A stretch of DNA of 64,000 bases from Paramacrobiotus metropolitanus (taxonomy: Eukaryota > Tardigrada > Eutardigrada > Parachela > Macrobiotidae). Positions within the stretch are counted from its first letter, which is position 1. Each line of letters opens with the position of its first letter. Location: contig NW_026570238.1 in NCBI RefSeq assembly GCF_019649055.1, positions 124,001-188,000 of the forward strand, given 5' to 3'. The translations under genes were made by a program, and so were the position numbers. Below are positions 1-64,000 of this stretch, in pieces. Under the pieces are notes generated by a model. The model ran no database searches and was not told where the DNA came from. It was given only the letters and a program-made list of their open reading frames with translations.

Positions 1-114
1 ATGTTGCACGCTTTGGATGAGCAAAGCTCGTTCGTTGCTTTTTCGTTGATTTGTAACAAGCTCAAAGCTGGAAACAAAAAGTCGATGTTTGACGAGTTCA
101 GAATAAAAATGTAA
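1..114 (+). CDS. Possible last exon of an upstream gene (partial)
   Basis: The first 114 bases are open in frame 1 for 37 codons and end at TAA (112-114). The translation is polar at its end (FDEFRIKM). It could be the 3' end of a plus-strand gene that starts outside the window, or chance. I recognise no family, and the ATG at base 1 is probably a coincidence of where the window was cut. No splice acceptor can be seen because the upstream sequence is absent. Confidence 0.2.
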   Translation: MLHALDEQSSFVAFSLICNKLKAGNKKSMFDEFRIKM

Positions 115-1262
115 ATCGTCTTATTCCACAAGAAAGACTCTTGAATCCATGCGTTTTTCAAAGATTTTAGCAGAGAACTGTTTTCAGAGACTTGTGAGAG
201 AGCTTGAATGTTTTGGTAAGTTTCCTGCTGCTCTGTGGTATTTATTGCTAGGATGAGTGAATTCCGATTTTTTAAAGAAATAAGTTATAAAAGAAATTGA
301 CAAAAGTAATCGTTATATCGCCGTACGGATGTGTGACAGGCTGAAAGCAATGGCAAAATGTCGCGGTCTTGCAGTAATTGGACCGTAAAACAGAGAATCG
401 TAACAATATGAACGTGGTGAGAAGTGGCGTCGTAAGTTCCTGCGTTTTGTGACGAGTATCGATCAGATGCTGGAGACTCAAAGGTGCCTGCTGACCTTGT
501 CTGTAACCTACTGGCAGGGGAAGCTGGTGATCTCGGATGAGAGTAAAGTACATGAAGATTCGCTGTGAGAATTTTAGGTTTGGGGACTTTGGGCTCATTT
601 TATGTAGGCCTTAACAATCTTTTGGCTCATTTTGAATAATTTTTATTATGACTGCGAATACTTCTGTGGTGTGCTTCTTGAACTTGAAGAAGCAGAAATG
701 TTTTTGTTAGCTGCATTATTAGCATAGTAATATTAGGGCAAGTGCAAAAACCAGTTCTCAGCTTCTCGTTTTCCCTGATTTCTGGAAATAACTTTTTAGT
801 AAGTAATAAATATTATTAATTTAGAATTTACAGAAACAGTTATTGAAGTGGTCTTAATTATGTCCTTTCGCGATACTTCAGTTTTATCATTTAAAGAGTG
901 ATGGTGTTAGGTTGTTCGTTTTTCGAAGAGCTTATTTGTCACGGCGGTGTGGTTTGGTTGTCCAGAAGCTTAGTGTCCTAGTCGAGAGTTCAGTTTACAA
1001 CAAACTGATTTCCGAATGAAATTGCAAATTAAATTGCCTTGATGATTCGAACCAGTTTGAGTTTTGACGTTTGTGTTTTGGTGTGCAGCGTGGCAGGCAA
1101 TGGTTTATGGACCTCATTGCATTTTTCGTATTACATCGCGGCCCGAATGCATATTAAGCTGATATCATAGCAATTTCGACTTTGCTTTACAGGACGCGTA
1201 ACGAAGTCATTTCCTGGAACAATTTTTCGGCGACTTCATGAACACCTGCGGGGAACTTATTG
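115..1262. other. Gene-free flank upstream of TRIP12
   Basis: No reading frame here resembles a known protein. The tract is AT-rich and contains the proximal promoter and 5' untranslated region expected for TRIP12. I see no clear TATA box or repeat. A 108-codon open frame on the minus strand (272-598) has low-complexity composition and no recognisable motif, and I treat it as chance. Confidence 0.5.
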
Positions 1263-4200
1263 ATGTCATCGTCAAGCCATCCTGCTAAGGTGTCGTCAAC
1301 AGGCACGGGTGCATCTTCGTCAGAGTAGGTCGCGGGCTTGTTCATTACGTAATTCGGTCTTTCCTGATGATGTTGTTAGCTCTGTAACCAACGTAAACAA
1401 TGCGCACGTATGGCAATTACGATGGACAGCAGTCTGTGAAACTTTTTTTCGCTTTGAAATCTGTTGTCACAAAATCTTGGAAAAGTTTGCTTGCAGTAAT
1501 GCATAAAATTTTATCTAGTAGTTATGCTGTAGTGAGTGCGACTATGTTTTCAAAGTTTCTAAGTAATTTTTTTTTAATTAATTGAGGGTGTAAAATCGTT
1601 GTTTCCTGCATGGATGGTTATATATACTTTGCTTATTTGCAGTGCTGGGAGACGCGGAAGTGGAAATGTCGATGACGAGTTATCTTTACGTCGCAGTAGT
1701 CGTATAGCATCACGATCGAATCCTTCCACATCCAAATCAACTTCTCGTACGCCATCTGAAGAACCAACCGCTAGCAGTAACACGATCAAGCGTCTGTCCA
1801 CTGTGGGTACAAAGCGAGCGAAACAGGACACGGGCGGCCCTGTGGTTAAAGGCAAGGGCAGATCCAGATTGCCGAAGCACAGTAGCGCCGGCAGTAACAA
1901 ACTGAACGAAGAGCTGAAGCAACCACCCGTTAAACGACCGGTTGAGAGCGAGGACGAAGACGACGGCGACGCTGCTCAGCGAGGACACAATCTGCGTCCC
2001 AGAGCGCAGATAACGGCACCTCTTCGCCATCTCCGCAGTCGGAAGGTGGATAGGTCTCGGGAGGGTAAATGGTTCATCCACGCTCACTTTCGTAACTGTT
2101 GATTTTAGAACTTCTTATTAGTCGCTGTTTGGTTTGAATTATCATTACCGTTTGTGTAAGGGCTGATGAAATTAATGCCATCCACTAGGTGTAAAGCAAA
2201 CATCCAAGCGCATGGGCGCAGCGCTACACAAAGCGGATTCCGTGGCAGACGTGTCTTCAGACGAGACGACTAACAAGGCAGTGTCGACGAAATCGTTCCC
2301 TGTCACCCGAAGCCGCACCGCCAAGGCTGTTGTTGCACCCACGGAATCCACAGCAGTAGCAACTGATATTGCTGACGACACCATTGGCAGGCGGGTTCGA
2401 AAGCATCACGTCGATAAGCGTAATCCGTCCAAAACAGGAGCGGCAGTGGCGTCAGTGAAGCGTGCTGCCAGTCCGGTGGTTCAAAGTTTATCAGCTACGT
2501 CGAAGAGCAAGAAGGATAAGGACAAAAAGCCGTCGGTAGCGAAATCGTTATCTGTAAAAGCCAAAGCGGCATCCCTATTGGGCAAAGACAGTGGCAAATC
2601 TGCACAGCCAGTAGAGCAGCCTATTCCGACACCTCCTGGTGTTGCATTGGTTAACAGCATGGCGCAGAATAATTCGAATCGTTCTGCTGCGAGTGATTCT
2701 GGTAAATATTTGACTCATAAAAATGTGAAACAATAATTACAAACATCACATAATGAAATGATTATTTGAAAGACGTCTGTAACGATACGTAGATATTGTT
2801 ACTTTTTATACGTTATTCTTCAACTTTTTTTTATTGACACAAACGTTTTGTTTTATTCGTATGATAGCTGGCCTTGCCAGTAACATATTTTCCGCGTTGG
2901 GAGATTTGGAGGCGCTTGGAGGAGACGAATTTGATGTAAATCGGCTGCAGGCATTGTTGGAAGCCCGTGGACTGCCGTCATCTCTGTTCAGCAATCTCGC
3001 TCCTCGATTCCAGCAGATGCTTGGTCGAATTGGTAGTCAGGCTGGAGGCAGTACGCAGTGCTGTAAGTTGTGTAAAGTATTTCGATGGATCTCGTGAAAA
3101 CTTTTTAGGGTTGTATTGCTGTAAAATGACAGCAAGTTCCATTTAGGTACGATACTTGTCTTGGCTTGTATGTTTCCATCCTACTATTACTGTGATTTCC
3201 AGTTTTGAAAATAATTAGTTTTGATGATTTTAGACAACAAATGTACGCAGTTGCTGACCGCACTGAAGGGCACTGATGAAAGTGCTCAGTTGGCTGCTGC
3301 TTCGGAACTGTGTCAAATGTTAGTTATGGGTAACGAAGATACACTGCACGGATTTCCGGTTAAACAAACTGTTGCCGCACTGACGGGAGTAATCGCCGGG
3401 GAAGGGAATTACGAACTGGTATGTATAAGTACTGAATTTCTTGATACTCAATTTGCACATTTCGAGTACTGTACTCTTGTTTATAGGTGACCCAAGCCTG
3501 TCGAGCTCTGTCATACATGATGGAATCCTTGCCGCGCTCTTCTACAGTTGTTGTCGGGGCAATTCCAGCATTTTTGGATAAGTTGCAGTCTATCGAATAC
3601 ATTGACGTTGCAGAGCAGAGTCTGGTTGCTTTAGAAATGCTTTCTCGCCGACACACCAAGCAGATACTACGGGCGGTAAGTATATTTTAAAACGTTTATT
3701 ACTTTCTGGATCTTGATTTTTATATTTTCAAACGGTGTGTGAGTATCATTTACGGTGCTTGACATATTCGTTTGCAAGTAAGTAAGTTCCGCGTTTGATT
3801 TTTTTGTTGCCGGTTGCAGAATGGAGTCCAGGCAGTTCTGAATTACATTGAATTTTTTTCTTCGACTGCCCAGCGAAATGCCCTAATGATTACATCCAGC
3901 TGCTGCAGTAATTTGACGCCCGAAGAATTTGAATTTATTCAACCGGTGTTACCATTGCTGAGTCAGCGATTGGCCCAAGATAGCGACAAAAAATGTATCG
4001 AGAACACCTGCGCGGCTTTCTCTCGTATTGTGGAATGTTTCCGCAACGATGCCGATCGTTTACGGGAAGTTGCCGGACATGGATTACTGCAGAATATACA
4101 GCATCTTCTTATCACTTCTCCGTCAGTGCTGAGCAGTCAGATCTTTATTATGGTTATTCAGATGCTGACTCATATTTGCACTGCCTGTCCGGATTTATCG

Positions 4201-7200
4201 GCACACTTGCTCGATAACAGTATGTATCATGGCTCCAGATACTCTTTCGAATTTTCGGAGGAATAGTGAAAATTTTGTTACAGAAATTACGGAGACGTTG
4301 TGTTTCCTGTTGACTGGATCGTCCACATTGGGGACGCGTGTGGAATTGTCAAAGAGTGCTCGATCACCTCAAGAAGGATATGAATTAATTCGACTTATAG
4401 TGTACGTAATACTTCCGTCATATTTCGAAGCATTGTATGTTAATACGAGGCTTTGAACAGGCTTTGAACGATCGTAGCAGGCTTTGAACTCAGTTGTTTT
4501 TGCAGTGCTTTATTGCCGGAACTGCCGACAGATGGAATTTTCGCTGTCGATGATCTGCTGCGGAAAGTTTCCGGTAGTAGTGATCAGCAAGTGATTTGGT
4601 ATTGGAAAGACGATTCTAATGCCTGGATACCGTACACGAATACAGAGTGCGCAACAATTGAGGTGTGTACCGAAGCAACAGCCGCATTCTAACCACTAAC
4701 AAATTTGCCATAGATTTCGCCCAGTCTGTTAAAATTTCCTGGTTCATTATTATTAATTCTCATGTGTCACTGGTTTTTGTTCGCTTCAGAATGCTTTCCG
4801 CACGCACCAGGAGGACGTACTGATTGATACTCCCCAGGCTCAGTATGTGATCGATCTGGTGGCTATGCATCAGATTAATGAGGATACTGGAACGTCGCGC
4901 GAGGTTAAACGACAGGAGGTGGTTCCTGTGGCTAAATCCCTCCGCCTCTCGGCACCTGTTGCTCGTACGTTTTTTTCGATTTACTTTATTACTGCTAGAA
5001 ATTAATCATTTTGTTGGGTTCGTGACGTAAAGATGTCATTGTTTACTTCATTCAATCGCTTCCGTTATAGTTATGGGATTAATTAGCTGCGAGCTATGTT
5101 TGTAGAATCGTGTGATCCTAATGTTGCCATTTTTATCCGCAACCTGTTCTGCGTGCTGTATGAAGTGTACAGTACCTCAGCTGGAGCGGCTATCCGTCAT
5201 AAATGTTCAGAAGCCTTACTGCGCATGACCTATCACGCCAGTCCGGATTTGCTGGCTGGTATCATGCAGCGACTGCCCGTATCTAGGTATGCCCGTTATC
5301 GGGGCTTACTTTAGTCGCAACCTTAATTTCCGATTTCTAACCACCCTATTTTTCTTTTTCAGCAATATTGCTAGCAGTTTGGCTACTAATGATATAAAAT
5401 CTGTGATTCATGCCATCCAGCTCGCGGATCTGTTGATGCAGAAGCTACCGCAGACTTTTAGTGTTCATTTTCGCCGTGAAGGTCAGGAATAGACAATTTG
5501 CAACATGTTTTGCGTTCTGTAACAAGTATGCTAAATCGGTGGTTTATTTCTGTGTGATAGGTGTGGTGTATCAAATGAATTTGTGCGCGAAAAATGAAAG
5601 TGTCATATTCAGGAACCATAATAACGACCCCCTGAATAGTGACACACGAGAGCCCAGCAATTTATTGCTTTCTTCGTCTGAAAGCTCGCAGCCCTCATCT
5701 TCGGACAGCGCAACTCCGTCTTCGTCGAATCGCGGAGACACATATGGGGATAACAGCGCAGGTGGCGGCTCCCCAGCAGCACGCAGTAAAACCCAGACAA
5801 CGACCCGACGATCGACTACGCGACGTGGCAATTGGACAGCTCTTACTACTGGACGACGTCGTCATCCAGCAGGTAATTGGTTGCACGTTTTTTTTAAGTG
5901 TTTTAAATGGTTCTGACCGCTTAGGTCATTTGAGATTCATACGCATGCAATCTTTGTTTTTATGTTTGAGATCTGATTGCGCATAAAAGGTGTGAACAAC
6001 CGACCTGTTTGTGATATCTTTGAGTGTGCAGCCTCATTGATTGTATTTTTAACTGTTTGCTAAACGTTCAATGTTGTTGCGCACCTTTGGACTGTAATAG
6101 GTCCAACGGAAACTGCCTCGAATACGGATGTCGGCTCCAGTCCACCGATAACGGATCCTTTACCACCGCCTCCACCACCTACGACGGGGACAACACCGTT
6201 GAACCGTATAGCTTTGGCTCGCATGCGATTAGCGAACGAAGGCCGTGCAGTTTTGGATCGCCTTTCTTCTAGCTTATCGACTCCATCCAGTAGTTCCTCT
6301 GCAACGCCTTCGGCTCCACCAGCCAGCACGGTTTCAATGCAGAATTATCGTCATCAAGCTACGGAGTGGATCAAAGCCCACGCGCAGAAATTCCTTGTTG
6401 ACTATATACCCGGTTCAAATTCTTCCCAGTCCGGCTCCTTAGCGGTTCTCAATGCTTCAGTTGAAAAATTGCGTACGGAAAAGGAACTCACGGCATTGAA
6501 AGAAATCAAGCAAGTGATTCTGGATGGGAATGCCTCTCCGTTTGAAGTCATTCACAGTAATGTCATCGGAACACTTTTGCGGTACCTTACGCAGGCGGAA
6601 TGGCTGGATGATAATTTCGATGCTAATTTAGTCGTTAAACGCGCTAAGCGGAAAGCGAAGTTTGAGTCAACGGGAACGCCTCGCCGCAGGAGGCTTGCAA
6701 GATTTCTGCATGTGTTTTTCGACGGTCCGTCCGAGGAAGACGCGGAATCCAGCTTTGTGAACGTGTTCGATGTCGCTGACTGCATTGATTCGGTGCCAGC
6801 ATTCAGTGCCCTGGTCTCCAAATTGAGCGCCTGTGTTAACCAGCTGGAACAGTTCCCCGTACGGGTAATGGATTTAACGGTGCCTGGGGTATTAGGATTG
6901 GGTGCCGCGGGCGGGCGGCATCCGATCATGCGAATGTTCGCACATAGTCAGTTGAAGTGTACTCTGAGTCGTCATCCGGATGTGACTACCATTCGGGAAT
7001 GGAAGGGAGGCATGGTACGAGTAGAACCGCTAGCACCCATTCATACGATAGAACGCTATCTGGTGGCACGAGGATGCGGAAAAAGTGGGCCAGCGGATGA
7101 TAATGCGCCGGATACGGATGAGGTATCCGATGAAGATGAGCTGGATTCTATGTCGATGGCTGCCGATGCCGCTCGGGCCAACGGCCGGTATCGATTGGAG

Positions 7201-9786
7201 TTATTATATAATAACAACGTGCTGCCATATAACTGGAGTCTGTATCAGTGTATTCGACATTTTGGGAGGAGCGGTAATGGAGAAGATACGGATGGAGATT
7301 CTGATTTTGGTGCCGGTCAGATGGCACTGTTTAGTAACACGCATACGATACATTATCGATTGGCACGAGATGAAGCGGCAGCGCAGTTGGCTGGAAGTGG
7401 ACAGAATGAGCAGAATAGTATGTACTGTTGCTTTTTGGTAAACATACTTACTCGTATTTGCCAGTAAAGCAGTGATGTATCATGTGTTTAGGTTGATCAA
7501 TATGTTAACTTTAATGCTGTGTATATAATTATGTATGGGTTGGTATTCATTGTCATCGGTTCTGTTTTTAGATGACGCCACTCCGAAAGGAGAAGAAGAC
7601 CGTAATAATACGGTATGGGAAACAGCCATTTGTCCACCTGTTGAATCAGCTCTTGATACGCAGTTAAATACGAAATCTGCGGAATTTGTTACTATCAGTG
7701 ATCCTTCTGTGGAGGTCATTACATTGCTGCGCGTGTTATTTGCGCTGAATTATTATTGGCCGGAAATTTATCAGCCCCAGTCGAAACTTCTACCCCGCCT
7801 GGGAGAACTGGAATTTTTGAACAGTAAATTGGTAACGAAAATGAATAGGCAGATGCAGGATCCTATGATGGTCATTACGGGTCAAGTACCTTCTTGGATG
7901 ACTCAGATTGCCGTTTATGCTCCGTTTCTCTTTCCCTTTGAATCTCGTCTGCAACTGTTTTTTCTTACGGCATTCGATCGGGACCGCGCTATGCAGCGTT
8001 TAATGGACACCAACCCCGAAATGGCGCTGCACCGTAGCAATAGTCAGCAGAGCTCGTCCAGTGGACATGATCATGTCTTGCCGCGCATCGAACGCCGAAA
8101 ACGCGTGGTTTCGCGGAAAAATCTTCTCGTCCAGACCCAGACGATAATGGATGAGTACGCCCATACCCGGCAATTTTTGGAAATTCAGTATCAGGAGGAA
8201 GTGGGAACTGGCTTGGGACCAACGCTCGAATATTATTCGATGGTGTCCAAGTAAGAAAATGGTTAACTTGTAGTCTTTAAGAGCTGTACCTGAGTGGAGC
8301 TTCAGATTCAAATACGTACTTCGTTTGTTAGATTATGTTGGGTTATAGTGCCACTAAACGAAAGGTTCGATGCATTTGTGTTTGTATTTTTAACTATGAC
8401 ATCTTTCAAAGGGAATTCCAGCGAACCGAACTAGGATTGTGGCACGGTGCTTCCAATCATATGTCGACTGGACCTTATGTTTACGCCCCTTGTGGATTGT
8501 TTCCCAAACCAATTGGACAATGCACCCTTAAAGCGCAAATGACAGAAATCGAAGGAAAATTTCGCTTGTTGGGTAAATTTATGGCAAAAGCTGTGATGGA
8601 CTTCAGAATGGTAAGCCGTGAAATCTTGCCATTGCTAGAATTACGTAAGAATGGTTTATTCGGTGTTTAGACGGATATCCCATTCAGCCCAGTTTTCTAC
8701 AAATGGATGTTAGGCGAAGAGTCCAAATTGGGTTTATCGGATTTGGCGCATATCGATCCGGAAATGGCGAAAACTATGGAAAAGCTTTATCGTATTGCAC
8801 GTCGAAAAAAATGGCTGGAATCTGTTAGTGAAATGGGTGATCGGAAACGAATGGGCTCGGATGAGGAACTATTGTACGACGGAACATCAGTGGATGATCT
8901 GTGTTTGCATTTCACTTTGCCTGGTTATGATGATATTGAGCTATGCCGCGGCGGACGAGATAAGGCTGTCAGCCTTGAAAATTTGGAACAATATGTCAAT
9001 GTAAGACGCTTTGCATTCTTTTCAAATGGTCTACCTTTAAGTGGCATTGCCAGTTTTCTGAAGTTAAGCATGCTTGGAAGTAATCATTTTTTCATGTTCA
9101 TTGCAGCTTGTTGTATATTGGTACTTGAGGGAAGGCGTGTGCCGGCAAATGGAGGCATTTAGGGATGCCTTCAATGCTATCATCCCACTGAAGCATATTC
9201 ACCTGTTCCGTGCTGAAGAACTGGATGCCTTGTTTTGTGGTCATGGTGAGCACATACAGGAAGGGTGGGACGTGCGAACCCTGACGGAATCTTGTCATCC
9301 CGATCATGGTTATACGGTGGACAGTCAAGCTGTGAAGTGGCTCTTTACAGTTATGGCCAAGTACAGTGCGCAGGAACGGCGTGATTTTGTGCAGTTTGTT
9401 ACAGGATCGCCTAAACTGCCGGTGGGAGGTCAGTTCAAAGTTGCATTACGAACTCTCTACGACATTATAGTGACTAGTTCTTCTCGTATGTTACAATATG
9501 CACCCGCAACAATGTGGTTGATTAAGTACATGTTCGGTGAAAGTTTTATTGATCACATTCTGCTTTTGTTGATTGTTATTGCACTGCAGGTTTCAAAGCC
9601 CTCAATCCACCTTTCACTGTGGTGCGAAAAACTGTAGCCGGCGATCAGAATGCGGATCAATTCCTGCCATCTGTGATGACGTGCGTCAACTATCTGAAAT
9701 TACCTGATTATTCCAGCATGGAAATTATGGCCAAGCGGTTGGAGACAGCATGCAAAGAGGGTCAGCATTCGTTTCATTTGTCCTGA
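1263..9786 (+). CDS. TRIP12: E3 ubiquitin-protein ligase TRIP12 (HECT type)
   Basis: TRIP12 is a nuclear HECT ligase that ubiquitinates N-degron and ubiquitin-fusion substrates and acts in chromatin and DNA-damage control. Exons read: 1263-1324 (tentative), 1643-2064, 2189-2701, 2868-3062, 3234-3418, 3487-3675, 3820-4219, 4284-4401, 4506-4662, 4790-4964, 5094-5286, 5363-5481, 5561-5872, 6101-7417, 7572-8250, 8412-8610, 8671-9000, 9107-9428, 9590-9786. All phases agree and give about 2027 residues, as in vertebrates. The basic, Ser-rich N-terminus leads to the signature [12 protein letters not shown] (about residue 365), then armadillo repeats ([30 protein letters not shown]), a WWE domain (IWYWKDD...[11 protein letters not shown], about 715-800), a Ser/Pro-rich linker and the C-terminal HECT domain. 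The catalytic Cys is in [15 protein letters not shown] (codon 9682-9684), 33 residues from the end; the last residues are SFHLS. The first exon (MSSSSHPAK, donor GTAGGT) is chosen only because it restores phase. The acceptor of exon 5094 (GCGAG) is weak. Identity is very secure. Confidence 0.95.
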
Positions 9787-10011
9787 GCTGGCTAATCTGT
9801 CCTTGTAATAGTGATTTTATCAGTGGAATCACCGTTGAGTGCTTGGTTAATATAGATTCTTTTTGCTCACTGTGCTTCGAATATTATACGGCTTTGTTCT
9901 AAGTTGAGTTGTGTGCATTTTATTTTATGGGTTCTTCTTCTGTGTGTACTACCGTTCAATACAGTGCGTAAAGCTAAATTGTCCTTAAATTTGTCTACTT
10001 TCTTTTTACTA

Positions 10012-10035
10012 AATAAATCGATCTAACGAAATAAA
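10012..10035 (+). terminator. Poly(A) signals of TRIP12
   Basis: Two AATAAA hexamers (10012-10017 and 10030-10035) lie about 230 and 245 bases after the TRIP12 stop. They sit in the 360-base gap shared with the convergent NAA10 gene, whose stop codon is at 10147-10149. The transcripts of the two genes may therefore overlap tail to tail. Confidence 0.55.
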
Positions 10036-10146
10036 TCAGCAAATGGCTAACCAGTTTGTTATAAAAAAAGCAAATTACTTGGTTAACAACCACGTAGTAA
10101 GAAACAGGTTAAATATACCGATTTCATACGGACTAGGGGTTGCATA

Positions 10147-11352
10147 TTATTTTCGTTTCTTGTGTTTCTTCTTCGTCGCACTCGGTTGATCTGAAGCAGT
10201 GGTGTTTTCTTTGGATGCCTCTGCAGTTTTTCCTCCAGCAGCAGCAGAATCTTTGTGCTGATCAGTGTCAGCGGCGTCAGTCACTTGCATCCGGGAGACG
10301 TCATCCGTCACCGCCTGCACCGACGGCGCGGCTTCGATAGCTGCCGCTGGAGCAGACTGATTCTCTTTGCCCTGCCGACGATGACGGCGGTCAACTTGAA
10401 AAAACTTTACGGGATGCGGCGGCTTGATATCCAGTTGGCGTGCCCAGTCAACTAAATCCCGACGCATCGCGTACGCGTCCTCGCCGTCGGCGTAGTATTT
10501 CGGTTCAGTTTCAGTTGTCCTACGAAAATAAATTCATGCTTTCAAAATTCAAGAATCTTCCATTCCGGAAGAAAACGAAATTTGGTTCGATAAACCATAC
10601 AGCATAAAAATAATTGTAATTTTTCAACCCATCTATTAAGTAACTGTTAACGAGCAAAACAAAAAAAAGAAAATTCAATGGAAAAAATAAAACAAGCAAG
10701 AAACAGTGCCATGCAATATTTGCTTGCGCACTCGTGAACCCAATAATAGCTTGGGCTTACTTGAAGCCCAAAACAACTGAGTAGAGATGGTACGCCGCCC
10801 GGTTGGACACGCGCACGTGCAGGCTGACATAACGACAATTGTAAATTTCCACCATGGCGCGGGCGGTTTGGTTCATCAGCTTCTGCGCTAATCCCAGACG
10901 TCGATATTCCCGCTGCACAGCCAGACTGGTGATGTGTCCGTGGGGTTCGTCGTCGTCTTCTTCCCTGCACAGCACGAATTGAGTATGTTACAGTTTTTAC
11001 TGAAGGGAAAACAACCTAGCTCGTGTCAACTCACATCTTGGCCAGAACATAACCAACTATACGCTGTTTATCATCTTCGGCAATATAGGACAGCTGCAAA
11101 AACAGCACGCTAATTGATACATCCGAAGGACTAGGGATCTGAGGCGAACGCTACCTGTGGCCACGACAAACCGTGGTACATGTAGTATTTTAGTTGGTAA
11201 TTCTCCGGTAAACACAAGAGATTGCAGTGTTGCATATTCATTAAATCCGCCACCTTCAGGAAGAAAATATTTCAGACATGACACCAGTTAAGTACCAGTA
11301 CTTCAATCTAGCGAAACCAGGGATAACGCACCTGTGCACATCTTATATTCAT
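10147..11352 (-). CDS. NAA10: N-alpha-acetyltransferase 10, NatA catalytic subunit
   Basis: NAA10 transfers acetyl from acetyl-CoA to protein N-termini co-translationally, working with NAA15 on the ribosome. Coding exons on the minus strand: 11332-11352, 11155-11253, 11035-11093, 10761-10964, 10147-10519, giving 251 residues (human about 235). The first exon holds only seven codons (MNIRCAQ). The GNAT fold is clear: [19 protein letters not shown], then [32 protein letters not shown], the acetyl-CoA loop RRLGLAQK (an R/Q-x-x-G-x-G/A type motif), [17 protein letters not shown] and [18 protein letters not shown]. After about residue 160 the tail is Ala/Ser/Lys-rich and ends KKKHKKRK; such tails vary between species. 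Phase is consistent at every junction (756 coding bases). It ends convergently with TRIP12. NAA11, a vertebrate retrocopy, is excluded by the introns. Confidence 0.96.
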
Positions 11353-12781
11353 TTCGAGAGGCTGATGCAAAATCAGGATTAAAAACAAAGAGAAAACTAT
11401 ATGCGTTCGTCAATAATCTGACAATTAACACCAACAGATTCACTTGGGTTACTAAAGTGTGGAAAACGAAAACAAAATTATTACGGAAAAGTGAAAACTC
11501 GAATCTTCGTCGACTGAGTACTGTAGCAAAGTCGCTGACTGTAGTGTACTGCACACTGCACAGTATTTGCTACTAACCCGCCACACTGTCACAGTATGGA
11601 ATCTTTTCCGTCAGGCCTGCACACTGTTGCAGGACTTATACACTATAAAAAACAGAAAGTGAGACTTTCTGTATAAGAGTGTATACGGCTTGTTTCTTGC
11701 ACGGTCTATGGGGAAATCTGTAACCAAAATGTTACACCCCTGTGATTGGCACAAGTTAGGGGTGTGGTTTACGGTATGCCAGTTAATACGGGCATACTGC
11801 ATAGTCAGCATAGCTGTCGCTAGAATGTGGTTGGGCTAATAGCCTAATAATTATAGAAGTATGTATTCCATGTGGTTTGTATCCAGTTTCCGTTTATCCC
11901 GATTATTTCCCTTTCCCATCCAGGCCTGACGGAGCTATTTCCGTAGGAAATGTCACTTTAGTGTTTTATGGATAAGCGCGGAGGGGTAAGTACCACTACG
12001 ATCTAAAAGAGAGCCCGATGTTATGGAGATCGACAAATTTCTTTGACTGGGTAAAAAGCCGTCAAAAAAGTCAATATTAGCAAGAATTAAGAATAATTTG
12101 AGACTTTTGAGTCCTGTCTCAGTTTCGTTGACTGTAATGATAACCATTGCGGTACGCTTCTAGCCACTAGGTAACACCTTACCCGGTACTCGTATAGATA
12201 CCGTAGAAGAGTAACAAGACTGCAGGTCCGCAACTTCGCAATCCCATACGAACAGCAGTAGCTGGAAACGTGTGACGCGGCATGGATGAATATTATGCTG
12301 GCCTGATGAATTTTAGTTAAGATGCTTGATAAAATGTAAAATAACTTCCAGTGTTAACTATTAAAATATACGAAAAACAGCAAAGTGCGATGATGACCTT
12401 TTCCACATTGCATGCAGGTGGTATCGTTCGCAGTGCTGCTTTATCGGTGAATTATTTCATGGCACTGACGCTGTTGCATATGTAGTCTTAGCAATCCAAG
12501 CTAACAGAATTTAGTGGATACCATTATCACCAGTTACATCTAAACGAGGAATGTGAAAAGAAACCGCTTTTCCGGTCAGTCAGGGTACGTAAAGAAATTA
12601 CGGCCGTGGTATCTCGTCCCAGACGAAAGCGGATTACTGGCGGACTACCGGTTAAAGACAAAATAATTTTATTATCACAAACGTAAAAATCTATTTTGCT
12701 AACCGTGAAGGACATTTCTATAAAACCTAATCTTTCAGTCACTGATTTATACACCTGTCATGCATCTCATACTGCAATTTT
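11353..12781. other. Intergenic region between NAA10 and CNOT3
   Basis: Both neighbours lie on the minus strand, so this tract holds the NAA10 promoter and the 3' untranslated region of CNOT3. A TTTATT (AATAAA on the minus strand) near 12668 is a plausible CNOT3 poly(A) signal, about 115 bases past the stop. I see no convincing extra gene, only short chance frames. Confidence 0.5.
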
Positions 12782-15700
12782 TTACTTCAGCAAACTGTCC
12801 TTCACAACAGAAAAATACGGAACGGCAGACCACGAAAAGTAGTCAGCGGAATGGTCGTAACGGTCCAGGTTAACATTTTCGAGGTAGCAATATTCGAAAG
12901 TAAAATCTTCTTTTTCCTGCTCCGACCATGTGTCCAAATCCCAGAGCACGTAGTTCCCCTGCGAAACGATAGGAGAAAACGGAAACTACTGGCCCTAGCT
13001 AACAAACTGCAACTTAACAGGAAGAAAACAAAAGAGGTATTGCTTACTCTCTCATGCTGGTCGCAAATTTCAACTGGCTCCTCCAGTCTTCTAAACCAGG
13101 AGTTCAGCTTCTTATGAAATCGCCAATATTTTTCTTTCAGCGCAGTAGCCGCAAACAACTGTGCCAGGCTGCCCTAAATACAACCCAGAGTAATATAACG
13201 GCATTTTTTACGATATTTTGACCCATGCAGAATTAAAATAATATAATACGTACGTTACGGCAAAACAGTAAACTTGCAAAGCACGATACCTCTCCAAAAT
13301 AGAAAATGTAAAACAGGACGTCCGTTGCGAGGTTAGCATAAAATTTCCTATCACAGATAAGCGCCAAAGGAGGACTTGCCGGCCATCCAGTAGGAATTGG
13401 GCAGGGTACACAAGGAACTACGGATCTGAAAATATTACAAAAGACGGTCAAACAGATATATAATCCAATACTGTAATGGTGAAAAGGAATCATGTGCGAT
13501 TGATGCTGAGAATCCAACAGTAACAAGGAAAATCAATCAACAACAGCAAAAAAAACTCTAAATTCTTTAAAAGTATAACATGAGAAAATAATTCTATACA
13601 CGAAGACGTGGTGCTACAACAATAACTTAATAATAACGGCTACAGTAAAACAACATCAAAACCGGAGCAGACGATCTAGATTATATGATGCTATGTAAAT
13701 GACACCTTCGTCTTTCAGAATCAGAGGGCTTCGGTGGATTACCAAGGGCCGCTTCAAGTCCACTATGCTGCAGCAAAATGTCCCTACTAGCTTCATCCAG
13801 ACCCAGTACCCTTCGCCCAATTATCGGCGCCAACTGCGACTCCAGTTCCACGCGGGTTATATACGACTCCACAAGCCTTCTGGGCGTCGTATTTGGCAGC
13901 GCTGCCGCCGTATGAATACTCGAATGCAGCGATCCCAGTGGGGTAAAATCTGTCCGGTCTAAATCGAGATCGAGAGAAGAATGTCTGGACTGACTCCGAC
14001 TGCAATCCGCCTGCAAGGTCTCATCAGTTATGGATGCGTTATTATTATCCACAGGCACCACAAACGATGACCACGGGTTCCGCACATCTTCCGCTCGTGG
14101 CAATCCGAGCAACGGTGGCGTACTGGGCGGAGGAACAGGCTGCACCGAGTAATGCTGCTCTCGCACGCCGTTCTGTATTGTCAGTTGCGTGGCTTCCGGC
14201 AGGGGTTCCTTGGCGAGAAGCGGTTCGGGTGTGCAGGATGGACTGCTACTCGTCACTGATGGGGTGTAACTGGATCCAGAAATACCGGTCGGTATGGGTG
14301 AAGGGGACTGACTGGCCAGCGCCACAGACTGCTTTTTCTGAGGTTTTGCGTGAGAATCTCCGTGCGGCCTTTTCCATGCACTTCCTGTATGAATTTCCAA
14401 AAGAACGGAATCACCGGCTAATTTCGAATTTTCGTGCGCGCTGTACCTCTCATCAGAGCGGCAGCAACTTTCGAAGGAGGTTTCGGCTTGAAAGCCGGCA
14501 TGTTGCCCTTAACCGCCGAGACTTTCTTATTTACAGGTTTTCCCAAAGAAACAGGAGGATTATGCAAAGGCTGCTTGACCACGGGCAAAGGCTGCTTGAC
14601 CATGGTCTGCGGTACGGCTCTTGCTGAAAATATAAACTGGATAAAATGCCTCCAGTGGAACTGGTATCAACAACCACGACAACCTTTTATTATACACAGC
14701 CAAATATCAATGAATATTCCTATTGAGATTTACACAGAACACATTCATATACCGGTAGAGTTTACCTACAACCGCCGCGTACGGCTTCAGCAGTGCAGGC
14801 GGTGCAGTAGGATTTGGTGTTGCAACCCTAAAAAATGTTTGCGTTAAAAAGGTACTCCAGTAAGGAGTACCCTTAAAAATAATAAAAAACTAATAAGTTT
14901 TTGTTACATCGGTTTCGGAGGAACAGCTGCCGGAGCAGCTGGTTTTGTTTCAACTGGCTTCGTTTGTGGGGCTGCTGAATTTACAGCTGTTAAAGCAGGG
15001 GAAGATGCCGGCTTCACCGTAACGGGTTCCGTCGCCTGAAATTAGATAACAGTCCTTAATGCCTGCTAAAGACCACTTGAAACATCCCTAAACTCACTGT
15101 AATTTCTGGGGGAACTTTCACTTTCATTTCTTCGGCTTCTTTTGGCGCTACACTTGGTTCAGGACTGCTGAGCACACGGGATTCAGTACCTAAATGTCAC
15201 GTAAACAAATTAAATCAAGACGTTTTCAGCATTACAGCTGCAACACACTACTGCAGCAGATTAAGAATAATGTACTGCGTTACAATCACAGTAAACCGGT
15301 AATACCCTACCAAGTACAAAACAACCCAATTAAGAGCAATACTGCAGCGAATATCCATGGATAAGACCAGTAATAAAGTATAACCCATTTTTGACCTTTC
15401 TTGCAACCTTTCTTTTCTGGGATATGCCGTTTTACCTGTTGCCTCCTCCAGATCTATTCCTGCATAAATATAGGTGACATCTTCCAAATGCCCTTCCTGC
15501 ACTTTACTGAGGTAAAAATCGAAGTCATCCGTAACAGATTCAGCGAAATCGGGATTTATGCTATCATTGTCCACCATACGCAACATAATTTCAATTTTCC
15601 CAATATGGTTGCGATGAGATTCCATGACCTGCTTCAGAAATTCGGCCTTTTCCAATTTCTGCAAAATACAGACCGTCAAAAGAAATTCATGTAACTCACA

Positions 15701-16771
15701 GCAAAGATCTATATCATCTTTAAGACTTCAACCATTAATACCAGCAAAAATTATCACAATGAGAAAGTCCGGGCCCGCTATCAAAGAGCCGCTCTACCTC
15801 TTTTTCCACTTTCTTTTTCTTGCCGCCGTTTGTGAGAACTTCCATTTCGCTTTCAAACTGCTCCAAATCCCGCTGCATTTTCTCAATAAATTGCTAAATA
15901 AACATTCAATTAATGCCTTCAAAATTAAAATACAGTAAAATTGTGAATCTAACAATTTTAATATAGAACAAATCACGAAAAGAACGTCAAAGCATCTGTA
16001 CATACAGAAAGTCCAGCTCTAGCGTCGTGTTTCTTCTTTAGACTAACGTCAACTTTGATTTCCTGCGCCAGACCGATATCGGAGTACAACTTGATTTTAG
16101 CTTCCCGTTCAATGTCCTTAAATTTTTCCATTTTCTAAAACAAGCAGACAAAGCAGAATAAAACAACCAAGCAAAACCGATACAAATTAATTAATAATAA
16201 TTTTTAAGAAAATTGCCGCCTTGCTTACCGTTTCGATATCACGTCTGGCTTTCAAGAGGGGCTCTTTGTCTTTTAGTTCGTTGCTGCTGGAAATCCATGT
16301 TTTAACTTGGTCTCTTAGTCTCTAATAAATCACAGGATATAAAAAAGAAAGCGAACCCACGGTGAACTGGCGCTTGATTACAATGGCACACGCACCTGCA
16401 ATTTTTTTATTTCCTTCTTCAGATCTTCCCCGAACTTTTCCTTCAAGCTGGGATTGGATGCATCTTGCAGCTTTTAAGGGGAAAAAATCGGTTAAAAACC
16501 ATATCACAGGGATAAGTAATTCCTCAATTATAAGCGTGTCACCTTAGCCCAGATTTCGTCAAAGATTTCGATGCCTTCGTAGATCTTTTTGAAGGTTCGA
16601 TCCACCTCGGCTGCCGACAAAAGTATTACAGCAACATTCGACCATCAAAAATTCTGTTTCAATTTTCACATAAGCTAATTAACCTGGGCAACACCTCAAC
16701 AAATTCGCGCACCGGAATTTTTTAAAATCAAGTTGTTCGCACGTACCGAGGAGTTTTCGTTTGTCCGACAT
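12782..16771 (-). CDS. CNOT3: CCR4-NOT transcription complex subunit 3
   Basis: CNOT3 is a scaffold of the CCR4-NOT deadenylase. Its C-terminal NOT box pairs with CNOT2 and binds CNOT1; the complex shortens mRNA tails. Minus-strand exons: 16747-16771, 16543-16610, 16396-16470, 16229-16321, 16006-16134, 15798-15893, 15436-15658, 15098-15189, 14908-15035, 14766-14827, 14447-14623, 13706-14417, 13290-13425, 13048-13173, 12782-12958. They add to 2319 bases (772 residues; human 753). The N-terminus is MSDKRKLLAEVDRTFKKIYEG, followed by the conserved coiled coil (LKEKFGEDLKKEIKKLQ, LYSDIGLAQE, KIEIMLRMVDNDSI). A Pro/Ala/Ser-rich linker follows, then PPKPSDSERR and the NOT box (DVLFYIFYFGE, YWRFHKKLNSWFRRLEEP, EKEDFTFEYCYLE). 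All exons are short and well spliced except the gap between 14447 and 14417, which needs a 29-base intron. The protein tail past the NOT box is somewhat longer than usual. Identity is secure. Confidence 0.95.
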
Positions 16772-19700
16772 GGTTTCGCTGCGGCAAATGCAGGAAACAA
16801 CTCGGATCTACTGAAGTCCACAATGGCCCCAAGGTTATGGGTGATCAGCTTGCCACAGCGAGCTCCTACATATTTTCAAAATGTTCCCAAAGGTTTCAAA
16901 TAAGGGAAATCAATAAAGGGATCCACAAAAGCGGCGACAGATCTGGGTTCCAGAATTACATTCGTTTGAACATGTTCAAAAATAAGATTTCATTCTGAAA
17001 ATCACAGCTAGCAGCTTACAGCTGATGATGAGTTGCATTTTTTTCCAGTTTATGATGCGGCCAATGTGATGTCATTCCTCTAGCTCTGTGCAGTTGTGCA
17101 CACCGGCACAGGTGACTACGCCGAAGTTAACGCAATCAGCAATATGACGTATTTCCGGCCCCTGTTTTATTGTTGTGCTAAAGGAACCAAACGTTCCGAA
17201 ATTTAAGCCGAACGCTAGCTAATTACAATATCCCTAATTTCATTATACGTTTGGCATTTTTTTGCGCAAAATTTGTGAATGAAGCACAACAATAATTCTG
17301 CATTTTGCGGCACTAAATTATAATGAAAAACTCAGCATCCGGCGCGCGGGCCACCTTTGTGCCTGAACGGCGTATCGTGGCTCTTTCTTTGCTCCACGGC
17401 AAATGAAAATTGTAGATAGTGGGTCGTTTTGAATTCCGCCATTCAGCTATCGTAACAATTAATAATATTAGGTACTTACTTACGCAAACATCGCCAGTAT
17501 TCTATCGTTCGATTAGTGCGTAAACTGTTCCGTATGATTAATCCTTCTGATAATTAAAGTGCATGCTGACATCAAAAGCGGTATATGGATCTGCATTACA
17601 GACATTGGCAAAAGACGTATAATGACAAATTATTCTTTAGTATAAACCATATACAGGCGTGCAATTAAAATAATTATTAGGATTTAACAATAGTTATTAT
17701 TAATTAAATGAGAAATTAATTGTTGTCAGTAATACGGTTTCAGTTACTACATGCACAGACAGCAAATTCAGAACATCTTGAATGTATGTATTATGCTAAT
17801 TCCAAGTGACTAGAACGTAACAATGACTTCCGGCTGGCCATTTTAGACGTCCTACGCAAAGTCCAAAGCACCCATGTGTAATATTAAATGGCCGGTAACT
17901 GCACATAGTGCATACCAATTACGGCCACCGGTCTTCCGCCCCTGTTATGCTACTCATTCAGCCGCGTTCACAGTCATGAAGAATAGGAAACGTCCTTCGC
18001 GATGCCTTCAAGGTGTTGTTACCGCGCTAGAACGTGTAATTTTGTTTTGGCCTAATCACATTTTCTTGACTGGGATGAAAAGTATTCAAAGGATTTAGCG
18101 TAATAGAGGGCGGTACATTGCAGGTGGGAACTAGGCAGGTAGCGACAGACGACATCCATCGAAAATGGGCGATATGCAGTGTCCACCAAATGAAGGTGGT
18201 TGTTAATTTTCTATTGATTTCATATGCGTATACAACGACAATGTAGAATCCCTGCTGCTCATCCAACGTTTCACAATGCATACTTCGGCTAACCGAAGAT
18301 ATCAATTTCATCGATATTTCTGGCAGCCGAATTCCTCCTACCAAAGATTTTGGAATGCTAGAATGCAGCGTGTACGAGTACTGTAAGTATTATAATAAAT
18401 ATTGTATTTGTTACTGTATCAGTGGACACAGTGGAACTTCATTACTGTAAAAATCTGCAAAGCATGTTAGTTATTATAAGAGTAAAATGTATAATTTTGA
18501 TGTTTTTTCTGTGCATGCAAAGCGTGCCTCATACGAATCACACTACCGGAAGTGCAATTTCAGGGAAGCTTTAGCGCGATTAATAACGACGACTGAAAAC
18601 ATTGATTTGCAGTACTTTTACGGAACCAAGCATGCTTACAAAGTTTGGCCTTTGATTTTGAAAAATTATCATTCATCTAAATCACTACTTCAAAAATTTT
18701 GTTGCATTGACATTGTGGAAGCTAACAACTGTAAAGCACCATCCCAGACGCACTGCAAAAAACGCTCATATCAATAACTTTGGGTAAAGTGTATCGCAAA
18801 ATGCATATTAAGTTTGTATACTGTAACGAAAAAGCGGCACTGTGTAGTTGATGTGTGGAATCGTCGGCTAGATGCCATACGAAGCTGGGTTCATTGATCA
18901 TCACAGCTGGAGGCCCAAAGGTGCAATGAATGGTCATCATAATTCTGATTTTGAAGAAAAGGTGTTTCTCGGCCGCGCAACCGGGACTGACAGGAAGAGA
19001 GCGGAAGGCGTTGATTCCCACTATTGAATATCTGGTTCACGCTGTCCGCCCAGCAACAGCCATGATACACTGGCAACAGTCAAATATTTCCCATTCTTTC
19101 ATACTTCGTTTTCAGCGATAATACAAAAAGAATTGCGTGTCGCATTGTTAGAGCGTGAACACTGCACATGAATGCCGTTTGCACCCACCACGAAGTGCTC
19201 CATGCCTACTGAATACAATGTATAATACTCCGTATAATATATGAAGAACGGTGGCACTGTAGTGTTTACTCGGGCGCAAAGCTCGCAATTTCCAGTTTAA
19301 TTCTTGATGGAAGAGAAAGCCTGATAGAGAATATATTTCAAGCTGACTATATGGATTTTATACATCATATTCAACCTGTACACAAAAGAGCATAATATGC
19401 TGATTGTATATTCTGAACAAAGGCCATGCTTTTCCCTTCGATGAACATGAATAGCAGTTGCGATACCGGCATCAATATATTCCAAAATTATTATTACTTT
19501 GCCTTAGTGTTACAACTGTTGTAAATCCACCTGCATGCATTTTTACTCGTATTTAGAATGCGAGATTACGAGGTGTACAATTCACCGGGTGCACTGACAA
19601 CTATGAGCGCAGTTTGCCTTTTAATATTAGTTATATTGCTTGTATGTAGATAGCACCAGTTGGATGCTCGTAAAAAAATGCTTAAATGCAGCAATTTGAG

Positions 19701-22700
19701 AAGCTTAAGAAATATATATTTTATGTGGAAATCACCTGGATGTAAAATTTTAAGCTCGTATTAGATTCCTCATCTAGACAAGAAAGTGAATATTTAGTGT
19801 GCCGGAGCTGTAATAACTTATTGCTCTTTCGGCAAACTTGGTTTTTTTAACTGATGTACCCGGCCTAATTCAAAAGACAGAAAAGAACGCAATATATTTT
19901 ATACAGTTCTTTAATTGCAGAACTTTAGGATAGCACAAGGCAACCAGATTGGCAAGTTATATAAATACTAAATAGTACATTATCCGATTCGTTAATGTAC
20001 CAAAGCGCCACAATATCATAATATTTGCTTTTATTCGCTTATAACAGCATTTTATAAAATTTCGTTGTTTTTTTAGCTTGTTGTTAATGTTTGTTCTTGT
20101 TTTTTTATTGTACTGCACCGCAAAGGTCACTACACTAGAGCATACCTTGTACCGACCAATTCAAAGCCGGAAATTCGAACTGACCAGTGAGATCGAACAT
20201 TCTTTGTTTTCGTCATTGGGACTTTGTTATTTTATACGGCGGTTTTCTTGCTTTTTCCGCTGATTTTGAATGATTTTGGTTTATAACGGCAAGAAAAAAC
20301 AACCTATCCTATCATGTTTCGGTTTCAGTTTGAATGCTAATTTAAAAAAAAAAACAGAGATATTGTCTCTGTTTGTTTGATATTGGTTAACCCGTATATA
20401 TCAATACATCAAAGAAGGACAAATAAAATGTGTATAAATAATTATTTCGTTATTGCATATATAACAAGAATTTGTTGCGACTTGCGAACGGTGGTGCTGC
20501 TTGCATTAATATTATAAACACTTACAATGTGCATGCAGCCTCTGGCGACACAAAAAGAAATTGTAAATCTAGCGCTTTGTCTGCTTGTGAATTAACATTA
20601 CGGCACAAGAAAACAGCCAAAAACAAAGCCATAAATAGCCGGCATTGACGCCGGAACAAGCGCAAAGTACACGAACAAGTTTTCAAGTATGTTATGAGTT
20701 TTAATACTGACGGCAATATTAATATCTTTATGGGTGACAGTTGCAAAAGCTGACATATTTATTATTGTGGCCGAGTCGTCTTTACAACAGTTATGGTGCA
20801 GTGCGGCACATACACAATACATACCGTAATACACAATATGATATTGCGGTATTATATTGATGGCTGATGGCTTAAGGGTATAAATACACTTGTACAGCAA
20901 TGGAATAAGTCAAAGCGAATGAAAGAACCGGATTCATAGATAGTGGAGTGACCTCAGCCATGCAGACCGAGTCACCAGGGGTACTCGTATTCTTTGATTG
21001 ATAAAAACTAAATGAAGAGAAAAACGCTGGCTTTTCACTAGTGTACTATTGGCATTCAATGGCAATTGGATCAAAGAGAGGAAGAATGCCCTGGAAAAGA
21101 GGGAAGAGGGCCAATTAGACCCAGCCAGCATGTAAATCGGTTGGCAGCTTAATGATCTGATAATTTGTTCGATGATGTTTTGAATGGTTGTCAATGGATT
21201 TCCTAGTGCGGTTACATGTGGGACGCCCGGAAACGGTTGTTGCTGCAACGGGGGAGTGATGCTCTTTAAAATTTCATTATGTAGCCATTATCTTTGCCTT
21301 TGTGTGCTTTGTTATTAAAATCAATTTCTTCCCTTGTCTCTTTGTATCACTACCAGTCATTCTCTTCACTTCAACAGCCCATGCTCCCAAGACACAAACT
21401 ACACATGCAGTGCACATTCGCCCAAAGAGAGCTTTTCCGGCGCATTTGCATTTCGACTAAATTGAACTTGATACACAGTTTATGTGCATGTTGGTGGCAT
21501 ACACGATGGGTGCAAGCAGTTTTAATGGTTTTTGCTAATATCGCTTAATTTAGAGTTATCTGTTTTAATGAATACGTATTATAAATGTCAAAACAAGAAA
21601 AGTTAGTTGATCCGCACCGACGGTGAACTGTACTGCTACAGTATTAAGTACCTTGCGTGCCGTTACTCTCGCAGATCAACTGTTCGCTGCCAGCGCATTT
21701 ATTTAATAAAGTTGTTCACCTACCGCACAGTTATATTACAACGTAACTTTTTTTCAGTACTAAAATGCTTCGGAAGTTTGAAGCATAATTTAATAAAATA
21801 ATGTAAAGCAAGTAATAAATCTAGTCGAGTGATTCACCTAGAATATTTTCTAAATCTTTATTTCCGCTTTCTGTATAAATCATAAATCTCGCATCGCTTT
21901 CATGGTAATGAGTTGATAACTTGATACCATTCCCCTGTAAATTGTAATTTACCTAAATGTAAAAATTTAAATGAATTACTCAAACCGTGTTGACCGTCTT
22001 ACGCCATGCTGCGCCCCATGTGTGACCTGTTTCTATAGCCGGCATTGCAAAGTATGCATGAAACAGTTATGCGCATAGTCTCCATTGTACTGATAACAAT
22101 AATGGCAATTTCTTTCTTTCTGCAGCATTACGCATTTATGGAGCGCATATTATTTGCACAGTATAATGACTGTTTTTTACAACGCATAAAGGATCTTTTG
22201 AGCCAAGGAAAACAAAGATATAAATGGAATTGCACGCTTCTTTGCACCGGTATCAATCGTGCTGATGAGGGCTAAGTGCCATACCGCAGCATTAGATTAT
22301 GGATGGCACTGTGTATATGGCATGATCAACAATTCTGGGCGTGAATGGTGCGAGTATTGAAGCTGGTACTAAAAGTGCGATTAATCTCCATTTCACTGAA
22401 ACAGCCTATTGTAGCATATTCGGCTTCCTTTTGTACACATAATAGAAAATGCGGCAAAGAACCGCGAAAGACAACAGGTGTTCTCCCTCCAGGTTAGGTC
22501 AATTGGCTTGTATCAGGGTAAGAAATAATTAATTGCCATTCGACCAAAATATGTGCAATTAATATGATGGCATTTAGTCAGGCATAATTCTCCGCTATTG
22601 ATAGTTCTATTCTAGCGACACAGTGAGCCACTTCTCGTGTGAAAATAATAGGAGAAAATTGCCATTAATTCACGCTCACAGAGTTATAATGAAATCTTTT

Positions 22701-24107
22701 ATATCGAAACCAGCAACAAACTTGGCTCAAACAATTAATCAAATGTTTCTGAACTAACATTTCTATAGGTGACAAGGCAGCTTTTTTTGACATGGTTTAT
22801 GATCACAAACGACCGCCAGATTTCCTGCATTGTGTTAAACAATGTCTGTCATTTTTGTACTCACATAGTCGACAATCTGAAAGACCGGCCGTCATTGTCA
22901 GTATAAATAAGATTTTGCTGATAGACTCGATTACTGAAAAAACATGAAACACAATCGTTCCGCTATGTAAACTAGATTGCATACATACAAAGTAACTATC
23001 GTACGGGAAACACGTGAACGCAAGCGTACGCAGAAATAGTGTATCTGTATTTTATTACCGAATAATGCGCGAGTACTGGCGATACTCGCACCACCTTGCT
23101 CGCACTTTTTAAACGCATAAATATAAATACTTTTGCCATTTTATTATAATCTTATGTGCGTATTGCAAACAATAATAATCGTAAACACTCCTTTTTCATT
23201 TTTCAAACAGTTAAAGAATTCTGATTAGCCTTTCTTTGAAAGATTCCGAAAATTTGGATGTATTTCATTTCCAAACAAATGGAATTGGCAATTAAAGTCA
23301 ATAAATCCAATTTGGGATAATTTGAGTACGTAAGCGGAAGGTCGGGCTCATCGGTTCGACTGTGTTGTGTATATCAGTATATAAAGGTTGTGAACAAAAA
23401 GGTTTGGTCGCTTTTTGCTCGTTTCCGTGATTCTGTTTTATATTGTAATTTAAACAATATATTACATTCTATATTATAATTTATATTGCACGTAATTTAA
23501 AATTAATTATACCACATTGTAGTTTTGAGTGCAACGACAGTTAATACTGTTTTCCATTTTTTACCGGGTGCACTTTTATACCCACATTGTTTACAACAGC
23601 TAAGAAAATTACAAATGTTATGAGTATTTGTATCACAAAAAAAATCGTGTATATTAAGAGGACTTAGAATTAAATATGGTTTAATAAGTATAACTGTATA
23701 AGTAAAGTGATAAAGGAATGGCCGAAAATCTAGAGAAGCTTTCTATTGGTTGCCCGGCATACTTCTACTCTTAACTCCACCTATCTCCGTATTGGCATGT
23801 ATTGTGTTTACGCGTGTTTTAGCCGCAATTCCTGAGACCAGACTGCATTCAGTAACCGCTATTGCTGCGAATCAGGAGTGTAGTTCACGATCGGACATCT
23901 TTTTGTATTTTCGACGCGGCGATTTAGTTCTTCACCGGTAACAATCGGGATGTGTGTTGGCTTTTTCTGCTGTAAATTCAGACTGATTGCCATTGCTGTA
24001 ACCAGTAAACAGTTATATTCAATTGATCCATTGACCGGAATCCAAATTACGGATCTTCTTTTGATAATCGGCCTTCGTAATTAAAATCGTACTCCATACC
24101 ACGGATC
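16772..24107. other. 7.3-kb gene-free tract between CNOT3 and SoxB2
   Basis: I find no coding exon I can name. The CNOT3 promoter must lie just above 16771 and the SoxB2 promoter just below 24108. Two stretches (about 18000-18350 and 18720-19080) carry denser minus-strand open frames with higher GC, possibly decayed transposon coding sequence, but no catalytic motif is visible. Around 22500-22750 there are many ATTA/TAAT homeodomain-type core sites. A tract this long beside a developmental transcription factor usually holds enhancers, which is inference here. No tRNA or other RNA gene was recognised. Confidence 0.5.
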
Positions 24108-26643
24108 ATGCAAATGGATATGTCTAATTCCCCAACATCCCCTAAATCTTCCACCGGCAGCGAGAAAGGCGATGGTCACATCAAGCGACCCATGAATGCC
24201 TTCATGGTGTGGTCACGTGGACAACGCCGCAAATTGGCCCAGGAAAATCCCAAAATGCACAACTCGGAGATCAGCAAACGTCTAGGTAAGACGGGATACT
24301 TACTAACCTGAGTATTCTGTGATTTTCTACATAAAATCGCTTTTTTGAGGAACATTACTAGCATACCAAACTTGAACTTCAGTAATTTTCAAAATGTGTG
24401 GTTTTTTGGTATTTGCAGGAGCGGAATGGAAGATGTTGAGTGACTCGGAAAAGCGTCCATTCATAGACGAAGCGAAACGGCTACGTGCTCTGCATATGAA
24501 GGTAAGCCGACGCTAGACAGTCAGTCTGCCGCTTCTGTTTTCCCATTCAAAGGAATACCGTATACAGTGGCGGCGTTATTTTGTGGGCACGATTATTTAG
24601 CACGATCACACGCCGTATACTTTACAACCTATGATAACATTGCTGCTGTTTGCAAGCGCCTATAGCTCATAAAAAAGCCTTTCTCAATAGTTAGAACAAC
24701 AAACTTGAACAAACAGTACATAAGTAAAAGGTTTTATTGATGTTCAGTCCAAAGTTTTCGCCTGGTTAAATTTATGAGTTATATGTGCCCGGTTGAAATT
24801 ATCAAATCAGTGAAATATGGAACTGGAGATGAGAGTTGAATTGTTTGAGCAAATAAGTATAGAGATAAAATTGGAAATTGCTGTAAATAACCCGATAAAG
24901 CTTTTATATAACAAGACAAAATGGCCATAGAGTATCGATGTGCTACTGTTTAGCGATATAAAGGTGATTTTAAGCCCAATGGTTAAGATGATAAGGGCCA
25001 AATCGGCTGGCGCCGTTAGGCTGCCACATTTATGACAGCTGTCCTACAATGGACGGATTGTTCGCTGTGATGCAATGGTCTGTTTTAATGCCAGTGTTTC
25101 CGCAATTCATCAGGGAAAAGAATAAATTCTAAGTAGGTTGCATTGACTACTGAGAAAATGCTTCAAAGAATAGGATGTATAATTAGCCCAATGGTGCGGC
25201 ATACAAGGATGCGATAATCGCGGTCAGCGTGGACAATTCGCCAAAACAATGTCCCATTCATTCTCTCTCAATGCCTCTGTGCGTCTTCCCTCTATGTCTC
25301 CCTCTGTCGCCGTTAATAAACATCCTAGTTAACCTATTCGCTCCTTCGAAGAACTGTTTATGTGTTCAATTAACGCGTTCGGTTGGGCCGGTTACAGTGT
25401 AGTTGGAATGTCTTCTCGAATTCTTCGCGAAAAATAGTTTTAAGACGACCTAAAAATATCTAATTTAGTCAAAAATATCTAATGCCAAAAAACGGATAGA
25501 TAATTGTAATTTTCCCGGAACATTTCTTTCGTGATTTAAATTATTATAACTACAATTTACTAAATTTTACTGCCGTTTTAGTATAATGAACTAAAAACTG
25601 AGTGAGTTCGCATTTTTGCTGTATAACCGTCATCAAACAGCCGTCAAGCATGACCTGTGCGTAGACTATCATTATCTAAGCTGTTTAATAGTTTTTAAAA
25701 ATGGTACACATTCTATGCCATGTAGCAATTGTGTTTGTAGAAAGTCTGCATTCTGGTTTTACTATAATTATAAGAATTTATGACAGACGATAGAACATAA
25801 CGAGTTCAATGTAAACGGCACGGCAGTCCGACATCTTTTGCCGCTTGTGACCTTTGTAGTTGTACGATGCGTAAGCAGTGTACAGCGGGGAACGAATTGG
25901 GGTCGGCATCTAAGTAGAGTATGTAGGTTGCTTTCAAAGTATTTGGTTCCGCCGAATTCAGTCAGGAATTTTTTAAGCATCTTATTGGTATTTTATGGTC
26001 CTAAGATTAGATAAATCAGCTTAAATTCCGTAATAACAAAGTTTGTATTATATGTTTCTAGTAGTGAATTAGTGAATCGGTTTCAATTAGCTGAGATATT
26101 TATGTCTGGCTTCCACAGGAACACCCCGATTACAAGTACCGACCACGACGCAAGCCAAAGACTCTGTTGAAGAAGGACCGCCCGCAGTTTCCCTACGGTG
26201 TCCCCTTTGGTGATCCATTCCGTTCCTTCATGCCACAAATGTCGGCCGTTAATGAGATGGAAAAAGCTCGCGCTTTCCTCCCACACGGCAGTCCATACAG
26301 CAGTAATTTTTATTCAGCAGCCAGCAATGAAATGGCTAAACTGTCGGAAATTGCCGCCTCATCGGCAGCACAATCGTCTATGATGAACGGGATGAATGCC
26401 GCTGCGGCGGTCAATCCAGCGCTGTATTCATCCCAGTTCTACCACAATCCACCTGCTGCCATGTCCGCTTATCTGCATCCGGGTATGCAGGCCGCTGCGG
26501 CGGTGGCGCAAGCCTGTAGTGGACAACCGATGGGGGTCAGCTCGGCGGCCGCGACCGCAGCCATGAACATGAAGTACGACATGAACGAGAGCCTCCGACG
26601 ACCGGTGCCCTATGTCTTTCCTGGACAGTATCTCCGCGACTGA
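24108..26643 (+). CDS. SoxB2: SoxB2-group HMG-box transcription factor (Sox14/Sox21 type)
   Basis: SoxB2 factors bind ACAAT-type DNA in the minor groove and act, mostly as repressors, in neural development. Exons 24108-24285, 24419-24501 and 26119-26643 give 261 residues with consistent phase. The HMG box begins at about residue 24 ([20 protein letters not shown]) and continues through [16 protein letters not shown] to [20 protein letters not shown]. The group B2 assignment rests on the segment after the box, [10 protein letters not shown], and on [12 protein letters not shown], both of which match vertebrate Sox14 better than Sox1/2/3. The C-terminal half is rich in Ala, Met, Ser and Tyr and ends [11 protein letters not shown], reminiscent of the conserved aromatic end of Sox14/21. 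The first intron splits the HMG box after KRL; the second (1617 bases) follows HMK. Start: first ATG of a run of three in-frame Met codons. A close paralogue in the same genome cannot be excluded. Confidence 0.94.
24502..26118 (+). other. Long second intron of SoxB2
   Basis: This 1.6-kb intron is much longer than most others in the window. It has no coding content. A pyrimidine-rich run (about 25258-25312, with TCTCTC and CCTCTGT repeats) and several TAAT cores are the only visible local features. It is a reasonable place to look for an intronic enhancer, but the sequence alone does not show one. Confidence 0.45.
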
Positions 26644-27240
26644 CCATTATAAGCAACTCTATGGATTATCGGCAAGTGCAGTGTGCAGACAAATTTGTGG
26701 CCGGCGTATTTCTTCCTGCAATAACGTTTCAAATGGGATTAAAGCATAACTGTGAGATTTAATTAAGCGATTAATTCTTTTTTTTGATTACTTGTGTACA
26801 TCGGCTGTATTTTTGTGTGTGCGTTATGTTTGATTTGTGGGATTGGCGACAGAAGCATCTGGCTCGTCTCTTGCGATGGTGTCATTTTCCTTATGGATTC
26901 CTTCTGTTGGTCGCAGCGATAACTCGACGTGTCATCGACATACTCAGCGTTAACACTGAAACACAGCCGCTTTGTCATCGATTGAAAATGATACTCTCCT
27001 TGAGATTAATCGAAATGGTGTGGCCGCGCGTGCGCTGCGGCCAACCAGAAAATAAGGTTACAGTACTTGTGTGTATATCCAGTTATTCAATTGTTATTTT
27101 CCGTTTCGATGCTGTGTATTATTTGATGTCGTCTTTGGTCGCGTTGATGTTCCTAACTGTCTGTAATACGGCTGTATTTACAGGCAGCACATTATTGTTT
27201 TTTGATTTCTTTGTCACACGTGAAAAGTTTAAGCAATAAA
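26644..27240 (+). other. SoxB2 3' untranslated region with two poly(A) signals
   Basis: After the stop (26641-26643) an ATTAAA occurs at 26738-26743 and a canonical AATAAA at 27235-27240. The longer form would be a UTR of about 600 bases. A 137-codon open frame starting at ATG 26826 ends at TAA 27237-27239, inside the AATAAA. Its translation is hydrophobic in several stretches but unlike any family I know, so I treat it as UTR. Confidence 0.5.
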
Positions 27241-30200
27241 AATGGCGTTGTACCTGTACAGTTTCCGTTATGACAAGGTATTCAGATAGTTAAGAAGCGT
27301 ACATATAAAAGACAACGGAAATTATTCATTTTTGTTATTGTTAAAATTTAAGGCTTTTGATAAGAATACTCGAAAAAAGGTGGCTTTCAATATCTGCGCA
27401 GGATCAGTGCATGTATGCAGAACAAAGGCGCACTGCATTATACACGTTGTGTTTGGGAACGCAATGTTAAATCAACCTTTAAAACCTAATCTACCACATC
27501 ATCATATTTAAAGTGGTAAACGTAAATCTAGCAGGTAATCAAAGAGTGTTGTCAGTGTCAGTCAACACCGGCTTTCATCCCAGGTGTGCGGATGCTATTC
27601 AATCCGAGCATAGCAAATATGACAAGCTTTGCGAATTTAGAGCTCGGCCTGCGGTCGGATAAGCACAGTGGTAACACTAGCAAGACAGCGCCGCGGAAAC
27701 GCATTCTATCCCTCTTTCGCACCATTTTATCCCACTTACTGCAGGTGAGAACAATACTCACCATTACTGTAATATGTACACAAAACAATTACCTCAAGAG
27801 TCCTTTCAGGAGAATAGGCACAGAAAGGATGGCTTTTGTCTCAATACATATTTCTCTTGTGTGCACGGACAAAGAGCCTTTTATATGGTGAGCAAAATAC
27901 TGGGCTATAGAATTGCTTATAATGCTTTAATCAGTTATATTGGTGAAAAGCGAAGTGGTTGCATGGGGCAAAGAATTCTCTCTTATGACCGGCATTATCG
28001 CGGCTGGCAACAATTACCGGTATTGTGTGTAAATTTTAATGGCACGCACCACCATTTTGTTGATAAGTTTGTCCTACATAATTCCTTCAGATAATATGCA
28101 CCGTTAAACAGAGAAACTGTAGCAGCTTTTGTCTGGGTTTCAGGTGAGAGGGTATAGATTGTGTTAGAAGGGCTCTTGTCAGCTGAAAAACTAATTGTGC
28201 ACTGCGGTATATATCAGCGTACACGTTGTTGTTAATATTATAACATAGGTAAGATTTACAATTTACGATAGGGTCGAGCGAATAGGTCGCCGGCGAACGT
28301 TGACTGGACACGCTGTTGCGTATGTATACAGAGTACTACTTATTCGTAAAATGTGTGTTCATGATGGACATATACTGCGTGCGTAATCTGTTCGAGTAGT
28401 GTGCGCTGTATTGAATGGATTGATCTCATTTCTTACACCTTTTCTATACAAGAGAAATGCCTAGGTTGTTATTGCAGGAAAAGCAAAGAAAAATTGTGTA
28501 AAGCCAGGACTAACAATAATAGGATAAATATGAGCCGATGAAAGGGCACAGCGTTACAGTCAGATCCATCTTAAAAGCCCATGAACACTGGTGATGAAAA
28601 GAACGCGTCAGTAGCATCAGCTGGTAAGACTTATTAATATAAAAGTGCTATTCATTGCGCTATGAGAACATAAAAACTGTATACAATCAAAGATTTTTCA
28701 CAAAAGCCCGAGAGAGAAACTAGGCAGCCACGGCTTTAGAGCGCAGCGGAGCTATAACCAGAAAAGAATGACAAAATGCCAGAGGGCATACGTTGTGTTA
28801 TGTGCATCAAGCATTCAGGCAAGTATAGAAATCATCAATACAGCATATAATGCAGCGCACACAAGACACAAAAAAGACACCCTAACACCCCGCTGGTCAT
28901 CAAGAGCCTACATCAAATTGAGCCCTATTGTGTGCAATCCGACGATTTTTAGATGCTGTTATGAAGATCAATGATGTGCACATATATAACAAAATATATA
29001 GGCAGCGGATATTGTCATGCTGGTAATGGATATAACGCATGAGTTATAACTGTACTTACTTACTATCGCACCTGATAGAAATCACCCGTGTGTTTTGCAC
29101 GCTTAAGGCCACCACTGTTCACGTGCTGTGACCAAGAAATAAAATTGTGGTTAAACATTTTAATTTCTGGGTATGTGCCTGAAAAAGTTTTTTTGGCAGC
29201 TGGATTAATTCTTTGTTGTGATGAATTAGCATCAAACATCGTTTCGTATATTGGTGTAGGTGCATTATCCATAAAAAATACGGTTTTTCTTTACCCGTAG
29301 GTGTTACAAGTGGCGGTAATCTCAAATGTGGTCCACATTAGCCAATCGAGTGCAAATAAGCTTTACATCACGATTTTCGGGCTGGTACAAGACTATTATT
29401 TACACCGTGAATCGGTATATTGATGACAAGGATCAAGTTTAACATCCACCCTTGTCTCCGGCGGATTCAAGTATAGCGACAAAAAGAAAGGTCACATAGT
29501 ACTGGATTGTACGTTTGTGACATCGAGGACAGTTGCAGTATTATGTTTATCACAACGTAAATTCAAGAGTTTACGACAAAAAGCTACAATAAACGTACAA
29601 AAACAAACATTGGTGAAGAAGGAAGTTGATTGGGAAAGTTTGGCCTTTTAATATCGGATGTCGGAGAAGTGCGAGTTGTTGTGAAGATTTGTGGCCAGTG
29701 CGTCAGGGAACTGCTCAAGCACCACTCTTCTAACGCGGTTCAGCTGTTCACTTTGAGCGCCAAAGCGTTTTCGAACATTTATATATGCACACTGCACAGT
29801 GCCTATATTTACAAGCTACATGGACATCAATGTATAAGAGTATACCAAGAGGACATGCCAATTAAACTATTAATTTTACCACGAACACTTTGCAAAACAA
29901 TGAATAATGTACGTATTTGCAAATGCACTGTAGCAGCATACACTTGTAGTTACAACATCTAAAAAAACCGTTATCTACAAGACTACGACACATACCGTGC
30001 TTGTGTTTTACTATGTAGATTACTATGTAGATAATTCTACCTTGGTGTCAGTTTTGCAGCCGTGGAAAACTTTACAGATGTACAATAATTATTAGATACA
30101 CGTACATATTGTATGTATTTAAGAATAACTGTTACAGGATTTAAAAAATGCATAGCCGGTTTTTTTATTTAAAATAAACCTGATCATTTGACCAGTGATA

Positions 30201-33200
30201 GTTGCATGAAACTTGCGTCGTTTAATGTTTGGATCACATTCAGAAAAGTCATTCATTTCTGACCCGAAGAAATTGTATTGCCTCTCTCAAACAGCGCTCC
30301 AGTTTGGTAGTTGTTGAACAGAACGAATTGTTGCTCTACCTTCTGCCTGAAATGAAAAATTAATAGGCTACTTTGGTTGTTTTCGTTGTTTAAATAATTA
30401 TTATATTTCTATGTGTATTTATCTAGTGTGGCCGCGAGATGCCATTTTTCGTGCTTTGTTGGATTGCGGCTGTTTCCATTCCACGATTTGTGGCTTTTTA
30501 TTCGTTTATTGTTTTTCGTTCGAAAAGATTTTAGCCGCTTTAAATCGCCCCATAAGCCGCTTTACGCGTACATATTGCAAACTGTGCATCCCAAAACGCA
30601 TATACGTATTTGGCTCAGAGGAAATGAGAAAATTGCCGGTTTGTCAGTGGAGTAGAATAAATAAATTCTTGCGGTAAATATTATCTGTTCGAGCATATTA
30701 TGAGATTTGGTGGCGGTCATGTCAGTTTTAGCCTAAGATGGATAATCAACTTTACAGCAACCTCTAGAGACTTGTTCGCCGCAAACATTTGTCGATGATG
30801 AAATGATAACATCGTTCAATCATCCTCAATCCGTAACAAAAACTGATTCTTACTAACTTTGTATTCTTTCATGTGTCCGTCAATTCCACGGTGCAATTGC
30901 CGCGCGCGTATTAAGAAAACAAACGCTAGAGAAAAATTGATGAATAAGTTGATGGATACTCCTTCCTGTACATAGCTTTCACCATGTCATATTTGCTTGG
31001 CAATTTTGTATACGATTTTTGAATCACATCGTACAAGGTGCTTTTTATCCTTTAAACATCAAATTTACACAAAGGTATCAAAGCATTACCGGTTTGGCCA
31101 GCTAGTTTGCGCAATAAATTTGATTATTTGATGATACTGTACATATACCCAGTAACAATTTAAACCGCTTTCTGACCGGTTAGCCTTATGTGCGTGCTGA
31201 AATACACAACGTAGAGAGCATGAGAAACACTGTTAATAGATGTTTATGTTGCTTTAAAATGCGCGTAAAATACGATCCATCTAAAATCTACTATTTTTAC
31301 TGAACATTTGACGGTCCAGGATATAAAATTACCACAAAACCAAAATTATTTTGATAATTAACTAGCAGAATTTGTGTTCAACAAATACAATCTTTAAGCC
31401 AACAAATGTTACAAATGTACCAGCAAGAATTACACAGATTCTAATAACTGTTCTATAATATTAAAATATTAACTACATCTATAGATGGTTTGCGTAAGTA
31501 CTATGGATATGCCGAGGATAATAATTATTGCTTAGACAATTGTATCTACAATTAAGAGATGCGCATTCAACGCCCGTTTTTACAAAAAGGCAGTCGACAA
31601 CTACAAATTACTGCTGTATTAGAAAACTGTGTAAAAGCTTTGTACGAACTGTATATAAAGTACTTACGATTAATTATTATAATTGCAGATATATGTATAT
31701 TGTAGTAAGCGGTAAAATATGAAGTCTCGCCGCTTCGATTCGTTCAGCTGCTGTTCCGCATGCATAGTTTGGCAGCCAACATTTTTATGCCGATACAGAA
31801 GCAACTGTAGGGTCGATATTGATTGAGCTCCATTGTTGTGCACTAAATTGGTGTCCATTGAGTCTTGCTCGCATGATAGTCAGTCCTTTTGATAGGAAAA
31901 CAATGTATTCAAAATGGCCCTATTATTAGAGCTCTAAATTCAAGTCTTTACAAGAAAATGGGAACCGCATTGTCGTGCACGATGATGATTTTATTAGTCA
32001 TAAAATGACAATGGGGAGCAGCTGCGGAAATATTTCAACACTTTCTCTAGTACCCTTTTATTATTTTGGTAAACTGATCGAGAAAAACGAATGACGTTAT
32101 ATTGTATGTAAAAGTTATATATATATTTTAATTAAACGGTATTTTGGCAGCTTTGGTATTTGTTGGTGTCTTTATTAATGATACAGAAATCAGTTTTTTA
32201 GCTGCAGTAGTTTCATAAAATCGGCGCAAAATTATTCATACAGTCACACATTTATTTATTTGTTTGGCATTCGACTCGCAAAACTTTGCAAGAAAGGTCA
32301 ATGTACATGCGCATTGCATGGTCCGTTGGGTGATTATGAAACAGTCGTCATAATGTTGGAATTGTTTATTATTTAAGTTTATAAATTGAAATTGTCAGAT
32401 TTGTAGTATTAGGAAGTATCAAAAGTCGACAAAATATTCAGCAAGCCAAAATTTGTCACTTCATTCGTCGTCTTACGATTTCATTTGTACTATTTATTAC
32501 GGACGTTTTAGTCAAACTGACAAAACACATACATACGATAAATATCTTTATTTCTACCAGTGTAAAAATAAGATACGAGTCTGCATTCTGCGTACGCAAA
32601 GTAAAGTTAAATCTAAACAGCCTCAGCCAGTGTTCGGTAGGAAAATAGCATGAACACAGCGATATTATGTGGCCAAGTTTGATGAAGTAAACTGAATGCG
32701 GTCTTTGGATCATAAAACGCATAGAAGCGGTGAGAAAGGACCTTTGAATCGGATGCATAGTGAAAGCCGGAGTGAAAATAGCTTATGTTTACTCAAGAAC
32801 AAAACTGCTTTTCGGGTCGTTCTAACAATTACTTATAATGTGTATGCATATCGATATGCGTATTATAATGATGGATTTTGATTACAATTGTAGCACCAGG
32901 ACCCTTCCGTACAAAACAAACGAAACGAGAACGACATAGCGGGCGCACCGCACAGTGCACACACAAATATATAAAGTGCACCGGCTATGAACACTGTTGA
33001 AAATGGATGACCAGCTCAGCATTATTGGGCGTTTCTCTCTCTTTCACCCTCTCTCGTTTCTATATCGCTGGCATTTTATCCTTTTCTTCATTTTGTTCAA
33101 TACAATATTGTGGACATAACTCAATAGTGTGCGACTCTCAACACGCATCACAATCGTCCAAAAGAGGACGAAAAATTACACCATGGAAAATATCATCACT

Positions 33201-34759
33201 GAAACCAAACATAGCCCATGAATTGCAGTTATAATTCTATGTAAACACTTGCTTTTGTACTGTCGGTGAATAATAGCTCGTTTATACCCCGACATGAAGA
33301 CGTAACGACAGAGTGATATCCAATATTCCTCCATCATAATATGCGGCCATCCCGTGCTTCTTCCCTAAATTTGCCTTATAACTTTCTAGTTGCGCATCAA
33401 GCGGGGAACGTTGTTCAAAGCAGTTTATCTTTACTTTGCAGCCCATTTACACTTGCAAATACTAAAGTGGTACAGCTCGTGTGTGAAGCTGATATCGAAA
33501 TTGAGAATTCACCTGCTCATTGCACAAATGCATTTATGATTACGCATGTTACTACACGTCTAAGAAACAAAGAATCCGCCGTGTATTATTGTTTGATATA
33601 ACTGAAATGACTGTAAACAAATAGGCATAGCCTTTAAAATACGTGATATAGTAGTGCAAGATTGCATCAGGTCCACAGTACGTGAAGCGCTCGAGAGGTC
33701 ATGAACATTGTGCTAAGCCGCATGTACGTCCAGTAATTTAAGTAAAGGAGATTTTCAGCATGAGCGAACATTTAGCGGAGATTTTATCCTAATGCAATAT
33801 GCTAAACGGAGAGCAAATTAATATGGAAAACCTATTAAGGCACTTTTCCCACTTGAGAGACCCCCTGTAGCTAGCAATTCGATCCCGTTAATCCCGCACT
33901 GGTGTTGGCATCCAACCAGAAAAATCTTCACACTCTTCACGAACCGGCATCTTATAGACTCACTGTTGTCTGATTGTGAAGCGGTCCATGGGCTGAATAT
34001 TCCTTCATAAAATGATCTCACGCTGACGATTCTCTATGTCAATCTAATCTTAACAAAAATATTTTTAAAGTGTGGCATCATTTTAGCGTATATTATAGCT
34101 GCGCATGATTAGTTGAATAGTGGCAATTTGCAATACTTCTACCACAACAGCATGCATTGTCGTCAGATCTCAGTGCCTTACATTTTCTTTGAATACAGTT
34201 CAATGGCATAATATCTTGTTGTAAATTCTGTAGATATATCAACTTTTTTTCAATGAACCCGAATTCAATATTACATGCACATTTAAACCAGGCGCTTGCT
34301 TTGGTAATAAATTCGGTTGCTCCGGTAGATGCCTCATATGGCCACACTGTTATAATTTTAAACTTATATGATACGCGCATATATCATTAACCTTTTGTTG
34401 GTCGATATTTTGCTTTCGACTCTTAGTTTAAAGCCTTTACATTACGCATGGACCACTGAATCCCACATACCTACTAAAAATAATACTGAAATTTGAATGT
34501 ATTATTAAGTCGACAGTCCTATACATGTATTCCAACACCCAAAACAATTAAAACAGAAACTATTTTGCCTGTTGTCATACGGGTTTACGAAAGGTCGTCG
34601 TTCGTGCTCAAATAGAGAACTGATATAAATTATGCCATTTTGAATGGTAAATAAACTGATGCGAATGATATTGGTATTGGTATGTAACGCAAAATGAGTG
34701 CAGTGCCTAAAACATCATGAATTTTGCTGAAGTACCTGATGCAGAGTTTTCTATGGTAG
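27241..34759. other. 7.5-kb gene-poor tract after SoxB2
   Basis: No exon of a recognisable gene is visible on either strand. The tract is AT-rich with short chance frames. Weak features: a pyrimidine-rich block near 33027-33065 (TCTCTCTCTTTCACCCTCTC) and, shortly after it, an ACAATATTGT palindrome (about 33099-33110) that reads as two facing Sox-type cores. No tRNA, rRNA or tandem array was found. Confidence 0.45.
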
Positions 34760-34795
34760 TACCACGGTATAAAAGAGATAAATCTCTGGTAGCGA
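34760..34795 (+). repeat. Left copy of a 36-bp inverted repeat flanking the retrotransposon
   Basis: This 36-base sequence is repeated perfectly in inverted orientation at 39888-39923. It contains CGGTATAAAAGAG and the short hairpin AGAGATAAATCTCT. Weaker similarity runs inward for a further 60 bases or so on both sides (shared AAATTCAGTACTTTT). The two copies point toward each other and enclose the DIRS-type element. Confidence 0.85.
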
Positions 34796-35331
34796 TTCAG
34801 CGAAAGACATTGTAGGAAAATTCAGTACTTTTTTTGCCGTCACACCTCATTAACATTTCTTGAAAGACAAAAGAAATACAATGGGCGAAACGGCCATCAA
34901 GTTGAAAACGTGTGGCAGTGATTTTCTGACGATCCATAAGGGCTACAAACTTTTTACAGACAGAAAGCCATAGCAAAATTTTACGCTGATTCTGAATCTG
35001 CAATTGTTTTTTGAAATTCCAAAAAACATCTGAGTCAAGTAGTAGAAATGTGGTTTGAATCGGGCATGTATACATAGAGGCCAGGCAGGCAGAGCGCTAG
35101 CGACAGTCTGTCTGCGCCCAACAACCGCACTCACTCCGACTGCTGCTACGATTTATATAAGGCTCACTCATATTCATAATTCGAGTTATGCAAAAATCAT
35201 AATTTTGTATCAAACCGATAACGAGCATGGAAAGCATAAAAAACTAACAAGAGAATGTGCAATCCGTTTTGAAAAATTCCAAGCGGTTGAGGCTGTAGGC
35301 CGTGCCACACGTTTACGCCCTTAATTACAAC

Positions 35332-35457
35332 TTAACGCTATTCGTGCTCGGAGGATGTCGGGGCAAGTACTCGAAAGCCGACGATGTCCGAACGGTCGCA
35401 ACTGAACGGTGCCGTTGGTCATCGGCTTCCGTTGAGACGAGCCGCGCCGAACACCCC
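35332..35457 (-). repeat. B2 split direct repeat
   Basis: Matches B1 (35733-35877) except for one substitution and 19 bases present only in B1 just after ATTCGTGCTCG. The 19 bases end in GCTCG, so the length difference looks like a deletion or gain between short direct repeats. This is the 3' terminus of the element in its sense direction. Confidence 0.9.
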
Positions 35458-35554
35458 TTTATTGAATTTGAACCACACCACAACTTCAGAACAAGACATA
35501 TGACACAGCAGAATATAGGAGTAAATCAACACGACTTCCGGGTGGGAGGGCGGG

Positions 35555-35734
35555 ATTTTGCAATTCGCAAGAACTCAAATTTAGGTGTACTTCTCTAATC
35601 GAACTGATCTTATTGCATTCATCTACGAACTTATTGTCAATTCTTATAGATCAATGATAAACGACACCACGTTGCTAGGGAAACAACTCGCCCGGCGTTA
35701 ACAGTATTTAACGTCGTAGACGTTAAATACCATT
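35555..35734 (-). repeat. A2 split direct repeat
   Basis: Copy of A1 (39644-39823), 180 bases with one substitution. Both contain a perfect hairpin of two 12-base arms around a GTA loop (35704-35730 here), arms GTATTTAACGTC and GACGTTAAATAC. The inner end overlaps the first bases of B1, giving the B1-A2 junction expected of this element class. Confidence 0.92.
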
Positions 35735-35877
35735 AACGCTATTCGTGCTCGTTTGATCATCTGCCGCTCGGAGGATGTCGGGGCAAGTACTCGAAAGCCG
35801 ACGATGTCCGAACGGTCGCAACTGAACGGCGCCGTTGGTCATCGGCTTCCGTTGAGACGAGCCGCGCCGAACACCCC
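35733..35877 (-). repeat. B1 split direct repeat
   Basis: Internal copy of the B repeat, directly after the recombinase frame in the element's sense direction. It is 19 bases longer than B2. The matching GGATGTCGGGGCAAGTACTC block is identical in the two copies. Confidence 0.9.
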
Positions 35878-35931
35878 CAGAGCGAAGCCGCGGCCCCAAC
35901 CGGAAGCGCAAAAACACACAACAAAACGGAT

Positions 35932-36915
35932 TTATTTTGTTATCAAACGCTCATATAAATGAGAATTTTCAGCAGTAGACAATCTCAAATATCGATTAAC
36001 AGCACTGCTACGCCATCGACCCATCATTTGAATGTCCGTATAGGATAAACCAGCAGCGGCGGCGGTGGACGCTGCACCGATACGGAATGAGTGAGATGAA
36101 ACTGAATGTCCCAAGCACTGGCGTAGAATTAACGTTATGCGTTGACGAGTTAAAAATGTGCCATCTGCAAAACAGAAGAAAGGGTACATTGAAGGGAATC
36201 GGGAATAACGGAAAACTGTATATCGAGAGACAGCAGTAACAGGGCAAGTGATATCGGATAGGGAAGGAATGGTGATGATCGTAGGTGAATGTTGAGAAGT
36301 CTTCGTTTTCCGCAGTGTAAATTGCAGATGATTTTGACCACAGTTGGCATCAGAGCCACGAAGGTACTGATCGGACGCACGGTATTTTGTAGTAGCGCAA
36401 TACTCTGATACACGCAGGAATCCATAAAACGCTGCCATCATTGCAGCTTTCAACATCAGGCGATCAAATAAACATGTGGGCAGGAAATGTATGTAGGAAA
36501 ATAACTTGCGAAGATCGGTCAAAGTTATGCCGGCACGTTTATTACGTTGTGACCCACGGATTCTGGACCAACCAGAGAACAGCAGAGCAATACGCCTTTT
36601 ATCCGGAACGGGATCCGGATGACCACTTAAAATATTATATGTAATAATGGCTGACACATATACCCGGGCAGTGGCCACTTTAAGAAAATCGGTGAAAAGC
36701 TGCGCAATGAAACTCTGGATGGTATTAGAATCCGTGGGTGCAAAAGGAAAGCGATTACGGACACAAAATGAATGGAATGCACGGACTGCAATCCGGTAAA
36801 CCTTCTGACTGGAGGTGGAAAGGTGGGCTTGTAATAAGGAGTTGATGACAATATGAAAACGTGTCTTAAATACGCGAGCATTTTCTGGAAAAAATAAACA
36901 CAAGTAACACACCAT
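35932..36915 (-). CDS. Tyrosine recombinase of the DIRS/Ngaro-type element
   Basis: This frame encodes the integrase-like enzyme that inserts the circular DNA copy. The catalytic residues of the family are visible: first Arg in FYGFLRVSEY, the H-x-x-R pair in HSFRIGAAST, a Trp in MMGRW at the usual His/Trp position, and the nucleophile Tyr in AVNRYLR near the C-terminus. A SAM-like N-terminal core-binding region (VYRIAVRAFHSFCVRNRFPF) precedes it. The first ATG of the frame is at 36915, overlapping the end of the RT frame by a few bases; the frame stays open a little further up without an ATG. A splice acceptor-like TTTTTTCCAG just before 36884 suggests that the domain may instead be joined by splicing to the RT-RNase H frame (see findings). 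No internal stop or frameshift. Confidence 0.92.
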   Translation of the reverse strand: MVCYLCLFFPENARVFKTRFHIVINSLLQAHLSTSSQKVYRIAVRAFHSFCVRNRFPFAPTDSNTIQSFIAQLFTDFLKVATARVYVSAIITYNILSGHPDPVPDKRRIALLFSGWSRIRGSQRNKRAGITLTDLRKLFSYIHFLPTCLFDRLMLKAAMMAAFYGFLRVSEYCATTKYRASDQYLRGSDANCGQNHLQFTLRKTKTSQHSPTIITIPSLSDITCPVTAVSRYTVFRYSRFPSMYPFFCFADGTFLTRQRITLILRQCLGHSVSSHSFRIGAASTAAAAGLSYTDIQMMGRWRSSAVNRYLRLSTAENSHLYERLITK

Positions 36916-36920
36916 GTGAT

Positions 36921-39011
36921 TTAAAAGTAATAAGAATAACAATTTCTATACTTTGACCGACGATTACGACACTTGCAAGGCTTGGTTAAACCGTCAAGAA
37001 AGTCTGCAAAGTTGAGCTCAAGCTCATCGGCAATTGGACTGGCTGATGGATGCAGGCAAAAGAAACGCTCGATCTGATCGCGAGAAAGCGCATCCGCAAC
37101 AAAATTATCTCTACCCGGTAGATAATGAATACGATGATGGAAGTTGGATCGTGCTGCTTCAAAATGCAAAGCTCTCACCAACGCCATAACACCTGGATGC
37201 TTGGATGAAAATTTGCGCCAAACTGCTGCAACGGCTTGATTATCGGTGAAGAATGTTAACCTTTTGCCACGCAAACTTGATCCCCACAATCTGCACGCAT
37301 AGAGAATCGGGAACATCTCAAGCCATGTGATATGGGGATGTAGAGCCAAAAGTTCACCCGGCCACACTAACTTGAACCAACGATCACCAAAAATACCACC
37401 ACACCCAATATGAGATGCATCAGTGAACAAATTCAGGCTTTCCGCCGCATCTGTCCAGTCGACCTCAATAAATGATGCTTTACCGTTCCAGAGCAACAGA
37501 AAAGTAATCCACCAATTCAGATCAGCACGAAATTCAGTAGTCAAGGTCACGGTTTGATGCAGAAGTTTAACGGAGTTTGCACAATCGATCATTCTCCGAA
37601 GAAATATGCGACCGGCTGGTATGCATTTTGTAGCAAAACTTAACTTGCCGATGAGACTAAGAAGATCACGTTTGGTGGAGTACGGTCGAGCTGAGAAAAC
37701 GGAGAATTCGTCAGACAAATCCTTAAGCTTTTCAGGCGGGATGGATATTGTTTGGTTTACGGAATCCAACACAACACCAAGAAACGTCAATGTCGTAGAC
37801 GGACCTTCAGTTTTATCAAGCGCTAAAGGTATGCCCAAATCAGAACACACCAAGGTCATCAGTTCAATGGCTAAACGGCACAGCACTGAACCAGCCGGTC
37901 CGGCGAAAAAGAAATCGTCCATATAATGTAGTACATCGCGAAAATGACACACGTTTACAATTATCCACTCCAAGAACGTAGCCATGCGGTCGAAAATCGC
38001 GGGAAAAGAACGACAGCCGAAAGGTAAAACGACGTCAAAGTAGTAACGTTCATCAAAAACATATCCCAGGAGATGCCAGTCTTCATAACGGACCGGAATA
38101 AGCCGAAAGGCATGTTTTAAGTCCATTTTCGCCATAAGTGCACCACGTCCTAATTTAACGATGATCCGTATGGCGTCATCTACAGAACAGAATCGCATTG
38201 TATACGTTTTCTTGCAAATATAGTCATTAACCGAACTGCCGAATGGCCGGGAAAGATCCATTATTAACCGTGCACCACCGGTTTTCTTTGGTCTGACTCC
38301 TAACGATGAACAGACAAAATTCTCAAACGGCGGAAACAAAAAAGGGCCAAGAGTATGCTTCAGCTCGATTTCTTTTGCGATATACCGGCGTACGATCTCC
38401 GGATACTGGCGTGCAGTCAGCGCATTGGGAGTGGAACGTGCAACATATGGACCAGTGTAACCGATAGAAAAACCATTAAGCAGACCTGCAATAAAATCCC
38501 AAACCACACTGCGAAGAGGATACTCACGAAGGTAATAAAGGAACTTGTACGGCCGCAAAGGTGTAAAAGGATTAGGTGGGAGGCGGTTCGATGGAATGGA
38601 AACTCTTGATATGGGAGGGGTCAAAACACTGTTCGCACACATGTAGGCGGCGTGAGGGACACGGGTTTGGGCACCGTCCCGCGTTGTAGTCCCGACATAC
38701 TGCAACGCGGGGCCCGCGAAAGGGCTGGTTTTGACGCTGTGGAGCGGCCGAGTCGCGAGGAAGTGGCGCAGCAGGTGCATTACGCTGAGACGCGGAAGGC
38801 AGTTCAGCGGAATGACGGCGTTGAGGACAGACAGTGGCGTAATGATTCGGATCACGACAGATGTAGCAACCAAATGGTGGTTTGCCAAAAGAAGTGTACG
38901 CGGGTGCAACTGCATATCTGAACAACGGATTTGCTGAATGGAGAGGAATGGCACGCAACACTTCAGCCATGACAGTAGAATCTTCCGTAAACCAACAAAA
39001 ATCAGGAACAT
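36921..39011 (-). CDS. Reverse transcriptase and RNase H of the DIRS/Ngaro-type element
   Basis: The frame is open for 696 codons. RT motifs include LIMDLSRPFGSSVN, motif A MAKMDLKHAFRLIPV, the LPFGCRSFPAIF block and the catalytic YMDDFFF. RNase H follows with its three acidic positions in FTDASHIGCGG, LEMFPILYACRLWG and FFTDNQAVAAVW, then the PGRDNFVADALSR signature found after RNase H in this class. The first 440 bases overlap the gag frame in another phase, and the translation there is unlike RT, so the functional part probably starts near 38570 and the ATG at 39011 may not be used. Translation could need a frameshift or reinitiation after gag. No methyltransferase domain follows. No stop interrupts the domains. 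Confidence 0.93.
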   Translation of the reverse strand: MFLIFVGLRKILLSWLKCCVPFLSIQQIRCSDMQLHPRTLLLANHHLVATSVVIRIITPLSVLNAVIPLNCLPRLSVMHLLRHFLATRPLHSVKTSPFAGPALQYVGTTTRDGAQTRVPHAAYMCANSVLTPPISRVSIPSNRLPPNPFTPLRPYKFLYYLREYPLRSVVWDFIAGLLNGFSIGYTGPYVARSTPNALTARQYPEIVRRYIAKEIELKHTLGPFLFPPFENFVCSSLGVRPKKTGGARLIMDLSRPFGSSVNDYICKKTYTMRFCSVDDAIRIIVKLGRGALMAKMDLKHAFRLIPVRYEDWHLLGYVFDERYYFDVVLPFGCRSFPAIFDRMATFLEWIIVNVCHFRDVLHYMDDFFFAGPAGSVLCRLAIELMTLVCSDLGIPLALDKTEGPSTTLTFLGVVLDSVNQTISIPPEKLKDLSDEFSVFSARPYSTKRDLLSLIGKLSFATKCIPAGRIFLRRMIDCANSVKLLHQTVTLTTEFRADLNWWITFLLLWNGKASFIEVDWTDAAESLNLFTDASHIGCGGIFGDRWFKLVWPGELLALHPHITWLEMFPILYACRLWGSSLRGKRLTFFTDNQAVAAVWRKFSSKHPGVMALVRALHFEAARSNFHHRIHYLPGRDNFVADALSRDQIERFFCLHPSASPIADELELNFADFLDGLTKPCKCRNRRSKYRNCYSYYF

Positions 39012-39645
39012 CTCGGTTGCTCATCTTATCGCGAAAGCGCCGATCGTATTCCATCCAAATTGCCAACGGGCGTGACAGCGATAAACCGCGAATGATATCG
39101 GCATATGCGAATAAAGCAAGAGCCAGATCAGCATGAAAATATACACGAAAGCGAGCGAAAAGTAAAAAAGCGTCTAACCAGCTGTTGAAATTGTCAATTT
39201 TACGCCGAGTGGACGGGGCCGTAGTTGGTATCAACTTTCCATCGGTATCTGGGACGTACATGGTATTTTCAGGGACTGATTCGATTCCCCGGTTGATCGG
39301 TAACAACTTATGCAAATTCACGAAACCATGACGGTCAGATAAACACTTTAAAGTAGGATTATCCAAAGAAGGAAGACATAAATATGAGGGTGGTTTCAAA
39401 GACGTACTGAGTTCAGGAGTTGAAAGGTCAATCAGTACTGGGGAGCTGGATGAAGGTGAAGGACCATTGGAACGTGGTGGGACCGTCTGCTGAGTCACCA
39501 ATGCTGACATTTGTGTCTGAAGTTGAGACAGAGATTGCTGAAGAGACGCCAGGTCTGGTGAATCTTGCTCTTCCTTCTTCTTCTTGGTAACCCCTCGCCT
39601 AGGCTTCTGCTTCGGAACTACCGTAGCGGGTGGCTTCGGACCCAT
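38572..39645 (-). CDS. Gag-like nucleocapsid protein of the DIRS/Ngaro-type element
   Basis: This 357-residue frame begins with ATG at the exact edge of the A1 repeat (39643-39645). The N-terminus is basic (RRGVTKKKKEE), followed by a Gln/Leu-rich probable coiled coil and a central helical region. Near the C-terminus there is a zinc knuckle of the C-x2-C-x4-H-x4-C type (CYICRDPNHYATVC), and a second Cys/His cluster (CRDYNAGRCPNPC and HVCEQCFDPSH) typical of Gag proteins of tyrosine-recombinase elements. It should package the element RNA. Identity as Gag rests on position, zinc knuckle and composition rather than on full-length similarity. Confidence 0.85.
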   Translation of the reverse strand: MGPKPPATVVPKQKPRRGVTKKKKEEQDSPDLASLQQSLSQLQTQMSALVTQQTVPPRSNGPSPSSSSPVLIDLSTPELSTSLKPPSYLCLPSLDNPTLKCLSDRHGFVNLHKLLPINRGIESVPENTMYVPDTDGKLIPTTAPSTRRKIDNFNSWLDAFLLFARFRVYFHADLALALFAYADIIRGLSLSRPLAIWMEYDRRFRDKMSNRDVPDFCWFTEDSTVMAEVLRAIPLHSANPLFRYAVAPAYTSFGKPPFGCYICRDPNHYATVCPQRRHSAELPSASQRNAPAAPLPRDSAAPQRQNQPFRGPRVAVCRDYNAGRCPNPCPSRRLHVCEQCFDPSHIKSFHSIEPPPT

Positions 39646-39823
39646 TTTGCAATTCGCAAGAACTCAAATTTAGGTGTACTTCTCTAATCGAACTGATCTT
39701 ATTGCATTCATCTACGAACTTATTGTCAGTTCTTATAGATCAATGATAAACGACACCACGTTGCTAGGGAAACAACTCGCCCGGCGTTAACAGTATTTAA
39801 CGTCGTAGACGTTAAATACCATT
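39644..39823 (-). repeat. A1 split direct repeat
   Basis: This is the 5' terminus of the element in its sense direction. It is 180 bases long and differs from A2 at one position (GTCAGTTC here, GTCAATTC in A2). The hairpin lies at 39793-39819. Near identity of A1 and A2 implies recent integration, since both are copied from one template. Confidence 0.92.
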
Positions 39824-39887
39824 GATGCCTTTGACGAAAACATGCCGAAAAGTACTGAATTTTTGTACATGCTAAGTTCAGCATCAT

Positions 39888-39923
39888 TCGCTACCAGAGA
39901 TTTATCTCTTTTATACCGTGGTA
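39888..39923 (-). repeat. Right copy of the 36-bp inverted repeat flanking the retrotransposon
   Basis: Exact reverse complement of 34760-34795. On the minus strand it places a TATAAAAGAG box about 75 bases before the A1 repeat, so it could by chance or design give the element an upstream promoter. It may equally be the terminus of an older transposon that the retroelement entered. Confidence 0.85.
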
Positions 39924-42671
39924 GTACTATACAATTTCTTACAAATAAGCAAAGAAACTGACAGAGCAAAATTAAAAAACAAGCACCGGTTTATAACTTA
40001 CCCATAAGCACTTTATAAAACTAACCTAAGTTTTTCAGCATGCACGCAGAAAAGTGTTTGTTTCTCTCGATGAGCGTTTTATTGTGGTCTACATGTTATA
40101 CTGTATAATGCAGTAAAACATGTGCGTATTCGTGCAATAATTATAATAATTATGCGATCCACAGATGTGCAAGTATTGCTTACCAAAATTAATTTAAAGC
40201 AATCATAACTTCGTCTAATTTGCTTGCCATCGAAGTTTGATGTTATATAATGTAACAGCTGCTTAATTAAGCATTTTGCTCAAAAACATTGACGATGTAA
40301 AAGTAAAACACATTGTGACAACTACAATACAATTTAATGTCACTACTCGTATTATTATCATCCATACTGCCTAATGTAATATAGGTGCTGTCGTAATGTG
40401 AGTGCTTATTATAATTATTACGCCTATCATAATATCATAATTTTTTAACTTCATATTCTAAATCACGCTAACCTTTCTGAGCTATAACTTAAATAAATAC
40501 TTCGACACTCAGAATTTGCCATTCAAATTTGTCAGTGCTTGCTTTATGTTTTTCTTACGAAAAATTTGCTCCGATAACGCCAAACAGGCTGTATAAGCCA
40601 TACAGGATTATACTCGTATGATGTTAAATGGCAAATATCACACGCGTTATGACTGGAATATTAAGAGGTGACAACTAACAGTGTGGAAGTTGTCCCATTA
40701 AATTTTGGTTTTTGTTGTTTTCAAACTATTGCTGTAGCTTTGGAATTTCGACGATGTACAGAGTATTTGTATTTGTATGATGTAGATATGACTAATGACT
40801 TATAATTATCGTTTTAACATGCATTATGTACTTGCATAATACACTTGTGCTTGTACATGCAGTAAAGATCATGATCCTATGTCGAATATTGTCGATGTGA
40901 TCCTGGACAAGTACACTGTACACTGCTACCTTTTGCAAACTGGTGCATGCACAACGAAAGCACATATATTCAGAAATTTTTTTATTGCTGGAAAGTTTTA
41001 ATAAATTCAGTAAGCGACTCCTTCAATCGGTTAGAAATACATCAAGAACAAACAGGCAAATTTTAAACATTAATTCGTATTTCACTGCAATTTGATGAAA
41101 CCTAAGAATAGTGCTAACCAGCTGCGCGCAGTAACAAATTTAATGTTATCTTTGTGGTAACGATTGCGGATTTTCAAAACAGCGAAGCAAATTAAAAAGC
41201 TGAATGCTATTGTGCTACGAATCAGCATTTTAGCACGTACGTATGGAATACATAATTATGACGTTATCCAGTAATAAATCCTGGGTGCTAGTTTATTATA
41301 AAGACTGTGGTACTGCGAAGTGCGAACAGCTCCATCCGCGCCGGATCGACGTCAACTGTCTCCGATTTATGCGAGGACAATAGGTATAGGTAGCCGGTAG
41401 GTACCTTGCAAATTATAGGCCTAATGTAAAAAGCCTTCCGCGGCTCTTCCAAGCCCAAACTCGAACTTTAAACTTAAAAGGACAAATTTTGCAGCTCATA
41501 ATTAATCGTATAATTGTACGCAGGCTAGATTCACTATACGATTGCGAAAAACAGAGCACATCGGTATATACTTACGGTCTGTAATAGCTAACACCGCTTT
41601 ATACACTTTTGTTGGATATCAAAACGTTTACTGGACGAGAACAAGGTTTAGCCATAACGTTTTGACGGGCTCCTGATTTCTAGTTTCTTTGGTTATTTGG
41701 TTAGGATGTAATTTTACCTAACTGTTCCTTAACATTTAAATTTCTTTACTCGTATACACACAGTGCATTTGCATGCAAAAGTACAAATAATATTGTGCGT
41801 TAATTTAACATTTTATTACGAATAAGTATCCAATATTCATTTTACTGTGATTCACATAATTATTTTTATAATATAATATGCACATTCAATATATACAGCA
41901 ACGTACGGATCATCAGATAGAATTCGTATAATCTGACAGGTACGGTGTGACCTTTCTGATACTGTCGTTGTGTGCGCGTCAGCCGATGACAACGACAAAA
42001 CAAAACCGGACGGCTACAGGAGGTTTTTTATTGAATAACGAACTGCAAGCGTACTTCTACTATTACACTGACTGAAAATATTTCTGACGTCCTTCGAGCA
42101 TGGGTCAGGTCGGAAATGTCACTGACGTAGTACCCGGCGCCGTTGGCGGGTGCCTGCTATGACTGCACTGAAGCCCGAAAAGCCTGTTGAATAGTTTAGA
42201 AACTGTTCATTTTTATATTTTATACAGCTTCTTCTTCCATACACCTTTTTCTGCGAAGATTAGATGTTATTGAACGGTGGTGAGTTATAAAACCTCTCGA
42301 CATCAATTTTCTGGTTAGTGCATCACACTGATTTTGCATTCTGCAACTTGTGCTTTTCATTTTGCCGGTATTACAGTAACTAGAAACACGAATATCGGAT
42401 CAAATATTACCGAACATAAAACCAAAAAAGAAATACTGGTACTAAAGGAACAGAACTGAAAGTAGGAACAATAACAGACGAAGTCACTCATGTACGCAAA
42501 TAGCCAAAATGGCACATCACTTCTCCCAAACCATGAATTTTTCTACCAAACGACCAAGAAACAGGACACAAAAACTCAAACATAACCCCATAGAAAATCA
42601 TAATAATAAACATGGACGACCAAAATCTGAAAGACGGGCTTGAATGGCATACAATGATCCAAAAACGTCAG
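39924..42671. other. Gene-free AT-rich tract downstream of HS6ST
   Basis: No frame of interest on either strand. The sequence has many short TAATTATAA-type runs and no recognisable RNA gene or repeat array. It separates the retrotransposon from the 3' end of the sulfotransferase gene. Confidence 0.45.
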
Positions 42672-42677
42672 GTTTAT
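42672..42677 (-). terminator. Poly(A) signal of HS6ST
   Basis: TTTATT on the plus strand reads AATAAA on the minus strand and lies only about 28 bases after the HS6ST stop codon (42705-42707). If used, the 3' untranslated region is very short. Another TTTATT near 42027 would give a longer form. Confidence 0.5.
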
Positions 42678-42704
42678 TAGTTGGCCTCCGTCAAACATGG
42701 CGGA

Positions 42705-45700
42705 CTATTGCCCAACAGAAAATGTCCAATTTTTCACCGTCTCTAATCGCTGACGAAATACCTTAACGGCAAATTCATACAGCTGAACATCTAAGGCAAT
42801 ACGTTCCAAGAACAGCTCGCGCTGCTCCGGTGTCAGCGTAAAATTCTCTCCTCGCGCAAAGTAGGATCCATTCAACTTTTCCGCAAAATGCAACCCGAAT
42901 GTTTCTTCAAACAGGAACTGAGTTTCGTCAATCTGCTCCACAATACCAAAGAAAGCCATTTTAAGGAGATTGCTTTTGGCACTGGCCAAGATCATATCAT
43001 TCCGCTTTAAGTCGTTCAAGTAGTTTCTGTCGTAGCAACCAACCAATTCCAAGTCGGCCAACATGCGAGTCTGGCGATTTACGGCGAGATTATCCGGACA
43101 CTGAAGAAATTCGTCCAAAGTAACGCCCTCTATAGCAAAAAATGTATTTCAATAAGCACTGTTTGTGCAAAAACTGACATCTGTTTACCCCAAGTATCGC
43201 CTTCGAAACACGGATGGATTTCGTTACGAGAGGCGAATCGGCCACCACACCAGTGCCTGGAATTTTTCCACGTGGCCCCGCGTTGGACATGAAGAAATTC
43301 ACTAAGGTATCTTCGGTAAGGATTTCTCAGCAACGTCATATAAAAATATCTGCAAAAGATCAATTTATAAAAAAAATCAACAAATTTCGTGTTAAATATT
43401 AAGGGTAAACTGTATTTCAACAATTAAGGGAATATCTACAGAGCCTTACGGATATTTCAACATTTCGTCAGCAAAATACTCACGTCATGTGTTACTGACA
43501 ATAAAGCAAAGTGCTTTTTTGTTTCTCCTTAATAAAAATTACAAGACTGGTAAATATGATTATCTCTTCCCACTACCGACTGCTGACAAGCAGGTCGAAC
43601 ACAAAGCGCTTTTACAATAAATTAAAGGGCTCTTCAGCTTTAATTACGATTTATTGCAGCTCATCGTCAGATAATTATATATTATGACATGCACTACATG
43701 CTACCTATATTATAGGCTATATACTATGAGCTATGGCAGTGATACCACCGAAGCAGTCGGAAATATTTTTTCAGATGTGCTGTCCAGATTTTAGATACGT
43801 ACATAAACCGGCGCAATATTTCAACGGTTTGTAAATTAATAGGTGTACATAGTATACCGGGAAGGCGGGAACAATGAGGGAAGTGAATGAACTACCTGTA
43901 CGCAGTCATCTGGTACTGTAACAAACCACAATGCCCAAAACGCTACATGAGGTGTACTGATGGGCCGCTGGCTGGCTGCAGCTTAATCAATAACCTTGTT
44001 GTTAAAAACTTCTCGCGATGTTACTGAGAGAAAAGAAAAGACCACTAAAAGCAGCTACCGGTTATTGTAGGCAATCGACGAACGAAACACAAGAAAAAGT
44101 GAGAACTCGACCAATCTGGGTCATTTCCTCACTTGTCCCTGCTCTTAGCACCCGTGGATAAATCACTTTTCCATTTAATCAAAACCCCATCCGGCAGTGT
44201 GACGCAAAGCAGATTTCGCCAAACCGCCAACTGTTATAAATGTGTCATACATGGACAAAAAGAGATTACACAACGCCCATTATTCTTAATGACTTTGCCC
44301 AGTGCTTTTTCACTGAGCAATATTTCTCTCCTCTCTGCCATGATCGTCCAAATGTCAAAGAAAGACGAGGTAGATCAATTTAAGCATGCACAACCGAGTA
44401 AGAAAATGATTCCAGAGTGACCGATTACACTCCTCTCATTCCCAGTTGACAACGTCATCAAATATCCATGAAAGCGCAAAACAACTTCAGACTGGCCGCT
44501 TTACAACCCAACCAAATAGCTTTCCATCATATGGCGTAACGAGTTGCCAACGCTTCCCATGCCCAGAAAATGGTGAGAGGATACTACAAGATAACTGCCA
44601 ATCGATAACTCCACAAAGCTGAAGTGGAACTCCTACCCGATGCAACTTTCCCATTTCTGCCTAGGCAATCAATTTTTCCGCCACACAGATTACCAGCTTA
44701 ACTAGAAAATTCCTCATGCGATAAATGCATACAATTGCTTAGCTAATCAGACGTCAGGGGGCAATAGGAAAAAAACTGTATAATTCATCGAAAGCACGCG
44801 TAGCGAAACGTACAACAATACGAGTACCTGAAGAATGGTAGTTAACAGCACAACTGCGCCCTAACAATAAACATCAAGGCTAATTGAAAATTACCGTGCC
44901 CGCAACAAGAAAACTTTTAACGTTTTAAGGGATTTGGCCCGGTTCATAGTACCAAATTCGGGTATCCACATGGGAACTTTCGCTGTCGCGCACTCCTAAA
45001 CACTTTTTTGCATAGCTCTATGACATTTTGTAGCCAAAGGATTTGTATACGTAGGCGTGAAATCCGTTTGCGCGCGCAACATCCGGTTCGGGAGTTATTA
45101 GTGAAATAAAATTCCAAAAGTTTAAACGCGCGGAGGTGTACCAAAAGTCTCGTTATGAACCGATGCTATTCAAATTTTGCACGAAAACGCACATTACTAT
45201 GAAGATCGTTTTGGTACCGAACCAGCTTTCTACCATTTTTCTCAAATTTTAAATTAATTTTTAAAATTTTTGAATTTCATTTAAAATTTGAAAAAAATAG
45301 TAGAAAGCTGGTTCGGTACCAAAACGATCTTCATAGTAATGTGCGTTTTCGTGCAAAATTTGAAGAGCATCGGTTCATAATGAGACTTTGGTACACCTCC
45401 GCGCGTTTAAGCTTTAATTTTGTTTCACTAATAACTCCCGAACAATGTTACATGCACAGATTTTTTTGCCTATGTATACGAATCCTTTACAAAACATCAT
45501 AAAGCAATGCAAAAAAGTGTTTGAGAGTGCGCGGCAGCGAAAGTTGCCGTGGATGTATACAAATTTGATGCTATGTACCGGGCCAAATCCCTTAAGTAAG
45601 CACATTTTTCAGCTACTGCCTACTGGGCTTGATAACATGTTGATCCAATTCCAAAAATGTACGACCACGACCACATATACGAGATAATTCTCTTAATGGA

Positions 45701-47200
45701 TCGAAAACTGGAGCGCTAAACCAAAAAAGTACGGCCATAAACACCCCTCCCGAACTAACCATAAGAAAACATCTGGACATATGTTTACATAAAGATAAAA
45801 TAATTTCGACTGCCAGTTTTAGACCAATACAGGGGCTCTGCTGACCTAATTTTCACATGCTTAGTAATAAACGTTTTAGTATTACTTACCTTCGTTTTTC
45901 CGGAACGCCTTCAGCCTGATCCAAAACTTGATCTACGCAGCTGGTTAGCTCGGTCCAGTCAGCATGTAACCCACACTTCCATCCCGTAGAGAATCGGCTA
46001 AACAGCCATTCTTTCGATTTATTCGATGGTCGATAGCATTTGCATCTAAATACACAAAGGACCCGTATACGAGACATATTGAGTGGATGATGGTTAGGGG
46101 TAGTTAGGTCATAACCTTAATCGATGAAAATTATTTAATCCCTGCGCATAAATAACCACCAAACAGCTACTTAATGAATCGATTTTTAATGCTCAAAGCA
46201 ATAGGTATTGATAGCCAGCACGCAAATCAGCTATCAATCCGAATCATGCACAATCCTGCGCTCCCCACGGAATGAAACAGTATAATGAAATAATTAAAAC
46301 TGATTCATTACGTATGGTCCATAAGGTTCATTCATGCGATTCCACGCCATAGCTCTACCAATTCATTCAAAATTAATTAGTATTGTTAGATGTCAATTTT
46401 ATCATTGACGTGAAAAGAAAAGATACAGAAATCTTTGTAAATCACAAATTTATTATGAATTGGCTACGAAGTATTAAAAACCGCGAGAGCATTCGGTAGA
46501 ACGGATGCATTAACTACTAAGTGCAATGTAACCACTAATCGTCTATTCTACATCGTGTATAAACGCATAAACTTCGCTCCAAATTTTATTAAAGTCCATA
46601 TTGCCAGATCACCTAATTTTACGTCTTTTTTAAATGCTTCGGGTTTAAGCGAGTGTTCCCTTAATTTACAGTTTACGAAATTTTTATCTCAAAACTGTCA
46701 TATGGCATTTCAGTATTCGTAATAAAACTATCGAAATTATGAAAATTCAACACTCACCTTTTCGACCCTTCTCTACAGAAGCATGTTCGGTTACCGCTGC
46801 TGGGATCGATGAGATTCTTTACCATATTTTTCCCGAAGGCAGTACCACCCGTTTTCTGAATGTGCAAAAATACTAATACATCCGAGCTGTCGACGGAAAA
46901 CTCCGCATCCAGTTTCTTGAGAGTCCCGTTGGCGTGCCACAGGGAAATGCCGTTGTCACGATATCGGCCCATCACCGTTTTTCCCACCTTCCCCAGCCCT
47001 GCCTTTTGCGATCGCGCCACTTTTCCCAATTTCTCCTCGTCCAACCATGGCTTGCGGTTGCTGTCCAGGTAATCAGTCACCGTGTTTTCCCGGCAAAGCC
47101 ATTCCGGACAATAGGCTCCAAATAAGTGTACAAACTGTACACAGACTAGACAAACAATGCCCAACAATACAACACGTTTCCCCCACGACACCATCCGCAT
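42705..47200 (-). CDS. HS6ST: Heparan-sulfate 6-O-sulfotransferase
   Basis: The enzyme transfers sulfate from PAPS to the 6-O position of glucosamine in heparan sulfate in the Golgi, tuning FGF and Wnt signalling. Exons 46758-47200, 45890-46045, 43189-43349 and 42705-43129 give 394 residues with consistent phase. It is a type II membrane protein: MRMVSWGKR then a hydrophobic anchor (VVLLGIVCLVCVQFVHLFG, about 10-28). The PAPS 5'-phosphosulfate loop is FLHIQKTGGTAFG (about 111-123). Conserved blocks follow: WLFSRFSTGWKCGLHADWTE, the 3'-phosphate region YMTLLRNPYRRYLSEFLHVQ plus RGATWK, CFEGDTW and RQTRMLADLELVGCY. N-glycosylation sequons include NGT near 91. The start is the first ATG in frame; the frame is open a further 58 codons upstream without ATG. 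Intron 2 (43350-45889) contains a foldback transposon. Vertebrates have three paralogues; here one is seen. Confidence 0.96.
44929..45591. mobile_element. TTAA-flanked foldback element, copy 1 (in HS6ST intron 2)
   Basis: A 663-base element starts GGGATTTGGCCCGG and ends with the reverse complement, with TTAA immediately outside both ends (44925-44928 and 45592-45595). It folds back over almost its whole length; the innermost arms 45172-45233 and 45300-45361 are perfectly complementary for 62 bases around an AT-rich centre. It has no coding capacity. TTAA target sites are characteristic of piggyBac-type transposases, so a non-autonomous element mobilised by such an enzyme is the best guess. 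A second copy lies at 57938-58620. Confidence 0.88.
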
Positions 47201-47520
47201 CGGCTTATCCGGAAATTCGCCATAAAATTGTGTCAACAGAGCATGTTTCCGGCATGGGACGATGTAATGCCACCGGGTTGTGCTTAAACAAATTTCCCCA
47301 CTAACTACAGCACAACACTCGCCAGCCGCAGCGGCTTTGTCGATCGAAGAAATCCCGAATTTCCTTCGGGCCAAATCCTTTCAGATCCGATTAAGTCCCA
47401 TAGAAAATAAGAGCCCAATCCCTTGTAATCAGCTAAAGCTGCGTAAATATTCGGTAAACGACATCGGTAATGGACGACGGTTCATACAACTTCATGCACA
47501 CATGCGCACAGACATCCACG
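47201..47520 (-). other. HS6ST 5' region, abutting the displaced RALGAPB block
   Basis: Up to 47374 the sequence stays in frame with HS6ST but has no ATG, so it is taken as 5' untranslated. From 47521 the sequence belongs to the RALGAPB duplication. The join near 47520 is probably artificial, so the true HS6ST promoter may not be what lies here. Confidence 0.45.
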
Positions 47521-49660
47521 AAAATCATGTACCGGATAACTAACTATCTATACGAGTACTAATTAATTGTAAGAGAAGACTATTCCATGATTACATTACA
47601 ACAGGAAACACATTAAATTGGGAAAATGTAAGGGTCACAGAGCGCATACGGTATTTTGTAATTTGAAATTCGCTCGTTCTTTCAATTTTACCTTTATTTC
47701 TACTATATTAAGTAAGAGTTGCAGCAAGTTACGCAATCTAGATCAGCAGAACCTTTCGGCACACTTAAATCTAATAACATCTGATAAGATCACAATACCT
47801 TCGGGAACTGACTTAGGAACAGCTTTGGACTTCGCCGGCTTCCGATCAAATAATTCTTTCATTTTAACAGGCCATGCCATTGAGAGTAGAAATTTCCGAT
47901 ATTCTTCGCTGCAATTCTCCACCGCATCCTAATGAAAAAGATCATTGTCTGCACGATTATTATGGTATAACTCTATGTCTATCCTATAATATTGATGTCA
48001 ACTACCTTAACTGCAACAATCAACAACTGCATGCTTCTATGACACGAGATAAATCGTATGTTTGGTAGAGGTCAACAGTCCATAATACATACCTGCAGTA
48101 TACCTGAATTTCATTTTGAATTCAAATAAATGCATGACGAGTCGTTATGGTACTTACAAGTTAATGTTCACAAAAGCACCTACGTAAAGGTGACAGCACT
48201 TACACCACTCTGAACAATTTCGTCGACAGTATTCCTCCCTTTCCTTATACAGAATGTCAACATCCAATCCAAAGGACGAAAGGATACTCGATCCAAATTC
48301 ACCATGGCTTCTTTCAGTGCAGGATTAGTATGGTCCAGCTCAACCGTGTAGGGTGTGCGGTACAGCGATCGGGACTCGATTAAAGGCGGTTTCAGTCCCA
48401 TATGATACAGGAACTGTGAAACAATTACAGCTTCCGCATCGCTACAAGAAAGACCCCAATTCGAAATATTTTAGCATGACAGGAAGGTCTGAACGTTAAG
48501 GAACTGTGCCAACCTGGAAGCATGATGGTCCATATGGATGGACGGGGGTTTGTACGGTGCATAAGAGCTGGGCTCTGGCAAGGAAAACACTACTTCGCGA
48601 TCCACCTGTTCGAACACTTCGCTAAACATGGCTAGTTCCTTTTCCAGTGTTTCGTTATTTTTGCACAAATCAGCAAAAGTCGGCAGCATGTCGTCTCTAG
48701 CAAAGTAACAAATCCCTGTAAGCTTTTCTGCATACGCAATGGCAAATGAGTTCTTCTGTTATTCTCTTTGCGAGTATAGTTTGCGCAAAGGTACAGTAAA
48801 TGACTACTTCTGTTATTATGTTTTGGCCAACTTATAAGTCAGTATAAGATAATATAATGACAGATGCATAAAATCCGGGACCTGCGTACGACAGCGTACC
48901 GACACTGTCTTATATTATTCTTCTTACGCCTTGCATTTTTCGATTTTGCTGTATCCTGGCACTTCATTTCTAAAAGCCACAAAATCCCAATCGGATTCCC
49001 TTCCCAACCGGATATCCTGCTGGTCATGATGTTGCTCTGCCACTGCGCACTCAGGTTTCTCTTCCACAGTTTCCGCCTTCTTCTTCGTACCACTGACCGT
49101 TGCCACTGGTTGGAAAACGAACGCGCGCCGACATGTCAAAGAACGCTGTACGACATGCACCGGCCCACCGGATCCCGGGCCGCAGTGAATGGCCATAATG
49201 GATGTTCCATCGATCGTAAAGTACAGGAAGCGGTCTAACGGGCTCGTAACGAGATCTTCTTCAGTTACAACGTTGTCCGCAAACTGGAAACATCCCGGAT
49301 CGTTGTTGGAACCAATTAATTCCAACAGTACCAGCAATACTAATTCAGCCGCGTCACGAACACGCGTGGAAATCAACTGGAAAGAGTGCTGCAACGACAA
49401 AAGCAGGTATTTAGGATTAAGCAATGGTACAGATAATCCAACACTAAGAACGCAAATAGACGAATTAGCAAATTAAGCAATGCGGAAAACAATCATGACA
49501 ATTGCAGATCACAGAAAACTACTTACCGTAGGCGTACACATTTTATTTACCTGCGTGGTTTTTGGCACTCTTTCGGCATTAGGTTTGTTTCCGGTTAGGC
49601 CAATCTCCACTACCTCGGTCACCGTGCTCAAAACCTCCTGATCTTGCATCAACACCGGTT
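47521..49660 (-). repeat. Intact copy of the duplicated RALGAPB block
   Basis: These 2140 bases are collinear with 51742-53587 (1846 bases). The two copies start at the same AAAATCATGTACCGGATAAC and end at CATCAACACCGGTT. This copy keeps good reading frames and splice sites; the other has lost about 294 bases through many small gaps with few substitutions. Confidence 0.9.
47799..49388 (-). CDS. RALGAPB: RALGAPB middle to RapGAP-domain exons (intact but displaced)
   Basis: Four minus-strand exons continue the protein begun at 57671: 48928-49388, 48514-48696, 48204-48441 and 47799-47928. Phases join, with the exon ending at 53454 fitting the one starting at 49388. Recognisable segments: STRVRDAAELVLLVLLELIG (compare VKDAAEATL in human), the charged stretch LEKELAMFSEVFEQVDRE, VNLDRVSFRPLDWMLTFCIR plus KGRNTVDEIVQSG, which corresponds to the start of the RapGAP domain, and EEYRKFLLSMAW. 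The remaining C-terminal exons are not found below 47799; they lie instead at 50364-51323. The block therefore appears out of order in this sequence. The identity is good; the placement is doubtful. Confidence 0.8.
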
Positions 49661-51738
49661 AAAAGACCAAGATACTAACTTATAAGAATAAAATATTTTA
49701 TATGCAATATAATACTCGTATTATTAGAGGCTTGGGCAGAAAACACCATAACCATACCGTAGCCATCACTATCGTTGTAGTGGGCCGCCAGAGGTGATTA
49801 CAAAATGCTCAACAGGCCATAGCTGACTCTGGGTCCCTTTAGATTTAGCCTCGCACTGCGTGAAACGATCTCTTTCAAAAATAACATTTACAAAAGTTTT
49901 CTCTATTCAGTGTATATCTGGTTAAATTGCTGTTGAGGAGCTTAAAGTATCACCATAGCCGTTTATGGTATTCACATACCAACGTCCATAACCATATATA
50001 TGGTTAAGTGTTGGCTATAGTTTTAAATGAGCGTGACAGTATCAGTATTTTAAATTATACGTAATGACGCGCTATACGGTAGTTAAGATTTGCCATATTT
50101 TATTTAAACTTCTTTTAAGAACACCAGAATTTTAGATTTTTACATTACAATAAAATTCGACACGCCTACACAGACTCCAGAAGCGGAAAAGGCAAACTTT
50201 ATCTTTTAGGTGTTCTTCTATACAAGTACTCGTACCGTTTAATAACTCGATGAAACAAGCCAACCACCCAGAAGCAGAGACAGTCAGTATATTAGGTTCT
50301 TGCAAATCTTTAAAAAAAAATCCAGGAAAGTAATACACGAAACAAAATTTCTTAACACTTATTTTAATTGTACATTTGCAACGAGCTTCGGTGATTCTTT
50401 TCCGGACTATTCGTTATCTCTTGAATAACGTTTCTCCGCCGTATAATGCCAGGTGTGTAATTCTCTAGCGAGAGGCGCTTCCGACTGAACATATTGGCGA
50501 CGCAATCACGTATCAATCCGCCTAATGCCGCGTGCGACACAATCATGCCGTTTACCAACGGTATAAACGCCAAAATGCTGTAAGAGAAATCGTTTATTAG
50601 CACCGTACCAAGTACACAGGTAATAACGGTAAAGTAAACTTGTCAGCACCGTAATTTAACCATTATTTCTTCATCTACTGAAGGCCCCGTTCTAACAAAA
50701 TTGATTAACCACACAACTAAAAAAGCTGCTTGTGTTTATATAAAACTCCTTCGAAACATTTAAAAAGGAGAATCGCTCGACGTAGGGGACCAATTTTCCT
50801 GGCTAATAACCAATCCTGCTAAGTGACCCTGACCACAGGGCACAAACATAGTGACAGACGCATCTTCCAACTGGTTTACGAAAATAATTACACCGATAGT
50901 AAATTTTTTTTATACAATCTTGTGGTGGCTGAAAATCGAACTTCCAGGTATATACAAATAAAATCTATCATGCGTAGCTTACAATCCATATTTCAGCGTT
51001 TCATACATTCGAGCAGCGGAAACAAATCGTCATAAAGTTGATGGCGTCTGCTCATCGCTCCAGACTGCATTGCAGTGTAAATCAAATTTTAAATTCATCG
51101 ATAACAACGAAAACAGCACTACTGCTACGCTTGCTGACAACGCCCGCATAAAAAACTAACTGTTGTGATTTTATGTTTTACATAGCTTCCAGGGCCGACT
51201 GAACTGGCTGTTAAACATAATAATATGGAGCATGACATACGTGCGGGAAATACGAAGTCGTTTTTATCGTCCGAACATTCCATCCAGACCACGGCACAAA
51301 GTGTTTCGACCGAAGTGCGAATTCTGGCTTGGGAGGAACGCAGCCAGGACAGCGGATTGGATCGTGATGCGAAGATCCGAAGGTTATAAGCCGAACATTT
51401 ACTTTTATGTCGTTATGCAAGCTACGAGTAATAACCCGGCCCAGAATCTACAAAAGGAACCAAATTCAACCAAGACTCTCCTCCGAATGGTAGTACCGTC
51501 AAAAAAAATTACCCGACCAATTTTAACTGATATAAGAATGAACATACAAGATTTTTGGCACAAAAAAAATCATACTCTAAACTTTTAATCACATCCTCAC
51601 TGCGTTAATTACTCATCTCTGGCCGCCTTGATTAGATTTTAAACACCGTAAAGACGGCAACAATCCATAGCGACATCGACCAGCAAGCACCATCCCCATC
51701 ATGGAAATCCTAAAAATAACGATGGACTGGACAGACGT
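49661..51738 (-). other. Blended segment: weak copy of 53588-55615 that also holds RALGAPB 3' exons
   Basis: Over about 2 kb this segment shows collinear but patchy similarity to 53588-55615. Clear anchors are 51378-51407 against 55264-55293 (29 of 30 bases) and 50048-50068 against 54003-54023, with an interrupted match to the end. Yet it also contains well-formed C-terminal RALGAPB exons that have no counterpart in 53588-55615. The mixture looks like a consensus of two unrelated sequences forced into one alignment. Alternatives are an old partial duplication or a decayed copy. Confidence 0.55.
50364..51323 (-). CDS. RALGAPB: RALGAPB C-terminal exons (end of the RapGAP domain)
   Basis: The terminal exon 50364-50577 encodes FIPLVNGMIVSHAALGGLIR and then RKRLSLENYTPGIIRRRN, which matches the C-terminus of human RALGAPB (NMVIPLVDGMIVSRRALG and SPPHVRRK) and stops at TAA (50364-50366). 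A preceding exon at about 51241-51323 encodes RTSVETLCAVVWMECSDD, matching the RVSVVWVERYDDIENF strand of the RapGAP domain. A weaker exon may lie near 50770-50870 (VTMFVPCGQGHLAGLV). The exons that should link these to 47799 are missing or unreadable. On the minus strand these exons lie downstream of the degraded copy, which is the order expected if that copy marks the true position of the block. Confidence 0.75.
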
Positions 51739-51741
51739 GTG

Positions 51742-53587
51742 AAAATCATGTACCGGATAACTAACTATCTATACGAGTACTAATTAATTGAGAAGACTAT
51801 TCCAATTACATTAAACAGGAAACACATTAAATTGGGAAATGTTAAACCATGTTTCTGAATTTGAAATTGCTCGTTCTTTCAATTTTACCTTTATTTCTAC
51901 TATATAAGTAAGAGTTGCAGCAAGTACGCAACTAGATCAGCAGAACCTTTCGGCACACTAAATCTAATAACATCTGATAAGATCACAATACCTTCGGGAA
52001 CTGACTTAGGAACAGCTTTGGACTTCGCCGGCTTCCGATCAATAATTCTTTCATTTTAACAGGCCATGCCATTGGATAAAATCCGATCTTCGCTCATTTC
52101 CACCGCATCCTAATGGAATTTCCACGATTTTATGGTATACTCTTTCTTCCTATAATATGATGCAAACCTTAACGCAACAATCAACAACTGCATGCTTCAT
52201 GACACGGATAAATCGTATGTTTGGTAGAGGTCAAATCCAAAATACATACCTGCAGTATACCTGAATTTCTTTTGATTCAAATAAATGCATACAGGATGTA
52301 CACAAGTTAATGTTCACAAGCCCTACGAAGGTGACAGCTTCACCACTCTGAACATTTCTCGACATATTCCTCCTTTCCTTATATGAATGTCAACATCCAA
52401 CCAAGCGAAAGGATACTCGATCCAAATTCACATGGCTCTTTCAGTGCAGGATTAGTATGGTCCAGCTCAACTGTTGTGCGGTAAGCGATCGGGATCGAAG
52501 GCGGTTCAGTCCCATATGATACAGGAACTGAAACAATTACAGCTTCCGCATCGCTACAAGAAAGACCAATTCGAAATATTTAGATGACGGAAGGTCAACG
52601 GAATGTGCCAAGAGCATGATGGTCATAGGATGGAGGGGTTTGTACGGTGCATAAGGTGCTCTGAAGAAAACACTACTTGCGATCCACCTGTTCGAACTTC
52701 GTAACATGGCTAGTTCCTTCCAGTGTTTCGTTTTTCCAAATCAGAAAACGGCACTGTGTCTAAAGAAAAATCCGTAAGCTTTTCCATACGCAATGGCAAA
52801 TATTCTTCTTTATTCTCTGCAGTATAGTTTGCGCAAAGGTACAGTAAATGACTACTTCTGTTATTATGTTTTGGCCAACTTATAAGTCAGTATAAAAATA
52901 TAATACAGATGCATAAAATCCGGGACGCGTACACAGCTACCGACACTTCTATATTATTCTTCTTACGCCTTGCATTTTTCGATTTTGCTGTATCCTGGCA
53001 CTTCATTTCTAAAAGCCACAAAATCCCATCAGTTCCCTTCCCAACCGGATATCCTGCTGGTCATGATGTTGCTCTGCCACTGCGCACTCAGGTTTCTCTT
53101 CCTTTCCGCCTTCTTCTTCGACCACTGCCGTCCACTGTTGGAAAACGAACGCGCGCCGACATGTCAAAGAACGCTTCACATGCACCGGCCCAATCCCGAG
53201 TGAATGCATAGGACACGATCTAAAGTACAGAAGCGGTCCCGGATCGTTGTTGGAACCAATTTCCAACAGTACCAGCAATTGTAAAGCCGCGTCACAACAC
53301 GCGTGGAAATCACTGGAAAGAGTACTGCAACGAAAAAGCCGGTATTTAGGATTAAGGAATGGTGGAAATCCAACAACGAAAACGCAAGACGATTAGCAAT
53401 TAAGCAATGCGGAAAACAATCATGACAATTGCAATAGACAGAAAACTACTTACCGTAGGCGTACACATTTTATTTACTACGTAGTTTTTGGCACCTCTTT
53501 CGGCATTAGGTTTGTTTCCGGTTAGGCCAATCTCCACTACCTCGGTCACCGTGCTCAAAACCTCCTGATCTTGCATCAACACCGGTT
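51742..53587 (-). pseudogene. Deletion-riddled second copy of the RALGAPB block
   Basis: Collinear with 47521-49660 but 294 bases shorter. Long identical runs (for example around CGATTTTGCTGTATCCTGGC and GTTGCTCTGCCACTGCGCAC) are separated by gaps of one to a few bases, so every exon is frameshifted. Few differences are substitutions. A drifting pseudogene would collect substitutions as well as gaps; a pattern dominated by deletions is typical of uncorrected long-read sequence. It sits at the position where the intact exons belong in the gene order. Confidence 0.8.
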
Positions 53588-56500
53588 GAATATGCATCCA
53601 AGCCACCAAGCATTGATAAGCTAAAACGATTTTATTATGCAGATCTTTGGAGTGATTTCGCGACGGACGTTGTGCCTGGTCACGAATATATTGGCATAAA
53701 CTTAGAACCACCATTTTTATAGTGGGCTGCGAGAGCAGATTATAGGACGGATGGCCATAGCGGGACGATGTATGCAGGAATTCCAAGCAAGCGTACGACA
53801 AATTGTTGTCTTGCTGCCACGCAGGATTCTGCAAGAAGTGCGTGATGGCAGTGTATACCTTGTGTCCAAAATTGCTGTTGATTTCTGTAATTATTCAGTA
53901 GCCGTATTAATATATTTCTACATAAGCAACAGTCCAGAAAACAAAAATAAAAAAAGTGTTCACTACTGACATCATCACACATGTCCGCGACAGTGCCAGT
54001 AGTTTTAAATTATACGTAGTGACAGCGGATATTAAAAAGATTTGCCATGTGATTATGAAACGTTGCACAGAACAGCTAGAATGAGATATTCCTTACCCGG
54101 AGCTTCTTCCACACTGAAGTGGGTAAAAGACTGCGTAAATAAAACATACAGACTCCCTGCAACCAAGAAATAGTTATTTGTTTGCTCCAAGAGTCGAACC
54201 AGCACTTTCTCTTACCCAGAAGCAGCATACAGTTTGCCGGGTTAGTTTCTTTGAAAATACTTTGCAAAAGTAAATCCAGGAGGCGGTAAGACAACGAACC
54301 AAAAGTATCGCTGTCAGGTCGTGCAGGGTACATTTCCAATGCAGCGCGAATATCTGGAAACCAGGACTGTTCACACTCTGGGATTAAATTGTGCTGTTTT
54401 TTTGTGCAAAAGATAATTAACCTTGACAAGCCAAGAGATCAAAGTATTTTGGCAAACAAACAACCGATGACAATATATGTAATGCCGCGGATCGAAGATC
54501 TTCTGGACTAATTTCCGGGTACAATCTACAATCACATGTTTGATAAAAGATGCACAGCCAAATTAGTATTGCAGATGCGAGCTCACTGTGATTTTTCCAG
54601 TTTTTGCAACAAGACTACTTCCAGCGCAGGAACAAGCACTGGCAAAAGCGATTCCATACCAACAAAATTAGCCCGGAAGATATCATGACAATTTCGAATT
54701 GCACTGGACATTACAAATCCACTTGAATCCTGTGTAAAAATAATTTAGAGAAACAACATTATCTGGAAGATCCCCGTCTAATTCAATATTACAAAAATCC
54801 ATGGTGTACCTCTGAATGTAATGCCTCAGCCAACACCAGTCCCATGCGCGCTAACAACCCCTGATGCAGCGTTTCGCCATTCGCCAAAAAGGAATACAAC
54901 CGACATAAAGTTCCAATGGCTTCGGCTCGACCTGCATCAAGACACATACAGTAATAAGAGGCACATATTTTAAAGGTCACCGCTGTGCATGAAAATGATC
55001 AAAGTACAAAACCTGGCTGCCAAATAGCGCTCTCGGCAGTCATCTGGAATATAATGTCCAGTGGATCTTTGTGCTCCAATGAGTCATCTTTTTGCTTGGA
55101 ATGTTTTGCACCTAACAGGAACAAAAAAGTTATGCAAATTTCAAGAATCACATTCAAAACAAACATTACGCACAAAAACGGCACAAACAGTTACGACCGT
55201 GTGCGAATACTGCCTGCAGTAACAAAATTCAGGAAATTGAAATTCTCGTCGATGTAAAAATATCGAAGGTTATAAGCGGAACATTTACTTTTAGGTCGGC
55301 CAACCACGCTTGCTTGAAATAACCACGGCCCAAAAAGATACAGGAGTCCTTTACACGGCAACCGATTTTCACACCGAAAAGGCCGACCTTTACGTTGAAG
55401 CATTAGAGATTCCTTGACAGTTGCTGAATGAGTCTGGTAAGCAGTACTAATATCCTGTGCGTTCGTGCTCATCTCTGGCCATGAGATATCCAAGTATGCG
55501 TCCATACTGGCCAACATATCCATAGCGAGATCGACCATCACCGTGATCCCCGTCATGGCCTTCAGAAAAATTAACGGCGCACTGGACGGTGGTCGGGGAG
55601 ATAAACTGGACAGAGTTGCTCCCGAATCGAATGTGTTAATCGAGATCTGCAAATTTTTAAATTTTATAAAAATCTGACAAATGTTAAACCATGTTTCCTA
55701 GAACTAACGATGTTGTTACGGCTTTCTAAACTCCTTTTACATCTAAAAAACACTACCGCTAAAGCAGGCAACGACAAAATACTACTAACTTTTTACGTTA
55801 GTACTAACTGGCTACTACTCCAGTCGCACTTACCATATGCATAAGTTTCTCTGGCGGCCTTTTCCCGCTTTCGTTATTCGCGACTTCGGCCACATTTCCC
55901 AAAAGTAGGAAGAATCGGATAAAAATCTGCATCAATAAATCATTTCCACAAATTCCTGGGGGAATTTCCATATTTTTCCAGTCCTGATACGATTTCGTTG
56001 GATCGGGTGATGCAAACATGATCGAATTTTTTCCGCCTTTTCCGTTCATTTCATGGATCAACTTTTCAAAAAGCAGAGTTGAAATCTGAAAAATGCAGTG
56101 CATAGAAATGGTCGCTTTCATAACCATACGCATACAGGATCGTTCACTAACACCGTGGATAAGCCTTACCCGAAGCCATTCTTCAACCACAGGCAATCTA
56201 TGCCTCCACATACGACACATGTGGAAAAATGTTTTCCAGTAAACCACAGCGGGAAAGCTTTTTTGGCACGCCAGCAGCCACACATCAAACAGAACAGCAA
56301 GAAGGCGTTTAGAGATCTGTTGAGCAAAATCTTCGGGATCGGAAGGCGGACTCAGTACGGTATCAGAAACTGATAGGAGCATCTGCAGAAGGACTTCCCA
56401 TGTTTCAGTTTCTAAAATAGTAGATGAGCGAAAGACATCCGGAATAGTGCGAAGAGCCCGATGACAGAGCATCAGCTGCTTTGAAATCTGCTCTTGGTGC

Positions 56501-57671
56501 TTTGAATTTTGGTCTTGCTTTGAAGTATGTTCCTGTGGCTTAGTAACTTGCTCCCGTTCCTTGGACGTTTGTTCCGGAGCTGAAAACAAACTGTGTAATA
56601 AAGAAAAATCCGTAACCGGAACCATGTGCGGAAATACAAATATGCTTAATTGTCTCTACACAAAGAGAACATAAGAACTTGTTGAAATCACGAAAAAAGG
56701 AATAAAACAACTTCTAAAAATTTTGAAAAATATTTACAAACGAAAATACTAACGAGTACACAACTATAAACAATTCCTAGCCTGCGTGCATATAGATAGA
56801 AAGTGTACCAATACACACCTGGCTTTTCCCTTGGAACAAACAAACTGGATAAATTCTTGATAATTCTTTGTGCGTACAGGTTTGGGTTTTGCAATATACA
56901 TTCCGGAACGGATGGCTTTGGTGATGGCGAGAGTGCAGTCAACCAGTCGCAAAAAATAAATGTTGCATCTCGGATAATTTCATGTTCACTGAAATCCAGA
57001 GTTAGTGCATAGCACACGATCTAGGGAAAAGACTTCGATCACAAAATGCATAAGTGACAAATTTCACGATACGATTTTAAAGTACATAACAAACGAGTGA
57101 AGTACACAAAAAAGATACAACAAAACGAAAAATCCGTAGTTATGGCCTCATGGGATTGGTGAGCAAATCCGTGAAGTAAAAGCTCAGCATTAATATCAAC
57201 GTGTGAGAAGTCACGTCAGGTCCAATAAATAATAACTGTCCCGTTGTCCGACAGGTGAACAGCCAGCAGAAAGACTACCAGTAGATTTGTACGCACCTCA
57301 ATTGCATATTGGATGAATTCTTCCGATCCCAACGGCATCCCGTGAGTGCCTCCTTGAAAGAATCCCGTTTGCGCTCTCCCGCTGTCCAGGTTAACGGATA
57401 CACTCTGCACGGAGCTGTTACTTAATCGCATCTGCAACTCAGTCCGGGCATTGCCTGTCCCAGATGTTAACAAAGGCGACATTGCGGGAGACAGTGCGGG
57501 ACTGGGAAGGGGATGGCTGGCTGGCGCAGCTGCTGGTCGATCCGCCAAGTTCTTGCAGACACTGCGACACATTTCCACCAGCACTTCCCGTGGCAGTGAC
57601 TGGAAGGGGCTACGCATAGCCACATCATCGTCGCAAAAAGTCGACGACAGCGATATCCATTCGGGGAACAT
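53454..57671 (-). CDS. RALGAPB: Ral GTPase-activating protein subunit beta, N-terminal two thirds
   Basis: RALGAPB is the obligate partner of the catalytic alpha subunit in the RalGAP complex, which turns off RalA/RalB. Twelve exons read on the minus strand: 57297-57671, 56819-57020, 56170-56579, 55834-56085, 55289-55646, 55013-55111, 54810-54931, 54587-54729, 54422-54525, 54216-54377, 54097-54156 and 53454-53884; they total 906 codons with matching phases. The start MFPEWISLSSTFCDD parallels human MYSEWRSLHLVIQND. Other matches: FVPREKPG, ETWEVLLQMLL, LLAVLFDVWLLACQKSFPAV followed by YWKTFFHMCRMWRHRLPVVEEW, LFGPWLFQASVVG, GRAEAIGTLCRLY, and YQCLVAWMHIQPVL..VVEIGLTGNK. The segment is an all-helical scaffold without catalytic residues. 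Exon 3 has a repetitive Gln/Lys/Ser insert (SKQDQNSKHQEQISKQ). The protein must continue into exons now found at 47799-49388 and 50364-51323. Confidence 0.9.
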
Positions 57672-57937
57672 GCTAGAGCATAAGCAACCCGCTGATACGG
57701 CACAACAAACAAAACAACTTTCGTATTCGTGTGTCACACACGGTGTGTGATTTATAAGTTGTCTGTCACGAAATAACTCCAACGATCAAATTAAAAACTT
57801 GCAACGTTTCATAGTTCTGAGCTATCCAAGTTCCACTGATTGTAGTTCTCCAGATTTGGCTGATATTGCCTACATGTGACGAAGTCTAGTCAAAGGTATC
57901 CGGCTAACTCCCCATAAATCGGGAAATTTGAATTTAA
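57672..57937 (-). other. RALGAPB promoter and 5' untranslated region
   Basis: The 266 bases between the RALGAPB start codon and the foldback element have no other gene. The reading frame is open for about 37 codons above the chosen ATG, but the conserved protein start (MFPEW) supports the ATG at 57671. A transposon so close to the start may limit or supply promoter sequence. Confidence 0.4.
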
Positions 57938-58620
57938 GGGATTTGGCCCGGTACATAGCGCTAAAATCGTGTACATTGACGGGAATATTCGCTTTCGCGC
58001 ACTTTCAAATACTTTTTTGGGTTGCTTTTTGACATTGTGTAGCCAAATGATTGGTGTACATAGGCGTGAACTCCGTTTTCGCGCGCAACATCCGGTTGCG
58101 GAGGTATGAGAGTAACAAAATTCCGAAAAGTTTAAATGCATTCAGGTGTACCAAAAGTCTCGTTATGGACCGATCCTTTTCGAATTTTGCACGTAAATGC
58201 ACATGACCATGAAGATCGTTTTGAGACGGATCCACTGTTCTAGCATGTTTTTCAAATTTTAAAATGAATTTCAAAAACTTTAAAATTCATTTTAAAATTT
58301 GAAAAAAATCGTAGAAGTCTAGATCCGGGTCAAAACGATCTTCATGGTTACGTGCATTTACGCGCAAAATTTGAAAGGGATCGGTCCATAATGAGACTTT
58401 TAGTACACCTGAATGCATTTAAACTTTTTGGAATTTTGATACCCTCATAACTTCGCAACCGGATGTTGCGCGCGCAAACGGTTTCCTCACCTACTCGTAG
58501 GTATACAATTCTTCTGTACAAAATACCATAAAGCAATGCAAAAAAGTGTTTGGGAGCGCGCAACAGCGAAAGTTCCCCTGGATGTGCACGAACTTGGTGC
58601 TATGTACCGGGCCAAATCCC
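57938..58620. mobile_element. TTAA-flanked foldback element, copy 2 (upstream of RALGAPB)
   Basis: A 683-base relative of the element at 44929-45591. It has the same termini (GGGATTTGGCCCGGTACATA at the left and its reverse complement at the right), TTAA on both outer sides (57934-57937 and 58621-58624) and the same internal order of segments (TCGCGCACT, CGCGCGCAACATCCGG, AAAAGTCTCGTTATG). Its arms are less perfectly complementary than in copy 1, so it has drifted more. No coding capacity. Confidence 0.88.
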
Positions 58621-58624
58621 TTAA

Positions 58625-60653
58625 CGCAAAGACCAATTCCAGTGTGGACAAAACATACGCAATTACAGTACGCATCTTGTGAACTGTGCAGTGTTGTACT
58701 TACTCGTACATAACTGGCATAAGCAGCAACCATCGGGGGACGTCGTGTAGTGCTTTTGAAATTTTTTTTTATCTTTCCGTTTATTGGTCTTCTTTAAACT
58801 AGAATAGCATACATATCGATTCTTTCAACATTTTCAAAAACCATCACTTTTTATTTGTTCAGCATCAACCGACAGAAGTTGCCTAATCACACAGAAAATT
58901 GATCTCAATTTGCTCCCGTCAGCGCTGTATTCAAGCATATATATTCGATAATATCTATAATATAGATATGCGTAGAATACATTTCTATAAGTACTTCGTA
59001 GTTCGTACCTATACAATACGGTAATAATATTACCGTATCAAACTTTGTTCATGTATAATAATTATACAAGCTGAGCACGGATGAATATTGGCTTGCGAAT
59101 ATTTTTAGAATTTTGTTGCCGTCAAATCAAGCAGTATGTTGCAACATCGTTAGAAATAAGCTGTTTCCTAGAGCGAGCACCCGCCCTTGTCAGCCTTATG
59201 GCATCCATGGTAACAAGCTTTAATAACTGGTCTCAGAACACCCGCATGATCGAGAGGTTTCTAACGCATTTTGAAGTCGGAAAATTGGATGAGCAGAAGC
59301 TGAGATCGCCGGCGCCGAATGAGAGGGGCCGAAATCCTGGCACAGATAATTAGTATTCATATAATTACAATTATTATTCATGAACAAAGTTTGACATCTG
59401 TGCGCCGGTACTAGTATAACCCTATCCCACACAATAATTTAATTATTATGATTGTACGTTTGTACATTGTATACGTGTACATTGTACTAAATATCTAGAA
59501 ACTAACTAAAATAAATCAAAATTTCATAATATTATCTATTCCACATTATTGTACACTACTGTACGAGTACTTCCACATATACCGTAGCTGCCTACTCAAA
59601 TGAGTACGAAAAATGGCATCTGCATGTAAGCGCAGTAAGAAACTCTAAATAATTATATTATCGTTTAGCGGGTTGTCTGCTCTTGATGTAATAATAATAA
59701 TAATAATAATATCTCATAATTATAAGAAACTCTAAATAATTATATCTCAAACTCTAAATAATTATAAACTCTAAATAATTATATCTCATCTCTAAATAAT
59801 TATAATTAACTAGTAAGCCATAGATCACATTTTCTATTCTGGTTTGTTTGCCAATGAACTCATGAAAAAGCATGCCGCATATACTGTAGATAGATTTATA
59901 TTTTTTATACTGCAATTGTTAAAGTATTTACTGTAATCCTGGCGATATGATTTTCTTACAACAGCATATTATACTGTAATTAAATTCGTAAGATTTGCAC
60001 ACAACTTTCACGAACTGTTTTCTTCCTACGAGTACTTCTAGTGTATCTGTTGACGTATAACAGGTTCTACGTATGTACTCGTAATTATACAGATTCTTAA
60101 ATAGACCTTGAAGTGTAATATACTGCACTTTGATACCAGCCAGCATCCAAGCAATTAATTTTGGCTGTTGCTGTCAAAGGCTGGTGTCATAATGATTAGT
60201 CGCCTGAAATAATCTTGTACATCATCTGCATCTTTCGCCCCTCCTGCTCATTCTTCACTTACACAAGATAAGGAGAACTGTAAAGATCATGAGAAGGAGC
60301 TGATTGAGCGGCCGACTGAGCTCAAACCATCTTAACGAATCATTCCTCTTTGCAACGGAAGAGGCTGTGAATTTTCCGTATCGATAACTCTTAGTGTAAA
60401 GCACTTTTAAGATTCGCTTCTGTTAAGAAGAACTGAGCATATTATGCTGTCGACTGATTGCCGGTCTTCTTGTTTATATCACTTGTCTATTTGGAAATTT
60501 TCGGTAATATTAGAAGATTGAGTTTCTAACGCGTACGCCGCATCTTTGGCTTTCTGTTGGGTCAAGTTCGATTAAACCCGAACCGATTTCAGCGAAATTA
60601 AAATGCGCATTATTATGTTTGTCAACTGAATTCTGTCAAAGTTAGAATCTGCA
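58625..60653. other. Intergenic tract upstream of twist
   Basis: No gene recognised. It holds the short tandem repeats described separately, and its right end must contain the twist promoter and 5' untranslated region. A GC-richer stretch near 60220-60400 could be promoter-proximal, but no TATA or initiator stands out. Confidence 0.4.
59641..59804. repeat. Dispersed 17-base repeat AACTCTAAATAATTATA with a (TAA)n tract
   Basis: The unit AACTCTAAATAATTATA occurs at 59641-59657, 59728-59744, 59750-59766 and 59767-59783, with a variant at 59788-59804. A (TAA)n microsatellite of about 20 bases (near 59690-59710) lies between the first and second units. The units are directly repeated with short spacers such as TCTC. 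It looks like a young, slippage-driven minisatellite. Confidence 0.85.
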
Positions 60654-62265
60654 ATGGAATCTTGGATTTTTAATATGTCTCCTAAGGAAGCATCCTGCGT
60701 AAGCAGTGCTGTACGCTTGCAGGTAAGCGAAAAACTTAATGTACGGTACCAACATCGACTAAAACGTGATACATATTAAGATAAACGATATAATAAAATT
60801 ATTATAACTCGACCAAACAAACTTTGCGCCGTGTTTGGCCGTCAGGGTGTCAATAAGAATACCGCTACCGGGGTAAAACATGCGAATCCGATATTCTGAG
60901 CAGTGAAAGCCACTCGGATCTTGTCTTTATGTTCTTAGCTTTTTGTCCCCACAAAAGGAAAACAAGGACTGTCGTGATTTATTGTAACAACCACCGGTTT
61001 AGGAACCTAGACCGGGCCGGCAATCCACCTGGTGCTCCACATTTTAATATTTTGAAGTGAATTAGCCGAACTCTGCCTGAGGAATACTTTCGTAAGGTCA
61101 CCGGTTATCTTCTGCACATCTATAGAAAAAGCAAATCAAAGACCACAGGCAGACGTATGAGCACGGTAGCCGAAGTCTGAAATCATTCAGCCCCGCTCTA
61201 GCTATTTTACATGCAATAAACGAATATGTATTCTTACACTTCTTGGATCAAGTTTTTGCAGCCAGTTTATTATATTAGGTGATGTCAACTGTTACCTATA
61301 TATATAGATTCTGCAATAAAAATATCATACAATATTTAACTTTTATACTGACTGCGAGTTCCAATAATAATAAAGCTTACTTGGAGAATTAAGTACAGTA
61401 TTTACCAAACCTGCACGTATATAGAGAGGTCACTGCGTGCATGTGGCCGCAGTGCGCACATATTATATGCTATTCAGCACTGTTAACAAATAATTGTCTT
61501 GTTATGACTTATGGGTGAGTATACAGTAGTTGCGGGTGAGTATACAGTAGTTCACTTTAATGTGCGCAATACCAATTATTAATAATTTAAAAGAATAAAA
61601 CCGTTTCATTGTTGCAGGGCTTAACGTGCTACGAAAACAATATTGTCGGCAAAGAGGACTCCACAGAGACGATTATCTCATCCCTCGAGGCACAGGAACA
61701 GACGAATTGTAAACCCAGACGCCGGCCACCGACTAAGAAGCGAAAGCGTGCTGATCGCGAAGCGAACATTTCGAATGATATGCATATGTCGAATCAGTTT
61801 TTGTACGCGAATCACTTCGACAACCCATCGGCGCTAACTGCACTGCCTTCATTTAAAATAAGAAGAAAATTTGAGATTGCCAAAAAACCTGTTTCGTCCG
61901 AAGATTTACAGGAGCAAAGAATGTTGGCCAACGTGCGTGAGCGGCAGCGCACACAAAGCCTAAACGATGCCTTCTGTTCATTACGCAAAGTGGTCCCCAC
62001 ATTGCCGTCCGATAAGTTAAGCAAAATCCAGACTCTAAAGTTAGCCAGCCGCTACATTGACTTCCTCTGCCATGTTCTGCAAAATAACGAATATCTATCT
62101 TCCCTTCAAGTGCCTCAGGAGTACGAGACTATCAAGTTATTGGGTCATCCTCCGTACAATAATTCACTAGTGGGAAGCAACACGTGTTTTGTAATCAATG
62201 AACGCCTCAGTTACGCTTTCAATGTGTGGCGCATGGGTGGTCACTGGCAACCGCCGGGACACTAA
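60654..62265 (+). CDS. twist: Twist-family bHLH transcription factor
   Basis: Twist specifies mesoderm and binds E-boxes as homo- or heterodimers. Exon 1 is 60654-60722 ([15 protein letters not shown]..., donor CAG|GTAAGC) and exon 2 is 61618-62265 (acceptor TTGTTGCAG); the phase-0 join gives 238 residues. A basic nuclear-localisation stretch [14 protein letters not shown] lies at about 57-70. The bHLH (about 124-175) reads [19 protein letters not shown] and then [20 protein letters not shown] plus LASRYIDFL, which is diagnostic of Twist rather than Hand, Paraxis or Dermo-like relatives. The C-terminal WR motif [14 protein letters not shown] (about 218-231) confirms it. Compared with vertebrate Twist there is a roughly 30-residue insert between the bHLH and the WR motif ([20 protein letters not shown]...). 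The first exon is inferred from phase and splice signals and could be replaced by another. The intron is 895 bases. Confidence 0.95.
61513..61552 (+). repeat. Two direct copies of GGGTGAGTATACAGTAGTT in the twist intron
   Basis: The 19-base unit occurs at 61513-61531 and 61534-61552, a period of 21 bases, about 65 bases before the twist exon 2 acceptor. Each unit contains GGTGAGTAT, which resembles a splice donor. It may be a simple local duplication. Confidence 0.85.
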
Positions 62266-62653
62266 TACTTTGCAATATTAATCAGCTGTTAATTAACCAG
62301 CGGGCGCTCATTAACCAGAAAAGAATGTTTTGTTTTTCTTGAATAACATAAGGATATCTTTCCCTGCATATTTTTTAATATGCCTGAGCCATTCTTTATG
62401 TTTGTTTTGATAATAATCCATTGAATCTGACACTGTCGTGTCAGCTGGAGAGGGTGCTTCATGCTGCGGTCATTGAAAGTTGATGAAATAATTAAATCAG
62501 TCCAGTTCGAATAGGAAAGATATCGGTTTCCTAATGCAAACTTTCTTGCACACACATATAATATGCTTGATCTGGAATCTGGCAACATGTACTGTACTGT
62601 ACATAGATATATAGTATAAAATTAAAGCTGTGGAATGAATTAGGTTGCACGAA

Positions 62654-62667
62654 ACACGTGCACGTGT
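62654..62667. promoter_or_regulatory. Double CACGTG E-box downstream of twist
   Basis: ACACGTGCACGTGT is a perfect 14-base palindrome made of two abutting CACGTG boxes, about 390 bases after the twist stop, within the likely 3' untranslated region. CACGTG is a target of bHLH and bHLH-Zip factors; Twist itself usually prefers CANNTG of other sequence. Any function is conjecture. Confidence 0.35.
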
Positions 62668-62909
62668 ATTAATCGCATTAATTAGACAAGAAAAGCACAT
62701 GTGAGTTGATATACTCTGTAGGTTATCCCTTGCCAAAGCAATTATTTCATGCTTATGTAATATTAAAGTGCGGCTATTAAGAACTATTCGACACTGGCCC
62801 AGAATACTCATATTTTAATAACTGCATACCTTTTACTAGTAGTATACAGTTGCACGCCGTTAACGTTTTGTACATACTCGAAGTATTGCTAATGCACTAT
62901 AAATTTTTA

Positions 62910-62915
62910 AAATAA
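62910..62915 (+). terminator. Candidate poly(A) signal of twist
   Basis: AATAAA about 645 bases after the stop is the first canonical hexamer I noticed in the downstream flank. It would give a moderately long, AT-rich 3' untranslated region. Confidence 0.4.
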
Positions 62916-64000
62916 AGATGCACTGCAATTGTGGTTCCCAGTTTCACAAAACAATTTCAAGCAGAGTAAAAGTAAAATATTAAAGTTCAAATCTAAAGAC
63001 AAAAATTTTAATATCTTGACCGGTTTTGACGATAAATAAGAAGACTATTATAGATTTTGTTTACATAAACGAGCGCTCTTGATCGTATTTGCGCCACACA
63101 AGGCGAAGTACACAAGCATAAAATTCCCCGAGAATTGTTTATTCTGGTGACTAGTGCAAGATCCGACCATGTGGATAAGAGGATGTCCTGCTGAGAGATT
63201 ATTACTGCCTCCTCGATTGATTTGAGCGGTAGCTAAAACACTAGACTCATTCATTATGTCAAACATAGAATTTAATGTTTCGCTGAATCTTTGTTTACTG
63301 GATCAGTTCCTAAGTTAGGCACAACATCTGCATCCTACCGAGTAGATATGCCGCCGTTAAAACCCTGACCAACAGACGTGGCGCTGGCCTCATCATAAAG
63401 ATTCCAAACCAGTCTTGTGAACGCTCACTCTTAAAATTCAAAACCATCAACATCTTTGGCGGCGCTGCATATCTGTGCTGGTTTCAATTAGTGTTTTTTT
63501 TATATTATGCCTCCTTTAGTTCATGGTCATTGTCATTACTTTACTCTTCGGAACTGAAATCACTATTAGGTCCGACCAAAATTCATTAACTTCATCATTT
63601 TATACTGGCTGGTAAACCGAATACAACGGTGCGTAAACCACACTTTCGTACTCCAAATCTACAACAGTTTCTGTTCAATACATTTTTTCTGTTTAATCTA
63701 CAATTTGTTTTTGCTGTTCTTTTTCTGTTAATTTTTGCTAACAAGTAAGATACTGCATATCATAAAATCAAATATGAATGATTTTATACTAGAACAAGTC
63801 TAGCTAAACGATGATCTAAGTATGCTGTAATATCTGCGTACACTGCAATATGCATTAAATTACATTATTCTGTAGATTTTTAACGGCGTAGAAGAATTTA
63901 TAAACTAGGAAAAATGCACGTTGGCGTGCATTGGCAGACCGGAGCGCAGCAGGTTTTCGCTTGTGCGAATAACTATTTTTTAACGTGCTACCAGTAGCAC
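62916..64000. other. Right flank without recognised genes
   Basis: AT-rich sequence with short frames only. A slightly GC-richer block near 63340-63480 shows no coding signature. No RNA gene or transposon end identified. Confidence 0.4.

What the first reader, a model, noticed from the sequence alone, without database searches (positions are those of the whole stretch)
47521..55615. RALGAPB locus contains an intact block and a deletion-riddled copy of it, with gene order scrambled
Seen: 47521-49660 and 51742-53587 are the same sequence, but the second lacks about 294 of 2140 bases in many tiny gaps with few substitutions. Exon order on the minus strand is N-terminus (57671-53454), degraded block (53587-51742), C-terminal exons (51323-50364), and then the intact block (49660-47521). 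Phases join 53454 directly to 49388. Inference: the true order is probably C-terminal exons, block, N-terminal exons. The degraded copy would be long-read gap fill at the right place and the intact copy a mis-scaffolded contig. If it is real DNA, it would be a tandem duplication with an unusual deletion-only decay.
Basis: partly seen in the sequence, partly recalled or inferred. Interest (0 to 1): 0.75.

Follow-up and report, generated by a model that had tools for sequence, protein, structure and literature searches.

The report
Assembly error inside a RALGAPB gene
A 2.1-kb piece of a conserved gene appears twice most likely because the genome was put together wrongly: once as good sequence in the wrong slot, once as error-ridden long-read filler in the right slot, so it is probably neither a real duplication nor a decaying gene.

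Summary
Block A (47520-49660, 2141 bp) recurs in direct orientation as B (51741-53587, 1847 bp). B differs by 152 deletion events (305 bases), 9-10 insertion events and 7 mismatches. The block is found at only these two places in the 169.8-Mb assembly.

The best explanation is an assembly artefact. (1) Matches to human RALGAPB (PDB 9qwp_B) are colinear only if the block lies between the N- and C-terminal exons, which is B's slot; A lies beyond the C-terminus and starts in mid-exon. (2) B's deletions ignore reading frame and exon borders. (3) A simulated consensus keeping only bases on which two noisy long reads agree comes near B's profile; one raw read does not. (4) New here: an unduplicated tract beside A, 49720-50034, is damaged the same way. 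Its copy of a dispersed ~400-bp repeat has 39 deletion events, against 0-5 in each of 15 copies fetched from elsewhere. So the deletions go with the sequence source, not the duplication.

Inferred history: contigs Y (A) and X (C-terminal exons) were swapped, then gaps were closed with sparse long reads. No reads were available.

The parts
47520..49660 (-). Block A, the intact copy: end of one exon (49660-49527) plus four further exons (49388-48928, 48696-48514, 48441-48204, 47928-47796; last donor chosen by eye) of RALGAPB; probably a misplaced short contig
   Evidence: joined exons open (382 codons, 0 stops); matches human RALGAPB residues 883-1238, E 1.1e-10
51741..53587 (-). Block B, the deletion-riddled copy in the slot that the protein order requires; probably low-depth long-read consensus (gap fill)
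   Evidence: 152 deletion events, 10 insertion events, 7 mismatches against A; stops in four of five exons read in A's frame; simulation
49720..50034 (+). Second damaged tract, not duplicated: a copy of a dispersed ~400-bp repeat lacking 68 of 380 consensus positions in 39 events
   Evidence: shorter than in 21 of 21 full-length rows; 15 other copies: 0-5 deletion events each
50364..51323 (-). C-terminal RALGAPB exons (region X), lying between the two copies
53454..57671 (-). N-terminal RALGAPB exons (region Z); the last exon runs across the 53587/53588 join into B
51741..51790. Clean left end of B (50 identical bases, 49 in the alignment), possibly an overlap of contig X with contig Y
53495..53587 (.). 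Clean right end of B (93 identical bases), possibly an overlap of contig Z with contig Y

Best explanation
This is an assembly artefact at a RALGAPB gene that appears single-copy in this genome. The true order on the + strand is W (the neighbouring gene at 46754-47380 and beyond), X (C-terminal exons), Y (the block), Z (N-terminal exons). In the scaffold the small contigs Y and X were swapped, giving W-Y-X-Z (inferred). The gap between X and Z was then closed with a consensus of very few error-prone long reads in which a base survived only where reads agreed. That gives many small deletions with almost no insertions or substitutions: copy B (error type shown; origin inferred). The interval between Y and X received the same kind of filler, seen at 49720-50034 (damage shown; origin inferred). 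Copy A is the accurate contig in the wrong slot (inferred).
For: Two places only in the genome. RALGAPB_N has one strong match in the genome (106.2 bits); the other, on C20, is weaker (26.3 bits, 48.1 with its neighbours). Human RALGAPB coordinates run 162-274 and 804-917 (Z and the join), 883-1238 (block), 1374-1392 (weak) and 1450-1504 (X), so the block belongs where B is. A starts in mid-exon at 49660 with an in-frame stop just upstream, while the Z exon runs on into B. 68 of 74 exonic deletion events in B are not multiples of three; density is 6.4 per 100 exonic and 7.9 per 100 non-exonic bases. Deletions show no consistent trend with homopolymer length. A two-read agreement consensus of simulated CLR-like reads gives 4-6 mismatches, 180-214 deletion events, 315-387 deleted bases and 8-17 insertion events, against 7, 152, 305 and 10 observed; 3-of-4 agreement gives 4-5, 92-104, 126-154 and 11-16, so B lies between the two; a single raw CLR-like read gives 17-30, 49-68, 52-74 and 155-202. 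The unduplicated repeat copy beside A has 39 deletion events against 0-5 in each of 15 others. B's clean runs are longer than random placement gives (five of at least 50 against 1.6 expected, P 0.012), as varying depth or contig overlap would produce.
Against: No reads, no second assembly and no record of the assembly method were available. The 244 kb of C18 examined holds no N, so the supposed old gap borders are not marked. No other deletion-only pair was seen in the 314 kb examined on four contigs, so the artefact is not shown to recur as a duplication. A motif scan of 44-60 kb and a genome search with a remembered 100-residue human piece (best E 3.68) found no counterpart for the human stretch after residue 1238, so the Y-X join may lack an exon, or this lineage may have lost or changed it. 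The error rates and consensus rules were my assumptions. Which of the two swapped pieces moved cannot be told.
Confidence: 0.93

Rival explanations
1. The 2.14-kb block is truly duplicated (W-A-X-B-Z, both copies intact in the animal), and B only looks damaged because short reads from both copies were drawn to A when the consensus was polished.
For: Sharp edges and clean ends of B (49 and 93 bases), where reads would be anchored by the flanks, are also expected here. Nothing in the sequence alone forbids a recent duplication.
Against: It does not explain the unduplicated damaged tract at 49720-50034.
Confidence: 0.05
2. Real tandem duplication followed by biological deletion-only decay of the copy that lies in the gene.
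For: A deletion bias is known, and is strong in Drosophila (passages of PMC8662616 and PMC4161770).
Against: About 22 deletion events per mismatch and at least 15 per insertion event. In 20 of 20 other self-match rows on the contig, gap openings do not exceed mismatches. It would leave the only strong RALGAPB_N gene broken, and the same decay would be needed in a neighbouring, unrelated repeat copy.
Confidence: 0.01
3. B is a processed or diverged pseudogene copy, or a diverged allele.
For: Six of the 7 mismatches lie in 49320-49619, which could be allelic.
Against: B keeps the introns and lies in the gene's own slot, and an allele would not carry 152 frame-blind deletions.
Confidence: 0.01

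Closest known systems
Long-read gap filling of short-read scaffolds (PBJelly, LR_Gapcloser, TGS-Gapcloser) with inaccurate inserted sequence
   Same: Filler of about 88% identity (BLAST pieces 87.9% and 88.5%) joined to accurate sequence. Passages of PMC8848313 give mean identities of inserted sequence of 88.61-95.17% for PBJelly and about 87.7% for LR_gapcloser with simulated reads of Drosophila, Arabidopsis and hummingbird.
   Different: The tool and platform used for this assembly are unknown. The deletion-only profile is approached by my own simulation; I did not see it described in the passages.
False duplications in genome assemblies
   Same: One locus shown twice close together, giving a false copy or a broken gene (PMC9516828; listing and start of abstract only).
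   Different: That abstract concerns vertebrate assemblies and haplotypes; here the second copy looks like filler plus a misplaced contig (inference).
RALGAPB, beta subunit of the Ral GTPase-activating protein (PDB 9qwp_B)
   Same: RALGAPB_N domain and colinear stretches.
   Different: No counterpart found for the human stretch between residues 1238 and 1374.

Membership tests
Assembly artefact: low-depth long-read filler | Indel-dominated differences, few substitutions, blind to reading frame | tested here: met
   152 deletion events, 10 insertion events, 7 mismatches; 68 of 74 exonic events off frame
Assembly artefact: low-depth long-read filler | Profile approached by a consensus of few noisy reads | tested here: met
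   18 settings with 4 replicates each: two-read CLR-like agreement is near; an ONT-like 3-of-4 consensus (2 mismatches, 183 deletion events, 267 bases, 1 insertion event) is also near, so the platform is not settled; error rates assumed
Assembly artefact: low-depth long-read filler | Same damage in neighbouring unduplicated sequence | tested here: met
   49720-50034: 39 deletion events against 0-5 in each of 15 copies; the consensus was made from those 15, which favours them
Assembly artefact: low-depth long-read filler | Raw reads disagree with the assembled sequence | not testable with these tools
   no reads available
Real tandem duplication with decay | Substitutions accumulate along with indels, and gaps fall in both copies | tested here: not met
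   A/B 7 mismatches, gaps 152 against 9; other pairs of the contig behave otherwise
RALGAPB orthologue | RALGAPB N-terminal domain PF20412 above cut-off | tested here: met
   104.1 bits against cut-off 27
RALGAPB orthologue | Middle and C-terminal parts colinear with human RALGAPB | tested here: met
   the 1374-1392 match is weak
RALGAPB orthologue | Rap_GAP-type domain (PF02145) in the C-terminal part | tested here: inconclusive
   no Rap_GAP match in the two joined-exon peptides and none on C18 in the genome search; whether human RALGAPB itself scores was not tested

The most novel reading that the evidence does not exclude
The block really is duplicated in this animal and A is a genuine second copy downstream of RALGAPB, while only B's deletions are consensus error. 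The animal would then carry a recent partial RALGAPB duplication.
Probability: 0.05. Interest if true: 0.2.

Novelty: not a real feature. Interest (0 to 1): 0.08.

Why it matters
Taken at face value, the locus suggests a broken RALGAPB, a partial gene duplication and an odd deletion-only mutation process; the evidence here favours none of them. The practical value is a signature: many small frame-blind deletions with hardly any insertions or substitutions, especially when a dispersed repeat in the same tract shows it too, flags low-depth filler without access to reads.

Tried and rejected
Homopolymer-driven error as main cause: rejected. The deleted fraction is 15.5% of bases in runs of 1, 12.3% of 2, 14.9% of 3, 8.3% of 4 and 24% of 5 (6 of 25 bases).

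A single raw read as source of B: rejected, too many insertions in the simulation.

Continuation of homology beyond the ends: the left flanks show none (179, 417 and 405 of 500 shuffles score as high at 45, 80 and 150 bases). The right flanks show a borderline similarity (1, 2 and 2 of 500). It could mean that A's right end was extended a little into Z, but the shuffle was crude and I do not rely on it.

Other damaged tracts: 244 kb of C18, 30 kb of C20, 20 kb of C34 and 20 kb of C15 were compared with themselves, contig by contig; A/B is the only deletion-only pair. Filler without a duplicate cannot be seen this way.

The near-identical repeats at 35346-35877 and 39644-39823 looked like further false joins but belong to a dispersed family.

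A human-like 'YYAD' exon between block and X: not found. Pfam on 10 exon reading frames gave one match above cut-off, RALGAPB_N; two joined peptides gave none. The first PDB search with one exon of A gave nothing.

Species and assembly method were not identified; the paper searches gave no lead to this genome. Passages of PMC7757076 and PMC6324547 were seen but are not used as evidence.

Full report
WHAT IS THERE. The block at 47520-49660 (A, 2141 bp) recurs in direct orientation at 51741-53587 (B, 1847 bp). B lacks bases in 152 events (305 bases; 98 events of one base, 33 of two, the largest 59) and has 10 insertion events and 7 mismatches (9 insertion events with free ends). BLAST scoring gives 4 and 16 mismatches in its two pieces, the second running 46 bases beyond the block. 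A search of the 169.8-Mb, 533-contig assembly lists the block at these two places only. Homology stops sharply at both ends. The outermost 49 and 93 bases of B are identical to A.

WHAT GENE IT IS. An exon in 55804-56655 (minus strand) carries the RALGAPB N-terminal domain (PF20412, 104.1 bits, cut-off 27). In the whole genome this domain has one strong match, here, and one weaker match on contig C20 (26.3 bits, 48.1 with its neighbours). PDB entry 9qwp holds RALGAPB (chain B). Against it, window pieces match at residues 162-274 (exon in 55804-56655, E 2.7e-27), 804-917 (exon ending at 53454, read through the join into B, E 9.9e-17), 883-1238 (exons of A, E 1.1e-10), 1374-1392 (weak, -1.1 bits) and 1450-1504 (X, whole-sequence E 3.5e-9). 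The gene order must therefore be N-terminal exons, block, C-terminal exons. That is the slot B occupies. A lies beyond the C-terminus. On the other side of A is an unrelated reading frame (46754-47380) with only a sub-threshold sulfotransferase match (E 0.11).

STATE OF THE TWO COPIES. A's exon remainder and four further exons join to 382 codons without a stop (borders chosen by eye so that splice phases agree). A begins in mid-exon at 49660, with an in-frame stop just upstream. In B, read in A's frame, four of five exons contain stops. 68 of 74 exonic deletion events are not multiples of three. Event density is 6.4 per 100 exonic and 7.9 per 100 non-exonic bases. Nothing suggests selection.

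WHAT KIND OF DAMAGE. Deletions show no consistent trend with homopolymer length. I simulated noisy reads of A with error rates that I assumed and built consensuses, four replicates for each of 18 settings. With two CLR-like reads that must agree, the means are 4-6 mismatches, 180-214 deletion events, 315-387 deleted bases and 8-17 insertion events; with 3 of 4 reads agreeing they are 4-5, 92-104, 126-154 and 11-16. B has 7, 152, 305 and 10. One raw CLR-like read gives 155-202 insertion events and 49-68 deletion events, unlike B. An ONT-like 3-of-4 consensus gives 2, 183, 267 and 1, also near, so I do not name the platform. Clean stretches in B are longer than random placement gives (longest 93, P 0.026; five of at least 50, P 0.012), which fits varying read depth or contig overlaps. 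For comparison, the other 20 self-match rows on C18 all have no more gap openings than mismatches. Nine of them, realigned with the scoring used for A/B, have 1-130 mismatches; two have no gaps, and in seven the gap events are split between the copies (for example 52 and 58), where A/B has 152 and 9.

A SECOND DAMAGED TRACT. Region X searched against the genome matches a dispersed repeat at 49719-50022, but in 21 of 21 full-length rows (of 34 rows) the genomic span is 1.20-1.22 times the window's. I fetched 15 of those copies. Against their consensus the window's copy (49720-50034) has 39 deletion events (68 bases), 2 insertion events and 13 mismatches over 380 positions. The 15 others have 0-5 deletion events and 0-35 mismatches each; the consensus was made from them, which favours them. 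This tract is not part of the duplicated block, so the deletions belong to the sequence source in this interval and not to a decaying duplicate.

MOST LIKELY HISTORY (inferred). Contigs W, X, Y and Z belong in the order W-X-Y-Z on the + strand. X and Y are about 2 kb each and were swapped. Long reads of low local depth then closed X-Z, producing B, and filled the interval between Y and X. Passages of PMC8848313 report that sequence inserted by PBJelly and LR_gapcloser averaged 88.61-95.17% and about 87.7% identity to truth with simulated reads of three genomes, so such filler is ordinary. The 244 kb of C18 that I examined contains no N, so the borders are no longer marked. The assembly method is unknown to me.

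WHAT REMAINS OPEN. I could not inspect reads or transcripts. A true duplication whose second copy was badly polished is not excluded, but it does not explain the tract at 49720-50034. For the human stretch between residues 1238 and 1374 I found no counterpart with a motif scan of 44-60 kb and a genome search with a remembered piece. X 51274-51446 also resembles 55162-55335, in region Z, at roughly 70% by eye, which I did not explain.

VERDICT.

Noticed in passing
49720-50034: Copy of a dispersed ~400-bp repeat lacking 68 bases in 39 small deletions, while 15 other copies are nearly full length: a second filler-like tract outside the duplicated block.
   Followed up: yes
51274-51446 and 55162-55335: About 175 bp shared at roughly 70% identity between region X (over its first exon) and a stretch of region Z; origin unexplained.
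   Followed up: partly
44924-45595 and 57933-58624: Palindromic (foldback) repeats flanking the locus, 79% alike, from a large dispersed family.
   Followed up: partly
35346-35877 and 39644-39823: Near-identical short direct repeats (99%) belonging to a dispersed family with many partial matches in the genome.
   Followed up: partly
RALGAPB locus, between block and X: No counterpart found for the human RALGAPB stretch between residues 1238 and 1374; lost, too diverged, or missing from the assembly.
   Followed up: partly
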